64,000 nucleotides of DNA, from the NCBI GenBank assembly GCA_947626135.1, contig CANQQZ010000001.1:106132-170131 (forward strand), read 5' to 3'. Source of the DNA: an uncultured Clostridia bacterium. Its GTDB lineage: Bacteria > Bacillota > Clostridia > UBA1381. Within the stretch, counting starts at the first letter, position 1. Each line of letters opens with the position of its first letter. Below the pieces are notes generated by a model that saw nothing but the letters and a program-made list of their open reading frames with translations, ran no database searches and was not told where the DNA came from. Below, in pieces: positions 1-64,000 of the stretch. The position numbers and the translations under genes were made by a program.

Positions 1-682
1 GCTTCATTATAGGCGGCTGTATTACCGGAATAAGCGCCATATACGAATACGCCGCTATTGCTATCGCCGGAAGCAGCGCCGGCGCGAGCGTTTTCGTCAC
101 AAAAATCGCCGTCGGACCGTCAGCGCCTCCGATAATGCCTATTGATGCCGCATCCTTTACGTCAAAGCCGAGTCCCGCCGCGCCCAGGAGCAATGCCATG
201 AAGAATGCCGCAAATACTCCGAACTGCGCCGCGGCGCCTAACAATAAGCTTTTCGGGTTTGCGATAAGCGGACCGAAATCGGTCATATAGCCTATGCCCA
301 AAAATATAAGCGGCGGATAAATGCCCAGCTTTACGCCTAAGTACAGCAAATCCAGAAGCCCGCCCTGCGATGCGATAAGCTGCATATCAAGATCGTGCCC
401 GTTTATGAGATACTGCTCGTCTATAAAGAACTGCGGATGCATGAGCCTTTGAGTAAACTCCATAGGGAGATTCGTAAGGAACATGCCGAACGCGATAGGC
501 AAAAGCAGAAGCGGTTCAAATTTTTTCACGATGGCAAGATACAGCAGAATACAGGCGACTACCAGCATAAGCGGAGTACCTATCACCTGGAGCCAGTTCC
601 CCGCCGCAGCCATTTCGCCCATCTGGCGTATCATCTGCGCAAATCCCGTGTTGCTGAGGAAATTAATTATACTTTCTAACAC
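1..682 (-). CDS. mmdB: Sodium-pumping decarboxylase beta subunit (OadB/MmdB family), 3' part outside window
   Basis: Not in the ORF track because it runs off the left edge; I read it on the minus strand from a GTG at 682, preceded by GGAAAGGG about 9 nt upstream. About 227 residues are visible: a short amphipathic N-terminus (LESIINFLSNTGFAQM), then several hydrophobic segments and the family signature GGADGPTAIFVT, the conserved intramembrane region of the carboxybiotin decarboxylase that moves sodium. In this family the subunit decarboxylates carboxybiotin and exports Na+. It is the last visible gene of the operon with the alpha, OadG and biotin-carrier genes. Identity as family is secure; the exact substrate comes from the alpha subunit. 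Confidence 0.93.
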   Translation of the reverse strand, partial: MLESIINFLSNTGFAQMIRQMGEMAAAGNWLQVIGTPLMLVVACILLYLAIVKKFEPLLLLPIAFGMFLTNLPMEFTQRLMHPQFFIDEQYLINGHDLDMQLIASQGGLLDLLYLGVKLGIYPPLIFLGIGYMTDFGPLIANPKSLLLGAAAQFGVFAAFFMALLLGAAGLGFDVKDAASIGIIGGADGPTAIFVTKTLAPALLPAIAIAAYSYMALIPVIQPPIMK

Positions 683-715
683 CCTTCGTCACCCTTTCCA
701 TAAATTTTATTTTGC

Positions 716-1111
716 TTAGTTTATGGAAACAAGTACGTCGCCTGTGTTAACGCTGTCACCGTTTGAAACGCTTACACCCGCGACCGTGCCGTCCACGCCC
801 GCGAATATTTCGTTTTCCATCTTCATTGCCTCAAGCACCGCCACAACGGTATCCTTTGTAACCTTATCGCCCGCTGTAACATTTATTGTCATAATTGTGC
901 CCGGCATCGGTGCTTTAACCTGCGTTGCGCCGGCTACGGGAGCCGCTTTGGGCGCTGCCGGCTTCGCCGCCGGAGCCGCCGGAGCAGGAGCGGGTGCCGG
1001 AGCTGTTTGTACGGGAGCCGCGACTGACGCGCCGCCTGTAACGCCGCCCGCTTCTTCTACTTCAACCTCATATTTTTTTCCGTTTACGGTTATATTAAAC
1101 TTTCTCATCAT
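716..1111 (-). CDS. mmdC: Biotin carboxyl carrier subunit of the decarboxylase
   Basis: 131 residues. The N-terminal 25 or so residues form a beta strand region, followed by an Ala/Pro-rich flexible linker (roughly 30-60) and a C-terminal biotinyl domain with the AMKMEN motif, whose lysine carries biotin. The carrier shuttles the carboxyl group from the carboxyltransferase (alpha) to the membrane beta subunit. AGGAGG lies 6-9 nt before a double ATG, so the start is 1111 or 1108. It sits between the OadG-like gene and the beta subunit, the usual order in methylmalonyl-CoA and glutaconyl-CoA decarboxylase operons. Confidence 0.93.
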   Translation of the reverse strand: MMRKFNITVNGKKYEVEVEEAGGVTGGASVAAPVQTAPAPAPAPAAPAAKPAAPKAAPVAGATQVKAPMPGTIMTINVTAGDKVTKDTVVAVLEAMKMENEIFAGVDGTVAGVSVSNGDSVNTGDVLVSIN

Positions 1112-1122
1112 TATTTACCTCC

Positions 1123-1500
1123 TTAAAATCTGCTGTTAATCGTTTCGCGTATTCCGGCTTTGTTCCATGCGGGCTGATTATTATCAACGCGCCGCAGGGA
1201 TTTAATTCTCAAATTATATGTCGAGGTGTTAAGACTTGCCGCTATTGCCGCAGTGATAACAGCTATCAATTCTTCGTCCTCCTGCGGTGTTTCATCGATA
1301 ACCGGCAGACTCTCTATTGCCCTTGTAAGCTCTTCCTCGGCGGCGTTTACAGCCGTGGCGGGCTTTTCCTTAGGCTTTTTGTAGAATACGGCTTTCATGA
1401 TTGAAATTACAATCATAAGGATTATCAAAACCGCGAATACAGTGGAAAGACCTATAAGCGCCGTTTGAACGCCTTCGCTCAATGCCTGTGAAATGCTCAT
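1123..1500 (-). CDS. mmdD: OadG-family small membrane subunit (delta/gamma)
   Basis: 125 residues. A single hydrophobic segment at about 12-35 is followed by a charged cytoplasmic part and a C-terminal region ending in a conserved-looking RRVDNNQPAWNKAGIRE stretch, as in subunits that tether the carboxyltransferase to the membrane pump. Start ATG has an AAGGGGG site a few bases upstream. The gene lies 11 nt from the biotin carrier and 14 nt from the alpha subunit, so translation is probably coupled. OadG-type proteins are poorly conserved; position in the operon carries much of the assignment. Confidence 0.85.
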   Translation of the reverse strand: MSISQALSEGVQTALIGLSTVFAVLIILMIVISIMKAVFYKKPKEKPATAVNAAEEELTRAIESLPVIDETPQEDEELIAVITAAIAASLNTSTYNLRIKSLRRVDNNQPAWNKAGIRETINSRF

Positions 1501-1514
1501 ATCAAATCCCCCTT

Positions 1515-3065
1515 TTATAACGGAAGATTTCCGTGCTTTTTTGCCGGACGCGTTTCACGTTTTGATTGCAGCGTCTCAAGAGCCGCTATGATACGCGGTC
1601 TTGTCGAATCCGGTTCTATCACATCATCGATGTAGCCGCGTTTTGCCGCCTCATACGGGGATGAGAATTTATCCCGGTATTCGCGTATTTTCTGCGCGCG
1701 TGTCTCGATGGGATTATCGCTTTCGGCGATTTCCTTTTTAAATATAATATTCGCTGCGCCGTCCGGTCCCATTACGGCTATTTCGGCGGTGGGCCACGCC
1801 ATAACCACGTCAGCGCCCAAATGCTTTGAACTCATGGCTATGTATGCGCCGCCGTATGCTTTTCTTAAAATAACATTTATTTTCGGTACGGTTGCCTCGG
1901 AGTAAGCGTATAAAAGCTTTGCTCCGTGACGGATAATTCCGTTATGCTCCTGCGAAACGCCGGGGAAATATCCGGGTACGTCGGTAAGAGTAACAAGCGG
2001 AATATTAAAGCTGTCACAGAAGCGTATGAACCGCGCCGCCTTGGTTGACGAGTCAACGTCGAGCGAACCGGACATAACCTTGGGCTGATTCGCGATAATG
2101 CCGACGGTCAAACCGTTCATTCTCGCGTAGCCGACTACTATATTTTTCGCAAAATTCTTGTGAACCTCAAAAAATTCGCCGTTATCGACAATTTCCGCTA
2201 TAACGCTTTTTATGTCATACGCCTTTGTCGGCTCGTCGGGTACGATTGACGCAAGCTTTTCGGAAAGCCTGTTAATGTCGTCGGTCGGCGTTATATACGG
2301 CGCTCCGTCGAGATTATTCGAGGGCAGATATGACAGCAGCTCTTTAATCTGCGCTATACATTCCTCATCGCTCTTTGCCGTAAACTGCGCAACGCCCGAT
2401 TTTTCGGAATGCGCTGACGCGCCTCCGAGCTCCTCCGCGGTGACCTCCTCGCCCGTAACTGACGATACGACCTGCGGACCTGTTATAAACATGCGGCTTG
2501 TGTCTTCAACCATAAACACATAATCCATGATGGCGGGAGAGTATACGGCGCCGCCGGCGCACGGACCCATAATAGCGCAGATTTGCGGGATAACGCCGCT
2601 GTTATGCGTATTTCTGATGAATATTTCACCAAAACCGGCGAGAGCGTCAACGCCCTCCTGTATTCTCGCGCCGCCCGAATCGTTCATTCCTACAATCGGC
2701 GCGCCGGTTTTTGCAGCCATATCCATAACTTTACATATTTTTTTCGCGTGCATTTCTCCCAGGGATCCGCCTATAACGGTGAAATCCTGAGCATATACGT
2801 ACACGAGCCGGCCGTCTACCGTGCCGTAGCCGGTAACGACGCCTTCGCCGGGAGCCTCTTTTTTGTCCATGCCGAACTCAGTGCATCTGTGAGTTACAAA
2901 AGCGTCTGTTTCCACAAAGCTGCCGGCGTCAAGGAGAAGCGAAATTCTTTCTCTTGCCGTGAGCTTTCTGGAATCATGCTGCTTTTTAACCGCAGCGGCG
3001 CCGCCGCCCTTTTCAATTACGGCTCTGCGGTACTGAAGCTCGGTCAATTTGTCGATTGTTCCCAT
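1515..3065 (-). CDS. mmdA: Methylmalonyl-CoA decarboxylase alpha subunit (acyl-CoA carboxyltransferase)
   Basis: 516 residues, the full length of the carboxyltransferase family. Two crotonase-like halves are recognisable; [12 protein letters not shown] and the oxyanion-hole region [12 protein letters not shown] lie in the N half, and [14 protein letters not shown] in the C half. It transfers the carboxyl group of an acyl-CoA to biotin on the carrier. With OadG, biotin carrier and OadB subunits this makes a Na+-translocating decarboxylase; methylmalonyl-CoA is the likeliest substrate (propionate formation), though glutaconyl-CoA or a carboxylase role cannot be excluded from sequence alone. GGAGG lies 9 nt before the ATG. 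First gene of the operon, with a promoter just upstream. Confidence 0.9.
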
Positions 3066-3121
3066 TTTTTAGCCTCCGTTATCTATAATTTGCAGATATT
3101 TAAAATTTTTACCTATTTTAC

Positions 3122-3150
3122 ACTATACCACAAACCCCCTGTTTTTGCAA
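3122..3150 (-). promoter_or_regulatory. Promoter of the decarboxylase operon
   Basis: Read on the minus strand: TTGCAA, 17-nt spacer, TATAGT with a TG one base before the -10. It lies about 57 nt before the mmdA start codon. No operator or riboswitch is evident in the leader. Confidence 0.65.
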
Positions 3151-3251
3151 TGGATTTTTTGCATTTTTCGGACAGTGACTTGTTAAAAAATTATCAGTAT
3201 TTGAGGTTGATTTTGTGAAGTATATACAAATAGTTTGCTATGGGTAAAATA

Positions 3252-3279
3252 AAAGGAACCGTTATTTAACGGTTCCTTT
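3252..3279 (-). terminator. Intrinsic terminator after the helical-protein gene
   Basis: A perfect 12-bp inverted repeat (AAGGAACCGTTA / TAACGGTTCCTT) with a 4-nt centre, followed on the minus strand by TTTTATTTT. It lies just past the stop of the 3289-3720 gene. Confidence 0.85.
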
Positions 3280-3288
3280 CCGCCGATG

Positions 3289-3720
3289 TCATACGTATTT
3301 TTTCAGCTGGTTAAAATTGCGTTCCTCCATTGCAAGGAGCTTTTGCATAAGATTTTTTACAGGCTCGTCAACCTGAGTATATTCGCGGAGCTTTCTGATA
3401 GCCTGAACTATGCCCATAGCGGAGCCTTGAATAAGCATTTCGGCAATATGCGAAACGGATTTATCCCTGAGCGTCTGCATGTTTATCATAATGTATGTCC
3501 GGACGCGGTCAAAAGCCGACAAATCGTCCTCCGAGGCGCCCTGATCGCGCAGGAGCTTTTCCGCGTCGTTTTTCATGGCTGTATATTCGTTTTTCTGCGT
3601 GTCAAGCTGATGGATAAATTCCGTATCGTCTGTTATTTCCATCAGCTTTGAAATGGAATTAACGCCCATCTCAGCGTTTTGGTAAACGTAATTTAGGAGT
3701 TCCTCGTTATCCTTTTCCAT
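3289..3720 (-). CDS. Small all-helical protein, ferritin-like/DUF2383-type fold suspected
   Basis: 143 residues, highly charged and entirely helix-forming by composition, with no membrane segment, signal peptide or cysteine pairs. Blocks such as DTQKNEYTAMKNDAEKLL and EMLIQGSAMGIVQAIRKLREY resemble the helical-bundle proteins of the PA2169/DUF2383 type known from Clostridia, but I do not see a convincing metal-ligand set, so function is unknown. It is a single-gene unit with its own terminator; the next minus-strand gene upstream starts 20 nt away, so the two may be co-transcribed. Confidence 0.75.
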   Translation of the reverse strand: MEKDNEELLNYVYQNAEMGVNSISKLMEITDDTEFIHQLDTQKNEYTAMKNDAEKLLRDQGASEDDLSAFDRVRTYIMINMQTLRDKSVSHIAEMLIQGSAMGIVQAIRKLREYTQVDEPVKNLMQKLLAMEERNFNQLKKYV

Positions 3721-3740
3721 TTATAATCACCTCGTGATTA

Positions 3741-4364
3741 TTATGTGAGGAGCTCCTTTATTTTATCCGCGATTGCAGCTGCGAGTTTTGCGTGATTTTC
3801 GCTGTCCATATGCACGCCGTCAAGATCGGACGCATGGGCGTAATCCGCGGCATTTAAAAAGCCGCATTGATTCTTTTCGGCGACAGCTTTGAATTTCGGC
3901 GCCAGCTGCTTTGACAGTCCGCACGCGCGTATACCGCCGTAGAGAGGAGCGAACGTTTCGCTCTCAGCGACCGACGGGGATATTAAAATCGGGGAAACGA
4001 TGAGGATTTTGCAGTCAACACATTCCCGCGCGAGCTTAATAAGCGTTTCGATTCCGCGGGCACTGTCATCCGCGCCGGCATGCGCGCCGAGCAGCAGGTC
4101 GTTCGTGCCGAGCATTATGATAAGCAAATCGAACGGCTTGTGAGTGCACAGGACCGGCTTTATAACAGTGGAGCCTTCCCAGCCATCGGCATTGGTATCA
4201 ACGGAAAAAACACTCGTTCGTCCGCACAAGCCTTCCTCTATAATCTCATAGCCCTCGCCGAGGATCGGGCGTATAAGCCTTGTCCAGCGGTTTTCGAGCC
4301 TGCTGCCGTCCGCGGGATCGTGACCGTAGGTATTGGAGTCACCGAAGCATACTATCCTTTTCAT
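3741..4364 (-). CDS. SGNH/GDSL hydrolase (esterase)
   Basis: About 207 residues from the conserved start MKRIVCFGDSNTYG; an ATG at 4376 is also possible and sits too close to GGAAAGG, while the longer ORF starts with an unsupported TTG. All four blocks of the family are visible: GDSN (catalytic Ser), the glycine block around LCGRTS, LGTNDL (Asn) and DGVHM (catalytic Asp/His). Family members remove acyl or acetyl groups from esters and sugars. No signal peptide, so cytoplasmic. It lies back to back with the arabinofuranosidase gene, which fits deacetylation of imported oligosaccharides, but that is inference. Confidence 0.85.
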   Translation of the reverse strand: MKRIVCFGDSNTYGHDPADGSRLENRWTRLIRPILGEGYEIIEEGLCGRTSVFSVDTNADGWEGSTVIKPVLCTHKPFDLLIIMLGTNDLLLGAHAGADDSARGIETLIKLARECVDCKILIVSPILISPSVAESETFAPLYGGIRACGLSKQLAPKFKAVAEKNQCGFLNAADYAHASDLDGVHMDSENHAKLAAAIADKIKELLT

Positions 4365-4578
4365 ATATACATCCATAGCCTTTCCGCCCGCGGATATTAA
4401 AGAAAACAAACGTCTCGCCGCGGGCTGATAAGACGTTAAACGCGCATTTTAAAGCCGCCTGATAAAGCATACCGGCAGCTGAGGTTCAGCATGTTTTGCT
4501 TATTTGCTTTATGACGGAATTATAACACATAAATTTCCAAAAAACAATAATATCTGCCAATTAAATCATAAAAATCAC

Positions 4579-4606
4579 TTGACGGTTTTATGTGTTATGG
4601 TATATT
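4579..4606 (+). promoter_or_regulatory. Promoter of the GH51 unit
   Basis: TTGACG, 16-nt spacer, TATATT preceded by TG (TGG-TATATT), about 34 nt before the proposed start at 4640. The 200 nt between it and the divergent esterase gene hold an imperfect inverted repeat (AACGTCT / AGACGTT near 4410-4437), unassigned. Confidence 0.7.
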
Positions 4607-4639
4607 ATATGGGAAACGGCTTTTTGAGAGGTGCATAAT

Positions 4640-6958
4640 ATGAACGCAATTAAAATTAACACGAAAAAAAGACTGTTTCCCACAGGCGATTTGTGGGGAA
4701 TATTTTTTGAGGATATAAATCATGCGGCTGACGGCGGACTGTATCCGGAGATGGTACGAAACCGCGCGTTCGAGTTCTGCGCAATGGATGCTCCCGGCTA
4801 TAACGCCATGACGGCGTGGGAAATACGGGGCGGCGGAGAGACCGAAATAAAAAACGGCGGGGGAATAAGCGATAAAAATACGCACTTCGCCGTATTAAAA
4901 ACGGAATCAAGACTGTCGATTGTAAATACGGGCTTTAACGGAGGCTTGAGTCTTGAAAAGGGCGAAAGGTATAATTATTCGCTGTATCTTAAAGGAAGCG
5001 CGGACAGAGTGTCGTTTTCGGTTGAGGATGCGGAGGGAAAAAATTATTATTCGGAGGATATCCGCATTACGGATGAATGGCAAAAATATTCCGGCTCCTT
5101 TACGGCTGAGGAAACCGACCATACGGCGCGCGCGGCTGTCAGCGCGGAAAACGGAGAAATATGCGTAACATTTTTGTCCGTCATGCCCGATAGAACATTT
5201 ATGGGACACGGACTAAGGCTTGATTTGGCGGGTATGCTCGCGGAATTAAAGCCGAAATTCATGCGTTTTCCGGGCGGATGCCTGACGCATGACGGCTCAA
5301 TGAACAAAAACGACAGAAATTCGCTGTATCGCTGGGTCAACACGATCGGACCCATAGAGGAGCGCCCGCCGCGCCGTAATAATTGGGGATATAATCAGAC
5401 GGCGGGTCTTGGCTTTTTCGAGTATTTTCAATTCTGCGAGGATATAGGCGCAAAAGCCGTGCCGGTTGTTTCGGGAGGCTGGAACCCGCACGATCATACG
5501 GGCGTTCCTGTAGAGGACATAGACGAGTTTGTGGATGAGACACTCGCGCTGATAGAATTTGCCAATGGAGACGAGACGACGCAATGGGGCGGGAAGCGCG
5601 CCGCAATGGGACATAAGGAGCCGTTTAATCTTGAATATATAGCTATAGGCAACGAGGAGGTTGCCGACGGCTTTTTTGACCGCTATCCGTATTTTCATAA
5701 CGCGGTGAGGGAAAGATATCCCGATATAAAAATAATAGCGACAAGCGGCCCGTGGTGCGACGGCTACGATTTTGAATACGGCTGGTCGGAAGCAAAAAAG
5801 CACGGCGCGGACATAGTGGACGAGCATTATTATATGCATCCCGAATGGTTTTTGACAAATATAGACCGTTACAGAAAATATGACAGAAGCGGTCCCAAGG
5901 TGTTCATAGGAGAATTTGCCTCGTGGGGAAACAGGTATGAAAACGCGCTTGCTGAGGCGTGCTATATGACGAGCGTCGAAAATAACGCGGACGTTGTTTC
6001 GCTTGCGTGCTACGCGCCGCTTTTCGCCAATGCGGATTATGTGAATTGGTCGCCGGATATGATTTGGTACGACAATCATAAATCCTACGGAACACCGAAT
6101 TATTATGTGCAGCAAATGTTCATGGCGCACCAGCCTGATTATGTGGTTGAGAGCGAGGCTGAAAACGACGCTCCGAACGAGCCTGTCGAGCTTCCCGAAA
6201 TATCGGGTCGGTGCGGCGTATCCTTGCAGAAAACAGCGGCGGAATTTTACGGCGTTTATGTAAACGGCGAACTGCAAACGGATCTTTACGCGGCGACAAA
6301 CGTCAACTGGAGCGTTAAGGATGGCAGATACGCGTTTGAGGAAACAAGCGAAATGCCGGTATCGCTGTTCTTCGAGCCGCTCTCCGACGGCGCGTCAATA
6401 AAATTGAAGGCGAAAAAGCTTTCCGGACGGGAGGGCTTCAGAATAATATTCGGCGCGAAAAATAACAAGAGCTATTATTTCTGGGAAATAGGCGGCTGGA
6501 TGAACGACGTGTCGATGGTAAACAAAATGAAAGGCGACAAGGGCGCGGGCGTAACGGTCGGCAGACATATACATATTGAAACCGGACGCGAATATGAAAT
6601 AGAAGTCGAGGCTAAGGGCAATCATTTTATCTGCCGGCTCGACGGAGAGGTTTATCATGACTTTGAGGAAAAGCGCGGCGAGATAAGACCGATATATCTC
6701 ACAGCCGGAGTCACGGACAATAAAACGATAATAAAAGCGGCGAATTACAAAGAAGAAGAATATCCGGCGCAGATAGCTCTTGACAAAAGCGTGTCAAAAA
6801 TACGCGTTACCCAACTGATTTCCGACGATATGAGCGCGGAGAACAGCTTTGGTGAGCCGGAGAAAATACATCCGGTATCGACGGAGCTTGACGTGACGGG
6901 GGAGAGCTTTCAATATACCTTCCCGGGACGTTCGGTAACGGTTATGGAAATCGAATAA
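4640..6958 (+). CDS. GH51-type alpha-L-arabinofuranosidase
   Basis: 772 residues from ATG 4640, which has GAGAGG 8 nt upstream; the GTG at 4631 in the track overlaps that site and is unlikely. The N-terminus (GDLWGIFFEDINHAADGG) is typical of GH51. The acid/base glutamate is seen in IAIGNEE (about residue 339) and the nucleophile in VFIGEFAS (about 425). A carbohydrate-binding-like insert lies at roughly 70-180 and another beta-rich domain near 580-690. No signal peptide, so it would act on imported arabino-oligosaccharides, releasing L-arabinose. First gene of a unit with an esterase and a HAD phosphatase. Confidence 0.92.
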   Translation: MNAIKINTKKRLFPTGDLWGIFFEDINHAADGGLYPEMVRNRAFEFCAMDAPGYNAMTAWEIRGGGETEIKNGGGISDKNTHFAVLKTESRLSIVNTGFNGGLSLEKGERYNYSLYLKGSADRVSFSVEDAEGKNYYSEDIRITDEWQKYSGSFTAEETDHTARAAVSAENGEICVTFLSVMPDRTFMGHGLRLDLAGMLAELKPKFMRFPGGCLTHDGSMNKNDRNSLYRWVNTIGPIEERPPRRNNWGYNQTAGLGFFEYFQFCEDIGAKAVPVVSGGWNPHDHTGVPVEDIDEFVDETLALIEFANGDETTQWGGKRAAMGHKEPFNLEYIAIGNEEVADGFFDRYPYFHNAVRERYPDIKIIATSGPWCDGYDFEYGWSEAKKHGADIVDEHYYMHPEWFLTNIDRYRKYDRSGPKVFIGEFASWGNRYENALAEACYMTSVENNADVVSLACYAPLFANADYVNWSPDMIWYDNHKSYGTPNYYVQQMFMAHQPDYVVESEAENDAPNEPVELPEISGRCGVSLQKTAAEFYGVYVNGELQTDLYAATNVNWSVKDGRYAFEETSEMPVSLFFEPLSDGASIKLKAKKLSGREGFRIIFGAKNNKSYYFWEIGGWMNDVSMVNKMKGDKGAGVTVGRHIHIETGREYEIEVEAKGNHFICRLDGEVYHDFEEKRGEIRPIYLTAGVTDNKTIIKAANYKEEEYPAQIALDKSVSKIRVTQLISDDMSAENSFGEPEKIHPVSTELDVTGESFQYTFPGRSVTVMEIE

Positions 6959-6981
6959 AATATATACGGAGGCGGAAAAAA

Positions 6982-7752
6982 ATGGATGTTAAATGTGTGG
7001 AGATCAAACGCGACGGACTAACGCTCAGGGGCGATTTAAGAGTGCCGGAGGGTAAGGACAAATGCCCGGTTGTTATAATTTTTCACGGGTTCATGGCGTC
7101 TCGCGGCTATGGCGAAAAGAGCAGCATGTTCGAGCGCATAGCGGACGAATGCGTCAAGCGGGGCATTGCGGCTGTGAAATTTGACTTTGACGGTCACGGC
7201 GAGAGCGGCGGAGAATTTTCGGATATGAATGTTTACAGTGAGATTCTCGACGCGGCAAAGATTGTGGATTATGTGAGAAGTCTGCCGTTTGTGACGGATA
7301 TTTACGCGGCGGGTCACTCGCAGGGAGCGCTCGTGGGCGGCATGATTGCGGGAATGTACAGGGAATATATATCAAAGCTTGTTATGATAGCGCCTGCGGC
7401 AACCTTGAAGGATGACGCGCTTGCGGGATCGCTTTTCGGCACTCCATATGACAGCTACAATTTGCCGGAATACATATCGGTTACAAACGATAAAGGACAG
7501 AGCTTTAAAACGGGAAATCTTTATTTCAGGATAGCTAAAACGCTGCCCATATATGAAACCACAGAGCTGTTTACCGGTAAAATGCTCATAATACACGGAA
7601 GCGATGACCAGGCGGTCGGTGTGATAGGCTCGCGCAGATACAAGGAGCGTATGCCGCGTGCCGAGCTTATAATAGTGGACGGCGCGGATCACGGCTTTAC
7701 GGGTAAGCTTGATTTTGTGGCGGAAAAGACGGCGGATTTTCTTGCGGAATAG
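6982..7752 (+). CDS. Alpha/beta hydrolase, cinnamoyl/feruloyl-esterase-like
   Basis: 256 residues with the alpha/beta hydrolase core: HGFMAS after the third strand (oxyanion hole), nucleophile Ser113 in AGHSQGA, acid near Asp208 in IHGSDDQ, and His237 in GADHGF. The pattern HGF-GHSQG with an inserted cap around residues 125-185 matches the small intracellular cinnamoyl esterases of rumen Clostridia. It follows the arabinofuranosidase by 23 nt, and ferulate is ester-linked to arabinose in arabinoxylan, so a feruloyl esterase role is reasonable. Other acyl esters remain possible. GGAGG precedes the ATG. Confidence 0.82.
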   Translation: MDVKCVEIKRDGLTLRGDLRVPEGKDKCPVVIIFHGFMASRGYGEKSSMFERIADECVKRGIAAVKFDFDGHGESGGEFSDMNVYSEILDAAKIVDYVRSLPFVTDIYAAGHSQGALVGGMIAGMYREYISKLVMIAPAATLKDDALAGSLFGTPYDSYNLPEYISVTNDKGQSFKTGNLYFRIAKTLPIYETTELFTGKMLIIHGSDDQAVGVIGSRRYKERMPRAELIIVDGADHGFTGKLDFVAEKTADFLAE

Positions 7753-7770
7753 TTTCGGGGAGACGGCATA

Positions 7771-8604
7771 ATGGAGAGGTTTGACGGAATACTTTTATGC
7801 ACTGACCTTGATGATACTCTGCTTACGCGCGATAAAAGGGTGTCGGAGAAAAATGTAAATGCGCTGCGTTATTTTATGGATAACGGAGGAATGTTTACGT
7901 TTGCTACGGGACGCGTGCCGCGCGGCGCAAAGCTTGTGCGTAAATATATAGAACCCAACGCTCCAATGGTATGTGCGAACGGGGCGGCGATTTACGATTT
8001 TAAAACAGGGAAATTTTTATGGAGCCTGAAGCTCGATAAGGGTATAAACGATGTAATCGGGTATGTTTACGAGCACTTTCCCTCCGCCGGCGTTGAAGCG
8101 AGCTCAGAGGATACAGTGTATTTTTGCAGAACAAACAGGATTGTGGAGGAGCACAAGCATCTGGAAAAATTTCCGGATATGTATATTGACTATCAAAATC
8201 TGCCCGAACGCATACTGAAGGTGATTTTCATGGTTGAGGAAAACGAGCTCGATGCATTTAAAAGTCTGATACGCGGCACAAGCTTCCCGGAAAGGTACAG
8301 CTTTATTCAGTCGAGTCCGTGGTACTACGAGCTTTTGCCGAAGAACGCGTCAAAGGGAGCCGGATTAAAAAAGTTAAAGGAACTTACGGGAGCGCGGTTT
8401 TCGGTTGCGATGGGTGACAATGAAAACGATTTATCGCTTATGACGGGAGCGGATTTGGGTATCGCCGTGGCGAATGCGGCGGACTGCGTGAAACGCGCCG
8501 CGGGATACATAACCGAAAATGACAACAATCACGACGCTGTATTTGAGGTCATAAGCAAGCTTCGCGGCGGAGATATTAAGATAGTGAACAAACATATCGG
8601 ATGA
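7771..8604 (+). CDS. HAD-superfamily sugar phosphatase, Cof type
   Basis: 277 residues. Motif I is CTDLDDTLL (nucleophile Asp), motif II FATGR, motif III a lysine near KNASKG, and motif IV MGDNENDLSLM, with the C2 cap between. Cof-type phosphatases hydrolyse sugar phosphates, FMN or similar phosphate esters in the cytoplasm. It begins 18 nt after the esterase and shares its orientation, so it is probably the last gene of the GH51 unit. Substrate cannot be read from the sequence. Confidence 0.88.
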   Translation: MERFDGILLCTDLDDTLLTRDKRVSEKNVNALRYFMDNGGMFTFATGRVPRGAKLVRKYIEPNAPMVCANGAAIYDFKTGKFLWSLKLDKGINDVIGYVYEHFPSAGVEASSEDTVYFCRTNRIVEEHKHLEKFPDMYIDYQNLPERILKVIFMVEENELDAFKSLIRGTSFPERYSFIQSSPWYYELLPKNASKGAGLKKLKELTGARFSVAMGDNENDLSLMTGADLGIAVANAADCVKRAAGYITENDNNHDAVFEVISKLRGGDIKIVNKHIG

Positions 8605-8616
8605 GCCGAATACACA

Positions 8617-8650
8617 AACAGCCCGTGCGCGGATTATGCGGCGGGCTGTT
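8617..8650 (+). terminator. Weak hairpin after the HAD gene
   Basis: A 9-bp stem AACAGCCCG / CGGGCTGTT lies 13 nt after the HAD stop. It lacks a clear T-run (CTGACGCTTA follows), so it may be a factor-dependent or weak terminator. Confidence 0.4.
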
Positions 8651-8703
8651 CTGACGCTTAATTCGGGCAGAAGATATGCCGTTACCGCCGGCCATTTTTT
8701 GCG

Positions 8704-9165
8704 TTACTCGCTGACCATACGTCTCATAATACGCATGAGCCGCGGTCGGTTATACCTTTGAATTATAATATACGGAATATTTCCGACCGCATAGCACACG
8801 CAGCATACAATACCGCCTATGCTTTGCCAGACAACTATCATACCCAGTGACAGAATCATAAGCGCGTAATGCGCCGCCTCCGCCACACAAGTTTCCGCGA
8901 CGAGTCTGCCGATGTCTTCGGCTGTTTCGCTGCCGCGCAAACGTTTGGCGATCATAATTTTTATATATTTGCTCATATCCGGCAATTTATTTTTCCATTT
9001 GTTTATATGCAGGCTGTTGTATATTTTCCCGCCGTTTTCCCATTTACGCTCCGCGAACAGCGCGCTGTCGGGATTAAACCACCTCCTCGGCAGCATAAAG
9101 CCGATAATCAGCACGGCAAGAGAGCATACAGCGCCGTATACGGCGTCATAAATGATATTACGCAT
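8704..9165 (-). CDS. CrtO-family (glycosyl-diaponeurosporenoate acyltransferase-like) membrane protein
   Basis: 153 residues with hydrophobic segments at about 7-25, 95-112 and 115-132, and the ending NIPYIIIQRYNRPRLMRI, which I recognise from the small membrane acyltransferase family named after staphylococcal CrtO. No carotenoid genes are nearby, so the named reaction is doubtful here; in Clostridia these proteins are usually of unknown role. GGAGG lies 6 nt before the ATG. It stands alone between the HAD unit and bioY. Confidence 0.65.
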   Translation of the reverse strand: MRNIIYDAVYGAVCSLAVLIIGFMLPRRWFNPDSALFAERKWENGGKIYNSLHINKWKNKLPDMSKYIKIMIAKRLRGSETAEDIGRLVAETCVAEAAHYALMILSLGMIVVWQSIGGIVCCVCYAVGNIPYIIIQRYNRPRLMRIMRRMVSE

Positions 9166-9246
9166 TATATCCTCCGTCGAATCTTGTATATTCTTATTAT
9201 ATCATGCGAGGATACATTTTGCAATATAAATCATGTGTATTTTCGG

Positions 9247-9789
9247 TTAAATAATATTTGCTTTTATAAGAGCGCGCCGCACGGCGTATGAAAGATAAGA
9301 CGCAGCCAATGCCTTTAAGATGTCAACCGGTATAAACGGAAGCACACATACCGTAAGAGCGTATTTTAGACCGACCGTCTGCACAAGCATAAACTGGATC
9401 GTTCCCATTGCGTAGCACAGCGCCGTTCCGGCGAGAACCGCCAAAAAATACCTGGCAACAATACGATATTTGCTCTGCGGCATATTAAGAGTAAGAAGCC
9501 CTATAAGAGCGGTCATGGGAATGTATGACCATATATAGCCTCCCGTCGGACCGACAAGCGGAGCGATGCCTCCGCGAAAGCCTGTGAATACCGGAACGCC
9601 GACCGCTCCAATAAGCACAAACAGCGAAACGGACGCCGTACCGTATTTTAACCCGAGTATTCCGGCCGCGAGCATAACGCCGAACAGTCCCATCGATATC
9701 GGCACCGGTTCAATGGGAACCGACATTACGGAGAATACACATAAAATTCCCGCGAATACAGCGCATATTACGATGCTTTTTGTTTTCAT
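9247..9789 (-). CDS. bioY: Biotin transporter BioY (ECF S component)
   Basis: 180 residues, six hydrophobic segments, with the family hallmarks GLKYGTASVS and GPTGGYIWSY in the substrate-binding region. It binds biotin at the membrane and normally works with a shared ECF energising module encoded elsewhere; none is in this window. GGGAGGG precedes the ATG. Its upstream region carries a near-perfect BirA operator overlapping the promoter (separate entries), strong independent support for biotin as substrate. Biotin is needed by the decarboxylase at the start of the window. Confidence 0.95.
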   Translation of the reverse strand: MKTKSIVICAVFAGILCVFSVMSVPIEPVPISMGLFGVMLAAGILGLKYGTASVSLFVLIGAVGVPVFTGFRGGIAPLVGPTGGYIWSYIPMTALIGLLTLNMPQSKYRIVARYFLAVLAGTALCYAMGTIQFMLVQTVGLKYALTVCVLPFIPVDILKALAASYLSYAVRRALIKANII

Positions 9790-9821
9790 AGACTATCCCT
9801 CCCAAAAATTATGTCTTTAAA

Positions 9822-9850
9822 ATTGTAACAGAAGCAAGGACGATTGTCAA
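9822..9850 (-). promoter_or_regulatory. bioY promoter
   Basis: Minus strand: TTGACA, 17-nt spacer, TACAAT. The -35 hexamer lies inside the right arm of the BirA operator, so repressor binding would block polymerase. Confidence 0.75.
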
Positions 9851-9876
9851 CCATTATTTTTCGGCATGGTTTACAA
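9844..9876. promoter_or_regulatory. BirA operator (biotin box)
   Basis: TTGTCAACC, 15 nt, GGTTTACAA: a nearly exact match to the known Firmicute BirA box TTGTnAACC-N15-GGTTnACAA. It covers the -35 of bioY and lies about 75 nt before the divergent gene at 9953, whose own promoter is separate. Confidence 0.88.
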
Positions 9877-9902
9877 TTATTTTTTTGCTTCCGCAAAAAG
9901 CG

Positions 9903-9932
9903 TTGTAAATGGGAGGAAAAATGTGGTACAAT
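9903..9932 (+). promoter_or_regulatory. Promoter of the HD-domain gene
   Basis: TTGTAA, 18-nt spacer, TACAAT with an extended -10 TG. The predicted transcript start is close to 9939, about 14 nt before the ATG. Confidence 0.65.
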
Positions 9933-9952
9933 GTAATTCGGAGAGTGATAAT

Positions 9953-11137
9953 ATGAATTATTATGAAAGTCTGTCGGAGGAAGCGCAGAAGAAGGTGCGC
10001 GAGCTTACGGGGTTTGACGGCTCCGAGCTCCCGAAGCCCGTGCGGCGGGATATGTCGCATGACAGGGCGAATTTATGGCGTCCGGCGTATGTGAGGGATG
10101 TGGAGAAGATAATGCACAGCCCGTATTATAATCGGTATACCGATAAGACACAGGTCTTTTCATTTTATAAAAACGACGACATTTCGCGGCGCGGTTTCCA
10201 TGTGCAGCTTGTATCGCGCATCGCGCGAAATATAGGCAGACTCCTGGGGCTTAATCTTGATTTGATAGAGGCGATAGCGCTCGGACACGATATAGGACAT
10301 ACGCCGTTCGGGCATGCGGGAGAGCGCTTTTTGAATGAATTGTATCACAATAATACCGGCAGGTATTTTAATCATAATGCTCACAGTGTCCGTGTGCTGG
10401 ACGGAATTTTCAATCTGAATCTGACATTGCAGACATTGGACGGTATTTTATGCCATAACGGAGAATTTGAGTGCAGAGAGTATCGTCCGGAGCCGCTTGA
10501 CGGATTCGGGGAATTTGATAAAAAGACGGAGGCGTGCTATACCGATCGGACAGCCGTGGAAAGGCTTGTGCCGTCCACGCTCGAGGGGTGCGTGGTACGC
10601 GTGTGCGATATGATAGCATACCTTGGCAAGGACCGGCAGGATGCGGTGAAAGCAAGGCTTATAGAGGATGAAAATGTGTTCGGTTCGTCTCCTATAGGCA
10701 GCTTTAACGCGGCTATAATTAACAACCTTATCGTTGATCTGGTGGAAAACAGCGTAGGAAAGGATTTTATAATGCTCGATAAGGTGCATTTTGACGCCGT
10801 AAAAAGCATAAAGCGTGAAAATTATGAAAAAATTTATTTTGACAACAGCATTTCCGACGGCTACGATAATATTATAAAGCCCATGTTTGCGCGCGTATAT
10901 AATTCGCTGCTGGATATGCTTAAAAGGGGCGACAGAAGCTCTGTTATTTATCGTCATCATATTGATTTTGTCAACAGCAGGCGCTCCTCCGATGACTATG
11001 AAAAAACCGAGCCCAATCAGATTGTGACCGACTATATGGCGAGTATGACCGACGATTATTTTATAGATTTGTATGAGTTTCTTTTCGGCGTGAAAAGCGG
11101 GATCGAGTACAAATCATATTTTGACGATATGCACTAA
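9953..11137 (+). CDS. HD-domain dGTP triphosphohydrolase-like protein
   Basis: 394 residues from ATG 9953 (GGAGAG 8 nt upstream); the longer ORF in the track begins inside the promoter. The HD metal site is seen as IALGHDIGHTPFGHAGE, typical of dGTPases, followed by NHNAHSVRVLD, with a later Asp in CDMIAYLGKDRQDA. Such enzymes cleave dNTPs to the nucleoside and triphosphate, or are relatives acting on other nucleotides. It is monocistronic and divergent from bioY, with no functional link evident. Confidence 0.87.
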   Translation: MNYYESLSEEAQKKVRELTGFDGSELPKPVRRDMSHDRANLWRPAYVRDVEKIMHSPYYNRYTDKTQVFSFYKNDDISRRGFHVQLVSRIARNIGRLLGLNLDLIEAIALGHDIGHTPFGHAGERFLNELYHNNTGRYFNHNAHSVRVLDGIFNLNLTLQTLDGILCHNGEFECREYRPEPLDGFGEFDKKTEACYTDRTAVERLVPSTLEGCVVRVCDMIAYLGKDRQDAVKARLIEDENVFGSSPIGSFNAAIINNLIVDLVENSVGKDFIMLDKVHFDAVKSIKRENYEKIYFDNSISDGYDNIIKPMFARVYNSLLDMLKRGDRSSVIYRHHIDFVNSRRSSDDYEKTEPNQIVTDYMASMTDDYFIDLYEFLFGVKSGIEYKSYFDDMH

Positions 11138-11215
11138 AATATATAATATATCATATAAAAAATTAGATAAGTTGTTCAAAATTCAGAGTTTTTAAAAAAA
11201 AGATTGGTCAAACAC

Positions 11216-11244
11216 TTGAAAATTATGTTCCCCTCGTGTATAAT
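11216..11244 (+). promoter_or_regulatory. Strong promoter of a candidate small RNA
   Basis: TTGAAA, 17-nt spacer, TATAAT: close to consensus. No ORF with a ribosome site follows directly; two hairpins do. Confidence 0.75.
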
Positions 11245-11250
11245 AATACT

Positions 11251-11335
11251 AACATTGTTTGTGAGACAGTGTTGCATTCATATATAACAGAGCCGCCGCC
11301 TGATCATCGGCGGTTTTGTTATATGTGAATGTCTG
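11251..11335 (+). ncRNA. Candidate structured small RNA
   Basis: Directly after a near-consensus promoter come two hairpins: AACATTGT / ACAGTGTT (about 11252-11274), and a long stem of about 24 bp including wobble pairs, CATTCATATATAACA...CCGCCG against CGGCGG...TGTTATATGTGAATG (11275-11331). The downstream gene has its own consensus promoter at 11403-11431, so this unit does not look like that gene's leader. I do not recognise an RNA family. The alternative is a strong bidirectional terminator for the HD gene that happens to lie behind a promoter. Confidence 0.5.
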
Positions 11336-11402
11336 TATATTGTTATATTGTAAAAAAAATCCTTTTTATTACACTATATCTGCCAAAATCGCATCATGGT
11401 TC

Positions 11403-11431
11403 TTGACATTTTTTTGCTCGGATGATATACT
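11403..11431 (+). promoter_or_regulatory. Promoter of the NHLP-like gene
   Basis: TTGACA, 17-nt spacer, TATACT with extended -10 TG, 35 nt before the ATG at 11466. The rest of the 328-nt gap upstream holds only the candidate RNA and AT-rich sequence. Confidence 0.8.
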
Positions 11432-11465
11432 GTAGAAAATATAAATCCGAAGGGTGTGTTTTGGC

Positions 11466-11750
11466 ATGGATTTTGACAAAATAAAGGAAGCTGTTGAAAA
11501 GCTTGCGAAGGATGATTCGTTTCAGAAGGATTTGAAACAGAATCCGATCAAGGCAATCGAAAAGGAGCTCGGCGTTAATTTGCCCGATGAGCAGGTAAAA
11601 GAGGTCGTAAGTTATTTAAAGGATAAATTTGACGACGATTTCTTTGACGGACTCAAGGATAAGGCCGGGGATATTATCGAGCAGGTTGAAAAGAGCGGTG
11701 TCGCGGACAGCGTAATTGATAAGGTAAAGGGATTCTTCCACAAAGAATAA
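11466..11750 (+). CDS. Small helical protein with NHLP/Nif11-like leader-type domain
   Basis: 94 residues from ATG 11466; an in-frame GTG at 11454 directly abuts the GAAGGG site and is unlikely. The first half (FQKDLKQNPIKAIEKELGV followed by LPDEQ) resembles the nitrile-hydratase-related leader domain that guides maturation enzymes in some peptide natural products. The second half is charged and helical (VDSV-type amphipathic repeats), with no Cys-, Gly- or Ser-rich core, so it is probably not a modified-peptide precursor. No maturase genes are adjacent. It has its own strong promoter and terminator, suggesting an abundant small protein of unknown role. Confidence 0.7.
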   Translation: MDFDKIKEAVEKLAKDDSFQKDLKQNPIKAIEKELGVNLPDEQVKEVVSYLKDKFDDDFFDGLKDKAGDIIEQVEKSGVADSVIDKVKGFFHKE

Positions 11751-11756
11751 TCCATA

Positions 11757-11790
11757 CAAAAACAGGGCTTTGCAAAAAGCCCTGTTTTTG
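11757..11790. terminator. Intrinsic terminator
   Basis: A 14-bp stem (CAAAAACAGGGCTT / AAGCCCTGTTTTTG) with a 6-nt loop, A-tract and T-tract on its two sides. It can serve both the NHLP-like gene and the convergent aldo-keto reductase. Confidence 0.9.
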
Positions 11791-11803
11791 TATATTGATA
11801 GTT

Positions 11804-12793
11804 TTATTGAGCGAGGATATCGTCGATTTCCTTCAGTTCGGCGTCGGAAAAATCCTGATTTTCAAGCGACGCGACATTTTCAATAATCTGCTTCGGCTTT
11901 GACGCGCCGATTAAAACAGACGTAAGGCGCCCTCCGCGCAGATTCCACACGACCGCCATCTGAGCCAATGACTGACCGCGGTTTTCGGCGATTTTGTTTA
12001 ACCTTACTACCTTTTCGATTACCTCCGGCGTTATTCTGTCGGATGTGAGGAATTTAGAGCCGCTTGCCGCGCGCGAATCGGCGGGGATGCCGTGTATGTA
12101 TTTGTTTGTCAGCAAGCCCTGCGCGAGCGGACAGAATGAAATTGAGCCGATGCCCTCGCGCTCAAGCACCTGCTGCAAGCCGTTTTCGATTGTGCGTTCA
12201 AACATGTTATAGCGCGGCTGATGGATCACAAGAGGAGTACCCAGCGATTTCATGATATCCGACAGCTTTTTTGTGTCCTCAGGACTGTAGTTTGAAATAC
12301 CGACATACAACGCTTTTCCCGAACGCACTGCGTAATCAAGCGCCGACGCCGTTTCCTCGAGAGGCGTTTCTTTATCGGGACGATGATGATAGAATATATC
12401 AACATAATCTACGCCGAGCCGTTTTAAGCTCTGGTCGAGACTTGCGAGCAGATATTTGCGCGAGCCGTGGTCGCCGTAAGGTCCGGGCCACATGCCGTAA
12501 CCCGCCTTTGTGGATATAATTATCTCGTCGCGGTAGGGGGCAAGCTCATTTTTAAGCATTTTTCCGAAATTTTCCTCCGCGCTGCCCGGTTCGGGTCCGT
12601 AATTGTTCGCGAGATCAAAATGCGTAATTCCCAAATCAAATGCGGTCGTCACCATGTCAACCATATTGTCATAATTGTCATACGAGCCGAAATTGTGCCA
12701 CATGCCAAGGGAGAAGGCACTTAAAAGCAACCCGCTTTTTCCGCAGCGGTTGTATTTCATTTTGTCATATCTCTTTTCGTTTGCTGTATACAT
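11804..12793 (-). CDS. Aldo/keto reductase, YghZ-like
   Basis: 329 residues of a complete aldo-keto reductase barrel. Conserved elements: GMWHNFG near the N-terminus, the catalytic Asp/Tyr block FDLANNYGP, Lys in STKAGYGM, and GASKPKQIIENV for the NADPH pyrophosphate. The long N-terminus (NEKRYDKMKYNRCGKSG) and overall pattern resemble YghZ, the L-glyceraldehyde-3-phosphate or methylglyoxal reductase group. Divergent from rhamnulokinase; rhamnose breakdown yields lactaldehyde, which such reductases can act on, so a link is plausible but not shown. Confidence 0.9.
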   Translation of the reverse strand: MYTANEKRYDKMKYNRCGKSGLLLSAFSLGMWHNFGSYDNYDNMVDMVTTAFDLGITHFDLANNYGPEPGSAEENFGKMLKNELAPYRDEIIISTKAGYGMWPGPYGDHGSRKYLLASLDQSLKRLGVDYVDIFYHHRPDKETPLEETASALDYAVRSGKALYVGISNYSPEDTKKLSDIMKSLGTPLVIHQPRYNMFERTIENGLQQVLEREGIGSISFCPLAQGLLTNKYIHGIPADSRAASGSKFLTSDRITPEVIEKVVRLNKIAENRGQSLAQMAVVWNLRGGRLTSVLIGASKPKQIIENVASLENQDFSDAELKEIDDILAQ

Positions 12794-12819
12794 AAATTTA
12801 CCTCCGTTTTTTTGCTTAT

Positions 12820-12848
12820 ATTATACCATATTTGTTTTGATTTGTAAA
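12820..12848 (-). promoter_or_regulatory. Promoter of the aldo/keto reductase gene
   Basis: Minus strand TTTACA, 17-nt spacer, TATAAT with extended TG. It is back to back with the rhaB promoter, with only 16 nt between the two -35 boxes. Confidence 0.7.
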
Positions 12849-12864
12849 TCATTATCAGTAAATA

Positions 12865-12893
12865 TTGACAAAAATTTTGATTTATTGTATAAT
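12865..12893 (+). promoter_or_regulatory. rhaB promoter
   Basis: TTGACA, 17-nt spacer, TATAAT: perfect consensus hexamers. The TTG start of the ORF-track entry is the -35 box, which rules out that start. Confidence 0.85.
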
Positions 12894-12930
12894 AGTATTA
12901 AATAAATTATATAAAAGAGAGGTATTTCAC

Positions 12931-14418
12931 ATGGCAAAGACGTATAAATTTTTGGCGTTTGATTTCGGTGCTTCATCGGGACGAGCAATGCTGGCGACAT
13001 ATGACGGCGAAAAAATAACGCTGGAGGAAAAGCACCGTTTTTCAAATGACCCCGTAAACATCAACGGAAATTTACATTGGGATATCCTGCGTCTGTTTTT
13101 TGAAATCAAGCAGGGTATTTTAAAATGCGTTAATTCCGGCGACCGCGACATCGACTGCATCGGTATTGACACATGGGCGGTGGATTACGGATTGCTTGAC
13201 AAGGACGATAAGCTTCTCGGAAATCCGTATCATTATCGTGATACGCGAACCGAAGGAATGTATGACGAGGCATTTAAAATTGTTCCGAAGGAGGACATAT
13301 ATAAGGAGACGGGTATCGCGTTTAACTGGTTTAATACTATTTTCCAGCTTTTATCCGCGCGCCTGTCGGACGATGTAACGCTTAAGGAAGCGAAAACACT
13401 CCTTATGATACCGGATTTATTTAACTTCTTCCTTACGGGCGTAAAGACGACGGAGTACACCAACGCGTCCACGACTCAGCTTTATAATTCCGAGAAATAC
13501 GAATGGTCGTATGATCTGATGGACAGGATGGGCATACCGAAGGATATTTTCACCGATGTTGTAATGCCGGGTACGATCGTGGGAAGGGTTAAGCCGGAGC
13601 TCGCGGAGGAGCTTGGAATAGAGCAGGTGCCGGTGGTCGCCGTGGCGTCGCATGACACAGGCTCGGCGGTTGTATCCGTGCCAGTGCCGAATCAGGACGA
13701 TTTTATTTACATATCCTCCGGCACATGGTCGCTTATGGGCGTGGAGCTTCCCAAGCCAAATATCACCGAGGGCGCGCTTAAATATAACTTCACAAACGAG
13801 GGCGGCGCGAATAAGACAATCAGATTTTTGAAAAATATTATGGGTCTGTGGCTTATACAGGAATCACGCAGACAGTGGATACGCGAGGGGGAGGAGCTGT
13901 CGTTTGACGAGCTTGAACGCCAGGCAAATGCGGCTGAGCCGTTCGCGTCGCTGATCGACCCGGATTATCCGGCGTTTCAGACGCCGGGCAATATGCCGCA
14001 GCGCATTAAGGATTATTGTGCGAAAACGGGGCAGAAGGTGCCTGAAACAAAAGGAGACGTCATACGCTGCATAGCGCAGAGCTTAGGCTTTAAATACCGC
14101 GCGACGGTTGAGGGTATGGAAGAGGTTACAGGCAACAGGTACAACGTAGTAAATATCGTCGGCGGCGGCATAAAGGACAAAATGATATGTCAGTTTACTG
14201 CCAACGCCACAAAACGCCGCGTAAGCACGGGACCGGTTGAGGCGACGAGTATAGGAAACGTAATTGTGCAGGCTATGGCAATGGGCGCGATCAAGGATTT
14301 GAACGAGGGCAGACAGGTCGTTAAAAATTCGTTTGATATAAAGGTTTACGAGCCGCAGGACAGCGATGAATGGGATGCGGCTTATGAGAGATGGCAGGAA
14401 ATTATAAAGAAGGCGTGA
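12931..14418 (+). CDS. rhaB: Rhamnulokinase
   Basis: 495 residues from ATG 12931 with AGAGAGG 9 nt upstream. FGGY-kinase architecture: N-terminal phosphate loop FDFGASSGRAML, substrate region with GIDTWAVDYGLLD, and C-terminal ATPase half with SHDTGSAV and SSGTWSLMGVE, then NIVGGGIKD for the adenosine site. These motifs (ASSGR, DTWAVD, GTWSLMG) single out rhamnulokinase within the family. It phosphorylates L-rhamnulose in rhamnose catabolism. The isomerase and aldolase genes are not in the window. The next genes downstream, an SLH protein and a rhamnogalacturonan lyase, supply the substrate context. Confidence 0.93.
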   Translation: MAKTYKFLAFDFGASSGRAMLATYDGEKITLEEKHRFSNDPVNINGNLHWDILRLFFEIKQGILKCVNSGDRDIDCIGIDTWAVDYGLLDKDDKLLGNPYHYRDTRTEGMYDEAFKIVPKEDIYKETGIAFNWFNTIFQLLSARLSDDVTLKEAKTLLMIPDLFNFFLTGVKTTEYTNASTTQLYNSEKYEWSYDLMDRMGIPKDIFTDVVMPGTIVGRVKPELAEELGIEQVPVVAVASHDTGSAVVSVPVPNQDDFIYISSGTWSLMGVELPKPNITEGALKYNFTNEGGANKTIRFLKNIMGLWLIQESRRQWIREGEELSFDELERQANAAEPFASLIDPDYPAFQTPGNMPQRIKDYCAKTGQKVPETKGDVIRCIAQSLGFKYRATVEGMEEVTGNRYNVVNIVGGGIKDKMICQFTANATKRRVSTGPVEATSIGNVIVQAMAMGAIKDLNEGRQVVKNSFDIKVYEPQDSDEWDAAYERWQEIIKKA

Positions 14419-14497
14419 CAGTCTTTAACACATAACGGATATTGCATAAATCCGGTCGCTTCATGAAAAACAGTATTATTAAAAGGAATGGGATAGC

Positions 14498-16288
14498 ATG
14501 ATGAAAAAAATTATCGCAGCCGTATCCGCCGCAGCGATGTGCATGACGGCAGCTGTTCCCGCGCTTGCGGCGGATAAGCCGGAGGCGGGGCAGAGTACGA
14601 AAGCAGACGGCGAGGAAACGGTCGTCGATTACAGAATATACTACGATGCGGAATCGGGTTTCCGCAAAAACAAAAAAGAAGGCGAGCCGCTGACAGCCGA
14701 TGAGATCCCGGAGGGACTGAGCGCGGAGGGCGATACGATTACCCTTAACAATGTATCGTTTGCCACGACGCAATCTGTCGCGTTCTCTGCGGAGGGAGAT
14801 ATAACGCTGAATATCCCCGAAAACAGCCGCACGGTTATATCGGTAAACAACTCCGATCCCGTAGCTTCCGAAGACCCCGAAGAGTCAAATGTCGTTGGAG
14901 TTCAGCTTGTCGGAAACAGCGTTATTCAGGCGGACGGCGAGCTGAGCGTTACAGCTCAGGGACCCGGCAGGACATTCGGCATGACGTCGTATGGCAATTT
15001 AACAATCAAAGGCAAGGGCGATGTAACCGTGACGGAAGCCCTGGGCGCTGACGGTTCTTGGGCGCTTATGTCGACCGATGATCTCACAATTGAGGATTCG
15101 GTGCACGTAAACGCGTATGCGTACTCGCTCAATGAAGGCATAGATTACGATATTATCAGCATTATGTCCCGCCGGCTTAATGTAAAGGACGATGCTGTGC
15201 TCGACACCTCGGGCGGATCAAATGCAATCGGTATAGGAATATGGGACGGCTATGACATTGTAACCGAGGACAGCGCGTCGATTATCGCTTACGGCGGGAT
15301 AAATTTGTTCGGCAACGAGGAAAAAAAGCCCGGCGCCATCCATGCCTCGGGTAACAGCACGATAAATGTGAAATGCGAACATAACGGAGACGGCGACAGC
15401 TCATTGGATTGGGGAATCATCGGTGCGCCTTATGGCGGAAGCGACGCTCCGGCGGATGAAATCGCGCTTGTTTATGTTACGGACAACGCGCGCGTATCGG
15501 TGTATACGGCTGCCGAAAACGGCGGCGCGGTTGGTAAGGTAAAGGCTGCCGAAGGCGTAAAGGTTACGGGCGGCAAAACCGAAGGCGATAAGGGTGCGCT
15601 CGAATACAACGGAGACACATATGTGCTTCCCGGTACGGAGGACAATGCACGATATGTTCTGTTTGAGCCGACCGGCTCCGGGTCTTGCGGCGGAACAGCT
15701 GACCCGACAATGCACCCGGCCGGCTTCGCGTATGAAGGAAAAGTGTGGTTTAAGGATGTGCCGTCCGACGCGTGGTACTATGACGCCGTAAAGCAGGTGT
15801 ACGAAAAAGGCTTGATGAACGGCATCGACCTTGCCGACAGCGAGTTCGCGCCGGATATGACGCTTACGCGGGGAATGCTGGCGGTCATTCTGGGTCGTAT
15901 GGACGGTGTGCAGTCAACAGACACGGCAACGGAATATACCGATGTTTCCCCGGACGCATATTACGCGCCGTATGTCGCGTGGGGTACGGAAAACGGCATA
16001 TTAAACGGAATGGGCGACGGAACGTTCCGTCCGAACGACCCCGTGACGCGCGAGCAGGCGGCAAAAATCATTAAAGCGTATTATGATTACAAGGGTGAAG
16101 GACCGACGGGTGCATGGGCGATACGCCTCGATTACAGCGACCTTGCGGATATTTCCGACTGGGCGGTCGAGGGCGTGATGTTCTGCACGATGCAGGGTAT
16201 CATGACCGGACGCGAAAACGGCACATTCGACCCGAAGGCAAATATCACCCGCGCCGAATGCGCGGCGGTAATAGTACGCATAAAATAA
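14498..16288 (+). CDS. Secreted SLH-domain surface protein with beta-helix-like region
   Basis: 596 residues. Signal peptide of about 25 residues (MKKIIAAVSAAAMCMTAAVP, then ALAAD). Residues from about 60 to 390 are short beta-strand repeats rich in Asp, Gly, Thr and Asn, of the carbohydrate-binding/beta-helix type (DUF4353-like). The C-terminus has three S-layer homology repeats at about 413-480, 482-545 and 546-596 (WFKDVPSDAWYYDAV, YTDVSPDAYYAPYV, YSDLADISDWAVEG), which would bind it to the cell wall. AAGGA precedes the double ATG. Its 5' end is nearly identical to that of the next gene. Likely a glycan-binding surface protein partnering the lyase; enzymatic activity is not evident. Confidence 0.88.
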   Translation: MMKKIIAAVSAAAMCMTAAVPALAADKPEAGQSTKADGEETVVDYRIYYDAESGFRKNKKEGEPLTADEIPEGLSAEGDTITLNNVSFATTQSVAFSAEGDITLNIPENSRTVISVNNSDPVASEDPEESNVVGVQLVGNSVIQADGELSVTAQGPGRTFGMTSYGNLTIKGKGDVTVTEALGADGSWALMSTDDLTIEDSVHVNAYAYSLNEGIDYDIISIMSRRLNVKDDAVLDTSGGSNAIGIGIWDGYDIVTEDSASIIAYGGINLFGNEEKKPGAIHASGNSTINVKCEHNGDGDSSLDWGIIGAPYGGSDAPADEIALVYVTDNARVSVYTAAENGGAVGKVKAAEGVKVTGGKTEGDKGALEYNGDTYVLPGTEDNARYVLFEPTGSGSCGGTADPTMHPAGFAYEGKVWFKDVPSDAWYYDAVKQVYEKGLMNGIDLADSEFAPDMTLTRGMLAVILGRMDGVQSTDTATEYTDVSPDAYYAPYVAWGTENGILNGMGDGTFRPNDPVTREQAAKIIKAYYDYKGEGPTGAWAIRLDYSDLADISDWAVEGVMFCTMQGIMTGRENGTFDPKANITRAECAAVIVRIK

Positions 16289-16360
16289 CTGCTTTTAACA
16301 CGGACCGGCGAATCGTAAAATTTGACCGGATGCTATATTTAATTAAAGGGAGGAGATAGC

Positions 16361-19354
16361 ATGATGAAAATGAAAAAAATTATCGCGGCTGTATCCGCCG
16401 CGGCGATGTGCATAACGGCAGCTGTTCCCGCGCTTGCGGCGGACATGCCGGCGGTGGGTCAAAGCCTTGCGGCAGGCGGCAGCGCTGAGACGGCTGCCGA
16501 AACGCAAAAGCTTATAGATTCACGTCCGGACATACAGCGTCCTATGGAGAATATCGACCGCGGACTTGTCGCTGTTACGGTTGATAAAACCGTGTTTGTG
16601 TCGTGGCGCTGGCTCGGCACGGAAAGCGCGGACACAAAGTATAATCTGTACCGTGACGGACAGTTAGTGAATCCGGAGCCGATGAACGCAACGAATTACA
16701 CTGATATCAATCCCGGCAGGTCATATCAGGTAGCGCCTGTTGTAAACGGTCAGGAGGGAGAGAAGTGCGCGGCGGTAACGCCGTGGGCGGACGACTATAT
16801 TGATATTCCGATAGAGAAGCCCGAGCCGAATACTGTAAACGGAGAGGAATATACATATTCCGCGGGCGACGCTTCGGCGGCGGATCTGGACGGCGACGGA
16901 CAATATGAAATCGTTCTTAAATGGGATCCCTCCAATGCCAAGGACGCGGCGCAGGAGGGCTTTACGGGCGAGTGTATCCTTGACGCGTATGAAACGGACG
17001 GAACGCGTATGTGGCGTATTAATATGGGGCCGAATATCCGTTCCGGACAGCATGATACGCAGTTCATGGTATACGATTTCGATATGGACGGCAAGGCTGA
17101 AATGGCTTGCCGTACAGCAGACGGTACGATTGCCGGAGACGGCACTGTTATAGGCAATGAAAAAGCGAATTATGCGGTTGAAAATAACGGCAAGAACCTC
17201 ACCGGTCCGCTGTTCCTTACCGTGTTTGACGGCGAGGACGGCACGATTATCGACACTGTTGATTATGACCCGCAGATCACAGGCACCACAAAGGACGGCG
17301 TTGAATGGGATATAACCGCGTGGGGCGACAGCTACGGCAACCGTTCGGAGCGTTATCTGGCGGGTATAGGATATCTTGACGGCGAAAGACCAAGCATGGT
17401 ATTCTGCCGCGGTTATTATACAGGTTCGGAGGGAAATGTCGGCGGCAGAACCGTTATGGCGGCGTATGATTTGAAGGATAAAAAATTAGTACAGAAATGG
17501 CGCTTTGATACGATGGACTATAAGAATCAGTACATCGGACAGGGCAATCATTCGATGTCGCTTGCCGATGTTGATTATGACGGCTGCGATGAGATCATAT
17601 ACGGCTCTCTCGCGGTTGACAACGACGGCACGCCGATGTACTCGACCGGCTTAGGTCACGGTGATGCTCAGCATGTCGCGGATCTTGATCCGTCAAGACC
17701 GGGACTTGAGGTATATTCGTGCCATGAGGATAAGGGATCGGCTTACGGTTACGAAATGCGCGATGCGCGCACCGGCGAAATCCTCTACGGTATGAAAACC
17801 GAAACCGATAACGGACGCGGTGCGGCGGACGACATCGATCCGAATTATCCCGGCGCGGAGGGCTGGTCGGCTGCGGGAGTGCTCACCACATCAAAGGGCG
17901 AGGTTATTTCGACAAGCTACACTATGGCTGCGAACTTCTTTGCATGGTGGGACGGCGATCTCGGGCGCGAGGTTCAGGACGGCATTTATATAGGCAAATG
18001 GAACCACGATACCCAGAAAACCGATACGATATTTACAGCCGGAGGAACATACGCTGTAAACGGTACGAAGGCGAACCCGTCATTGACGGCTGATTTGCTC
18101 GGCGACTGGCGCGAGGAGGTAATATATCCGCTTAAGGACAGCAGCGCTCTTCGTCTGTTTACGACGACAACGCCCACGGGCTACAGAATACCGGCGCTTA
18201 TGCATGATATTCAGTACAGGAACCATGTCGCGCTGCAAAACGTATGCTATAATCAGCCGACGCACACGAGCTATTATTTAGGCTTTGATACGGAGACGAT
18301 TCCCGTGCCGCAGATCACGGTAAACGGTCAGAAAAATCCTGATCTGGCGAAGAAGTCATGGAATATTTCCGACTTGTACACAGGCGAAAACCTGACGCTC
18401 GTTGTCGGATGCCCGACAGCGCTTATTGAAGGTCAGCCCAAGCGTATCGATAACGATAATACGGCGGTAGTGCCGGAGATCGACGAAAACGACCGCACGC
18501 TTGTGCCCATACGCTTTATCGCGGAGGCATTCGGCGCCGAGGTCGAATGGATGCCCGAGACCCAATTTATCAGAATTACTATGCCAAACAACGATTTTGT
18601 GTCGATGACCGTAGGCAAAACGGAGTATGAAACAGGTTGTAAAGGTGGTCCGGTTACCTATACGGACGACCCTGCTCTGAGCGGCGGAACAAAAGATTCT
18701 TATGCGATTGAGGAATACAAGACTATGGATACAGCGCCGGTAATAAAGAATGACCGCACTCTTGTACCGCTTCGCGCAGTGGCGGAGGCGCTGGGCAAAA
18801 AGGTGTTCTGGAACGACGGGCTTATCGTGATTTCCGATACAGAGCAGCAGATGTCAGAAGCTTCCGCGGCTCAAATAAAGGCGGACGTAAAGTCTGCACC
18901 TGTGCCGGATAAGGTTGAGATTGTTGCGATAAACGGTACGGGCAAGAAATATTACGATAACCAGCTCGACGTTTATGGCGTTACAGCTACCGATAACGAC
19001 GGCAATCTTGAGCAGGGCGCGGTCGATCTTGACATAAACACACGCTGGTCGGCAAACGGTCCGAACATGCTGACGGTTGATTTGGGTTCCGAGCAGACGG
19101 TAACGGGTGTGTCAATAGCGATGTGGAAGGGCAGCGAGAGAACATATCCGTTCCTTATCGAATATTCGGCGGACGGCGAAACGTGGTCCGAGGCTCTGCC
19201 GAAAACGCAGAACAGCGGCGAAACGGAGGAATTTGAAAAGTATATGTTCCCGTCTCCGGTTAAAGCGAGATACATTCGTTACAACGGCGACGGCGATACG
19301 GTTGAGGGCAAAAACTACTGCCATATTTCCGAAATAGCGGTATTGGGCGAATAA
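16361..19354 (+). CDS. Secreted family 11 rhamnogalacturonan lyase with stalk and discoidin domains
   Basis: 997 residues. Signal peptide to about 28, then a PL11 catalytic region at about 45-665: RPMENIDRGLVAV at the start and repeated metal-binding DLDGDGQYE, DFDMDGKAE and DVDYDGCDE blades match YesW/YesX. Two copper-amine-oxidase-N-like stalk repeats follow (NDRTLVPIRFIAEAFGAEVEW and NDRTLVPLRAVAEALGKKVFW, about 700-830), then a C-terminal F5/8-type carbohydrate-binding domain (about 850-995). The enzyme cleaves the backbone of rhamnogalacturonan I outside the cell. It has no SLH repeats of its own. GGGAGGAG lies upstream of the ATG. Confidence 0.93.
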   Translation: MMKMKKIIAAVSAAAMCITAAVPALAADMPAVGQSLAAGGSAETAAETQKLIDSRPDIQRPMENIDRGLVAVTVDKTVFVSWRWLGTESADTKYNLYRDGQLVNPEPMNATNYTDINPGRSYQVAPVVNGQEGEKCAAVTPWADDYIDIPIEKPEPNTVNGEEYTYSAGDASAADLDGDGQYEIVLKWDPSNAKDAAQEGFTGECILDAYETDGTRMWRINMGPNIRSGQHDTQFMVYDFDMDGKAEMACRTADGTIAGDGTVIGNEKANYAVENNGKNLTGPLFLTVFDGEDGTIIDTVDYDPQITGTTKDGVEWDITAWGDSYGNRSERYLAGIGYLDGERPSMVFCRGYYTGSEGNVGGRTVMAAYDLKDKKLVQKWRFDTMDYKNQYIGQGNHSMSLADVDYDGCDEIIYGSLAVDNDGTPMYSTGLGHGDAQHVADLDPSRPGLEVYSCHEDKGSAYGYEMRDARTGEILYGMKTETDNGRGAADDIDPNYPGAEGWSAAGVLTTSKGEVISTSYTMAANFFAWWDGDLGREVQDGIYIGKWNHDTQKTDTIFTAGGTYAVNGTKANPSLTADLLGDWREEVIYPLKDSSALRLFTTTTPTGYRIPALMHDIQYRNHVALQNVCYNQPTHTSYYLGFDTETIPVPQITVNGQKNPDLAKKSWNISDLYTGENLTLVVGCPTALIEGQPKRIDNDNTAVVPEIDENDRTLVPIRFIAEAFGAEVEWMPETQFIRITMPNNDFVSMTVGKTEYETGCKGGPVTYTDDPALSGGTKDSYAIEEYKTMDTAPVIKNDRTLVPLRAVAEALGKKVFWNDGLIVISDTEQQMSEASAAQIKADVKSAPVPDKVEIVAINGTGKKYYDNQLDVYGVTATDNDGNLEQGAVDLDINTRWSANGPNMLTVDLGSEQTVTGVSIAMWKGSERTYPFLIEYSADGETWSEALPKTQNSGETEEFEKYMFPSPVKARYIRYNGDGDTVEGKNYCHISEIAVLGE

Positions 19355-19364
19355 TGAAAATATA

Positions 19365-19397
19365 CACAAAAAAGGGGCATCCGCCCCTTTTTTGTGT
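19365..19397. terminator. Bidirectional terminator
   Basis: A 14-bp stem (CACAAAAAAGGGGC / GCCCCTTTTTTGTG) with a 4-nt loop between the lyase and the convergent rqcH gene. Confidence 0.9.
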
Positions 19398-19410
19398 TAT
19401 GCCTGTTCGG

Positions 19411-21162
19411 CTAATCTGCCGATTTGATTTCGGTATGAGGAGAAGGCGTCACATAGACAGTATTGTAATGCTCATAAATTACCATACCGGGTTTTGCTCC
19501 GTTCGGCTTTTTTACATTTTTGACCTGAGTATAGTCTACCGGTACCTGCGATGAGGAACGAGCCTTGGAATAGTACGCGGCAATTTCGGCAGCGGCGCGC
19601 ATGACTGCTTCGGGAACGTCCTTATCAAGCCCGAGCTTTATAACAGTGTGCGAGCCGTGGATATTTTTCGTATGGAACCATATATCCAAGGAATTAGCCA
19701 TGCGAAGTGTCAGATAGTCGTTTTGAGTATTATTCCTGCCGACATAAATATCAAATCCGCCGGATATAAAATGCATCGGTTTAGACGAGGATTGTGACTT
19801 GCCGCGCGCGGCAGCAGCACGTCCGCTTATATAACCCTCGTTTGTAAGCTCTGTACGGATTGCGTTCAAATCGTTTTCCGTCTCAGCCATTTCAAGCGCT
19901 GCGAGCGCGCTTTCGAGATAATCAAGCTCACCGCGCGTTATTTTAAGCTGTTTTGAAGCTTCGATCCGCGCGTTTTTCGCCTTGGTATATTTTTTGTAAT
20001 ATCTTTGCGCGTTTTGCGCGGGCGAGAGAGAGCGGTCGAGGGGGATGATTACCTGCGGGGCTCCGTCCTCATAATAATTTTCGGCGCAAAGATTGGCGTC
20101 GCCGTCCTTGATCCTATATATATTGGCGGTTATCAATTCCCCGAAAATTTTGTATTGCCCGCATTTTTCGGCGTCACATAAAGTTTTTTCAAGAATGATG
20201 AGCTTTTTCGCGGCGCGCTCGATGTTTACGTTCAGGAGTTTTGATAAATCCGCGCTTTTCTGTTTCATGCGCTCCTTCATATCGCGCACGGAATAAAAGT
20301 CGTCAACAAGAGCGTTCATGCTGTCGTATTCCTTGACATTCGCCGCATTTCCGTATTGCGTTATACGAATTGCCGCGAAATCAAACGGTTTTCCGGAAGC
20401 ATCCGTAATCATGCACGGACTGAAGCTGCCGCATTTTACATCCGACGCTATACGGGATAGCTCAGCACCGATTTTTTTTGACAAATCCATATCGGAATCA
20501 TCCGCCGCCGTGCCGGAGCGGGTAAGGGCACGGTGAACCGCTTCGCGCGCGATAATAGGCGATATGCCGGAAATTGCTTTCATTACAGCCTTATCAGCAC
20601 TCTCCGCTTGCGAAAAATCAACAGCTTCCTTTACGTTAAATTCAGTAAGGGGAATTTTATCCTGTGCGGGCGGAGCGGCGTAAAGCATCCCCGGCAGTAT
20701 TTGCCGCACTGAACTGACTGAAAAATCGACCCGTTTAATAGAATCGAGAATTTTCATGTCGGCGTCGGTTAAAATAATGTTTGAATGGCGTCCCATAATT
20801 TCTGTTATCAGATATTTAACTGTCAAATCACCGAGCTCGTCATAGCTCTCGATGCATATTTTTATTATGCGCTCAAAGCCGTCCTGTGTTACGGAAATAA
20901 TTTTTCCGCTTCCGATATGTTTACGCAAAAGCATACAGAACATCGGCGCCGCCGCGGGATTTTTCTTGGATATTTTCGTGAAATGTACGCGCGGATTGGA
21001 CGGCGAAGCGCTGAGCGCCAGACGGTGGTTTTCGGTCAGGGTTCTTATGCTCAGTACAAGCTCGTCGCGTTCGGGCTGTGATATTTTATCGATTCTGCCG
21101 CCGGTTATGGTTTCCGACAGCTCCTTTACTATGCAGCGCACTGCAATTGCGTCAAGCGCCAT
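19411..21162 (-). CDS. rqcH: Ribosome quality-control factor RqcH (NFACT family)
   Basis: 583 residues, usual length. NFACT-N domain starts MALDAIAVRCIVKEL with GGRIDKI; helix-hairpin-helix and long coiled coil in the middle (about 270-430); C-terminal NFACT-R domain with GGFDIYVGRNNTQND and WFHTKNIHGSH. RqcH binds stalled 50S-peptidyl-tRNA complexes and directs alanine tailing; older annotation calls it fibronectin-binding protein. Monocistronic with its own promoter, divergent from the his genes. Confidence 0.95.
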   Translation of the reverse strand: MALDAIAVRCIVKELSETITGGRIDKISQPERDELVLSIRTLTENHRLALSASPSNPRVHFTKISKKNPAAAPMFCMLLRKHIGSGKIISVTQDGFERIIKICIESYDELGDLTVKYLITEIMGRHSNIILTDADMKILDSIKRVDFSVSSVRQILPGMLYAAPPAQDKIPLTEFNVKEAVDFSQAESADKAVMKAISGISPIIAREAVHRALTRSGTAADDSDMDLSKKIGAELSRIASDVKCGSFSPCMITDASGKPFDFAAIRITQYGNAANVKEYDSMNALVDDFYSVRDMKERMKQKSADLSKLLNVNIERAAKKLIILEKTLCDAEKCGQYKIFGELITANIYRIKDGDANLCAENYYEDGAPQVIIPLDRSLSPAQNAQRYYKKYTKAKNARIEASKQLKITRGELDYLESALAALEMAETENDLNAIRTELTNEGYISGRAAAARGKSQSSSKPMHFISGGFDIYVGRNNTQNDYLTLRMANSLDIWFHTKNIHGSHTVIKLGLDKDVPEAVMRAAAEIAAYYSKARSSSQVPVDYTQVKNVKKPNGAKPGMVIYEHYNTVYVTPSPHTEIKSAD

Positions 21163-21226
21163 GTTTATTTCTCCTTTTTTCAGGCATTGTAAAAATCAAT
21201 GCGGAGGGTGTCTTTGTACGGCTGAC

Positions 21227-21255
21227 ATTATATCATACCGGAAAGGATTTTACAA
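21227..21255 (-). promoter_or_regulatory. rqcH promoter
   Basis: Minus strand TTGTAA, 17-nt spacer, TATAAT with extended TG, about 65 nt before the start codon. Confidence 0.7.
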
Positions 21256-21350
21256 GCGTTTTAACCGATTGCGGGACGTGATAAAATTTTTTTTAACACG
21301 GCGTTCACAAAATATTTACTAAAAATTACAATCTTTCGCCGTTATGGGGG

Positions 21351-21379
21351 TTGATAAAAAAGAATAAACGTGGTAATAT
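21351..21379 (+). promoter_or_regulatory. Promoter of the his genes
   Basis: TTGATA, 17-nt spacer, TAATAT with extended TG, 38 nt before hisC. No T-box or attenuator is visible in this short leader. Confidence 0.7.
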
Positions 21380-21417
21380 AGCATATTAGGAAGAATTTTC
21401 GGAAAGGAATCACATAA

Positions 21418-22482
21418 ATGGGCAGCCTCAGCGATAATTTCAGAAGCATCAAGCCGTATGTACCGGGCGAGCAGCCTCGGGATACGGAGAGAATAAAATT
21501 GAATACAAATGAGAATCCTTACCCGCCGACGCCTATGACGGCACGGGAGCTCGGACGGCTTGACCCGTCGGCGTTTAATCTTTATCCGGATCCGGAGGCG
21601 TCGGAGCTTACGGAGGCGATTGCCGCTTACCACGGATTACAACCGGAAAATGTGTTTGCGGGCGTCGGTTCAGATGATGTTTTGGCAAATTGCTTTATGG
21701 CGTTTTTCAACTCCGGCAGACCTATACTGTTCCCGGACATAACATACGCATTTTACGAGGTGTGGGCGGATTTATTTAAAATAAAATATGAGAAGGTGCC
21801 GCTCGACGGCGAACTCAGAATAGTAAAGGATGATTATCTGCGTGAAAACGGCGGGATAATCTTTCCAAACCCGAATGCGCCGACGGGAATTTGTATGGGA
21901 CTTGACGACATACGTGCGATAGCGGAATATAACAGCGACGTTGTCGTTATAGTGGACGAGGCGTATATTGATTTCGGAGGTGAAACGGCGCTGGAGTTGC
22001 TTAAGGAATACGGCAATCTTATCATAACGCGCACATTTTCAAAATCGCGTTCTATGGCGGGTATGCGGATAGGCTACGCGCTCGCGGGAGAAGAGTTGAT
22101 TTTGCAGCTGAAAAAAATAAAAAATTCGTATAATTCCTATACAATGTCTTCCGCGGCGATAAAACTGGGCGCGGCGGCAATGGCTGACGAGGAATATTTC
22201 AGATCGACCATCGAAAAAATTAAGCGGACGCGCGAAAGCGCGGCTCAAAGGCTCAGGGAGCTCGGATTTCATCTGACAAACTCGGAAAGTAATTTTCTGT
22301 TTGCCTCGCATAAAAAAATATCCGCGAAAAAAATTTTTGAGGAGCTAAAAAAAAGACGTATATATGTCCGCTATTTTGATAAACCGCGTATAGATAATTA
22401 TATCAGGATAACTGTCGGCACGGACGCGGAAATGGATGCGCTTATCGATGCTCTGACGCGTATACTGGAGGATGAAAAATGA
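21418..22482 (+). CDS. hisC: Histidinol-phosphate aminotransferase
   Basis: 354 residues, fold type I PLP enzyme. Key elements: KLNTNENPYPP at the N-terminus, NPNAPTG, VDEAYIDF (Asp contacting PLP), and TRTFSKSRSMAGMRIGYA with the Schiff-base lysine. Converts imidazole acetol phosphate to histidinol phosphate. GGAAAGGAA precedes the ATG. The stop overlaps the next start (ATGA), as expected for a translationally coupled his operon. Confidence 0.93.
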   Translation: MGSLSDNFRSIKPYVPGEQPRDTERIKLNTNENPYPPTPMTARELGRLDPSAFNLYPDPEASELTEAIAAYHGLQPENVFAGVGSDDVLANCFMAFFNSGRPILFPDITYAFYEVWADLFKIKYEKVPLDGELRIVKDDYLRENGGIIFPNPNAPTGICMGLDDIRAIAEYNSDVVVIVDEAYIDFGGETALELLKEYGNLIITRTFSKSRSMAGMRIGYALAGEELILQLKKIKNSYNSYTMSSAAIKLGAAAMADEEYFRSTIEKIKRTRESAAQRLRELGFHLTNSESNFLFASHKKISAKKIFEELKKRRIYVRYFDKPRIDNYIRITVGTDAEMDALIDALTRILEDEK

Positions 22483-23279
22483 TTTGTGATTTCCATACGC
22501 ACTCGTATTTTTCCGGAGACAGCTCCGAGCTGCCTTCAAAAATGCTTGATACGGCGATCGAAAAGGGAATGAAGAGCATATGCTTTACAGACCATCAGGA
22601 CTTTGACTACAACTACGATGCATTTGACTTTACGCTTGATTACGAGCGGTATTTTTCCGAGCTTTCGATACTCAGGGATGAGTACGCTTCGCGTATTAAC
22701 ATATTAATAGGCGTAGAAACAGGACTTGAGCCTCATTTATCGGAAAGATTAAAGGATTTCGTAGGCAAAAAGCCGTATGATTTTGTGATAGGCTCCACGC
22801 ATCTGATAAACGGAGCGGATCCGTGGTGTCCGGAGTATTTTGCCGAATACGGTGAAAAAAGGGGATTTGAAAAATATTTTGAATACGCGTTGCAATCCAT
22901 CAATGTATGTTCGGATTTTGACGTATACGGTCATTTGGATTATATCGTTCGGTATGCGCCGAATAAGGATAAATATTTTTCGTATGCCGAGTTTGCGGAT
23001 GTGATAGATGAGATATTGAAAAAGCTGATTTTTGCCGGCAAGGGTATTGAGCTTAACACAGGCGGCATATACAAGGGGATGGACCGCCCCAATCCGGCTC
23101 CCGAAATTATCCGCCGTTACCGTGAACTGGGCGGAGAGATTATCACAGTGGGTTCCGACGCGCATACAGCCGATAAAATAGGAATGGGCTTTAGCGAGGC
23201 GGAAAAAATATTGAAAAATGCGGGATTTGAATATTACACGATATTTTCGGGAAGAAAACCGCAGTTTATAAAGCTTTAG
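22479..23279 (+). CDS. hisJ: Histidinol-phosphatase, PHP family
   Basis: 266 residues. PHP metal sites: DFHTHSYFSGD at the N-terminus, FTDHQDFD, GVETG, and C-terminal GSDAHTADKIG. Dephosphorylates histidinol phosphate, the step between hisC and hisD, which matches its position; start overlaps the hisC stop by 4 nt. Also annotated hisK in some Firmicutes. Relatives in the PHP family have other substrates, but context makes this assignment strong. Confidence 0.9.
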   Translation: MICDFHTHSYFSGDSSELPSKMLDTAIEKGMKSICFTDHQDFDYNYDAFDFTLDYERYFSELSILRDEYASRINILIGVETGLEPHLSERLKDFVGKKPYDFVIGSTHLINGADPWCPEYFAEYGEKRGFEKYFEYALQSINVCSDFDVYGHLDYIVRYAPNKDKYFSYAEFADVIDEILKKLIFAGKGIELNTGGIYKGMDRPNPAPEIIRRYRELGGEIITVGSDAHTADKIGMGFSEAEKILKNAGFEYYTIFSGRKPQFIKL

Positions 23280-23294
23280 AGAGGACAGACGATA

Positions 23295-24593
23295 ATGAGA
23301 AAAGTAAGACTTACGCGGGACGCGATAAACGGCATTTTGGAAAATATGCTCAAACGAAGCCCGTCAAGCTACGGAGAATATGAGGCTGCCGTAGCGGAAA
23401 TTTTGAATGCCGTGAAAAGCGGCGGAGACGCCGCGGTTTTTGAATACACAAGAAAATTTGACGGGTTTGATTTAAATGCCGGGAATATCCGCGTAACGGA
23501 TGAGGAAACAGATGAGGCGCGCGCCCAGGTAGGCGGAGAGCTTCTGGATATAATAAGAAAATCAAAGGAAAACGTTCGTGCGTATCATATGCGTCAGCTT
23601 CAGAACAGCTGGTTTACAACGACGGATGAGGGCACTCTTTTAGGTCAGAAAATAAGCGCGCTTGACAGCGTGGGAGTTTATGTCCCCGGCGGAAAAGCGG
23701 CGTATCCGTCGTCGGTAATTATGAATATCATTCCGGCAAAGGTCGCGGGTGTAAGGAAAATCGTTATGACTACGCCGTGCGGCGCAGACGGAAAGGTTAA
23801 TCCGGTCGTTCTTGCCGCGGCGAAGGAAGCAGGAGCGGATGAGATTTATAAAATCGGAGGCGCTCAGGCGATAGGAGCGCTTGCCTTCGGCACTGAAAGC
23901 GTCCCGAAGGTGGACAAAATAGTCGGTCCGGGAAATATCTATGTCGCGCTTGCGAAAAAGGCTGTATACGGTTATGTAAACATTGATTCCGTAGCTGGAC
24001 CGAGCGAAATTCTTGTTATAGCGGATGAAACGGCGAACCCCGAATATGTAGCGGCGGACTTGCTGTCGCAGGCGGAGCATGACGAGCTCGCGTCCGCGGT
24101 GCTTATAACAGATTCCCCCGAGCTCGCCGAAAAGGTCAGCGCGGAGGCGGACAAGCTCGCGGCTCGTATGCCGCGCGAGGCTATAATAAGAAAATCGCTT
24201 GACGCGTTCGGATATATTCTTATCGCGGACAGCATTGACGACGCCGTGAAAACGGCGAATGAAATTGCCCCGGAGCATTTGGAAATTATCACGCGCAATC
24301 CGTTTGAGGTTATGACAAAAATCAAAAACGCGGGAGCAATATTCATAGGCGAGTACAGCTGCGAACCGCTGGGCGATTACTTTGCGGGTTCCAATCATGT
24401 GCTTCCGACAAACGGGACGGCGAAATTTTTCTCACCGCTGTCGGTGGATGATTTCATAAAAAAATCGAGCGTAATCTATTATTCGCGCAGCGCGCTTGAA
24501 CGGGTGCATGAGGATGTTATAAAATTCGCGGAATCCGAAAGGCTTACCGCTCATGCCAATTCTATGGCGGTTAGATTTAAGAAAAGGGATTGA
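23295..24593 (+). CDS. hisD: Histidinol dehydrogenase
   Basis: 432 residues, normal length. Recognised by GVYVPGGKAAYPSSVIMN, the GGAQAIGALAFGTESVPKVDKIVGPGN-type block, DSVAGPSEILVIAD, and DLLSQAEHDE with the Zn-binding Gln/His pair; Glu/His for catalysis in APEHLEI. Two NAD-dependent oxidations turn histidinol into histidine. GAGAGGACAG precedes the ATG; 15 nt after hisJ. Confidence 0.96.
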   Translation: MRKVRLTRDAINGILENMLKRSPSSYGEYEAAVAEILNAVKSGGDAAVFEYTRKFDGFDLNAGNIRVTDEETDEARAQVGGELLDIIRKSKENVRAYHMRQLQNSWFTTTDEGTLLGQKISALDSVGVYVPGGKAAYPSSVIMNIIPAKVAGVRKIVMTTPCGADGKVNPVVLAAAKEAGADEIYKIGGAQAIGALAFGTESVPKVDKIVGPGNIYVALAKKAVYGYVNIDSVAGPSEILVIADETANPEYVAADLLSQAEHDELASAVLITDSPELAEKVSAEADKLAARMPREAIIRKSLDAFGYILIADSIDDAVKTANEIAPEHLEIITRNPFEVMTKIKNAGAIFIGEYSCEPLGDYFAGSNHVLPTNGTAKFFSPLSVDDFIKKSSVIYYSRSALERVHEDVIKFAESERLTAHANSMAVRFKKRD

Positions 24594-24598
24594 TTTAT

Positions 24599-25183
24599 AT
24601 GAGAGAAGCAAAAATCAAGCGGACGACGGGCGAGACCGATGTTTCAATTAAACTTAATCTCGACGGCAGCGGAAAATACGATATCTCAACCGGAGTAGGA
24701 TTTTTTGACCACATGCTTGCCGGTTTTGCCAGACACGGATTGTTTGACGTTGATATAAAGGTCAAGGGAGATCTGGTTGTTGACGATCATCATACGATAG
24801 AGGATACCGGAATTGCGCTTGGCACGGCAATAAAAGAGGCTCTGGGAGATAAAAAGGGCATACGCCGCTACGGTTACAGTATTCTGCCTATGGATGAAGC
24901 GCTGATACTGTGCGCGGTGGATTTGTCGGGACGTGCGTATTATTCCTCTGATTTGACGTTTACATTTGAGAAAATGGGGGATATGAGCACGCAGATGGTG
25001 AGAGAATTTTTCTACGCATTATCAGGCGCCGCGGGTATGAATCTGCATTTTAAACAGCTTTCGGGACTTAATGACCATCACATTGCGGAGGGCGCGTTCA
25101 AGGCGTTCTCCAAAGCTCTTGACGCTGCCGTATCATATGACGGCAGAATCGACGGCGCGCTTTCGACAAAAGGCGTAATATAA
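24599..25183 (+). CDS. hisB: Imidazoleglycerol-phosphate dehydratase
   Basis: 194 residues from ATG 24599, 5 nt after the hisD stop, with AAGGGA upstream; the TTG at 24590 overlaps hisD and is unlikely. Manganese-binding histidines lie in FFDHML, DDHHTIED and LNDHHIAEGAFKA. Single-domain dehydratase; the phosphatase is the separate hisJ. hisG, hisZ, hisH, hisA, hisF and hisI do not follow, so they must be elsewhere. Confidence 0.95.
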   Translation: MREAKIKRTTGETDVSIKLNLDGSGKYDISTGVGFFDHMLAGFARHGLFDVDIKVKGDLVVDDHHTIEDTGIALGTAIKEALGDKKGIRRYGYSILPMDEALILCAVDLSGRAYYSSDLTFTFEKMGDMSTQMVREFFYALSGAAGMNLHFKQLSGLNDHHIAEGAFKAFSKALDAAVSYDGRIDGALSTKGVI

Positions 25184-25202
25184 AGTATACGGGAGTTTTG
25201 CA

Positions 25203-25835
25203 ATGACACAAAAAAGCAAATTTAAGCTGACATTTCAACTTGCGGCGGCTGTGATAGTTATTCTTGTGGTTCTCACGGTTGTTTGGGCTTTGCATAAGGG
25301 TGTACTGTCATCCCAGGATTCTTTCGTTAATTTTATACAATCTACGGGCAGCTTCGCGCCGATAGCGTTTTTTATTATAGAAACGATATCCGTAGTCATA
25401 TTAATATTGCCTTGCGCCGTAGGATATCCCGTCGCAACGGTCGCGTTCGGACCCTTCTGGGGATTTATGCTGAATGCCGCGGCAACGATTGCGGGTTCGC
25501 TTATTATATTCGCAATCGTTCGCAAATGGGGTCAGCCTATAGCGGAGGCGGCGGTGAAAAGAAAGAATTTTAAGAAATACGAGCGTTTTACAAACAGCGT
25601 TAGTCTCTTTGAAAAAATATTGGCGGGTGTACTTCTTGTGCCGTTTTTCCCGGACAATGTGCTTTGCTACATTGCGGGGCTTACAAAAATGAAATTCAAG
25701 CGGTTTGCAATTATAGTGGTGCTATTTAAACCGTGGAAAATTTTATTTTACACATACGGATCCGACTTCTTTATAGATAAATTCGGACATCTGTGGGGAG
25801 CCGCATGCCAGCTTATAGATAAGGTTATTGTTTAA
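25203..25835 (+). CDS. VTT-domain membrane protein (TVP38/TMEM64 family)
   Basis: 210 residues with about five hydrophobic segments. The VTT core is visible as LPCAVGYPVATVAFGPFWG and the paired re-entrant region around LLVPFFPDNVLCYIAGLTKMKF. Proteins of this DedA-related group are thought to act in membrane lipid handling. It follows hisB by 19 nt in the same direction and may ride on the his promoter, without functional relation. Confidence 0.87.
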   Translation: MTQKSKFKLTFQLAAAVIVILVVLTVVWALHKGVLSSQDSFVNFIQSTGSFAPIAFFIIETISVVILILPCAVGYPVATVAFGPFWGFMLNAAATIAGSLIIFAIVRKWGQPIAEAAVKRKNFKKYERFTNSVSLFEKILAGVLLVPFFPDNVLCYIAGLTKMKFKRFAIIVVLFKPWKILFYTYGSDFFIDKFGHLWGAACQLIDKVIV

Positions 25836-25852
25836 TTTAGGAGGTAATGGTT

Positions 25853-26737
25853 ATGAAATGCTCTAAATGCGGAAATGAAATTCCGGAAAAAAGCGTGTAC
25901 TGTGGAATGTGCGGAGCAAGGATAGGGGATGATGTTCAGACGCCCGAACCGGAACCGACCCCGGAGCCGATGCCCGAGCCCGAGCCGATGACCGAACCGG
26001 AACCGACGCCGGAGCCGATGTCCGAGCCCGAGCCGGTGACCGAACCGGAACCGATGCAGGAGCCGATGTCCGAGCCCGAACCTGATACGGAGTCCGCGGC
26101 GGAATATAATATGCGGGAGAGTGCGTCGGAAGCATATGATAAAGCGCGGAGCGTATATGAAGATACGGACACGGTGCAAAGCGCCGAGGGCAGTGTGATT
26201 ATGAACCATTGTCCGCACTGCGGAGCTGTACTTATAAGCGGCGCGAGGTTCTGTTCAAACTGCGGGTATCCCGCCGATGCCGCAGATACCGCTGTTCCGA
26301 AGACTTATAAACGTTCAAATACGAAAACAGCGGCGGTTATCGCGGCGATTGCTGCGGTGATAGTAATAATTCTCGGCGGGTCGTTCCTTATGAGCTGCCG
26401 CGATATAGAGGGCGATTGGGAGATCATGAACAACAGCGGAGATTTCTTTGATATGTTCGGAGAATCATACCTGGAATTTGACGATGACGGAACGGCGGTT
26501 TACTATAACGGACTGTTCAATGTCCAAAAGTATGCGTATTCGTATAACCGCATAACCAAAACCCTTATCCTAAAGGGCAGGGGTACAAATGACGAGGATT
26601 CGCGGCTTAAGGTTGAATGGCATGACTCTCGGACAGTAACAATTCCTCAGCTAAATATGACGCTGTCGCGTATAGACGATATACCGTATGCTTACGATGA
26701 TGACAAATATGACAGTGATGATATAATGCAGTTTTAA
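25853..26737 (+). CDS. Double zinc-ribbon membrane protein with PEPEP repeat linker
   Basis: 294 residues from ATG 25853 (AGGAGGT 8 nt upstream; the ATG at 25847 is only 2 nt from it). First ribbon [19 protein letters not shown] at the N-terminus, then a Pro/Glu repeat (about 25-78), a second ribbon [19 protein letters not shown] (about 122-140), a transmembrane helix (about 160-180), and an extracellular beta-rich domain that resembles small lipocalin-like stress proteins (GDWEIM...[14 protein letters not shown]). Zinc-ribbon/TM sensors of this layout are common in Clostridia; role unknown. It has its own terminator. Confidence 0.85.
25970..26083 (+). repeat. 48-bp in-frame tandem repeat (2.4 copies)
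   Basis: Copies begin at 25970, 26018 and (partial) 26066, each encoding [16 protein letters not shown] or close variants. The first two differ at only a few positions, indicating recent expansion; copy number may vary between strains. Confidence 0.9.
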
Positions 26738-26775
26738 CAAAAAATCCGTTTCCTTGAGGAAACGGATTTTTTGTT
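26736..26775. terminator. Bidirectional terminator
   Basis: An 18-bp perfect stem (AACAAAAAATCCGTTTCC / GGAAACGGATTTTTTGTT) with a 4-nt loop between the zinc-ribbon gene and the convergent rnf operon. Confidence 0.92.
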
Positions 26776-27631
26776 ATACGCTGACAGGCGTTTGCTCTGT
26801 CTTTTCGGCGTCCGCCGCCGGCTTTGCGCCGGGGCGCGGTTCGGCGTGAATTACGCCGCGCGGACATTTCTTTGCGCACAATCCGCAGTTCTTGCATTTG
26901 TCATAATCTATTACAGCATGATTATTAACGACGTGAATAGCGTCAAAATGACATGCTTTTTCGCAAAGCTTACAGCCAATGCAGCCTTTTTTGCAGTATT
27001 GGTTTACATATCTGCCTATTTCGGGATTGGAGCAGAGTACCCAGTGGCGGTTGCTTCTGGGGACGAGCTGAATAAGATTTTTCGGACATGCTCTGACACA
27101 CGCGCCGCATGCCTGGCATTTGTCCGCATCAACCACAGCTACGCCGTCGACTACGCTTATCGCGCCGAAACGGCATACGCTTACGCAGTGACCAAGTCCG
27201 AGACATCCGCTTTCGCAGCGCTTTAAGCCGCCGGCATAGCGCGCCGCGGCAACGCAGTCGCTGACGCCCTCGTAATCATATTTGTAAACGGAATTGGCGC
27301 AGTCGCCTCCGCACATTACCCGTGCGACGACATCCTCAACCTCTCCTGCTTCGGTACCCATGATTTCCGCAATTTTCGCCGCTACGGGGGCTTTGCCGAC
27401 CGTGCAGCCGTTGACCGGCGCCTCTCCGTCGGTTACAGCCTGAGCGTATGCGCCGCAGCCGGCGTAGCCGCATGAACCGCAATTGGCTCCGGGAAGGCAC
27501 TCTAATATTTTTTCGGTTCTTTCGTCAACCTCGACCGCAAATACATGCGATGCAAAGGCAAGCAGCAGTCCGAAGATAAGACCTGTGCCGCCGACAACGC
27601 ATACCGCGGCAATTATATTTCCAAAATCCAT
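26774..27631 (-). CDS. rnfB: Rnf electron transport complex subunit B
   Basis: 285 residues. N-terminal membrane helix (about 5-25), then the four-cysteine cluster domain with CGSCGYAGCGAYA, followed by several 4Fe-4S motifs (CQACGACVRACP, CIGCKLCEKAC, CKNCGLCAKKCP) and an extra Cys-rich region typical of clostridial RnfB. It is the ferredoxin-oxidising entry subunit of the complex, which couples ferredoxin oxidation to NAD+ reduction and Na+ or H+ export. AAGGAGG precedes the ATG; last gene of the operon. Confidence 0.96.
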   Translation of the reverse strand: MDFGNIIAAVCVVGGTGLIFGLLLAFASHVFAVEVDERTEKILECLPGANCGSCGYAGCGAYAQAVTDGEAPVNGCTVGKAPVAAKIAEIMGTEAGEVEDVVARVMCGGDCANSVYKYDYEGVSDCVAAARYAGGLKRCESGCLGLGHCVSVCRFGAISVVDGVAVVDADKCQACGACVRACPKNLIQLVPRSNRHWVLCSNPEIGRYVNQYCKKGCIGCKLCEKACHFDAIHVVNNHAVIDYDKCKNCGLCAKKCPRGVIHAEPRPGAKPAADAEKTEQTPVSV

Positions 27632-27645
27632 AATTTACGCCCTCC

Positions 27646-28230
27646 TTATATCGAAAATCCCGAAAATCCCATAAACGCTATCGACATCAGACCGGCGGTG
27701 ATGAGCGCGATCGGGAAGCCCCTGAAGGGCTTAGGGATTGACGTTTCATCCATTGCCTCGCGTATACCCGCCATCAGCACGATCGCAAGAGTAAATCCGA
27801 GAGCCGCGAATATGCCGTAAAGGAGCGAGTAAAGGAAGCTTTCGGGATAATTCTGCACGTTAAGCAGCGTGACGCCGAGCACAGCGCAGTTAGTTGTGAT
27901 AAGAGGAAGGTATATACCAAGAGCACTGTAAAGAGACGGCATGGATTTTTTTATGAACATCTCCACAAACTGAACAAGTCCCGCAATTATCAGAATAAAA
28001 AGGATTGTCTGCAAATAATCCAATCCGAACGGGATAAGCAGAAATTTATTGGCGAGCCATGTAATAGCTGACGCGAGCGCCATAACAAACGTTACAGCCA
28101 TTCCCATACCGAGCGCCGTGTCCACCTTTTTTGAAACTCCCAGGAACGGACATATTCCGTAGAATTTCACCATTACAAAGTTTTCCGTTAAAAGAGCGGA
28201 CAGTAAAATTGAAATAATTTGTACAGCCAT
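27646..28230 (-). CDS. rnfA: Rnf complex subunit A
   Basis: 194 residues, six membrane segments. Family signature near the N-terminus: [22 protein letters not shown], containing the Cys that with RnfE holds an intramembrane 2Fe-2S cluster, and a second Cys in [15 protein letters not shown] lies before the ATG; 14 nt downstream of the next start, 3 nt after rnfE. Confidence 0.97.
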
Positions 28231-28233
28231 TTT

Positions 28234-28848
28234 TTACTCCCCCTTCTTTCTTCTCGAAACTATATAGTTGATTGTTCCCACAAGGAGCCCCAGCACTATA
28301 AATCCGCCCGGAGCCATAATCATGATCGTTGCGGGCTGAACATGTGTTCCGTAAAGCTCGACTCCCATAATCGAACCCGCCCCCAGAAATTCGCGTATTG
28401 CCGATATTATACAAAGGGCGCCGGTAAAGCCCAGTCCCATGCCCAAGCCGTCTGCGACGGAAAGAAAAGGATTGTTCTTTGACGCAAAGGATTCCGCGCG
28501 AGCAAGGATGATGCAGTTAACAACGATAAGAGGGATAAATAACCCCAGGGATGCCGAAAGCGACGGCACAAACGCCTCGAGACACATCTGAACAAGCGTT
28601 ACGAACGCCGCTATGATTACTATGTACGCCGCGATTCTTACCTTATCGGGAATAATTTTTCTCAGAGCGGAAATCAGAAAGTTTGAGCAAATCAATACCG
28701 CGGTTGCCGATAATCCCATTCCTATACCGTTTTTCAGACTTGTCGTTACAGCCAGCGTGGGGCACATGCCCAACAGCTGCACAAAGGTCGGATTTTCGGT
28801 TATAAGTCCGTTTATAAAAACGGAGCCGAAGCTTTTCTTCTCAGCCAT
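28234..28848 (-). CDS. rnfE: Rnf complex subunit E
   Basis: 204 residues from ATG 28848 (AGGAGG 9 nt upstream); the track start at 28854 is a TTG. Six membrane segments and the paralogous signature NPTFVQLLGMCPTLAVT, plus VNCIILARAE, matching RnfA and RnfE pseudo-symmetry. Starts within 4 nt of the rnfG stop. Confidence 0.96.
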   Translation of the reverse strand: MAEKKSFGSVFINGLITENPTFVQLLGMCPTLAVTTSLKNGIGMGLSATAVLICSNFLISALRKIIPDKVRIAAYIVIIAAFVTLVQMCLEAFVPSLSASLGLFIPLIVVNCIILARAESFASKNNPFLSVADGLGMGLGFTGALCIISAIREFLGAGSIMGVELYGTHVQPATIMIMAPGGFIVLGLLVGTINYIVSRRKKGE

Positions 28849-28850
28849 AA

Positions 28851-29456
28851 TCAATTTCCTCCTTCCGTAAGCAGAACATCCGCGGCTTCAAGTGCGATAT
28901 TCACGCCCTTTGTGACTCCGTTCGAGGTTTTTGTGGCGCCGGCGATGGCCTGTATATCATTTTCGCCCGGCGATGATTTAACCACGGATATTTCATACAT
29001 TTTATCGTCATATTGCGAACGGAAATCCTCATTGTCGGCGTTTGCGCCGAGACCCGGCGTCTCGTTCATACTGATAATGTCAACGCCCGTAACTGTAAGC
29101 TCGCTGTCAACGCCTGTTACCGTTTCGATGCCCACGTCATAGCCGGAGGTCACCGTTATAATGCACGCGCCCATATCCGAGCCGTTTTCATCCTTTGCAA
29201 TGAAAGCCTTGCTTATTTCGCCTCCGTTATCGTCCGCGATTTTTTCAATTTCGGAGGTCAGCTCCGTTTCCTCAAATTCTGCGGCGTCCGGCATTACGGT
29301 CTTCATCGCGTCCTGCTCCGCCGCAAGAGCATTCTGCTCTATAAGCGGTTTGGTTTTCGCATTTACGAATGCCAGCAGACCGGACAGCACGGCGGTGATG
29401 ATAAAAAGTATAAGTCCCACCTTTATAATCTCGCCTACATTCATTTTTTTGTTCAT
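28851..29456 (-). CDS. rnfG: Rnf complex subunit G (covalent FMN)
   Basis: 201 residues. One N-terminal membrane helix (about 12-32), then an extracytoplasmic FMN-binding domain; the flavinylation site is the Thr in IAGATKTSNGV, the [ST]GATxT type motif with Ala in place of the first Ser. TPGLGAN is also present. GGAGGTG lies 11 nt before the ATG. Overlaps rnfD by 4 nt. Confidence 0.95.
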   Translation of the reverse strand: MNKKMNVGEIIKVGLILFIITAVLSGLLAFVNAKTKPLIEQNALAAEQDAMKTVMPDAAEFEETELTSEIEKIADDNGGEISKAFIAKDENGSDMGACIITVTSGYDVGIETVTGVDSELTVTGVDIISMNETPGLGANADNEDFRSQYDDKMYEISVVKSSPGENDIQAIAGATKTSNGVTKGVNIALEAADVLLTEGGN

Positions 29457-30409
29457 TTTGATGCCGCACCTCCTTTATTTCCGAAGGACTTTGGAATCGT
29501 GTATCTTTCAATCAGCGGAGCTGCCACGTTCATGAGCAGAATTGAGAAAGACACGCCCTCGGGATAGCCGCCGAAACGTCTTATCAAAAATGTCAGTATA
29601 CCGCAGCCTGCCGCGAATATTACAGCTCCGAGCGGAGTTGTCGGAGTCGTGGTGTAATCCGTTGCCATAAACACCGCGCCCAGAAGCAGACCGCCGGTCA
29701 GAATTTGATACAGCAGATAATTAACGTCCATTGCCTGCTTGCCGAAGAAAAATGTCAGAACAGCGAACGATAATACGTAAATTACCGGAATCGTGGGCGT
29801 TATAACACGCCTTACGAGCAGATAGGCAAAGCCTATAAGAATCGCAATCGCGGATACTTCTCCTATTGTCCCCGCCTTTACTCCTACGAAGCATTGCAAA
29901 AGGGAGGGAAGAGTTCCCGCCGCGCCGTCCTTCATGATTGCCAGCGGAGTTGCCGACGCTACTGCGTCGACAAGAGGCTCGCGGAAGGTCGTCATAGCGC
30001 CGGTCCATGCTATAAGCATAAAGCAGCGCGCTGCAAGCGCCGGATTTACAAAATTTTTACCCAAACCGCCGAAGAGCTGCTTTGCAATCACAATGGCAAA
30101 GCCTGAGCCCACGCAGACCATCCATATGGGGATCTGCGGCGGCATATTTAACGCCAACAGAAGTCCCGTCACTACGGCGCTTAAATCGCCTGCCGTGTTC
30201 GGACGCTTTGTTATTTTTTCGAACGCCCATTCGGCGATTACAGCCGACGCGACTGATGCGCCTATAACTATTGTCGCATAATATCCGAAAAGGAAGCCGC
30301 CCACAATAACGGCGGGAAGCAGCGCAATTATAACATCGAGCATTATGCGCCGCGTGGTAACGCCTGTATGTATATGCGGCGAGGAGGATACTATGTAATG
30401 ATTTTCCAT
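29453..30409 (-). CDS. rnfD: Rnf complex subunit D
   Basis: 318 residues from ATG 30409, with GAGGGGG about 10 nt upstream and only one base after the rnfC stop; the track start at 30427 is a GTG inside that site. Starts ENHYIVSSSPHIH, as in the family, with about nine membrane segments; the covalent FMN threonine is in ASATPLA. RnfD and RnfG both carry FMN in the electron path. Confidence 0.95.
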   Translation of the reverse strand: MENHYIVSSSPHIHTGVTTRRIMLDVIIALLPAVIVGGFLFGYYATIVIGASVASAVIAEWAFEKITKRPNTAGDLSAVVTGLLLALNMPPQIPIWMVCVGSGFAIVIAKQLFGGLGKNFVNPALAARCFMLIAWTGAMTTFREPLVDAVASATPLAIMKDGAAGTLPSLLQCFVGVKAGTIGEVSAIAILIGFAYLLVRRVITPTIPVIYVLSFAVLTFFFGKQAMDVNYLLYQILTGGLLLGAVFMATDYTTTPTTPLGAVIFAAGCGILTFLIRRFGGYPEGVSFSILLMNVAAPLIERYTIPKSFGNKGGAASK

Positions 30410-30410
30410 T

Positions 30411-31727
30411 TTATTTCGCCCCCTCACGTTGTTTTTTCAGCACCTCGGGTTTGATCATCCTGATGTACTGAAGAATATTTTTATTCGCGGGGCATATATA
30501 AGAGCACAGTCCGCACTCTATACATTCCGTCGCGTTATATTTCATAGCCATATCCACATCGTTTTTAACCGACGCCTGACGAAGCTTAAACGGCATAAGC
30601 TGCATGGGACAATGCTGAACGCATTTGCCGCAGCGAATACACGGAGCGTCGGGATCAAAAATTTTCGGCGCATGCAGCAGCGCGAGCACGGAGGAGGTCG
30701 TTTTAACAACAGGGTAATCTGTGTTATACTGAGCTATACCCATCATTGGACCGCCTGATATGACCTTTTCCGGTTTTGCGATAAACCCGCCGGCATTTTC
30801 TATTACAAACGATATGGGTACGCCCGTGCGGACATGGAAATTTGACGGTTCCTTGACCGCATCGCCGGAAACGGTAAGGTTGCGTTCGATCAGAGGCATA
30901 CCGTCCTCTACAGCCTTTGCGATAGCCACGGCTGTGGAGCCGTTTATAACAACCGCGCCTGCGTCCGCGGGCAAAGCCCCCGCCTTAACGCGTCTGCCGG
31001 TAACGGCTTTTATCAGCTGCTTTTCCGCACCCTGGGGATATTTGACCTTAAGAGGCACAATATGGATGTGCTCGTTGTATTCGGGTGAGGATTTTAAAGC
31101 TGCTATGGCATCAGGTTTATTCAATTCCACGCCTATATGACCGTCAGTCAAATCCAGTATGCGCATAGCGATTTTCAGCCCGATTATCATTTTATCCGGT
31201 TCCTCGAGCATGGCTCTGTGGTCGGCGGTTATGTAAGGCTCGCACTCCGCGCAGTTTAAAATCACATAATCCACCTTCGTTTTCGGACTGAGCTTTACAT
31301 GCGTGGGGAATCCGGCTCCGCCCATGCCAACTATACCCGCCTCGCGCACGGCGCTTAGCAAATCCTTATCCAGGAGCTTTTTGTAATCACGCGGGCGTAC
31401 CGTCTGAGCAACGGTATACTTTTTGTCATTCTCAACAAAAATTGCTTCCGTCATTGTGCCGGAGTCGTGATAATACGGCTCGATTTTCGTGACCGTTCCG
31501 GAAACGGAGGAGTGAACGGGTGCGCTGACAAACTGATCCGAATCGGCAATCTTCTGACCCACGTCCACATGGTCGCCCGGCTTTACAAGCGGCGACAGCG
31601 GAGCTCCTATATGCTGGCGGAGCGGATAGATGTGAACATCGCAGTCGGGCAGAGTCTTCGTGCGTTTTGTGTTCGTCAAATCCTTGTGGTCGTGAACATG
31701 GAAGCCGCCCTTGAATGTTGCTGCCAT
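30411..31727 (-). CDS. rnfC: Rnf complex subunit C (NADH/FMN and Fe-S)
   Basis: 438 residues. N-terminal barrel domain (FKGGFHVHDHKDLT), FMN/NADH-binding glycine loop GMGGAGFPTHVKL, SLBB-type region, and two C-terminal 4Fe-4S motifs CIRCGKCVQHCP and CIECGLCSYICP. It is the NAD-reducing peripheral subunit. GGAAGG precedes the ATG. First gene of rnfCDGEAB, the typical clostridial order. Confidence 0.97.
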   Translation of the reverse strand: MAATFKGGFHVHDHKDLTNTKRTKTLPDCDVHIYPLRQHIGAPLSPLVKPGDHVDVGQKIADSDQFVSAPVHSSVSGTVTKIEPYYHDSGTMTEAIFVENDKKYTVAQTVRPRDYKKLLDKDLLSAVREAGIVGMGGAGFPTHVKLSPKTKVDYVILNCAECEPYITADHRAMLEEPDKMIIGLKIAMRILDLTDGHIGVELNKPDAIAALKSSPEYNEHIHIVPLKVKYPQGAEKQLIKAVTGRRVKAGALPADAGAVVINGSTAVAIAKAVEDGMPLIERNLTVSGDAVKEPSNFHVRTGVPISFVIENAGGFIAKPEKVISGGPMMGIAQYNTDYPVVKTTSSVLALLHAPKIFDPDAPCIRCGKCVQHCPMQLMPFKLRQASVKNDVDMAMKYNATECIECGLCSYICPANKNILQYIRMIKPEVLKKQREGAK

Positions 31728-31985
31728 TTTTTATACCTTCCTTTCCTTGCAGTATATTATATATAATATTATATCATATATTTGCAGACTGCGAAGCAGT
31801 CGGCGCCGCTTGCGAAGAATTTCGCAGCAGTGACGCGCAAAGTATGATAAAATGTTCCCCGAAACACAGAAATCTTCGATTTCGTATTGTTTCGTGAGAT
31901 TATTATACCATAAAATTTTATTATTTTCAATTACATTTTAATGTCATTTGCAGGGAAATAGTCCGATAAAAAAATATATAAATAT
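31728..31985. other. Intergenic region upstream of rnf and queA
   Basis: No credible ORF. For the rnf side there is an extended -10 (TGATATAAT on the minus strand near 31776) but only a weak -35. Two small inverted repeats follow, GACTGC / GCAGTC (about 31786-31800) and CGAAACA...TGTTTCG (about 31859-31893), the latter resembling a hairpin with an internal loop. The rest is AT-rich. Confidence 0.5.
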
Positions 31986-32014
31986 TTGACAGAAATGCCG
32001 TAGGGTGGTATACT
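31986..32014 (+). promoter_or_regulatory. queA promoter
   Basis: TTGACA, 17-nt spacer, TATACT with extended TG. The ATG at 32030 in the track lies about 9 nt after the predicted transcript start and has no ribosome site. Confidence 0.8.
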
Positions 32015-32110
32015 ATCTGACAGATACACATGATCAAAGCGTTCACAGCCGCGCGGATGATTGAAAAAACGGCGCGGAGCGGATATAGGATTAAAGGAAT
32101 TTTACAAAAT

Positions 32111-33178
32111 ATGAAAACATCGGATTTTTATTACGAGCTCCCGCGGGAGCTGATAGCGCAGGAGCCGCTGAAAAACCGCAGCGAGTCGAGGCTTATGATG
32201 CTCGACAAGGTGACGGGTGAAACAAAGCATAAGCATTTTTATGATATCGTCGGCGAGCTGCGCGAGGGAGACGCGCTTATTTTAAATGATACAAAGGTCC
32301 TTCCGGCGCGGCTGTACGGCGCAAAAAAGGATACGGGCGGCGCGGTTGAGTTCTTGCTCCTGCATAAAAAATCTCTTGACACGTGGGAAATAATAGCGCG
32401 TCCCGGAAAGCGCGTCAGACCGAATGCGAAATTTGTATTTGGAAACGGAGAGCTCGAAGCGGAGGTTACAGACATTTTAGACAACGGGAACCGGATTGTT
32501 AAATTCACCTATGACGGAGTATTCGAGGATATGCTGGATCGGCTGGGTGAAATGCCGGTGCCGCCGTATATCACGAAAAAGCTGAAGGATAAAAACAGAT
32601 ATCAAACAGTATACGCAAAAAATTCAGGCTCAGCTGCAGCTCCGACGGCAGGACTTCATTTTACGCCCGAGCTTTTGGAGGAAATACGCAAAAAAGGCGT
32701 AAACATAGGATATTTGACGCTGCATGTCGGGCTCGGCACCTTCCGTCCCGTTAAGGCGGAGAATATATCAGAGCACAAGATGCATTCGGAATTTTATATA
32801 CTGCCCGCCGAAACAGCCGAGCTGGTAAACAGAACACACTCGGACGGCGGACGAATCGTGGCGGTCGGAACGACTGTCGCGAGGGTGCTTGAAACAGCGG
32901 GCATGAACGGTTTCCCGCTCGGCGAGCAGACCGGATGGACAGACATTTTCATATACCCGGGAAAGACATTCCATGTCATAGACGCGTTGATAACAAATTT
33001 CCATTTGCCCGAGTCTACTCTTATCATGCTTGTATCTGCGCTTGCGGGACGTGAAAATGTACTGAATGCGTATGCTGAGGCTGTTGAGAAAAAGTATCGC
33101 TTTTTCAGCTTTGGAGACGCCATGTACATCGGAGACATGATTTCCGCCGATAAGAACAAAGACGAAAAAACCTCGTAA
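32111..33178 (+). CDS. queA: tRNA preQ1(34) ribosyltransferase-isomerase QueA, with element-derived C-terminus
   Basis: 355 residues from ATG 32111, where the conserved start [17 protein letters not shown] begins; AAAGGAA lies 13 nt upstream. The protein transfers and isomerises ribose from SAM onto preQ1 in tRNA, the penultimate queuosine step. Motifs [17 protein letters not shown] ([18 protein letters not shown]), [10 protein letters not shown] and HKMHSEFY are present. QueA normally ends shortly after FSFGDAM. Here a further [15 protein letters not shown] tail follows that I infer comes from the mobile element inserted at this point; without it the protein would be 341 residues, the usual size. 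The core fold is intact, so activity is probably kept. Confidence 0.93.
33113..33126 (+). other. attL-type core of element 1 within queA
   Basis: GGAGACGCCATGTA, encoding GDAM plus the first two bases of the next codon, is repeated exactly at 47634-47647. It sits 87 nt from the 3' end of the serine recombinase gene, a normal arrangement for an integrated element. Confidence 0.85.
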
Positions 33179-33200
33179 TCATGCGGATTGCGAGGTTTTT
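33165..33200. terminator. Terminator between queA and the serine recombinase
   Basis: Stem AAAAACCTCG / CGAGGTTTTT overlapping the queA stop codon, with T-runs on both strands. It lies just inside the element and would stop transcription of both convergent genes. Confidence 0.85.
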
Positions 33201-33213
33201 TATATGCAGACTG

Positions 33214-34950
33214 TCAGTACAAAAATTTGTGGGTTATACCGTTCTTAAAGTGGATTTCGGTGATTTTGCCGTCAAAAACGACAATTTTTTTGATTACCGA
33301 ATTGACAAATTTTTTGAGGATTTTTGCGTCGATATGCTTGATTATTCTGTCGAAATTTACATACCGTTTCCCGGTAAGCTCCTGAGATATGATGAAGTAG
33401 CTCGCCTTCTCCAAAAATTCCTCATCGCTTATTGTGAACGAACTACTGGCTGCCTTGTCGATTTCCGACAGTCTTTTGTCAATTCTGTCTATGGTGTCCA
33501 GTATGTTCTTGTTCTCTATAATATATTCAGTCTCAGAGAGTGTGTCCTCGCCATATAGATATATTGACTTAAGCCTGTTAAGCTCACGTTCATACTTGCG
33601 CTTTTCTGTGATTAGAAGTTCCTTCTCTGTCATTGTGTTTTCGTCAGCGTCCGACTCCCTCTTTGGAGGCGTGAACGGATCCTCGTTGAAACGCCGGTTT
33701 ACCATCATGTCGTACATGTCCAGCAGCCCAGCCTCTGCTATAGCCTTTACGCCCTCGAATACACTTCCGCGCAAAAGCTTCTTTTGGAATGTTTCTAATG
33801 GCGTTGAACGCCCAATGTTGTTGCTTGCTTTCAGCATGTTTGCGATGTAATTCAGTACGAACGGACCCAGCGTAATGTCAGATACGCACTTGTTGTCACA
33901 TTCGGAGAACCGTCTCCGGTTGGTGCATAGATAAATAGACGGTCTGTACCCTCCGGAACGTGGTCTGTCTATCGTAGCCTGATAGTTTCCTCCGCATTTT
34001 CCGCATTTTATAAGACCGGCGAATATGTGAGTGTTTTTTCTCGAATACGTTTCCTGTGTCAATCCGTTCCTGCGCTTCCTTTCTCTGATTTCAGCGCAAC
34101 GCTCCCACTGCTCGATATTGATGATTGCAGGGTGATGGTCCGTGATAGTTATCCAGTCCCTTTCGGGTTTAAGATAAGTCGTAGAGCCACCCATACCGTC
34201 TTTATGGAGGTTGTACTGATATTCCCCCAAATAAAAGCAGCTTGTAAGTATTTTCGATACAGTAGTAGGTGTCCAGTCGTTGCCCGACCTTGTTTTTATC
34301 CCTTTTGCGTTCAAATCCTTAGTTATCTCAAGTAGCGAGCTGCCGTTCAAATAGGCATCGTATATCTTTGTTACATTTGAAGCCTCTGTTTCGTTTATGC
34401 TGAAAGTTTTGCTCTCCTTGTCGTAGTCATACCCATACGGCACCCTGCCGCCGTTCCATTGCCCTCCGGAAGCTCGTGACAGCATAACAGCCGTAACACG
34501 TTCGGAAGTCATGTTACGTTCAAGCTCTGCAAACACCAGAATAATTTTGAGCATGGCTTCTCCCATAGCGGAAGACGTATCAAACTGCTCATTTTTGCTC
34601 ACAAAGGTTACACCGAGCTTCTTTAACTCTGCATACATCGAAGCAAAATCAAGAAGATTTCTGCTTATTCTGTCGATTTTCCAGACAAGGAGATGTGAGA
34701 ACTCCCCCGTCCGCCTCCTCGACATCATCTGCTGGTAAGCAGGTCGATATATGTTCTTTCCGGAATAGCCGGCATCCTCGAACACTTCGTACTTGTCTGT
34801 GTCAATAACGTACTTGGCATAGTTTATAAGGTCCTCACGCTGGAGCGGAAGGCTGTCCTTGTCTATCTGGTAATGCGTAGATACCCTGATGTATATAGCG
34901 CATTTTTTGTTATCAAGCACAGACTGTATATCATTGTCTTTTTTACTCAA
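33214..34950 (-). CDS. Large serine recombinase (integrase of element 1)
   Basis: 578 residues. N-terminal resolvase domain with catalytic serine in YIRVSTHYQ and arginine cluster around KIDRISRNLLDF and ELERNMTSERV; recombinase domain (PF07508 type) at about 165-280 with GYDYDKES and GNDWTPTTVSKILTS; zinc ribbon with CGKCGG and CTNRRRFSECDNKC (about 305-345); coiled coil at about 430-510. Starts with TTG at 34950, overlapping the repressor stop (TTGA), GGGGGA upstream. It would integrate and excise the element; its 3' end faces the left att site. Confidence 0.95.
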   Translation of the reverse strand: MSKKDNDIQSVLDNKKCAIYIRVSTHYQIDKDSLPLQREDLINYAKYVIDTDKYEVFEDAGYSGKNIYRPAYQQMMSRRRTGEFSHLLVWKIDRISRNLLDFASMYAELKKLGVTFVSKNEQFDTSSAMGEAMLKIILVFAELERNMTSERVTAVMLSRASGGQWNGGRVPYGYDYDKESKTFSINETEASNVTKIYDAYLNGSSLLEITKDLNAKGIKTRSGNDWTPTTVSKILTSCFYLGEYQYNLHKDGMGGSTTYLKPERDWITITDHHPAIINIEQWERCAEIRERKRRNGLTQETYSRKNTHIFAGLIKCGKCGGNYQATIDRPRSGGYRPSIYLCTNRRRFSECDNKCVSDITLGPFVLNYIANMLKASNNIGRSTPLETFQKKLLRGSVFEGVKAIAEAGLLDMYDMMVNRRFNEDPFTPPKRESDADENTMTEKELLITEKRKYERELNRLKSIYLYGEDTLSETEYIIENKNILDTIDRIDKRLSEIDKAASSSFTISDEEFLEKASYFIISQELTGKRYVNFDRIIKHIDAKILKKFVNSVIKKIVVFDGKITEIHFKNGITHKFLY

Positions 34951-35318
34951 AACGCCTGTCCCCCGATTTGCTCTGTCAGTTCTGCTCGCTCAGATTCATT
35001 CAGATATTTACTTAGCAACGCCCATATTACGTTCCTGTCGGATAATGACGCTCTGTTGTATGCAAGAAGGAGAAGCTTTACATCGACAGAATACGAAGGA
35101 TTTGCAGTTTCAACATTCGTAAGACCTATAAGGTAATCAACAGACACGTTCAAGCACCTTGATATATCTTTAAGAGTATCAAGGATTGGAGGCTTGTGAA
35201 TCTGAGAAGCGTACCTTGATATAGTAGCTTCTGTCGTGTTCGCGTTCTCTGCTACCCAACGCTGCGTAACTCCCCGCTTTTCGATTGTTTGTTTTAGAAT
35301 TTCTCCAAACTCCGCCAT
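34947..35318 (-). CDS. XRE-family repressor of element 1
   Basis: 123 residues from ATG 35318 (GAGGTGAT upstream); the track start at 35411 is too far out. Helix-turn-helix at about residues 8-60: KQTIEKRGVTQRWVAENANT followed by TEATISRYASQIHKPP and the usual LNVSVDYLIGLT ending. The C-terminal part is a short helical domain without a peptidase site, so it is not a self-cleaving CI type. It overlaps the recombinase gene, so repressor and integrase share one transcript. Confidence 0.9.
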   Translation of the reverse strand: MAEFGEILKQTIEKRGVTQRWVAENANTTEATISRYASQIHKPPILDTLKDISRCLNVSVDYLIGLTNVETANPSYSVDVKLLLLAYNRASLSDRNVIWALLSKYLNESERAELTEQIGGQAF

Positions 35319-35466
35319 AAGTATCACCTCGATTATATTATATAGAAAAATTACCGTAATGTAAATAAAAATTACGATTTTTATAAAAAATTTATAAAAA
35401 TTACTTGACAATTACCGAACGATAAGCTGTAATGCAATTATAGTCAATTTTACAAGGAGGGATAAG
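35319..35466. promoter_or_regulatory. Divergent operator/promoter region of element 1
   Basis: Minus promoter TTTACA-17-TATAAT (rightmost -35 near 35373) drives the repressor; plus promoter TTGACA-17-TGTAAT starts near 35404. Related half-sites ATTACCGTAAT, ATTACG and ATTACCGAACGATAAT-like fall in the two spacers, where a repressor would block both promoters. The exact operator consensus is uncertain. Confidence 0.6.
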
Positions 35467-35718
35467 ATGAGGGCGAACAAGCTGAAAGGTAAGCGAATCG
35501 AAATGGGCTTCACGCAATCGGAAATTGCTGATTTAATAGAAAAGTCGGTCGATGCTTATGCAAAAAAAGAGCGCGGAGAAACCGGATTTTCGCCGACAGA
35601 AATTGCAATCTTGACGATTGCTCTCATGCTCAGTTATTCTGAGTTCAATGAAATTTTTTTTGACGGCAGGTTACCGTTCGGTAATTTTGTTGATGTTCCG
35701 AGTGATGGCGATGGATAA
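35467..35718 (+). CDS. Cro-like XRE-type DNA-binding protein
   Basis: 83 residues with a single helix-turn-helix: GKRIEMGFTQSEIADLIEK followed by SVDAYAKKERGETGFSP, then LSYSEFNEIFFDG. Divergent from the repressor across the operator region, as in phage lysogeny switches. AAGGAGG precedes the ATG. Confidence 0.85.
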   Translation: MRANKLKGKRIEMGFTQSEIADLIEKSVDAYAKKERGETGFSPTEIAILTIALMLSYSEFNEIFFDGRLPFGNFVDVPSDGDG

Positions 35719-35848
35719 GATTAAGCTTATAAGAGAGTTCCTTAAACTGGAATACGGTATCAATAACGACAGAGAGCTTATAAAGGCTCTTGAAACATGT
35801 AAGTTCATTGAAAGAGGTTTTTTGACAAATGGATGTAAAAATGAATAA
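35711..35848 (+). CDS. Small hypothetical protein
   Basis: 45 residues (MDKIKLIREFLKLEYG start), too short for its own entry in the track, where it is hidden in a longer frame. Its start overlaps the Cro-like gene and its end overlaps the next gene, so it would depend on translational coupling; no strong ribosome site is visible. Confidence 0.45.
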   Translation: MDKIKLIREFLKLEYGINNDRELIKALETCKFIERGFLTNGCKNE

Positions 35849-36404
35849 TAGCGAAAAGAGGATAAAAAGAGCGATTGCGACAGCTATAAGCGCAGTCGTA
35901 ATAGCCACTCAAATTGCGGCATCGGCTATGATCGTTACATATACGGAGTTTGGAGTTCCTGATATTAACAGCAGCTTTAAAACTTGGATGGACTATCGAA
36001 CGATTACGAATTGCGAGAGCGCACAGTACAAATTCATTCATACATGGGACTGGTGCGACGGCGAAGGTTTTATGAGAGCTAACGGCGAGCGTGACTTAGG
36101 TATTCCCGAAGACTATTACATGATAGCCCTCGGAAGCTACTACGGTACGGAGATTGGTACGAAATACCGCATTACAACCGATACCGGCAATGTATTTTAT
36201 GGAGTTTTATGCGATCAGAAGGACGACGGCGACACAGACCCGACAAACAGATATGCCTATAACGACGATGTTGTCGAGTTCATAGTCGATACATCTTGTC
36301 TGAACCCCAGCGTCCGCATTATGGGAAGCGCAAACGTATATATGCCGCTTAACGGCAGCATCGCGAAGATTGAGAGAATAGACTTCGGATGGGAGACGGA
36401 GTAA
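35829..36404 (+). CDS. Hypothetical protein with N-terminal membrane anchor
   Basis: 191 residues. A hydrophobic helix at about 15-38 acts as uncleaved anchor or signal, followed by a soluble domain with three cysteines (NCESAQ, DWCDGEG, DTSCLNP). The pattern GTKYRITTDTGNVFYGVLCDQKDDGDTD suggests a beta-barrel or 3D-like fold, but I recognise no family. AAAGAGG lies 10 nt before the ATG. Early-gene position in the element. Confidence 0.7.
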   Translation: MDVKMNNSEKRIKRAIATAISAVVIATQIAASAMIVTYTEFGVPDINSSFKTWMDYRTITNCESAQYKFIHTWDWCDGEGFMRANGERDLGIPEDYYMIALGSYYGTEIGTKYRITTDTGNVFYGVLCDQKDDGDTDPTNRYAYNDDVVEFIVDTSCLNPSVRIMGSANVYMPLNGSIAKIERIDFGWETE

Positions 36405-36420
36405 ACGGAGGTGTCATTAT

Positions 36421-36654
36421 ATGTACATAGCATCTTTGAAGGAAGCGAAAAGCCTCGCGGAAGCTGATATTAAGCGAACGGTGTCGGTTGAGTCATTTAA
36501 TGATGCCGTCGAATATTCCAGAAGGAAATACAAAGCCAAAGGACCCGCATATGCGAAGCTGGCACTCGTCGATATGATAATACAGGACGCAATCATGGAC
36601 GCAATCAATACATTGTCGCGCATCGGCATGATTGAGGAAGGAGAGCGGTTATGA
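36421..36654 (+). CDS. Small helical hypothetical protein
   Basis: 77 residues, soluble and helical, no recognised motif. CGGAGGTG lies before the ATG, and the stop overlaps the next start by 4 nt. Part of the plus-strand early operon of element 1. Confidence 0.65.
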   Translation: MYIASLKEAKSLAEADIKRTVSVESFNDAVEYSRRKYKAKGPAYAKLALVDMIIQDAIMDAINTLSRIGMIEEGERL

Positions 36655-36905
36655 GTTGGTCGTCTGGAAATGTTCCGGGATATGTTATAGACAGGTATAT
36701 AACCGGAAATTATGGCGAAGACGGTTATGGAGAACCCGAAGTAGTCTGCACCTGCGAAAGATGCGACGGAGAAATATACGAAGGCGATACATACTACGAC
36801 TACGAAGGCGAAATTGTATGTACCGACTGCGTGGAAGACGATGAAGACCTTGAAGACTACGAGAAGGCGGCAAAGTTTGATGATTACGACCCTTGGGACG
36901 ATTGA
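36651..36905 (+). CDS. Small LIM-like zinc-binding protein
   Basis: 84 residues with a compact metal site CTCERCDGEIYEGDTYYDY followed by CTDC, i.e. two CxxC pairs around a beta hairpin, then an acidic tail (VEDDEDLEDYEKAAKFDDYD). This zinc-finger/acidic-tail layout is common among small phage proteins of unknown role. GGAGAG precedes the ATG. Confidence 0.7.
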   Translation: MSWSSGNVPGYVIDRYITGNYGEDGYGEPEVVCTCERCDGEIYEGDTYYDYEGEIVCTDCVEDDEDLEDYEKAAKFDDYDPWDD

Positions 36906-37106
36906 TGAGCTGAAATTCGACGAGAAAAATCATACCTACAAGCTGCACGGGCTTGAACTCCCGTCAGTAACAGCTTTGATGGCTCCTTTGTCGGATGATT
37001 TATATGCGGATATTCCCGAAGATGTTTTAGCAAAGGCTGCCGGCAGAGGAACCGCTGTACATGACGCAATCGAAATGTATAACAAATTCGGAATCCTGCA
37101 TAACCT
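36880..37106 (+). pseudogene. N-terminal fragment of a phage PD-(D/E)XK (Cas4/RecB-like) exonuclease
   Basis: About 70 residues are genuine: DEKNHTYKLHGLELPSVTALM and AKAAGRGTAVHDAIEMYNKFG, the N-terminus of the phage RecB-like nuclease family, where GTAVHDAIE carries the first active-site His. The catalytic D, ExK part is absent: near 37098 the frame runs into the antisense of another truncated gene. The remaining ORF to 37230 is out-of-frame sequence. Confidence 0.75.
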
Positions 37107-37197
37107 TTTTGAACTGCTTGTCACTAAAGGCTGCGCCGATAGGAAGGGCATTATATTCTTTCTGTTGCCGTTCCCTCATTTGTGCGTATCTGTTCAT
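37098..37197 (-). pseudogene. Truncated small phage protein
   Basis: Starts at ATG 37197 with AAAGGAG 11 nt upstream: MNRYAQMRERQQKEYNALPI followed by GAAFSDKQFKKVM. I recognise this as the start of a small phage protein family (DUF7659-like). It breaks at the same point, about 37098-37106, where the exonuclease fragment ends on the other strand. Confidence 0.6.
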
Positions 37198-37226
37198 TTT
37201 TACATCTTCTCCTTTCTGCTTATGGC

Positions 37227-37808
37227 TTAAATAAGGAATCCGAAACAAACGCCATAAGAGCCGTCAGCGTAGTTGACGTTGGCGCCGACGTTGCTGTAGA
37301 CACTGCAAAAGAGAGCCGAGTAGGTCGTACTGGGTGAACGCACCCACCACCAAATCGAGTTGCCGTCTGCGTCGCATTTTATCCGATTCGCGGGTTCCTT
37401 AAAATACGCAAACTGCGTCCCGTGGTCGGATTCCTGTTCGGTCCAGCTCTGCTCGCCGAAAACTTCTGCCTCTGAAAAAAGCCACAGCTTGTCCTGCGTT
37501 TCGCTTAAAGAGCGAGGCTTGATAACGCTCTGCAAATCGTCGGGAAGCAAGCTAAAGACTTCTTCGTTAAGGTAACGGCGCATGTCGCTTTTAGCCCAAC
37601 CGCCTTCATTTGTCGCGGTCGGATTCATGCAATGCTGCTTAACGAGGCAATTTTTCAGCCCGATAACGCCGTCGTCAATAACAATGAAAATAACTTTCTC
37701 GCCGTTTTTAAGTACATCGGAAATTTCATCTCCGACTTTAAGCTCAGCGGGGTTACAATCCGCCCAGCTAAAAGTTTTTACTTCTGATGCAGTTGCTATT
37801 GTTGCCAT
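37227..37808 (-). CDS. DUF6273 (C-type-lectin-like) protein with DGR-like variable tail
   Basis: 193 residues. The first third is a small beta domain (ELKVGDEISDVLKNGEKVIF); the rest follows the DUF6273 pattern, with NEGGWAKSDMRRYLNE, LWLFSEAEVFGE and WWWVRSPS. The last 35 residues (FCSVYSNVGANVNYADGSYG then VCFGF) align with the template-derived tails of retroelement-diversified lectin-fold proteins. Probable ligand-binding surface or virion protein. GGAGG lies 9 nt before the ATG. No reverse transcriptase or template repeat was found in the window. The gene lies in the minus-strand block of element 1. Confidence 0.82.
   Translation of the reverse strand: MATIATASEVKTFSWADCNPAELKVGDEISDVLKNGEKVIFIVIDDGVIGLKNCLVKQHCMNPTATNEGGWAKSDMRRYLNEEVFSLLPDDLQSVIKPRSLSETQDKLWLFSEAEVFGEQSWTEQESDHGTQFAYFKEPANRIKCDADGNSIWWWVRSPSTTYSALFCSVYSNVGANVNYADGSYGVCFGFLI
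37261..37335 (-). other. Candidate diversity-generating retroelement variable region
   Basis: In the frame of the DUF6273 gene, the codons at the presumed variable positions are ACC, TAC, TGC, TAC, AAC, GTC, GGC, AAC, GTC, AAC, TAC, GAC and GGC: all end in C and each is reachable from AAC by changing adenines only. Intervening codons match the fixed residues F, V, S, A and SYGV seen in diversified tails. Confidence 0.5.
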
Positions 37809-37826
37809 TGTTCTCGCCTCCTTTTT

Positions 37827-37985
37827 CTACTCAACTTTGAATGTTACTTCGTGTCCGGGATTCTCCCTGACAAGCTGCTTCTTAAGGTCATCGACCATCA
37901 TGTTGTTATCGAGAGCAGCTTTTACCACGTCTACGAGCTTTTCCCCATCGAGGTAAGCCCATACTGTTTTTCTTCGCCTTACCAT
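37827..37985 (-). CDS. Small hypothetical phage protein
   Basis: 52 residues, below the track limit. MVRRRKTVWAYLDGEKL start, charged, no membrane segment. GGAGGGGG lies 5-6 nt before the ATG. It precedes the DUF6273 gene by 18 nt and shares its direction, so the two are likely co-expressed. Confidence 0.65.
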   Translation of the reverse strand: MVRRRKTVWAYLDGEKLVDVVKAALDNNMMVDDLKKQLVRENPGHEVTFKVE

Positions 37986-38003
37986 AGCGTCCCCCTCCAA
38001 TCA

Positions 38004-38534
38004 TTAGAAATTATAGTCGTAAAACTCGTGCCTTCCTTTTATAGCAATCAAGTCTCCCGGTCTGCCATACTGATTATAAACATTAGACCAGTACATCGTA
38101 GTCAGTTCTCCGTTCTCATCAGGCTCATATGTCCATTCCTGTTCGTCCTGATTTGTGCAGTAGGCTGCAAATCCTCCTGCAACATACTGCGGCTTAAAAT
38201 CTGGTGAGAGAGTAGCCTTATCCCTGCGTATTGTGATAGTCGCCTTTGTGACCTTAACTATGGTTCCTGCATGGCGGTCAGTATACAACTTCACTGTTGC
38301 TCCGTCTCCTACTTTGGCATTTGCCGGAGTCAGGTGAAGTTTATCAAATTCTCTGATTTCTTCATACAGCTGTTCCGTAATATCATCGGCGATTACGCTC
38401 GCTCTCGGCTCGGTTCTCGCTCTCCAGTAATCAATTCTTCTCGCCTTATTCAAAATTGACTGGCTATTCACGATGTACTTCGCGTTCTTGCTGTCTATCT
38501 GATCGGCTATGGTTCTGAGTTCTTCTATCGTCAT
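38004..38534 (-). CDS. Hypothetical phage protein
   Basis: 176 residues. The N half is helical, and the second half has a beta-rich segment VGDGATVKLYTDRHAGTIVKV followed by TKATITIRRDKATL that looks like a small SH3-like domain. AAAGGAG precedes the ATG. No family recognised; similar proteins occur among accessory genes of Firmicute phages. Confidence 0.7.
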   Translation of the reverse strand: MTIEELRTIADQIDSKNAKYIVNSQSILNKARRIDYWRARTEPRASVIADDITEQLYEEIREFDKLHLTPANAKVGDGATVKLYTDRHAGTIVKVTKATITIRRDKATLSPDFKPQYVAGGFAAYCTNQDEQEWTYEPDENGELTTMYWSNVYNQYGRPGDLIAIKGRHEFYDYNF

Positions 38535-38569
38535 GGTAAATCTCCTTTCGTAGGCTATACAAAGCTTTC

Positions 38570-38842
38570 CTATATCAGCACGACGTTAAATGCTTTTAGG
38601 GCTTTCCGTAAGATGTTCATTCTCGTTTCTGCATCTTCGGCAGCGTGGAATTTTTCAAAACAGCCCGTTTTCTTCGTCAGTTCTTCCATATACGGATTGT
38701 CTATATCGTTGCAGTATGTGATAGCTATTGCTAACTGCTCCGTAGTCATACTGTCGGGATTCTGCAAAATATCAGAATGTTCTTCTATATAACTACGGGT
38801 TGCTTTGTCTGCATACCATTTGATTGCGGATAAGTCTATCAT
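38570..38842 (-). CDS. Hypothetical phage protein
   Basis: 90 residues, helical and acidic, no motif recognised. AAAGGAG lies 11 nt before the ATG. Same direction and spacing as its neighbours in the minus-strand block. Confidence 0.65.
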   Translation of the reverse strand: MIDLSAIKWYADKATRSYIEEHSDILQNPDSMTTEQLAIAITYCNDIDNPYMEELTKKTGCFEKFHAAEDAETRMNILRKALKAFNVVLI

Positions 38843-38898
38843 TTCATTTAACTCCTTTCACGGGGGCTTACAGCCTCCGGTAGTCCTGTGCTTTTTTA

Positions 38899-39309
38899 TT
38901 AACAGGCATCTCCATGAGGATATACCTTCATAATCGTTTTCCGGTTTCCGTCCTTGTCTTCAAATACTTCCTCAACGCTGTTGTCTGCATAACTGTATGT
39001 GCCAATGCTCCTCCAGCACCTTGCATCGTCTGCCGCCTTTGCATTTTCACGAGCTTGCCTCTGTAGCTCTTTCAGCCTGTCGAACTCCTTATCAGTGAGG
39101 CTGCGGCGAGGTTCAGCAAGCGCATAATCGCTGAGATAAAACGTCTCGAAACTATGACGCTGACAAGCATATTGCCATCCGCTCGTTACCTTTTCTGCAT
39201 AGGCAATCAGTTCAGCATCATCTTCAATCGGTCCAAAGTGCCTCGCATTATAGATATATTCGTCTCTGCTGTAGGCAGGCTGTCCATTTACATATCCGTA
39301 AACATTCAT
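38899..39309 (-). CDS. Hypothetical phage protein
   Basis: 136 residues from ATG 39309 (GAGAAAGG upstream), shorter than the track entry, whose first 13 codons have no support. The start MNVYGYVNGQPAYSRDEYIY is hydrophilic; SLTDKEFDRLKELQRQARENA forms a coiled-coil-like helix. No function assigned. Confidence 0.68.
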   Translation of the reverse strand: MNVYGYVNGQPAYSRDEYIYNARHFGPIEDDAELIAYAEKVTSGWQYACQRHSFETFYLSDYALAEPRRSLTDKEFDRLKELQRQARENAKAADDARCWRSIGTYSYADNSVEEVFEDKDGNRKTIMKVYPHGDAC

Positions 39310-39350
39310 CGCTGTGCCTTTCTCCCCGTTTTGCCGATAGGACAGCATTT

Positions 39351-39688
39351 TTATTGTGTCGCTAACGCGCCTGTTCTTACAAGTTCAATGTTATCAAGTG
39401 CTGTCCAGTACACTTCTCCGTCATTATCTTTGATGCCTATCCTATAACGTATATAAATCCCCCACGGATCTCCGTATTTGCCGTAGTTTGTCTGACCCAT
39501 CCAAAAGCATACGCCCGTAGTTCCCCCTTCGGAACTTTGCACCCCTTTACAACGCGTACAGTTTTTCCATAGAACTCTTTGAAATTTGCAATGCTGTTCG
39601 CTGCTACAAGGTTGCCTCTCTTTACCATCTCAAATTGGAGCGCCTCAAGTTCTGCATCAGTGTATTTTTTCAAATCCTGCAATTTCAT
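39351..39688 (-). pseudogene. Frameshifted small phage protein
   Basis: ATG 39688 with GGAGG upstream opens MKLQDLKKYTDAELEALQFE and runs to KVPKG near 39530. The other half, TTGVCFWMGQTNYGKYGDPW through WTALDNIELV, continues in a different frame to 39351. The two halves join at a run of five G (minus strand), where one added or two lost bases restore a protein of about 110 residues. Either a real inactivating indel, a sequencing error, or recoding. Confidence 0.75.
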
Positions 39689-39746
39689 TTTTACGCCTCC
39701 GATTTAATTCTCCCCGTATAGCCGTTAGGTCAGCTGTACATCGAAG

Positions 39747-40000
39747 TCAATCCTTCACCATCATGTCGTAAAGTTTCGCTTTGAGCATCACGATTTCGTA
39801 GTCCTTTTCTGCAATTTGGCACTTCAAGTCTCCAACTTGGTCGGAGAGGTCGTTTGCAAGAGTGTCAAGCTCATCAATCGTGCTGCCGGCTAAGATGTCC
39901 TGAATTGCAACTATGTCCTCCTCTTTCGTACTCATTCCCATCGCCATTACATTGCGTACCAATTCAGTGGCGGTTCCGATGTTTTATAAGTGCTTGCCAT
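39747..40000 (-). pseudogene. Frameshifted coiled-coil phage protein
   Basis: A strong start (GGGAGGAAATAATT-ATG at 40000) gives MASTYK and then stops early, while the frame KNIGTATELVRNVMAMGMST continues through VAIQDILAGSTIDELDTLA to 39747. They meet at an AAAA run (minus strand); one more A restores an 84-residue protein with a C-terminal coiled coil (QVGDLKCQIAEKDYEIVMLK). The track lists only the downstream part. Confidence 0.65.
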
Positions 40001-40102
40001 AATTATTTCCTCCCGACTGTTCACGTGGTTTGTTAATTACGAGCGTATCGTAGCAGAGCCTCCACCGTTGTCAAGGGTTTTTTGAATTTTTTTGAAAAAT
40101 TT

Positions 40103-40564
40103 TTAAACATTCAGTGCATTTTTCAGCATTACCATGTGATATATCATAGAATCAAGACATTGTGCGACTGCTTCATGGTTTTCATACTTATTTTGCAATT
40201 CATTTATTTTCAGCTTGCTTGTAGCTTCGTGTACTGAATTCGCGCTATCAGTACGATTATACACAGTGGAAAGTAGCCAGCTAAAGAAATCTCTTTCTTC
40301 GGCATACTCGTCTGCTATAGCCTTTACCGCTGACTCTCCTATACAAATATAGCGATAGCTTCTCACACCATCATCATCTTTAACCGATTTCACCGAGTGC
40401 ATAAGCCCCATATTTCTTACAATGTTACTTGGAGAGTCTATACCTAAAATACGGCATAAATCCGACAAAACTATTAAAGTTTCTCTCGTATCATCTGTAA
40501 TGGTTCTTATGCTAAATTCTAATGTATAATTAAATCTTTTGGGTATGTATGTTTTTACTAACAT
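40103..40564 (-). CDS. BRO-N-type phage antirepressor-like protein
   Basis: 153 residues. The N-terminal half resembles the BRO-N DNA-binding domain of prophage antirepressors: RTITDDTRETLIVLSDLCRI and LGIDSPSNIVRNMGL, then IGESAVKAIADEYAEERDFF. The C-terminal half is helical. Such proteins relieve repression or act in late regulation. AAAGGAAG precedes the ATG. The divergent region downstream of it contains no obvious operator. Confidence 0.65.
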   Translation of the reverse strand: MLVKTYIPKRFNYTLEFSIRTITDDTRETLIVLSDLCRILGIDSPSNIVRNMGLMHSVKSVKDDDGVRSYRYICIGESAVKAIADEYAEERDFFSWLLSTVYNRTDSANSVHEATSKLKINELQNKYENHEAVAQCLDSMIYHMVMLKNALNV

Positions 40565-40663
40565 ATCATCTCTTCCTTTCTTTGCATTGGATTGAATTAA
40601 TATGAAAAAACATTATCAATTTAATAAAGGACGTGCTTTTGCACATCCAAATATTACGATTCT

Positions 40664-40867
40664 TTACAATCCTCCTCGTATGCCGTAAAAAGCATTTTCA
40701 AGGTTTTCAAACTTTTCATTAAAAAGTTCCTGAACGGTCTGCATTGCTCTTTGCGAGTCTTCGGAGTTAAAAAATTCGTACTCCTGATTACTAAAAGCCC
40801 TAAGTACAGTTCCAACCTTTCTCATTTCGATGATGCTATTTTCTACATCAACATTGTTTCTTTTCAT
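40664..40867 (-). CDS. Small hypothetical phage protein
   Basis: 67 residues, helical, no recognised family. AAAGGAG lies 11 nt before the ATG. The AT-rich 150 nt upstream, between this gene and the ArpU-like gene, shows no clear promoter. Confidence 0.6.
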   Translation of the reverse strand: MKRNNVDVENSIIEMRKVGTVLRAFSNQEYEFFNSEDSQRAMQTVQELFNEKFENLENAFYGIRGGL

Positions 40868-41014
40868 TTAATTCGTCTCCTTTATGTTTATTTTGTGTAC
40901 GTATCGTAGCAAAAACCTCCTGATTGTCAATTTGATTTACTTATTTAATAATTTTAATTCATAAACTCACAAAAAATTACTTTTATGTAATTTCACGGAA
41001 ATACGATATGCTCC

Positions 41015-41578
41015 CTATTGGAGCATATCGTTAAAGTCTATACCGAAGAACAATTCAGATAGCTCACTATATGAACTGCTCAAGTCATTGTAAATAGTCT
41101 GCTCGGTAAGGTATTCACGTTCTGCAATTTCAGATACCGTGTGTTCTTCTTCAGTAAGATACATCATCTCTACTACCCTCCACCTACGCTTTATCTCTGG
41201 CTTTGGTGAGTTCAAACATCTCTTTTTATATACTTCGAGCATTTCGTCTATATGTTCAAGCATAGTGTGGGTGATAGCTACGTTTTTCTTTATGCTTTCA
41301 ACGGTGTAGTTATCTACCGGACTGTTGCTCATTATTTCGTATATGACTTGGGATCTGTCCATGACCTGCATAGTTTCATATACCGCATTGCCTCTGTACT
41401 CTACAAAATTTCTGTAGTTTTTGAGAAGGAGCTTCGTGTTCTGAAAACGCCTGTCATGGCTTGATTCTGCATCTTTCTTCTTCTCATTTTTATAGGCTTC
41501 TATCGCGGTTTCTGCGGCAAGCCCTGTAACAAGTTTCGCCATCGCCTTTGTCAAAGTGTTTTTATTCTTCTCTTTCAT
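41015..41578 (-). CDS. ArpU/RinA-like phage transcription regulator
   Basis: 187 residues from ATG 41578 (GAGGAGG 6 nt upstream). The C-terminal 60 residues form a sigma-region-4-like helix-turn-helix: KRRWRVVEMMYLTEEEHTVSEI followed by REYLTEQTIYNDLSSSYSELSE. This matches late-gene activators of Firmicute phages, which normally sit at the end of the early operon. Its position after ssb and a Lar-like gene fits that order. Confidence 0.75.
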   Translation of the reverse strand: MKEKNKNTLTKAMAKLVTGLAAETAIEAYKNEKKKDAESSHDRRFQNTKLLLKNYRNFVEYRGNAVYETMQVMDRSQVIYEIMSNSPVDNYTVESIKKNVAITHTMLEHIDEMLEVYKKRCLNSPKPEIKRRWRVVEMMYLTEEEHTVSEIAEREYLTEQTIYNDLSSSYSELSELFFGIDFNDMLQ

Positions 41579-41599
41579 AACAATCCTCCTCAAAAAAGA

Positions 41600-41629
41600 T
41601 TGACAACCATTGTCTATCTATGATACAAT
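41600..41629 (+). promoter_or_regulatory. Plus-strand promoter opposite the ArpU-like gene
   Basis: TTGACA, 18-nt spacer, TACAAT with TG one base before. It points away from the ArpU-like gene into a short region that ends in a terminator. Confidence 0.55.
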
Positions 41630-41635
41630 TATCTT

Positions 41636-41693
41636 GCTATAAAAATCGTATCGAGGAGCTGCTATGCGTTTGGCGAGCGGCTTTTCTTTTTTT
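41636..41693 (+). ncRNA. Candidate small RNA ending in an intrinsic terminator
   Basis: From the predicted start to a hairpin GAGCTGCT / AGCGGCTT (8 bp with two wobble pairs, 41656-41683) followed by TTTTCTTTTTTT is only about 58 nt. No ORF fits. It is antisense to the tail of the Lar-like transcript. Could be a regulatory RNA, or a decayed promoter-terminator pair. Confidence 0.4.
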
Positions 41694-41868
41694 ATCCTTC
41701 TCTGCGCTCCCACGCTGCGATGGCAGAGGAAGTCAGTTCGTGTACGCCTGTTTCCGCGCCGCACTTCTTACAAACAACTCTTATGTATCTTCTGCCTGTA
41801 ATGTACCCTTGCCCTCCGCAGAACGGACACGGTTTCAGCATATGTTCGGAAATATCCTTATTTGCCAC
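41692..41868 (-). CDS. Lar-family restriction-alleviation-like zinc protein
   Basis: 58 residues from GTG 41868, with AGGAGGTGAG upstream; the track start is 20 codons too long. Pattern LKPCPFCGGQGYITGRRYIR followed by VVCKKCGAETGVHEL and AIAAWERRE is the Lar/DUF551 type seen in phages, with two CxxC pairs binding zinc. Lar relieves type I restriction in E. coli phages; that role here is only by family. Confidence 0.75.
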   Translation of the reverse strand: MANKDISEHMLKPCPFCGGQGYITGRRYIRVVCKKCGAETGVHELTSSAIAAWERREG

Positions 41869-41884
41869 AGTGCTCACCTCCTTA

Positions 41885-42180
41885 TCAGAATGGCATGTCA
41901 TCTTCGTCAAAATCCTCGAAGTCCTCAAACTCGTCGTCTAAGCTCTGGGGAGCCTCCGAGTTCTGGCTCTTTTTGCTAAGGAACGTAACATCATCTGCCG
42001 ATATTTCGACTACCTCTCTTTCGGTGCCGTTTCTGTCCGTGTACTTCCTTGTGTATATGTAGCCGGTAACGCCTACCATATCGCCTTTGCTTACATAGCG
42101 GCTTACTGCTTCTGCGGTCTTTCTCCACGCAACGCACTTGAAGCCATACGGCGTTGTGATTTTGAAAGAGCAGGTTATGC
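41885..42180 (-). pseudogene. ssb: Single-stranded DNA-binding protein, N-terminus missing
   Basis: The OB-fold second half is intact: CVAWRKTAEAVSRYVSKGDM, GYIYTRKYTDRNG, EISADDVTFLSKK, then the acidic tail ending DEDDMPF that recruits replication proteins. The first strands (normally about 45 residues) are absent; around 42172 the sequence switches to an unrelated gene on the other strand. The ORF-track start MIRSKQF is derived from that other gene. Confidence 0.8.
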
Positions 42181-42862
42181 TGCATATGAATTGTTTGGAG
42201 CGTATCACAATATGCTTTGGAAACGACTTATAGTAATATCGGCTGAAGATTGCTATGGTATTATGACAAAGGAGATCATAGCTCTCAAGATTGCAGATGA
42301 TATGACTAATAAGAACAAAAAGGGGTATGAACGTGATCCACTGTTTGTGGCAAAGGCGATAACGCTACTGTGCATGGCTCGAAAAAATAGAGACGGATGT
42401 TATGTAGCTTGTAACTTTATGATACCTGATGCCGTTATGGACGAAGATGCAATAGAACATATTGACATCACACAGTGTAACTTAGGAGATGAGGGTGTTC
42501 CTGATTGGGTTTTTGATGTGCATACCCTTATAGGAAAGAGAGCAGGCAAAACAGATTGGCAAATGAATATTGATGAGCAAAATGCTCTAAAACCACGACA
42601 GATTTCGTTGTTTGATGAGGGTAGCTGGGCTCCTCGATATGATTACAAACATCGACATGGTTTGTGTACCGAAAAGGAGTATCAGGCAAGTTTGGAATAC
42701 AGAAAAGGACGTAAAGCAAATCCTGTTAAACCCATACCGGATTCGGAAGATAGTACAAATAGAAAAGAAATTATTTCAGAAATAATGGATGTTCTTTACA
42801 ATAATGGTTTTCAAACTGCTGCTGATTTTATTCAATGTAGATATTTTCCAACGGAGCATTAA
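42172..42862 (+). pseudogene. C-terminal fragment of a MgsA/RarA-like AAA+ ATPase
   Basis: About 225 residues beginning in frame with GYAAYELFGAYHNMLWKRLI and continuing VISAEDCYG; the pattern then runs KKGYERDPLFVAKAITLLC, DWVFDVHTLIGKRAGKT and ALKPRQISLFDEGSW. This is the C-terminal half of a family of AAA+ proteins related to RarA. The Walker A and B region is missing and no ribosome site precedes the track start. The fragment starts exactly where the ssb fragment ends. Confidence 0.65.
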
Positions 42863-42900
42863 GTTAACGGGGGATTAATTTATCCCCTGTTAACTTTTTT
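42863..42900. terminator. Terminator between the AAA+ fragment and the nuclease gene
   Basis: GTTAACGGGGGA / TCCCCTGTTAAC stem followed by TTTTTT on the plus strand. It also covers the stop of the convergent nuclease gene. Confidence 0.88.
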
Positions 42901-43509
42901 ATAGTCGTCAATAATCAAGTCTACAGATTCCCGAATTCCGTCATACTCGCATTTTATTGGATTGAGCGAATTCAATTTTTTTAGATTTATAGTTTTTTGG
43001 TCGCCAAGTTTTTCGTCAAGCAGTTTTGTAGGAACTATATAGAAATCCCAGTGGTCGAGAACCATGGGATTCGCAGTAGGTTTATCCCTATATTTGTATA
43101 AGCAAAAAATATAGAGAGCAGAATGCCGTTTTCTTTTGTTGTCATCGCTTTTATCTATTAAATCCCATGTAGATTTTTCGTTTGTTTTTCTTATAGAAAA
43201 GCTTATATTTGCCGGCTGAGTTTGATTCCAAGCCTGTACATAAGCCGATGTTTTAACTTCTATATAACAATTCCTATACATTAAATCCCATGCTTGATTA
43301 TCAGTGCGCGCTTCTGTAAAGTCTATACCTAAAGCATTTCCTATTACATATTCCATCATAGGACCCCTATTGCCGGAATCGAGTATATCAGAGATGAACC
43401 ACATAGCAAAATCTGAAAATGTTTTATCTAAAGGGATTCCGTAGAAAGTAAAGTGTTCATCTCCTTTAAACAGTTTACGTCTATAATTTTCTGTAACATT
43501 GTATTCCAT
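42880..43509 (-). CDS. Orphan PD-(D/E)XK endonuclease-like protein
   Basis: 209 residues, single gene with GGAGG before the ATG. The candidate active site is a Glu/Asp before and an ExK strand: GNALGIDFTEARTDNQAWDL followed by CYIEVKTSAYVQAW, i.e. D-(x)n-ExK. The rest (SALYIFCLYKYRDKPTAN and VLDHWDFYIVPT) matches endonucleases of the restriction type. No methyltransferase partner is intact nearby; the ParB-like gene next door belongs to a family sometimes fused to one. A defence or packaging nuclease is plausible. Confidence 0.6.
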   Translation of the reverse strand: MEYNVTENYRRKLFKGDEHFTFYGIPLDKTFSDFAMWFISDILDSGNRGPMMEYVIGNALGIDFTEARTDNQAWDLMYRNCYIEVKTSAYVQAWNQTQPANISFSIRKTNEKSTWDLIDKSDDNKRKRHSALYIFCLYKYRDKPTANPMVLDHWDFYIVPTKLLDEKLGDQKTINLKKLNSLNPIKCEYDGIRESVDLIIDDYKKVNRG

Positions 43510-43621
43510 TTGCAGCCCCTCCGTATATAATTCTAAAAGAAAAAAAACAAAAAGTCAATGAACAAAAACGTAAGAATATTCTTTGGAAACAATGAAAACT
43601 TACGATTTTAAAAATTGTTGA

Positions 43622-43651
43622 TTGACACATAAAAACAGCATGAGTTATAAT
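43622..43651 (+). promoter_or_regulatory. Promoter of the ParB-like fragment
   Basis: TTGACA, 18-nt spacer, TATAAT. Upstream are inverted CGTAAG/CTTACG motifs that could be an operator. Confidence 0.65.
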
Positions 43652-43716
43652 GATATGGTAAAAAAATACGTAAAATGACTTGCCACCATTTTTGCTTTAG
43701 TAATGGAGGGTAGATT

Positions 43717-44143
43717 ATGGAAGAGAAAAGAATTGAAACAATTACATTAAAAGCCAAGGAACCAAAGACGGGGTTCGGCAATCCCCGTAAAATCATGAAG
43801 AAGAAATTAGAGGAGCTTGCAGAATCGTTAGAGTTGTACGGCGATTTTGGGCTTTTTTTAATTGATGAACACAACAACGTAATTGCCGGCAATCAAAGGC
43901 TGCAAGTGATAGTCAAGAAAAATCCGGAGCAAGAGCTGCTATGCAAACGGCTGATAGGTTATACCGAAGCTGAATTAAGAGCTATCAACATAAAAGATAA
44001 CACGCATAACGGCGAATGGGACTTAGACCTTCTTGCTGCTTGGACAGCTGATTTAACTCTTGATTTGGGTATAGACCTCAACAATAAAGATGTCAATGAA
44101 CGCATAATACCTGACTTGGAACCTGTTAGATATGAAAAATATC
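43717..44143 (+). pseudogene. ParB/sulfiredoxin-domain protein, truncated
   Basis: About 142 residues. The ParB-like nuclease domain is seen in NPRKIMKKKLEELAESLELYG and the DEHNNVIAGNQRL motif, followed by LCKRLIGYTEAELRAINIKD and NTHNGEWDLDLLA. In phages this N-terminal domain is normally followed by another domain, often a DNA methyltransferase. Here it ends in VRYEKY and fuses to a tape-measure sequence at about 44137-44143, shifting frame and stopping at 44169. Confidence 0.75.
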
Positions 44144-45338
44144 TGCATCCGGTGATATTTCGGTCATAGATGATGTGTCAGGAAAGATAAAGGAACTGCA
44201 ATCTGCAAGCGGAGTCAATGTCAGCGTCGATGCAAACGGAAACATATCTGTTCTTGACGAAGCAAGCGGCAAAATGCAAACACTTGAAGGAATGAACGCT
44301 GTCAGTGTACAGGTAAACTCCGAAGGTAATATTGACATTCTGAACGAAGCTTCTCAGGTTATAGGCACAATCAACTCTGAAACTGTACAGTTGACCGTAA
44401 ACGGAGATTTCTCCGGACAGGATGAACTTCAAGCCGCAGCAGATGCCGCCGCAAACATTACTGACACAAGCTCTACCATTGCAGTTATAGGAAGTTTTAC
44501 CGACCAACAGGCAATACAGAGCGCGGTCGATTTAGGCGGACAGTTGACGGACATAACGACAGCTGAAACCGTAAACGGCGTGTTTAACGGTCAGGCTGAT
44601 ATTGCAGCCGCTATAGCTTATCAGGGGCAGCTCGCAGACAGAAACGTCACCTATACTGTAAACTATGTTCAGAACGGAACGCCACCGAAAAACAGTGCAG
44701 AAGGTACATCTTACTTTGGCGGCGGTTATACCTATGTAAACGACCAGAAAGGCATATCTGACCCGACAGAGTTGATTTACCAGAGAGGACAGCTGTTCAC
44801 TCTCGAAGGAGAAAACGTACTTACTTACCTTGAAAAAGGCGCGAAGATATTTACTGCCGCAGAAACGTCGAAGATATTAGACGGAGACATGGACGGCTTG
44901 AGGAAAAGGCTTAATAGCCGTGAGTATTCTGCTCTTGGAAGTTTATCTGAAACCTTATTTGGTAATGTACGGAGAGTCCCCGAACATGCAGACGGAACGA
45001 CCTATGCAGAAGATGTGTTCATAGCAGGAGAAGAAGGACCTGAACTGATTTTAGGCAGGAAAGGTTCTACGGTATTCCCGTCAAGCGAGACCAACAGGCT
45101 GATGAGAGGGTTTGAAGACGATGATTACAGAGTCCAGCCCCCGAAAGAAAAAGAAAGTAAATCTCAAACCTCCGGTGGAGACAGAAGGCTTGTAATAGAG
45201 ATAAACGGTAACGGCAGTATCAAGACCGACAGTAAAGAGACAGCTACTGCATATATCATGAGCCAGTTGAAGCCGAAGATTTTGGAGATATTCGAGGAGG
45301 AAATATACGAGGAAGGCGATGTAAGTCGTGACTTCTAA
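44143..45338 (+). pseudogene. Phage tail tape-measure protein, C-terminal fragment
   Basis: About 395 residues. Repeats of the type ISVIDDVSGKIKELQS and ISVLDEASGKMQTL, then hydrophobic Ala-rich segments, and the characteristic tape-measure C-terminus (HADGTTYAEDVFIAGEEGPE, LILGRKGSTVFPSSET). The N-terminal several hundred residues are missing; the frame is open from the junction with the ParB fragment, and only an unsupported GTG (44175) could start it. Confidence 0.8.
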
Positions 45339-45353
45339 ATTGGAGGTGATCGG

Positions 45354-45731
45354 ATGGCAGTTGAAGAAACAGTAGTTGAACGTGTGAGAGAGTCAAAGCC
45401 GTATGAAATGTGGTTGAGCTACGATGACGGCAACGAACGTATACATTTTCCTGTCAATCCCGAAAAGATTACTCTTGATACCGGAGATGGTGTAAAAACG
45501 GTAGATGTTGTCGGCTTAGGAGAAATACTGATGCACAAAGACCGCCCTGCATATAGGTGGTCTTTTAGCTCGTTCCTGCCAGCTAACACCTTCCCCGGCA
45601 TCAATTTCCGGTATGTATACAGTCCCTACACAATCAAGGCGAAGTTACAGAGCTGGAAGGACGCAGACAGAGTATGTCATTTTATCGTCAGCGACATTTT
45701 CATATGGGCGTACCATTGCCGATTACGTTAA
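45354..45731 (+). pseudogene. XkdP-like tail assembly protein, truncated
   Basis: Starts well (GGAGGTGATC, ATG 45354) with SKPYEMWLSYDDGNERIHFP and VNPEKITLDTGDGVKTVDV, then LKSWKDADRVCHFIVS-like. This resembles the PBSX XkdP-type proteins that follow the tape measure. The normal continuation after FIVS (a beta strand then a LysM domain) is missing; near 45690 the sequence switches to a different frame (SYGRTIADYVKFYEYVAENV then stop), probably the end of some other gene. Confidence 0.65.
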
Positions 45732-45836
45732 GTTCTATGAGTATGTTGCCGAGAATGTTTCACGCAAATCGAACGATGTCAAATAGATAGGAGGGATTCC
45801 CCCTATCTATTAAGGAAGGAAGGAAGGAAGAAGATC

Positions 45837-46127
45837 ATGGAAAAAGCATATGTTGTTTACATAGTTAATTCGAGAGAGCTACAGCTTGACGATATTGCAT
45901 CCGAAATAATAGGCGTATATTCTACTTATTCCAAAGCTCTTGAAAAGGTAAAAGAATTTATACAGAAAGAACAAAGCAACAATAATTATAGAGAAATAGG
46001 GGATAAAAGAGAGATGCCAAACGCCGAATATGGAACTGTTTATCTCAACGCTGTATATTTTGACGGTTATGAAGATAGCGAATTATACACAGAAGTTATA
46101 ATCGAATGTATTAAGATAGACAAATAG
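45837..46127 (+). CDS. Hypothetical protein
   Basis: 96 residues, acidic, no recognised family. The region just upstream has four GGAA repeats ending in GAAGGAAGGAAGGAAGAAG, giving several overlapping ribosome-site-like motifs. It follows the truncated XkdP-like gene and precedes the next small gene by 17 nt. Confidence 0.65.
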   Translation: MEKAYVVYIVNSRELQLDDIASEIIGVYSTYSKALEKVKEFIQKEQSNNNYREIGDKREMPNAEYGTVYLNAVYFDGYEDSELYTEVIIECIKIDK

Positions 46128-46144
46128 TGAAGGGAGAATATTAA

Positions 46145-46786
46145 ATGAGAGTAGCGAAAGTAAATGTATACTTGTTTGAAGAATTATCGGAAGTGGCGAA
46201 GAAAAAGGCAAAAGACGATTTTCTTGAAACTGATATACAAAACACCGAGTTCCAATACACTTTGGATGAATTTTACGAAAGCATGTTTCCAAGCAGCAAC
46301 TTGAAATATCAATATAGGCTATCTTACCATCAAGGAGACGGCTTCAACACCTATGGAAGTTTGAATGTCAAAGACTTAGACATAATGAGGAGTAGAGTAG
46401 CTTCCGGCGACCTGCATAAAGGTGTTTATCAACCGATATATAGCAATATAACCGATGATGAGTGGAAGCTCCTCATGTCATGCTTCGATGAATATGGAAC
46501 AAATATTACAATCCCGTTTAATCGTAGATATTATTATGGTTTAGCACAGAATATTGATCTTGAAGATTGGTCTTTGCAACTTCATCCTCTCGACAAGATA
46601 AAGTATTCTGGAGCTATAGAGAAATTTCAATACGCAGTGCGTGATTTATTCAACAACCTAAACAAATATTGGGAGAGATACGGCTATGACTTCTTATACA
46701 ACATTTCCGATAATCAATTTGAGGACTTTTGCAATGCGAATGGTTGGGAATTTCACGAAAACGGAGCTTTGTGGACACTTGACTGA
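46145..46786 (+). CDS. Hypothetical phage-type protein (antitoxin-of-stability-system-like N-terminus)
   Basis: 213 residues. The start VNVYLFEELSEVAKKKAKDD matches the beginning of phage proteins often labelled antitoxin of a toxin-antitoxin stability system; middle YRLSYHQGDGFNTYGS. I see no catalytic motif. AGGGAG precedes the ATG. It is next to the PIN pair, but its own promoter-less position links it rather to the gene upstream. Confidence 0.65.
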   Translation: MRVAKVNVYLFEELSEVAKKKAKDDFLETDIQNTEFQYTLDEFYESMFPSSNLKYQYRLSYHQGDGFNTYGSLNVKDLDIMRSRVASGDLHKGVYQPIYSNITDDEWKLLMSCFDEYGTNITIPFNRRYYYGLAQNIDLEDWSLQLHPLDKIKYSGAIEKFQYAVRDLFNNLNKYWERYGYDFLYNISDNQFEDFCNANGWEFHENGALWTLD

Positions 46787-46807
46787 TAGAAAAATTGTAA
46801 ATAACCC

Positions 46808-46836
46808 TTGATATTCCGAATGATTTTTGGTAGAAT
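46808..46836 (+). promoter_or_regulatory. Promoter of the PIN toxin-antitoxin pair
   Basis: TTGATA, 17-nt spacer, TAGAAT with extended TG, 30 nt before the PIN gene. Confidence 0.6.
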
Positions 46837-46866
46837 AAAAATAGAAGAAAGAGGAGGTCGAATGTA

Positions 46867-47298
46867 ATGCGATTATATCTTGATAATTGCTGTTTCAACA
46901 GACCGTTTGACGACCAGACGCAGCTTAAGATAAGCTTAGAATCACAGGCAAAGCTTGAAGTGCAGCGTATGATTCTGAACGGAACTCATACATTGGTATG
47001 GTCATACATGCTTGAATATGAAAACTCGCAGAATCCGTTTGAAATAAGAAAAGATGCCATTATTAAATGGAAAGATATTGCTGAAATCAGTATTGTTGAA
47101 AATGAAAACATCTTAAAGAGAGCGGAACGGCTGTCAGAGCTTGGAATCAAGGCGAAAGACGCTATCCATATAGCTTGTGCGATTGAAAGCGGATGCGATT
47201 ATTTCCTTACTACGGATATTGGGATTTTGAAGAAAAAAATTGACAGCATCAAGGTAAGAAATCCGATTGAATTTATCAGTGAAATGGAGGGAGTGTAA
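46867..47298 (+). CDS. PIN-domain RNase toxin-like protein
   Basis: 143 residues. PIN acidic residues: Asp6 in RLYLDNCCFNRPFD, Glu in LVWSYMLEYENSQ, Asp in KAKDAIHIACAIESG and Asp in YFLTTDIGIL. VapC-like PIN proteins cleave RNA. GGAGG lies before the ATG, and the stop codon overlaps the next start (TAATG). Toxin-first order, unlike classic vapBC. Confidence 0.85.
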   Translation: MRLYLDNCCFNRPFDDQTQLKISLESQAKLEVQRMILNGTHTLVWSYMLEYENSQNPFEIRKDAIIKWKDIAEISIVENENILKRAERLSELGIKAKDAIHIACAIESGCDYFLTTDIGILKKKIDSIKVRNPIEFISEMEGV

Positions 47299-47495
47299 TG
47301 CTTAGAACTGATACGGTTGTAAGAAATGAAGGCATGAGAGTTTTGTTGGAAAACTTAGGGAAAGTAGATGCAGAGCGGTTTATCAGCCTGATTATCAAAG
47401 AGCCGTTCGATTATACAAAATGGCAGAAGGATTTGTTTGGAGATATGAGCGTCCGGGATTTAAGCAGAAATGCTATGGAGGCGACGCAAGAGTAA
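47298..47495 (+). CDS. Cognate antitoxin-like small protein of the PIN pair
   Basis: 65 residues, translationally coupled to the PIN gene. Start MLRTDTVVRNEGMRVLLENL, then LGKVDAERFISLIIKEPFDYTKWQ. I have seen this small protein repeatedly linked to PIN genes, but it carries no classic AbrB or RHH domain; antitoxin role is inferred from coupling. Confidence 0.6.
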   Translation: MLRTDTVVRNEGMRVLLENLGKVDAERFISLIIKEPFDYTKWQKDLFGDMSVRDLSRNAMEATQE

Positions 47496-47521
47496 GGCTA
47501 TAAACTTCATAATGCCTTAAC

Positions 47522-47547
47522 AAAAACGGCTGTAACAAGCCGTTTTT
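47522..47547. terminator. Terminator of the PIN pair
   Basis: AAAAACGGCT / AGCCGTTTTT stem followed by TTTTTCTT. Confidence 0.88.
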
Positions 47548-47553
47548 CTTGTA

Positions 47554-47582
47554 TTGACTGATAAAAAGATGTGTGGTATAAT
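47554..47582 (+). promoter_or_regulatory. Outward-facing promoter at the right end of element 1
   Basis: TTGACT, 17-nt spacer, TATAAT with extended TG: strong. Nothing of the element lies downstream of it except a 13-codon ORF crossing the att site, so it reads out into the host genes starting with DUF896. Confidence 0.82.
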
Positions 47583-47615
47583 ATGAATTACGATAACGTA
47601 AGGAGAAATTATATC

Positions 47616-47657
47616 ATGTGTCCCATAAGCATAGGAGACGCCATGTATATATATTAA
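47616..47657 (+). CDS. 13-codon ORF across attR, containing the displaced QueA C-terminus
   Basis: ATG with AGGAG 10 nt upstream encodes MCPISI joined to GDAMYIY-stop. The latter seven residues are the presumed original end of QueA. Whether the peptide is made or matters is unknown; it may serve only to couple translation or mark attP. Confidence 0.45.
   Translation: MCPISIGDAMYIY
47634..47647 (+). other. attR-type core of element 1
   Basis: Exact copy of the 14 bp in queA at 33113-33126. The following TATATATTAA completes the ancestral queA stop. Confidence 0.85.
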
Positions 47658-47690
47658 GTTTTTGCAAAAACGGGTAAAACGGAGGTAAAC

Positions 47691-47876
47691 ATGGATAAGG
47701 CAAAGATTGACAGGATAAACGAGCTGGCAAGGAAAGCGAGAACGCCGGAGGGTTTAACCGAGGCGGAAACGGAGGAGCAAGCCGGGCTGAGAAGGGAGTA
47801 CATTGCGGCTGTGCGCGCGAATTTCAAACGCACGCTCGAGAGTATAGAATTTGTTGACGGGGAGGATAACAAATGA
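47691..47876 (+). CDS. DUF896 (UPF0291, YnzC-like) protein
   Basis: 61 residues: KIDRINELARKARTPEGLTE, then LTEAETEEQAGLRREYI, the whole short family pattern. YnzC-like proteins are small helical proteins of unknown function in Firmicutes. CGGAGG precedes the ATG. It starts 33 nt after the displaced queA stop, so it probably followed queA in one operon before element 1 inserted. Confidence 0.9.
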   Translation: MDKAKIDRINELARKARTPEGLTEAETEEQAGLRREYIAAVRANFKRTLESIEFVDGEDNK

Positions 47877-48874
47877 AATTTTTATGGGCGATTTTAGCGG
47901 TACTTGTTGTGGTTTTTGCGTTCAGAAAAAGCGTAATAATGGGCATAATAGTGCTTTTAGCCGGCGCGGCATATCTGGCGTATCGGCTGTATCCGATGAT
48001 TTACGCGGCTAAGGGTCAGCAGGCGTTTCAGGCGGGAGATTACGCGGCGGCAAAGGAATACAGCGAGAAGGTATATAATCGCATGAGCTTTAATCAGCGT
48101 GTATCATATGCGTATATGCTGGTGCGTATGGGTGAATACGACCGGGCACTGGAAATCCTTGATGCATATATTTCATTGAGGAATCTCGATCCCAAGGATA
48201 AGAATACAGCCAAGCGTCAGCGCTGTTTGGCGTATTACAGGCTCGGACTCTATTCGGAAGCTTTAAAGGATGCTCAGGACGTGAGGGAAGCCGGATATGT
48301 GACCAATACTCTTTACGGGCTTATGGGTATGCTCATGCTCGTGCTCGGCAAGGACATTTCCGAGACGACAAAGCTCTGTGAAGAGGCTTACGATTATGAT
48401 GAGGATGACCGCGATATACAGGACAACGTTTCGATCTGTTATTACCTGCAGGGAGATTATGACATGGCGAAGGAAATAAACGGCTATGTACGAGAGGAAA
48501 ATCCCGAGTTTACCGAAGGGTATTATCACGGCGCGCAGATTGCCGTCAAGCGCGGCGAGTACAGGGAAGCGCGTGAAATGCTTGATAAAATCCCGTCATG
48601 TAGCCGCACGGTAATGACGACGGTAAGCGAGGAGGCTGTAAAGCTGTTGTCGGACGAGGTGGACGATTTAATAAGCGGCAAATTGAAAGAACCGTTTGAC
48701 ACGCCACCGTTCACTCTTCCCGAGGCTGTTGAGCCCGACGAATATGACGAGGACGATGAGGAAAACGGGGAATCGATATATGACGAATATAACAAATTAA
48801 AGAATGACGAGGAAAAAAGCGAGTCTATATATGATGAAATAAACGCGCTCGAAAAGGGCGGAAGCGAGGAATAA
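47873..48874 (+). CDS. Membrane-anchored TPR-repeat protein
   Basis: 333 residues. Two N-terminal hydrophobic helices (about 1-18 and 21-42), then tetratricopeptide-like helices at about 48-250 (AFQAGDYAAAKEYSEKVYNR, MGEYDRALEILDAYI, AVKRGEYREAREMLDKI), and an acidic tail with two copies of ESIYDE (SIYDEYNKLKNDEEKSESIY). Scaffold or assembly role likely but unspecified. ATGA overlap with DUF896. Confidence 0.82.
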   Translation: MKFLWAILAVLVVVFAFRKSVIMGIIVLLAGAAYLAYRLYPMIYAAKGQQAFQAGDYAAAKEYSEKVYNRMSFNQRVSYAYMLVRMGEYDRALEILDAYISLRNLDPKDKNTAKRQRCLAYYRLGLYSEALKDAQDVREAGYVTNTLYGLMGMLMLVLGKDISETTKLCEEAYDYDEDDRDIQDNVSICYYLQGDYDMAKEINGYVREENPEFTEGYYHGAQIAVKRGEYREAREMLDKIPSCSRTVMTTVSEEAVKLLSDEVDDLISGKLKEPFDTPPFTLPEAVEPDEYDEDDEENGESIYDEYNKLKNDEEKSESIYDEINALEKGGSEE

Positions 48875-48876
48875 TC

Positions 48877-50157
48877 ATGGCAAGAACACCGCTTGCGGAC
48901 AGGGTGCGCCCCTCCGCTCTCGATGAGGTCGTGGGGCAGGAGCATCTTTTGGGCAAAGGCAGACTGCTTCGTAACATTATCGAGAATAACGAAATTCCGA
49001 ATATGATTTTCTACGGTCCCAGCGGGGTGGGGAAAACCACAGTGGCGAATATTATAGCTGCAAAAACCGGAAAAATGCTCCGTAAATTGAACGCGACTAC
49101 GGCTTCGGTGTCGGACATCAAGGAAATAGTTGCATCGCTTGACACGCTGCTCGCGCCGGACGGAGTGCTGCTTTATCTTGATGAAATACAGCACTTTAAT
49201 AAAAAGCAGCAGCAGTCGCTTCTTGAATTTATGGAAAACGGCAAAATTACACTTATTGCCAGCACAACGGAAAATCCGTATTTTTACGTCTATAACGCAG
49301 TACTTTCCAGAAGCATTATATTTGAGTTCCGGAATATATCTCCATCGGACATAGAAAAAGCGGTCCGGCGCGCGGTCGGGATTTTAAAGGAGACGGATTA
49401 CAAGGGATTTGACGTAACCGTCGACGCCGATGCGGCGTCTCATATTTCGCACAGCGCCAACGGAGACGTCAGAAAGGCGCTCAACTCGCTGGAGGCGGCA
49501 TTTTTTGCGGCGGCGGGAGGAAATAAAAAAATCCATATCACGCTTGAAACGGCAGTCGAGGCGACTCAGAAAAAGGCGCTGAAATATGACAAGGACGGCG
49601 ATAGCCATTACGATATTTTGAGCGCTTTTCAAAAATCAATACGCGGCTCCGATCCGGATGCGGCGGTGCATTATTTGGCGCGTCTTATTGCGGCGGATGA
49701 CTTGCCCAGTATCTGCCGCCGTTTGCAGGTCGCTGCGGCGGAGGATATAGGTTTAGCGTATCCGCAGGCTATTCCCGTTGTGCGCGCGTGTGTGGAGATG
49801 GCTATGCAGTTGGGATTTCCCGAGGCAAGGATTCCGCTTGCTGACGCCGTAATATTGCTTGCCACCGCGCCAAAATCCAACAGCGGAATAAACGCTGTCG
49901 ACGCAGCGCTGAACGACTTAAGTGCAGTCGACACGGGAGACATACCGGCGCATCTGAAGGATTCCCATTACGGAGGCGCAAAAAAGCTCGGTCACGGATT
50001 GGAATACAAATATCCTCATTCTTATGAAAATCACTATATTCCGCAGCAATATCTGCCTGATAACATAAAGGACAGAAAATATTACGAATACGGCAAAAAT
50101 AAGACAGAGCAGGCGGCAAAGGCTTACTGGGAGAAGATAAAAGGAGAAAGGAAATGA
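48877..50157 (+). CDS. rarA: Replication-associated recombination protein RarA (MgsA)
   Basis: 426 residues. Walker A GPSGVGKTT (about 49-57), Walker B LLYLDEIQHF, sensor STTENPYFYV, and C-terminal tetramerisation part with AAAEDIGLAYPQA and HYIPQQYLPDNIKDRKYYE. AAA+ clamp-loader-like protein acting at stalled forks. GAGGA precedes the ATG. A C-terminal fragment of a related ATPase lies in element 1. Confidence 0.96.
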   Translation: MARTPLADRVRPSALDEVVGQEHLLGKGRLLRNIIENNEIPNMIFYGPSGVGKTTVANIIAAKTGKMLRKLNATTASVSDIKEIVASLDTLLAPDGVLLYLDEIQHFNKKQQQSLLEFMENGKITLIASTTENPYFYVYNAVLSRSIIFEFRNISPSDIEKAVRRAVGILKETDYKGFDVTVDADAASHISHSANGDVRKALNSLEAAFFAAAGGNKKIHITLETAVEATQKKALKYDKDGDSHYDILSAFQKSIRGSDPDAAVHYLARLIAADDLPSICRRLQVAAAEDIGLAYPQAIPVVRACVEMAMQLGFPEARIPLADAVILLATAPKSNSGINAVDAALNDLSAVDTGDIPAHLKDSHYGGAKKLGHGLEYKYPHSYENHYIPQQYLPDNIKDRKYYEYGKNKTEQAAKAYWEKIKGERK

Positions 50158-52064
50158 AAGACGGATTTGTGAAAATTGCCGCGGCAGCGGTTGATATAAA
50201 GGTCGCGGATACCGTGTATAACGCGGAAAATATAATAAAGGCAATAAGAAACGCGGCGGACGGGGGCGCAAAAATAATAGCGCTGCCCGAGCTGTGCGTT
50301 ACAGCGTATACCTGCGGCGAGCTGTTTTTGCAGCGCAGATTGATCGATGGCGCGGAAGAGGCGCTCGAGCATATATGCGATAAGACGGCGGACTGCGATA
50401 TTATAGCGATTGTCGGGCTGCCCGTGGTTGACGATAACCGCATTTACAATTGCGCCGCCGTAATAAACGGCGGCAAAATAAAAGGGCTTGTTCCGAAGCT
50501 GAATATCCCCAATTACGGCGAGTTTTACGAGGGACGTTATTTTACGGCGGGAGACAGGGAGGTGCGCTTTACGGAGCTTTGCGGGCAAAGGGTTCCGTTT
50601 GGCGCAAATATTTTATTCAAGGCAAAAACTATGCCGGAGCTTGTGCTTGCGGTTGAAATATGCGAGGATTTATGGACCGTTATGCCGCCGTCATGCTCTC
50701 ACGCGCTCGCGGGAGCAACTGTTGTCGCGAACCTGTCGGCAAGCGATGAGCTTATCGCGAAGGATGAGTATCGCAAAGCCCTTGTGTGCGCTCAGTCTGC
50801 GAGAGCGTACTGCGCATACGCATACGCCGGCGCGGGCTACGGAGAGTCGTCGACCGATCTTGTGTATTCGGGAGACTGCATAATCGTGGAAAACGGTACG
50901 GTTTTGGCGCGGTCGGAAAAATTTAAAAACGAATGTGTATACACAGAAATAGATTTGGAAAGAATGGTTAGCGAGAGGAGAAGGACGACCACGTTTTGCG
51001 GCGCGCCGAGCGGCGGCTATGTGACGGTTGAGATTGAGCTCGATACAGTTGAAACCACGCTTACAAGACATATTGAAAAATATCCTTTTGTGCCTTCGGA
51101 CGGCGAAAAAAGAGAAAAACGCTGCGAGCAGATATTGACCATCCAGTCGCAGGGCTTAAAGAAACGGCTCGAGCATACGGGCTGTAAGTCTGCTGTAGTC
51201 GGCGTGAGCGGAGGGCTTGATTCCACGCTTGCGCTGCTTGTGACCGTCCGCGCGTTCGACGCGCTCGGACTGGACCGCAAGGGTATAACCGCGATAACAA
51301 TGCCATGCTTCGGAACCACTGCCAGAACGCATAATAATGCGGTGCATTTTGCGGATTCGCTCGGTGTAAGCCTGAAGGAAATAAGCGTCAGTGACGCTGT
51401 AATGCAGCATTTTAAGGACATAGGGCATCCGGAGGATGTTTATGACGTGACATATGAAAACTGTCAGGCACGCGAGCGCACGCAGGTGCTTATGGATTAT
51501 GCGAACAGCACGGGCGGACTTGTGATAGGGACCGGAGATATGTCCGAGCTTGCGCTCGGATGGGCTACGTATAACGGCGACCATATGTCCATGTACGGAG
51601 TTAACGCCGGAGTGCCAAAAACGCTTATTCGATATCTCGTTGATTATGAGGCTAAAAAAACCGGAAACGATATGCTGAAAAAAACGCTTGAGGATATTTT
51701 GGCGACTCCCGTAAGTCCGGAGCTTCTGCCGCCCGTAGACGGCAGGATTTCACAGGAAACCGAGCATATCGTGGGACCGTATGAGCTGCATGATTTTTTC
51801 CTGTATTATCTGACGCGCTTCGGATTTGCGCCGTCAAAAATACTGCGGCTTGCCGTTTACGCATTCGACGGGGTTTACGATACAGAATTTATTTTGGGAT
51901 GGCTGAAAATATTCTATCGCAGATTTTTTTCGCAGCAGTTTAAACGCTCATGTCTGCCGGACGGTCCCAAGGTCGGTTCCGTGGCGCTTTCTCCGAGAGG
52001 CGATTGGCGTATGCCGTCGGACGCTTCGGTAAGAATTTGGATGGACGAGCTGGAAAAAATGTGA
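50154..52064 (+). CDS. nadE: Glutamine-dependent NAD+ synthetase
   Basis: 636 residues. Nitrilase-type glutaminase domain (about 1-270) with catalytic Glu in LPELCVTAYT, Lys in VPKLNIPNYGEFYEGR and Cys in AVEICEDLW; synthetase domain (about 320-600) with the PP-loop GVSGGLDSTLALL and GTGDMSELALGWATYNGDH. Converts deamido-NAD to NAD+. Start overlaps the rarA stop by 4 nt (ATGA). Confidence 0.96.
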   Translation: MKDGFVKIAAAAVDIKVADTVYNAENIIKAIRNAADGGAKIIALPELCVTAYTCGELFLQRRLIDGAEEALEHICDKTADCDIIAIVGLPVVDDNRIYNCAAVINGGKIKGLVPKLNIPNYGEFYEGRYFTAGDREVRFTELCGQRVPFGANILFKAKTMPELVLAVEICEDLWTVMPPSCSHALAGATVVANLSASDELIAKDEYRKALVCAQSARAYCAYAYAGAGYGESSTDLVYSGDCIIVENGTVLARSEKFKNECVYTEIDLERMVSERRRTTTFCGAPSGGYVTVEIELDTVETTLTRHIEKYPFVPSDGEKREKRCEQILTIQSQGLKKRLEHTGCKSAVVGVSGGLDSTLALLVTVRAFDALGLDRKGITAITMPCFGTTARTHNNAVHFADSLGVSLKEISVSDAVMQHFKDIGHPEDVYDVTYENCQARERTQVLMDYANSTGGLVIGTGDMSELALGWATYNGDHMSMYGVNAGVPKTLIRYLVDYEAKKTGNDMLKKTLEDILATPVSPELLPPVDGRISQETEHIVGPYELHDFFLYYLTRFGFAPSKILRLAVYAFDGVYDTEFILGWLKIFYRRFFSQQFKRSCLPDGPKVGSVALSPRGDWRMPSDASVRIWMDELEKM

Positions 52065-52136
52065 TGCGCGCCGCGTGAACAGGCAAAACCGCAGACTGCG
52101 GATGTTCCGCCCGTCTGTCGGAAGGGAAAACGGAAT

Positions 52137-53009
52137 ATGGCGCGGTTATTTGAGAAAAGCAAAGGAAAATTCTGCGTGCTGACATCGGCGTTCCTTTACG
52201 GATTGGCGCCGATATTTGCAAAAATCACCTATGAGGGCGGAGCAAACGGCATAACGCTTACTTTTTTGCGCGCGGCTTTAACCGCTCCGCTTTTATTTGC
52301 GGTTATGCGCGCGGATAAAACATCAATATACGTGTCGAAAACCGATATAAGGAAAATCATATTATTGGGATTTTTCGGAGGAACAATGCCCATCGGGCTG
52401 CTGTATCTGTCATACAATTACATCGCCGCGGGACTTGCCACGACGCTTCATTTTATTTATCCTCTTATAATAGTTCTCGCATCGGCGTTTATTTATCATG
52501 AACGCGTTACGCCGTTAAAGCTTTTGTCTGTGGTGTTTGTAACAATAGGAATAATATTGTTTGTCGAAATAGAAACCAATGCCGATAAGGCGGGCGTTAT
52601 TTTGGCGCTGCTGTCGGGGATTTTTTACAGCTTTTACGTACTTTATCTTGATAAGTCCGGTCTCGACCGTATGGATTATATCAAGCTCACCTTCTACATG
52701 ACGCTTACCATGAGCGCAACTACGCTGATTTTCGGTCTTGCATTTCATGAGATTACATTTGATTTGTCAGTGCAGGCATGGGTATACGCCGGGATTATCT
52801 CGGTTATGATAACCGTGTTTGCGACGCCGTTGTTCCAAATCGGCGTAAAATATGAGGGCGCCTCCACGGCGGGAGTTCTTTCAACCGTTGAGCCGATAAC
52901 GACAGCCGTGCTGTCCTTCGCGTTTCTGGGTGAGCACATAAGCGCGGCTCAGCTTGCGGGCGGTTTGGTGATTATTTCGGGAGTTATTTTAGCTCAAAGG
53001 TACGCCTGA
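52137..53009 (+). CDS. EamA/DMT-family transporter
   Basis: 290 residues, ten hydrophobic segments in two EamA repeats (first starts FAKITYEGGANGITLTFLRA, second near GIFYSFYVLYLDKSG), ending in VEPITTAVLSFAFLGE. Drug/metabolite exporter superfamily; substrate unknown. GGAAGGG precedes the ATG. Follows nadE by 72 nt. Confidence 0.9.
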   Translation: MARLFEKSKGKFCVLTSAFLYGLAPIFAKITYEGGANGITLTFLRAALTAPLLFAVMRADKTSIYVSKTDIRKIILLGFFGGTMPIGLLYLSYNYIAAGLATTLHFIYPLIIVLASAFIYHERVTPLKLLSVVFVTIGIILFVEIETNADKAGVILALLSGIFYSFYVLYLDKSGLDRMDYIKLTFYMTLTMSATTLIFGLAFHEITFDLSVQAWVYAGIISVMITVFATPLFQIGVKYEGASTAGVLSTVEPITTAVLSFAFLGEHISAAQLAGGLVIISGVILAQRYA

Positions 53010-53074
53010 TTTTAAAACCTCCGCAAACAAATGAATAAAACGTATATTTTTTATAATAAAATTTAAAATTTATA

Positions 53075-53103
53075 GTGACAAACTCCGATAAATGTGATAT
53101 AAT
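53075..53103 (+). promoter_or_regulatory. Promoter of the surface protein/sortase pair
   Basis: GTGACA, 17-nt spacer, TATAAT with extended TG, about 42 nt before the start. Confidence 0.7.
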
Positions 53104-53144
53104 CAGTATGTATAGGTGAATTTGTTACGTAAAGGGGCGATTTT

Positions 53145-54434
53145 ATGATAAAAAAATTAACGGCGCTTGTTTCCGCCGCCTTAATGATGACAGCTTTGGC
53201 AGTGCCGGCTTTGGCAGCTTCGCCGTCAAGCGTTACGATATCCGGCAGCACGGGGAAGGCTCCGGTATCGTTTATGTATGATGACAATTACGGAGAGATT
53301 GAAAAATCCGTAAAGCATTTATTGCCTGATATAAATAAGGCGACGGCAAAAAACAGCGTGTCGCAGACCTTGTCGATACATAGTATAAGTACTCTGAATA
53401 AGCCTGTGACGATAGGACTTAGGCTGAGCGTATCCCAGAATAAAACAACGGGAGCGAATAGTGCGTCTCCGACGGCTTCTCCGCAGAGCAAGGCATCGAA
53501 TGTTCTTGATTATTATAATATTGTAATAACCGACAGCAAGGGCGCATCGGTTTACGACAGCAGCCGAAGTGAAAATGCTGCCGCTACGGCGCGATATAAG
53601 GACATTCCGCTCAATACGATGAATGAAAAGGTTCCGGTTGAGAAGGAAACATATAAGCTCGTTATATCTGTAAACCCGGATTTGTCAAAGCTTTCGGCGT
53701 CAGCGGAGCAAATAGACTGGAAAATTGTTATTAACGGTGATCAGAAAGCATCGTCACCGGTTTCGTCCGCACTGCCGTCGGCGTCGCCCGAAGCTTCGGT
53801 TTATCCTTCGGAGACACCAGGCGTGAAAGAAACTCCGACGCCTCTGACCACAGCTCCGGCAGATGTACCAACGCCTCCGGCATTGAATTTACAGCCAGAG
53901 GAAACCACGTATTACACGCCCGCGGCTGTGCCGGAGGAACCAACCCCGACGCCGCGTCCGACTCCTACTCCGTATCAGGGAAAGCGTGTGCTTTCAAGCG
54001 GGTTATATACGGTGGGAGATGAAATCGCCGCGGGAAGATATGAGATTACGGGTGATTCCACGGTAAAGGTTTACACGGCGCAGGGAGATTTAAAAACAAA
54101 CATAATTCTTACGACGAATAAAAATTTGCGCGATGGTGTTGAAAGCTATGTTCTTACTCTCCGCGACGGTGAATTGATTGAAACGTCGGCGGATACGACG
54201 TTTACCGAGTATGTGCCTACGCGTACCACTCCTAAGCCGACGACTAAGCCGACCGCTACGGCAAGAGCGACGGCAAAACCGAAAACAAGCACAAAGCCTA
54301 CGGCGACGCCCAAGTCGAAAACCAATCCCGCTACCGGTGATAACGCACCTATTGTGCCGGCAGCCATTATACTTGCGGCTGCGCTGGCAGGCGTAGCGGC
54401 GCTGGAGATTTACAGAAGACGCAAAAAGAATTAA
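53145..54434 (+). CDS. Sortase-anchored surface protein with NPATG signal
   Basis: 429 residues. Signal peptide (MIKKLTALVSAALMMTALAV then PALAA). An extracellular N-domain to about 190, Pro/Thr/Ser-rich linker (about 195-280) with PTPRPTPTPYQ, a small beta domain around VGDEIAAGRYEITGD typical of repeated wall proteins, a Lys/Thr/Pro stalk, and a C-terminal sorting signal NPATGD, hydrophobic helix, RRRKK. The next gene is a class B sortase, so this is its likely substrate. Confidence 0.87.
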   Translation: MIKKLTALVSAALMMTALAVPALAASPSSVTISGSTGKAPVSFMYDDNYGEIEKSVKHLLPDINKATAKNSVSQTLSIHSISTLNKPVTIGLRLSVSQNKTTGANSASPTASPQSKASNVLDYYNIVITDSKGASVYDSSRSENAAATARYKDIPLNTMNEKVPVEKETYKLVISVNPDLSKLSASAEQIDWKIVINGDQKASSPVSSALPSASPEASVYPSETPGVKETPTPLTTAPADVPTPPALNLQPEETTYYTPAAVPEEPTPTPRPTPTPYQGKRVLSSGLYTVGDEIAAGRYEITGDSTVKVYTAQGDLKTNIILTTNKNLRDGVESYVLTLRDGELIETSADTTFTEYVPTRTTPKPTTKPTATARATAKPKTSTKPTATPKSKTNPATGDNAPIVPAAIILAAALAGVAALEIYRRRKKN

Positions 54435-54455
54435 AGAGAAAAGGAGCTGATGTCG

Positions 54456-55190
54456 GTGAAAAAGATCATGACTGTCATCGAGCTCCTTCTTATATTAGTC
54501 ATAACGGTCTGTGCGCTGTTCTTCGGGCTCTATTTCTGGCAGGGACATAAGACAAAGACCGAGGTCGAGGAGTTAAAGGAGCAAATACCGGTCGAGGTTG
54601 ACTATTCGCAATATCACGACGGCATTTTTGACGCGTACTATGAGCTGTATACCCAAAACGAGGATTTTTCGGGATGGCTTAAGGTGCCGGGAACGCCCAT
54701 TGATTATCCTGTTATGCAGGCGAAGGACAATGAGTTTTATCTTCATCGGGACTTCTACAAGGAGCGCCGCTACAGCGGGATACCGTTTGCCGATTATCAG
54801 TGCGATTTGTACACGCCGAGCACAAACATAATCATATATGCGCATAACATGAAGGATGGATCTATGTTTGGCGGATTATCGGAATATGAGGATAAGGCGT
54901 TTTATGAGCGGAATAAAATTATAAGCTTCAATACCGTATACGCAAAGGGTGAATATGAGGTCATAGGAGCATTCCGTACAACACCGGCGCGGTTTAGCTA
55001 TCATGAATTTATAAACGCCGGCAGTGAAGCGGAGTTTGACGCCTTTATATCGAATGTAAAAAAGCTGTCCATATACGATACCAATTCGTCGGCACAGTTC
55101 GGCGATAAGCTGCTTACCCTTTCGACCTGCGCATACAATACGGACGACGAGCGTTTTGTGGTCGTGGCAAAAAAAATAAATGAAAATTAA
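54456..55190 (+). CDS. srtB: Class B sortase
   Basis: 244 residues from GTG 54456 (AGGAG 9 nt upstream; the ATG at 54450 is only 3 nt away). Membrane anchor at about 8-28, then the sortase barrel with IDYPVMQAKDNEFYLHRDF, catalytic His in IIYAHNMKDGSMF, Cys in LTLSTCAYN and Arg in DERFVVVAK. The pattern YLHRDF and STCAYNTDDER is of SrtB type. It would anchor the upstream NPATG protein to peptidoglycan. Confidence 0.92.
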   Translation: MKKIMTVIELLLILVITVCALFFGLYFWQGHKTKTEVEELKEQIPVEVDYSQYHDGIFDAYYELYTQNEDFSGWLKVPGTPIDYPVMQAKDNEFYLHRDFYKERRYSGIPFADYQCDLYTPSTNIIIYAHNMKDGSMFGGLSEYEDKAFYERNKIISFNTVYAKGEYEVIGAFRTTPARFSYHEFINAGSEAEFDAFISNVKKLSIYDTNSSAQFGDKLLTLSTCAYNTDDERFVVVAKKINEN

Positions 55191-55198
55191 AATTTATC

Positions 55199-55227
55199 TT
55201 GATTTTTTGCCGGAGCTATATTATAAT
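55199..55227 (+). promoter_or_regulatory. tRNA-Arg promoter
   Basis: TTGATT, 17-nt spacer, TATAAT, 18 nt before the tRNA. Confidence 0.75.
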
Positions 55228-55244
55228 AGGGAAGTATTTTGCGA

Positions 55245-55319
55245 GCCCTCGTAGTTAAATGGATATAACAAGTCCCTCCTAAGGATTAGTTATCGGTTCG
55301 ATTCCGGTCGGGGGTGCCA
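55245..55319 (+). tRNA. tRNA-Arg (anticodon CCU)
   Basis: 75 nt with a full cloverleaf: acceptor GCCCTCG / CGGGGGT with wobble pairs, D stem GTTA/TAAC, anticodon stem AGTCC / GGATT around CTCCTAA (anticodon CCT), T stem ATCGG / CCGGT around TTCGATT, discriminator G and encoded CCA. The weak acceptor (G-T and T-G pairs) is notable. The 3' end borders element 2 and is probably its integration site. Confidence 0.93.
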
Positions 55320-55328
55320 CAGCGATAT

Positions 55329-55352
55329 GAAACCGCGTAGATACGCGGTTTC
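55329..55352. terminator. Terminator after tRNA-Arg
   Basis: Perfect 11-bp stem GAAACCGCGTA / TACGCGGTTTC with a 2-nt centre, followed by CTTTT. It falls on the element side of the tRNA. Confidence 0.8.
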
Positions 55353-55382
55353 CTTTTGCTTGTTTATAGTTTTACACGTTTT

Positions 55383-56549
55383 TTACACGATTTTATCCTT
55401 TACATCGGCATTATTTAGCACCTTTATTGCCCGTTCCTCTTCACGCGGGTACAAATGCGAGTATGTTTTCCATGTGATATTTACGTTGGAATGACCGAGA
55501 CGGCGGGCGATTTCCTGTATGTTGATTCCCTCGTTGGCAAGCAGTGACGCGTGAGAGTGCCGGAAATCGTGTATACGTATAGTCTTAATGCCCGCGTCGT
55601 GCGCAAATCGTTCATTTCGCACCTGAAGAGTAGAATCGCGGATGCATATCTCGCCGCCGCATATTTTCCACTCATCATCGAAGCCGCGAAGCGTTTGGCA
55701 GCGGTCATAGTGGGCATCAAGTACATGTTTAAGCGGCAGCGGAATTTGTATATCCCTTACGGAACTCTTATTTTTCGGCGGCGTTTCACGGTCGTCACCG
55801 CGTAATTTTTGGGACACGCTATGCCGGATATGAATAACATTATTGTCGACATCAGACCATTTCAACGCGTTTATTTCCCCCTTGCGCATCCCGGTGTAAA
55901 AGGCGATGTAAAAGAAAACATAGTAATGCCACTCGTAAATGCCGCTGTTTTTTCGTTCGGTCCGCGCCGCAAGAGCGTGGGCTGCGGATATAAACTTTGA
56001 AAATTCATCAACCGTGTAGAAGTCCATCTCGCGGGTTTCCTCATATGGATTTTTGAAGTTACCTACGGACATCAGCAGATTTTTCGGTACATATTCCATG
56101 CGGACGGCATAATTCAAAAACGCGCGGAATTTGGAGTATATGGTTTTCTTATAATCAAGCGAAAATCTCTCCCCCTTCCCCGATTTCATTCCATCTATAC
56201 GGTTCTTCCATTTCTGGAGATCGCGTACTTCGATTTTGTCAACATAGTATTTGCCGAAATCGGGAAGAACAAATGTGGACAATAGTTTCTTTATATCAAG
56301 GAATGTGCTTTCGCGAACCTCGTATTGTTTGGATATAAGATACTCTGTGTATAGGTCGTTGACGGTAATGCGGCGGGAGGTCTGAGTCTTGAGGTCATAA
56401 TTCAGCCGGCGTTCGAGGTCTTTCGCTTCGTCGTAGCCGTAGGCGACGCGGTCGATTTGGCGGTTCTTGCCCTCGCGGTCGATGTAGTTCACACGCACGC
56501 GGTACTTTTGCCGCCCGTTTTTCTTGCCGTCCATTTTATAAATTGGCAT
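55383..56549 (-). CDS. int: Tyrosine-type integrase of element 2
   Basis: 388 residues from ATG 56549 (AAAGGA upstream); the track start at 56570 has none. N-terminal AP2-like arm-binding domain (KKNGRQKYRVRVNYIDREGK), core-binding SAM-like domain (about 60-165), catalytic domain with Arg in TGMRKGEINALKW, HDFRHSHASLL, LGHSN and Tyr in WKTYSHLYPRE. Tn916/phage-type integrase, adjacent to the tRNA att site. Confidence 0.95.
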   Translation of the reverse strand: MPIYKMDGKKNGRQKYRVRVNYIDREGKNRQIDRVAYGYDEAKDLERRLNYDLKTQTSRRITVNDLYTEYLISKQYEVRESTFLDIKKLLSTFVLPDFGKYYVDKIEVRDLQKWKNRIDGMKSGKGERFSLDYKKTIYSKFRAFLNYAVRMEYVPKNLLMSVGNFKNPYEETREMDFYTVDEFSKFISAAHALAARTERKNSGIYEWHYYVFFYIAFYTGMRKGEINALKWSDVDNNVIHIRHSVSQKLRGDDRETPPKNKSSVRDIQIPLPLKHVLDAHYDRCQTLRGFDDEWKICGGEICIRDSTLQVRNERFAHDAGIKTIRIHDFRHSHASLLANEGINIQEIARRLGHSNVNITWKTYSHLYPREEERAIKVLNNADVKDKIV

Positions 56550-56645
56550 AAAAATAACACGTCCTTTCATTTTGGGGTTGATTTTTTTGACGTGCCGTGA
56601 TATAATTACCTTGCTTATAGGTGCTTATATCACAGCACTTTTATT

Positions 56646-56682
56646 CAATCTCCCGGCTGTTGGCGCAACCGGGGGATTTTTT
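56646..56682. terminator. Terminator upstream of integrase
   Basis: AATCtCCCGG / CCGGGgGATT stem with TTTTTTT after it on the plus strand, in the 150-nt gap between the integrase and the stalk-domain gene. Confidence 0.6.
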
Positions 56683-56699
56683 TATTGCAAAGTGATTAG

Positions 56700-57575
56700 T
56701 TAAATCTTATGTATCGACACAAGCTGCCACACATCGTCACCGTTAAATTGCGACGCTTTTATAATTGCATCGGACGGATACCAATATTCGCAATCGGGAT
56801 CATTCAATGCGGTATTGTTATCATACGCGTAATAAACCGATGACATTGTATCAAGCGGAAGATGGTACGTGCTAAGTTTCGCTTTATAATATCCGTTATT
56901 TAAATCATATAATTCCGTTACTACAGAAAATATGTCGTAGCTTTCGCCGGAAGCAGCGCCCCGGAACAACTTGCCGTCATCGAATATCCAACCCTGATAT
57001 TGACCGTTGCTAAGTTGATGAACGGATGTCTTGTGCGGTACGGATATACCGAAATATTTTTGTATCGTATAATCGAATGTATCCTCCGATATACCCATAC
57101 ACATATTTTTATAATACGGATTTTCAATTTTTTCAGCAAACACATTATCCCTATTGTTAACAAAGTTGTGTATATATGCAAAATCTGCCATGTCGTTTAT
57201 ATCCACATTATCCGCGTCGAAGTCTGTCATAAACGCTTCACTGAAATTGCTGAAAAATATATTTATTTTTTTCTTTTCATCTGCGGAAAACGAATCGAGA
57301 ATATTATTGCCTTCGCTTTGTTTATAGGCATCGCCATTGGTTATTTTAATCGTATTATTTTCAAAGCCTACGCTGAATCCGCCGAGCAAGTCAGCAATAT
57401 CCCGAAGTTTAAAATATGTATTATCATTAATGTTGTATCCCTCAATCCATGCGTCTTGTCCGTTTAACTGCACCGAAAACGGGTTTTCGACCGCAACATA
57501 CTGCGCAGCAAACACTCCCGCGCCGGTCAGCACCGAACCGATAAGAACACCGGCAAATAATTCTTTCTTTTTCAT
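56700..57575 (-). CDS. Secreted stalk-domain (copper-amine-oxidase-N-like) protein
   Basis: 291 residues. Signal peptide or anchor of about 24 residues, then one stalk repeat at about 34-78 (FSVQLNGQDAWIEGYNINDN, TYFKLRDIADLLGG, NNTIKITNG), and a C-terminal domain of about 200 residues with Asp- and Tyr-rich segments of unknown fold (SEAFMTDFDADNVDINDMAD). A cargo gene of element 2; role on the cell surface unknown. Confidence 0.75.
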   Translation of the reverse strand: MKKKELFAGVLIGSVLTGAGVFAAQYVAVENPFSVQLNGQDAWIEGYNINDNTYFKLRDIADLLGGFSVGFENNTIKITNGDAYKQSEGNNILDSFSADEKKKINIFFSNFSEAFMTDFDADNVDINDMADFAYIHNFVNNRDNVFAEKIENPYYKNMCMGISEDTFDYTIQKYFGISVPHKTSVHQLSNGQYQGWIFDDGKLFRGAASGESYDIFSVVTELYDLNNGYYKAKLSTYHLPLDTMSSVYYAYDNNTALNDPDCEYWYPSDAIIKASQFNGDDVWQLVSIHKI

Positions 57576-57717
57576 AAATATTTCTCCCTTGATATGTTAA
57601 AATTTTCTTATTGATTTTTTTACCAAGCCTAACACGTGAATGCGGAGCACGTCGGCGTCTTCGAAGCGGCGGGGCGCTTTTTACAGTTACATACTTAAAA
57701 AATAGCAATTCGTATCC

Positions 57718-58257
57718 TTATTCAAGCGTAAATGTTTTCGCAAGCTTGTCGTTTGACAGATTTATCCATTCAGTTACTTCCACATCTACCGGGGACATAT
57801 CCGATAAGACAAAAGCTTTTTTTACTTCTGTTGTTGCGCCCGGCTGCAAATTGGTCAAAGAACTATCTGTTATATCGTCATATGAATCGGAATTTTCATA
57901 TACGCCGGTAGTCGTATCAATCTGAACGCCGTTTTGAAAAGCCTGCGCCGATAATGCCGATTCAAAACTTTGGTTTGTGTCCGAATTGTTTGTAAAGTCA
58001 AAAGTCACAACAACGCAATCTTTGTCCTCATAGTTTTTCGCGATAGTGCAGTCTTTAATCGCTACGGTATAATCGCCAAGAGTTCCGTTATCACTTGGCG
58101 CTGACGAATCATTTTCCGCCGTTGTTTGAGTCTGTTCGGTTGTTGCTTGCCCTGCGGAGTCATTGCCCGATTCTGTCTCTGTAGATGGGGTGCTGCTGCA
58201 CGCTGCTGTCGTAGCAAGTGCAGCTACCAAAGCTAACATTAAAAGTATTTTTTTCAT
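57718..58257 (-). CDS. DUF5067-type lipoprotein
   Basis: 179 residues. Lipobox with Cys at about 20 (LATTAACSS), Ser/Thr/Glu-rich spacer to about 65, then an Ig-like domain of the DUF5067 or DUF4352 kind: DCTIAKNYEDKDCVVVTFDF, TNNSDTNQSFE and LQPGATTEVKKAFVLSD. AAGGAGG precedes the ATG. Probably an immunity or surface cargo lipoprotein; function unknown. Confidence 0.8.
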   Translation of the reverse strand: MKKILLMLALVAALATTAACSSTPSTETESGNDSAGQATTEQTQTTAENDSSAPSDNGTLGDYTVAIKDCTIAKNYEDKDCVVVTFDFTNNSDTNQSFESALSAQAFQNGVQIDTTTGVYENSDSYDDITDSSLTNLQPGATTEVKKAFVLSDMSPVDVEVTEWINLSNDKLAKTFTLE

Positions 58258-58316
58258 GATTTTTCCTCCTTAAGAATAGTAGATTAAAATTTTATATATA
58301 ATCCCGTTACCGGGGA

Positions 58317-58712
58317 TTATAATCTTTGTTTTTGTTTTGAAAGTATCATCAGCGCGTCTTGGGTCAATTCGTTGGTTACGTCATCAGATATGGACGGTGC
58401 GGGTTTTATATCCAACATCTTATTTACTGCCGGTTGCATTTCGGGATGTGCTCGGTAAGCGGACAATAGTCTATGCTCGTCAGCGGTGATGTTCGACTCT
58501 TCGCCAAAAATCAAATAATCCGCTGTAACACCTAAAGCATGAGCTATTTTGATAATCGTTGTAATGCTTGGGTCGCGTGTGGCAGAACCCAATAATTTAT
58601 TTAGAGTTCCAATAGGAACATCTGCCATCTCAGACAGCCCTTCCGAATTTATACCTTTTTCTTTTTTTAAATCCTTTATTCTTTTTTTCAAATCTTCTAT
58701 GGAATAATCCAT
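58317..58712 (-). CDS. XRE-family repressor of element 2
   Basis: 131 residues from ATG 58712, with AGGAGGG 9 nt upstream. Helix-turn-helix at about 5-60: KEKGINSEGLSEMADVPIGT, LNKLLGSATRDPSIT, LGVTADYLIFG. A C-terminal helical tail follows, no protease motif. Its promoter and three operator-like sites lie in the intergenic region upstream. Confidence 0.9.
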   Translation of the reverse strand: MDYSIEDLKKRIKDLKKEKGINSEGLSEMADVPIGTLNKLLGSATRDPSITTIIKIAHALGVTADYLIFGEESNITADEHRLLSAYRAHPEMQPAVNKMLDIKPAPSISDDVTNELTQDALMILSKQKQRL

Positions 58713-58736
58713 AATACACACCCTCCTTATATTTCG

Positions 58737-58860
58737 ATTATAGCATAAAAAAACTTAATGTCAAGAACTATTTTACCGTTCTTGGTAATTTTTTTGAAAA
58801 AAAGTATTGACAAATACCGTCAACGGTAGTATTATATAGATAAGTCAACCGTAAACGGTA
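58737..58860. promoter_or_regulatory. Element 2 genetic switch: two promoters and three operators
   Basis: Minus promoter TTGACA-16-TATAAT (58737-58764) for the repressor; plus promoter TTGACA-17-TATTAT (58807-58835) for early genes. Operators: TACCGTCAACGGTA (58815-58828) lies exactly in the plus promoter spacer, AACCGTAAACGGTA (58847-58860) just after it, and a weaker TTACCGTTCTTGGTAA (58773-58788) next to the repressor -35. Classic lysogeny-switch design. Confidence 0.82.
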
Positions 58861-58879
58861 GAAAAGTGAGGTGATAGAC

Positions 58880-59113
58880 ATGTTAAATAATTTAAAAGCC
58901 GAGTATGTACGAAAAGGATTAAATCCCAGAGACAGAGTTATGGCGATATTAAAATGTTCAGAAAAAACTGCAAGAAATAAGTTGGAGGAAAAAACCCCGC
59001 TAACTCTTCCGGAGGCTGAAAAAATCAGAGACGCGGATTTTGAGGGTTTTACGCTTGATTATCTGTTCGCCACAGACGCGGCATATGGGAGTGAGAACGG
59101 ATGGATGAATTAA
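58880..59113 (+). CDS. Cro-like small DNA-binding protein
   Basis: 77 residues from ATG 58880, with GAGGTGA upstream. LNPRDRVMAILKCSEKTARN and KTPLTLPEAEKIRDADF suggest a small helix-turn-helix; the gene is under the operator-controlled early promoter. Confidence 0.7.
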   Translation: MLNNLKAEYVRKGLNPRDRVMAILKCSEKTARNKLEEKTPLTLPEAEKIRDADFEGFTLDYLFATDAAYGSENGWMN

Positions 59114-59230
59114 AACAAGGGCACGCTGAACGCGCTGAAGCGGACGCTCGGCGATGTTCGCAAGGCGGAGCATTATCACGAGAAACGGCGGCATTTTCCG
59201 CGGATTTTGAAAGATGAAGGAAAGGAGTAA
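59101..59230 (+). pseudogene. Small phage ORF with apparent frameshift
   Basis: ATG 59101 with GGGAG upstream opens MDELK, then a different frame (KGTLNALKRTLGDVRKAEHY onward) looks coding to a stop at 59228. One missing base near AAAAC at 59114-59118 would explain it. Alternatively only the 38-codon first frame is real. Confidence 0.35.
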
Positions 59231-59235
59231 TTACA

Positions 59236-59514
59236 ATGAGGCTCAAAGCACCGGTAGATATAGACACGGCGATACGGATATATTATCAGTACCCGGAAAT
59301 TGGTAACGCCCAGATACGCGAATTGTACGGCAAAATCGGCAATAAGACAATACAGGATTACAAAAATGCCGTCCGTGAACGTCAGATTGAGGAGGGCATT
59401 AAAGTTAATCAATTCCACTGTGTCAATACCGAGACGGCGTACAAGGTCTGGGGTATTGACGTGGAAGATTTAATCCGCCGCCGGGAGAAGCTGAAAAAGC
59501 TGAAACTGGCGTGA
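59236..59514 (+). CDS. Small phage-type protein
   Basis: 92 residues. A helix-turn-helix-like N part (AIRIYYQYPEIGNAQIRELYG) and the ending VNTETAYKVWGIDVEDLIRR, a pattern I know from small Firmicute phage genes of unknown function. GGAAAGGAG precedes the ATG. Confidence 0.72.
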   Translation: MRLKAPVDIDTAIRIYYQYPEIGNAQIRELYGKIGNKTIQDYKNAVRERQIEEGIKVNQFHCVNTETAYKVWGIDVEDLIRRREKLKKLKLA

Positions 59515-59599
59515 TACAGCCGCAGCCGTGGGATATGCCTCCGACGAAACAAGGGCGTGAGTGGATTTGTACAAGCTTTCTCATATTTTTTCTTCCGAA

Positions 59600-59690
59600 C
59601 ATACGGGTTTGCCCTTGTACCCGTGTTCCCTCAGTCGCGCGGGAGCGCGACCGGCATAGCCGCTTTTGCCACAGGCAAAAGTGAGAAGGG
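59600..59690. other. Hairpin-rich region between small phage genes
   Basis: Three inverted repeats: ACGGG / CCCGT (59603-59624), GTCGCGC / GCGCGAC with a 4-nt loop (59634-59651), and CTTTTGCC / GGCAAAAG with a 3-nt loop (59663-59681). The overlapping track ORF (59557-59856) has no ribosome site and would be a poor gene. Could be a structured leader, ncRNA or recombination site. Confidence 0.45.
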
Positions 59691-59748
59691 TATATTCCAC
59701 GGCTGTAGGGAATTATTACTAAACGATTGGAGGCGGGAGAATGAGAAA

Positions 59749-59856
59749 ATGAGAAATAAATATGAAATAGTATCTGATACGTATATTTCAAATTGTATCA
59801 TCGAAGCACTCAAGGCTAAATTGCGCGATCCAAAAAACGTAAAAATATATATCTGA
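59749..59856 (+). CDS. Small hypothetical protein
   Basis: 35 residues (MRNKYEIVSDTYISNCIIEA start) at the end of the larger track ORF. GGGAG lies 9 nt upstream, and codon pattern beyond the ATG looks coding, unlike the part before it. Confidence 0.5.
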   Translation: MRNKYEIVSDTYISNCIIEALKAKLRDPKNVKIYI

Positions 59857-60157
59857 AAACCGCGTATAGCCGCAAACGGGCATTTTCAAACGTGCCACGC
59901 TATGTGGACTGACGGGACCGCCGACTATGATTTTTCGGATCACCCTTACGGCGGCGCAATATCAGCGGGGCATTTAATGTTTTACGGCTGCAAACGAAAA
60001 TTCAAACGCGGAACTGCTGTAAGATATACTCGGCATAGAAATACATGCCATAAAAAAGGGATTAAGAGCGGCTTGTGCAGGAGGAACACGTACCCAAAGA
60101 CGGCGAACCGTATACGTACATCAAAGCGGAATATAACGAGCGGGTGGTGTTGGTGAT
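59857..60157. other. Gap with decayed small coding sequence
   Basis: No intact gene. Fragments look coding in changing frames: HAIKKG-like near 60040, then QEEHVPKDGEPYTYIKAEYN followed by ERVVLVIW (about 60075-60155). Consistent with a small phage gene broken by one or more frameshifts. Confidence 0.4.
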
Positions 60158-60376
60158 ATGGCATACGCTAATGACAGCCCGAACGTGCTGGCGGCGATGG
60201 AGCAGGCGAGAACCGGCAATCACGGCGCGGACGGGTACGACTATGAAACATATGAATGTCCGGGCTGGGGCGCGGAGGATCCGGACAAATTCTACATTGA
60301 CGATTACGGGGACTGTGTCGGTTGTACGGAATGTATAAGCGAATCGGGCTACCCGGACGGGAGGGATTTTCTATGA
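60158..60376 (+). CDS. Small cysteine-containing phage protein
   Basis: 72 residues. Cysteines in YECPGWG and DCVGCTECISESG give a possible metal site. Weak ribosome site (GGTGAT); ATGA overlap with the recombinase that follows. Confidence 0.55.
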   Translation: MAYANDSPNVLAAMEQARTGNHGADGYDYETYECPGWGAEDPDKFYIDDYGDCVGCTECISESGYPDGRDFL

Positions 60377-61428
60377 GCGAAAAGGCTAATCTCATAGACA
60401 TTGTAAGTGAATGCTGCGTAGGATTATTGCCTACAGAACAGATACATACGCTTCAAGGTAAACTCTATCTGAAGCTTAGAGATTTCGACATAGTGAGGCG
60501 CGAGACGGCTTTAAGCACAGACTTTGAATGTGATAACTCTGCATATATTCAGCGATTTCTCGCCGTAAAAATGGTAAGCGGTCGTTCGCAAAAGACGATT
60601 AAGCGATACAAAGGTGATCTGCAAGCGTTTTTCAGGGACTGCAATAAGCCGATGAAACAGATAACAGCCGACGATATAAGGCTTTACCTCGCAAAGCGCG
60701 ATCAAATTGACAAAGTCACGAAGGTTACACAAAAAAACGAACTGCTTACTCTGCGGTCATTCTTTTCTACAATGGTGAATGAGGAAATCATTTCACGGAA
60801 TCCGACAGCAAAAATCGAAACGATGAAATTGCCCGAAGTGGTGAAAGAAGCTCTTACGGACTTGGAGTGCGAGCAGCTTCGCCAGGCGTGTAAAAACAAC
60901 TTCGATAAGGCTCTGCTTGAAACCTTTTTAAGCACCGGCTGTCGAGTAAGTGAAATAGCTGAGGCCAACAAAGCCGACATAAAAGGAGACACATTAAAAG
61001 TTGTAGGTAAAGGCAATAAAGAACGGTATGTGTATCTTAACGCACGAGCATTATGTGCTTTAGAGGCCTATCTATCCGAGCGGAAAGATAGCGCACCTGG
61101 GCTATTCGTTACCTATTGGGATAAGCAAACGGCGAAATTATGGAACTCAACGCACAGTGACAAGGTAAAACCCGGAGAGCCGACAGCCGAACACGCCGGC
61201 AAGAGCACATTGGAAACGCATATCCGGAAATTGGGCAAGCGAGCGGGAATAGAAAAGGTACATCCCCATAGGCTCAGACGAACGGCGGCTACAATGGCGC
61301 TCAGACGCGGAATGCCGATAGAGCAGGTTAGCTTAATGTTAGGTCACGCCAATTTGGAAACGACACGTATATATGCGCGCTCGACCGATGATGATGTGCA
61401 TTTATCGCACAAAAAATACTTGGCATAA
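60373..61428 (+). CDS. Tyrosine recombinase A of a tandem pair
   Basis: 351 residues from ATG 60373 (GGGAGGG 9 nt upstream). N-terminal core-binding domain (AVKMVSGRSQKTIKRYKGDL), catalytic domain with Arg in STGCRVSEIAEAN, Lys in VVGKGNKERYVYL, HPHRLRRTAATMAL, LGHANLETTRIYA. XerC/D-like. ATGA overlap with the previous gene. Confidence 0.92.
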   Translation: MSEKANLIDIVSECCVGLLPTEQIHTLQGKLYLKLRDFDIVRRETALSTDFECDNSAYIQRFLAVKMVSGRSQKTIKRYKGDLQAFFRDCNKPMKQITADDIRLYLAKRDQIDKVTKVTQKNELLTLRSFFSTMVNEEIISRNPTAKIETMKLPEVVKEALTDLECEQLRQACKNNFDKALLETFLSTGCRVSEIAEANKADIKGDTLKVVGKGNKERYVYLNARALCALEAYLSERKDSAPGLFVTYWDKQTAKLWNSTHSDKVKPGEPTAEHAGKSTLETHIRKLGKRAGIEKVHPHRLRRTAATMALRRGMPIEQVSLMLGHANLETTRIYARSTDDDVHLSHKKYLA

Positions 61429-61441
61429 AGGAGGCATACGG

Positions 61442-62254
61442 GTGAGCGATTTAAAAGGCTTTGTTGCATGGCTTAGAGAAGATGAAATGTCGCAAAATAC
61501 CATAGACCAGTATTCATTTTCGGTAAGAGAATTTTTCAGCAAATACGATGAACTTACAAAAGCTAATCTTATCGACTATAAGCAGTGGCTTCTGAATACG
61601 AGGTCGCCCCGAACGGCTGACGTAAGATGTATTGCTATGAATAGATACTGCGTCTATGCGGGAAAGCCGGAATTGCGTATAAAGACAATCAAAATCCACA
61701 AAGCGATAGCGACAGAAAACGTCATAAAAAAAGCCGAGTATGAAAAACTACTTGACTGTCTTGAAAAAGATAAAGATTGGAGAGGCTATTGGTTAATAGA
61801 ATTTATGGCTAAAACCGGCGCAAGGGTAAGCGAGCTGATCCAATTTCAAAAGAAAGACCTGGAACGCGGCTACTGCGAATTATGGACTAAAGGGAAAATC
61901 AGGCGTATTTACATTCCCGATATGGTTATCGAAAAATCAAAGGCATATTTCGAGAGTATAAACAGTAACTGGCTGTTTCCGAGTTATGCCAATAGCAGTA
62001 AAAGTCCGCACTTGTCGGCGCGTGGCGTAGACGAAAAATTAAAGAGCTATGCGAAAAAATATGGTATTCGCAAAGAAGTTATGCACCCGCACTCGTTCAG
62101 GCATTTATTCGGAATCGAATTTGTTAAGCGCAACAAAAATATAGCTTTGCTGGCTGATCTGATGGGGCATGAGAGCGTTGATACCACGGCAATATATTTA
62201 AGGCTGTCTGCTGAAGAACAAGCTGCCGCCTTAAATGCCGCTATGGATTGGTAA
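61442..62254 (+). CDS. Tyrosine recombinase B of a tandem pair
   Basis: 270 residues from GTG 61442 with AAGGAGG 8 nt upstream, 13 nt after recombinase A; the track start lies inside that gene. Smaller XerD-like protein: MSQNTIDQYSFSVREFFSKY, Arg in TGARVSELIQFQ, HPHSFRHLFGIEF, MGHESVDTTAIYLR. Pairs of this kind occur in Tn554-like units and other islands. Confidence 0.92.
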   Translation: MSDLKGFVAWLREDEMSQNTIDQYSFSVREFFSKYDELTKANLIDYKQWLLNTRSPRTADVRCIAMNRYCVYAGKPELRIKTIKIHKAIATENVIKKAEYEKLLDCLEKDKDWRGYWLIEFMAKTGARVSELIQFQKKDLERGYCELWTKGKIRRIYIPDMVIEKSKAYFESINSNWLFPSYANSSKSPHLSARGVDEKLKSYAKKYGIRKEVMHPHSFRHLFGIEFVKRNKNIALLADLMGHESVDTTAIYLRLSAEEQAAALNAAMDW

Positions 62255-62266
62255 GGGGTGGTAAAA

Positions 62267-63178
62267 ATGGCTACAAAGGTTATACGGAGTGTAAATGACG
62301 ACCAAAAAGAGTTTATCAAAGCAATATCATCACTGTCTGACAGGTTCAACACATGGGAAATATGGAGCGATTTTATATTGATGTTTGCAACGGCTCTCTC
62401 AAATGCTGTTGATAAAGTGCATTTTGAAAAGCGCGAGCAGAATTATCTAAAAATCATCAGTAAATACAACAAGACAGAGCAACAAGCATTTCCGCATTTG
62501 ATGACACTTGTAACACTGGCTTTGGAACGTGATAAAAGCAGAGATTTTCTTGGTGAATTGTATATGGCATTAGACCTGGGAAACCACTGGAAAGGGCAAT
62601 TTTTCACACCTTATTGCATATGTGCGGCTATGGCTCAAATGAGTGTCGACAATATAGAAGGACAAATCAATGAAAATGGATTGATAAGCGTTAATGACGG
62701 TTGCTGCGGCGCCGGAGCATTACTTATCGCTTTTGCAAATGAGTCCGAAAAGCAATTAGCAGACAGTAAATATAACTGGCAAAATCATATATTGTTTACC
62801 GCACAGGATATTGACAGGGTGACTGGCTTAATGTGCTATATACAAATGTCACTTATAGGGTGCGCCGGATATGTAAAAATCGGTGATTCTCTGACATCGC
62901 CTATGACACAAGGCGAGGCCGATTATAACCTGACCGTCCCCGAAAGCGATTACTGGTACACTCCAATGTATTTCAGTGATGTATGGCATTATAGGCGAAT
63001 ATGGTATTCGATTGGCGAAATGTTTAACTTGCCGGTAAATTGCGGCGACTTGCAGAAAACGACAATAGATTTATCCATAACAGAAAAAGACAATCAAACC
63101 GCCATGAGCAATAACTGCCAAGAGCCGATAGCGCAAGAATTGAACGAAGAGAAAAACGGGCAATTATCATTGTTATGA
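62267..63178 (+). CDS. N6-adenine methyltransferase-like protein without visible NPPY motif
   Basis: 303 residues from ATG 62267 (GGGGTGG upstream; GTG 62258 is the track start). HsdM-like fold: KGQFFTPYCICAAMAQMS, motif I NDGCCGAGALLIAFANES, and FTAQDIDRVTGLMCYIQMSL, followed by GDSLTSP. The catalytic NPPY/F expected next is absent; YWYTPMYFSDVWHYRR stands there. Such proteins occur in Firmicute mobile elements. May be an inactive or altered methylase. Starts 4 nt after recombinase B. Confidence 0.75.
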   Translation: MATKVIRSVNDDQKEFIKAISSLSDRFNTWEIWSDFILMFATALSNAVDKVHFEKREQNYLKIISKYNKTEQQAFPHLMTLVTLALERDKSRDFLGELYMALDLGNHWKGQFFTPYCICAAMAQMSVDNIEGQINENGLISVNDGCCGAGALLIAFANESEKQLADSKYNWQNHILFTAQDIDRVTGLMCYIQMSLIGCAGYVKIGDSLTSPMTQGEADYNLTVPESDYWYTPMYFSDVWHYRRIWYSIGEMFNLPVNCGDLQKTTIDLSITEKDNQTAMSNNCQEPIAQELNEEKNGQLSLL

Positions 63179-63196
63179 CAGGAGGATAATTTGCTT

Positions 63197-64000
63197 ATGG
63201 GACAAGGAAAAGCATGGAGCGACAAAGATTACGAATATCTCATGGAGCGTTGGGGTACTACCTCAATTCCCGGCATCGCGAAACACCTTAACAGAAGCAT
63301 TAACGCTGTCAAAATCAAGGCGTACAGCTTGGGACTCGGATCTTTCTTGGGTGCAGGAGCGTATGTAACACTGAATCAGCTTATGCTAGCGATAACAGGT
63401 TCACCGGTTCATAAATACATCCTCAAAAGTTGGGTAGAAAAAAGAGGATTGCCGATACATAATCAAAAGCGCGGTGAATGCTCGGTCAGAGTAGTTTACA
63501 TAGACGAGTTTTGGGCATGGGCGGAGAAGAACCGGAGCTTTTTGGACTTTTCTCGAATAGAGCCGCTGATACTCGGCAAAGAACCGGAATGGGTAGCGGA
63601 ACAGAGGAAAAAGGATTTTACCGCCCACGCCCTGCAGCGTAAGGACAGGTGGACACCCGCCGATGATGAACGCTTAAAATTCCTGCTCAAAAAACACGAA
63701 TACGGTTGGGCGGAAATATCGCAAATGCTGGGGCGGTCGGAGGGCGCAATCCAACGGCGGTGTAACGACTTGGGGATAAAGGATCGCCCGATAAAGGCAG
63801 ATGGTCACGGCAGCGGAGCGGTATGGACTGATGCCATGTACAATATCGTAGCACATGGAATTATACATGGCGACAGCTACGCTGAAATTGCACGGCAAAT
63901 CGGAAAATCCGAAAAGGCGGTGCGCGGAAAGGTGTATGCGAAATATCTCACCGAAAACGCTGATAAGGTACGCGGCATGATAGGCGGCGGTAAATGGGGC
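63197..64000 (+). CDS. Myb/SANT-repeat DNA-binding protein, 3' end outside window
   Basis: Not in the ORF track because it runs off the right edge; 268 codons are open from ATG 63197 (GGAGG 11 nt upstream). Three SANT/Myb-like helix-turn-helix repeats: AWSDKDYEYLMERWGTTSIP at the start, WTPADDERLKFLLKKHEYGW around residue 155, and VWTDAMYNIVAHGIIHGDSY around 215, with KSxxAVRGK-type recognition helices. Likely a sequence-specific regulator or recombination partner of the tandem recombinase unit. Confidence 0.75.
   Translation, partial: MGQGKAWSDKDYEYLMERWGTTSIPGIAKHLNRSINAVKIKAYSLGLGSFLGAGAYVTLNQLMLAITGSPVHKYILKSWVEKRGLPIHNQKRGECSVRVVYIDEFWAWAEKNRSFLDFSRIEPLILGKEPEWVAEQRKKDFTAHALQRKDRWTPADDERLKFLLKKHEYGWAEISQMLGRSEGAIQRRCNDLGIKDRPIKADGHGSGAVWTDAMYNIVAHGIIHGDSYAEIARQIGKSEKAVRGKVYAKYLTENADKVRGMIGGGKWG

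Follow-up and report, generated by a model that had tools for sequence, protein, structure and literature searches.

Remote second variable regions (VRs) of diversity-generating retroelements (DGRs) are known from gut prophages that are inducible and carry a complete DGR (PMC12629997, Nature 2025). In the Quimbyviridae one DGR has two C-lectin targets, one structural and one distal among methyltransferases; the latter is non-structural and lies in a defence-related neighbourhood (PMC8008677). According to the part of its description relayed in PMC11792537, Roseburia phage Shimadzu has a two-target DGR. In Faecalibacterium phages Lelie and CP11 (PMC11792537) and in the tgt2 genes of nd4 and nd12 (PMC10743442), the second target of one template repeat (TR) is a DUF6273 protein with a C-terminal VR. 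The tgt2 proteins consist of a single DUF6273 domain alone, and published models of DUF6273 targets show a C-type-lectin-like fold (PMC10743442).

The locus examined here lies in a 64,000-nucleotide stretch of DNA from an uncultured Clostridia bacterium (the window; contig CANQQZ010000001.1). Unlike the inducible gut prophages, it retains the target alone. The Quimbyviridae element differs in being complete and in belonging to phages of Bacteroidetes, and its targets were not shown to be DUF6273 proteins. Complete DGRs are likewise published for Lelie, CP11, nd4 and nd12, with the nd4 and nd12 targets inside the DGR cassette. Shimadzu orf43 (LR596903) is a homologue of the window protein (35% identical) with a C-terminal VR and a TR 14 kb away beside the reverse transcriptase (RT), but it belongs to an intact phage and adjoins methyltransferase and Erf genes. 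Dulem virus 37 (PP511443) has tape-measure and LysM genes in common with the prophage remnant in the window and a DGR with one target in the tail and one remote, but both targets have FGE-sulfatase-type lectin folds rather than DUF6273. Second remote targets are thus already published; what is new here is the orphan state, a modest novelty, and the codon-level signature by which it is recognised.

The DUF6273 gene and its variable tail

The gene occupies 37227..37808 on the minus strand, has a clear ribosome-binding site and encodes a small single-domain DUF6273 protein of 193 aa (PF19789, E 4.6e-20), which we assign as a remote DGR target. Seven phage contigs encode DGR targets that are 58-61% identical to the protein over its full length. 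The C-terminal sequence of the protein is WWWVRSPSTTYSALFCSVYSNVGANVNYADGSYGVCFGFLI. The VR spans 37239..37349 (minus strand, W154 to G190, 37 codons), its extent being taken from homologous TR/VR pairs. This tail of about 37 codons aligns without gaps to the VRs of seven phage homologues, and the codon alignment with the TR/VR pairs of L027, L029, L030, L032 and L031 is also gap-free.

The first-pass annotation had seen in the tail's codons the signature of a DGR variable region, and the signature proved real. At the 12 AAC/AAT columns of the L027 TR the window has AGT, TAC, CTC, AGT, TAC, AAC, GGC, AAC, GTC, AAC, TAC and GGC. The claim that all variable codons are NNC fails for the two AGT codons, the only NNT codons among these 12; both are at columns that read AAT in the homologous TR, which makes the fit better than was claimed. 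C-ending codons make up 21 of 36 in the tail versus 29% in the gene body. At the AAY codons of the L027 TR the window keeps base 1 in 5 of 12 cases, base 2 in 6 of 12 and base 3 in 11 of 12 (bases 1 and 2 together, 11/24). Conservation in the gene body runs in the opposite order (0.72, 0.80 and 0.53 for codon bases 1, 2 and 3). Over the whole L027 TR, 14 of 33 A sites are kept in the window versus 60 of 78 non-A sites (Fisher p 8e-4). The L032 TR gives the same trend more weakly, with AAY base 3 kept in 12/15 and bases 1 and 2 in 13/30. Homology and this codon pattern together support the tail as a DGR variable region.

The conserved 3' end of the VR (37239..37256, minus strand; GGC GTT TGT TTC GGA) occupies the place of the initiation-of-mutagenic-homing motif, an assignment made from its position. 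The same bases close both TR and VR in near homologues and occur in a single copy in the window. At 37239-37241 the window VR ends in GGA, whereas the VRs of close relatives end in GGC and their TRs in GGA; because of this the homing signal of the window VR cannot be matched exactly. This GGA may have arisen by chance or be a remnant of the template's sequence.

An AlphaFold2 model of the target protein has a pLDDT of 78, with about 53-76 in the VR part. When this moderate-confidence model was searched against PDB structures the best match was 9qa6 (E 3.6e-3), the rest being mostly C-lectins with E near 1 and above, so that the model is only weakly lectin-like. A PDB sequence search with the protein gave no match. 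In line with the published models, it most likely displays a variable surface for ligand binding on what would be a C-type-lectin-like fold.

No near-identical strain copy or strain-level variant of the gene was found among genomes of the same genus, family and order, which yielded one distant DUF6273 protein only, in the same-genus genome G004. The window's own genome holds six further DUF6273 matches, all in large ORFs. One ORF of 1840 aa with three DUF6273 domains (G000:C21:8901-11795), in the host genome outside the prophage, is a possible surface protein.

One template and two targets in related phages

Single-protein scans of viral and genome contigs with the window protein returned nothing; homologues were recovered by alignment queries, and the close ones (L027-L032 and L056) were drawn from IMG/VR. 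All of these contigs except the 5.3-kb L028 carry a DGR-type RT. Three annotated phages, Roseburia phage Shimadzu (orf43), Dulem virus 34 and Acutalibacter phage Fontainebleau, have the small homologue in a non-structural (early/replication) block. In all three, an A-rich repeat next to the RT, at a distance of 14-26 kb, corresponds to the final ~35 codons, and every or nearly every difference between the two is at a template A. Related phages that have the gene therefore carry both an RT and a TR, and their tails vary at A-derived positions rather than at all bases equally, the two outcomes that the first-pass annotation had set against its own reading having been their opposites.

Non-A positions of the TR are matched in the small-gene tail at 78/78 (L027), 77/78 (L029), 79/79 (L032), 78/78 (L033), 75/75 (Shimadzu), 75/75 (Dulem virus 34) and 64/64 (Fontainebleau), and A is changed at 14-17 of 23-35 sites, about half. 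Where the sequence examined includes the fibre gene, one TR fits both VRs: 74-79 of 75-79 non-A positions agree (62-64 of 64 for Fontainebleau), while 12-18 of the A's are changed. These phages thus have two VRs per TR, one in the tail-fibre gene beside the RT and one in the small DUF6273 gene 4-26 kb off. The arrangement in L032 is DUF6273 tail fibre, Avd, TR, RT, endolysin, N6-methyltransferase-like gene and small DUF6273 gene, with Avd (phrog_3206) and RT (phrog_1423, 7e-76) beside the DUF6273-type fibre gene.

The 468-bp gene body is the same in L027, L028, L029 and L030, without a single difference, and the 3 kb upstream are likewise free of differences among L027, L029 and L030. Their tails are of three kinds (L028 is the same as L029) that differ at 17-19 VR sites, 17-18 of which are TR adenines. 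This comparison, made between sequences, is direct evidence of diversification in that clade. Confinement of variation to TR adenines is thus seen directly in L027-L030 and indirectly in the window, through the unequal retention of A and non-A sites. Since the window gene's own TR was never seen, its diversification is read from homologues that are 40% different.

Remote targets also occur outside this group. In Dulem virus 37 (PP511443.1) a remote second VR lies in an FGE-sulfatase-type lectin gene at 22248-23393, with the TR near 12816-12924. The FGE-sulfatase assignment falls just below the Pfam cut-off and the gene is near an N6_Mtase gene; the TR match is weaker at the flanks, and in the core 49/50 positions are equal or have A in the TR. 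In CAMCNO010000005.1 (L060) a 300-aa DUF6273-like protein is encoded at 9680-10582. Its tail is identical to a TR beside an RT at 45/50 positions, and 50/50 are equal or have A in the TR. The L060 target and the L065 RT/TR apparently lie on one contig, ~36 kb apart.

A target gene in a prophage remnant

The window locus is a DGR target but falls short of a complete DGR, since searches for RT and TR found neither. The genome is a draft of 2.33 Mb in 50 contigs and is 84% complete. The first-pass annotation had seen no RT and no template in the window; both absences were confirmed, an A-masked search of the window for a TR giving no match. The wider hunt it proposed, for an A-rich repeat and an RT across the genome, found neither: RVT_1 and the DGR-RT profile phrog_1423 had no match in the 2.33-Mb, 84%-complete assembly, and the A-masked search of the whole genome with up to 3 mismatches returned only the gene itself. 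An Avd search of the genome gave no match, with the controls silent as well. The same-genus genome G004 has no RVT_1 match.

The gene sits in what appears from its gene content to be a rearranged, decayed prophage. At the left are a large serine integrase of 578 aa (33214..34950, minus; PF00239 1.5e-35, PF07508 5e-27, PF13408) and an HTH repressor (34947..35411, minus; PF01381 9e-7), followed by a few plus-strand early genes, among them a regulator of Cro/repressor type (35467..35718, plus; phrog_3 1.1e-7). Next comes the 5' stub of a phage exonuclease (36890..37110, plus; phrog_298, E 2.2e-7), whose homology ends after ~37110. It meets head-on the 5' stub of another phage gene (MNRYAQMRERQQKEYNALPIGAAFSDKQFKKVMQ..., 37110..37197, minus; identified from its translation, no PHROG match), cut at the rearrangement junction near 37110. 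Because the stubs are convergent, we infer an inversion and a deletion. The DUF6273 gene follows, and minus-strand phage genes run from it to 41.6 kb. They include, upstream of the target, a phage protein (38004..38534, minus; phrog_19789, E 6e-41; 44% to Bacillus phage Eoghan), which as a query reached no intact sister phage, and a BRO-N/antirepressor-like protein (40103..40564, minus; PF02498 1.3e-4, phrog_130 2e-4). At 42880-43509 (minus) the remnant also encodes a protein that has an IEVKTSAY motif and no Pfam or PHROG match; it may be a PD-(D/E)XK restriction enzyme.

Further right are a ParB-like N-terminal fragment of the ParB/methyltransferase type (43717..44169, plus; phrog_620 2.8e-18, phrog_498 3e-17), a C-terminal fragment of a tape-measure protein (44175..45338, plus; phrog_1293 2.4e-11; 40% to Dulem virus 37) and a short, probably truncated LysM-type tail assembly protein (45354..45731, plus; phrog_380 4.8e-23), in the same gene order as in Dulem virus 37. 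That phage has the same order of integrase (minus), repressor (minus), early genes (plus) and nuclease as the remnant, and the same tape-measure/LysM pair. In Dulem virus 37 LysM is followed by baseplate, target, Avd and RT, whereas the window lacks everything past LysM: baseplate, fibre and the RT/DGR segment are absent.

The gene is very probably the orphaned, frozen remote second target of a two-target phage DGR, left in a decayed prophage. In intact relatives the RT/Avd complex would reverse-transcribe the A-rich TR that adjoins the tail-fibre gene, placing random bases at A. The resulting cDNA would then take the place of the corresponding 3' ends of two genes, the tail-fibre gene and the small DUF6273 gene elsewhere in the phage genome. 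Two-target rewriting in these relatives is shown by comparison of TR and VRs, and its biochemistry would follow established DGR biology. In the window the prophage appears to have been rearranged and to have lost the segment past the tape-measure and LysM genes, the expected place of fibre, Avd, TR and RT. The target gene itself has survived whole, and its tail probably still has the sequence of the last rewriting.

A prophage of a Clostridia MAG (L059, CANRFR010000003.1) probably holds another orphan of this target family: there the homologue (9986-10582, 55% identical over its full length) follows lysis genes. The fibre of that prophage is of the Peptidase_G2 type without DUF6273, and no TR or DGR cassette was found within the 20 kb examined. 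The RTs of the L059 genome were considered as a source in trans and rejected; they are group II intron-like by sequence and have no matching TR. The window may thus not be the only case in which a remote target has outlived its cassette.

The first-pass annotation had left three readings side by side: a target served in trans, a relic, and ordinary family variation. A relic that was once a remote second target is favoured because the prophage is decayed and without an RT segment and the genome is without a detectable RT or TR. A still-active target, rewritten by an RT and TR in the missing 16% of the genome, in another prophage or on a plasmid, would suit the intact ORF and the remote action seen over 14-26 kb in Shimadzu, Dulem virus 34 and Fontainebleau (and over ~36 kb for L060 and L065, if both loci are on one contig), but the RT and TR searches of the 2.33 Mb and the lack of an RVT_1 match in G004 speak against it and we consider it very improbable. 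The prophage might instead be intact in the organism, its RT/TR segment dropped or chimerised in assembly. A draft in 50 contigs could suffer this, and a convergent junction is the kind that misassembly could make; yet non-phage genes flank the remnant left and right within a contig at least 170 kb long, and exonuclease, tape measure and ParB are independently fragmentary, as in real decay, which makes such an artefact very improbable. That the gene is an ordinary DUF6273 lectin-fold gene, its C-terminal loop varying by normal selection and never a DGR target, is the least credible reading: DUF6273 does occur in bacterial non-phage proteins, and this DGR-less genome has six other matches, but the reversal of codon-position conservation at exactly the TR-AAY codons contradicts it, and in the close relatives TR matches and tail differences restricted to A show the gene to be a target.

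Methyltransferase neighbours and significance of the probable orphan target

In independent lineages a DNA methyltransferase gene lies immediately upstream of the small DUF6273 gene. In L032 it is of the N6_Mtase type (PF02384), with homologous genes in L027, L029, L031 and L056. In L026 it is of the N6_N4_Mtase type (PF01555), in Dulem virus 34 it is annotated as an adenine methyltransferase, and in Shimadzu a C5-methylase fragment (weak Pfam match) lies upstream of orf43. This adjacency agrees with PMC12629997 and PMC8008677 and suggests that the protein may have an intracellular role in phage-host conflict. A bolder and rather doubtful proposal is that these genes encode a recurring class of intracellular phage proteins that DGRs diversify and that are coupled to DNA methyltransferases (DUF6273 beside unrelated types in the L032 clade, Dulem virus 34/L026 and Shimadzu; another lectin type near an N6-methyltransferase in Dulem virus 37), the window and L059 copies being retained after RT loss because they would still be of use to the lysogen, for instance through anti-phage or superinfection interactions.

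Reversal of codon-position conservation, together with homologous TRs, makes it possible to recognise a DGR target whose own RT and TR are missing. Such orphans escape RT-centred DGR surveys; one survey states that its approach would miss remote targets (PMC8144416). The phages compared here are further cases of a single template serving both a tail fibre and a non-structural protein, the latter repeatedly beside a DNA methyltransferase. With this adjacency the role of the second protein becomes testable.
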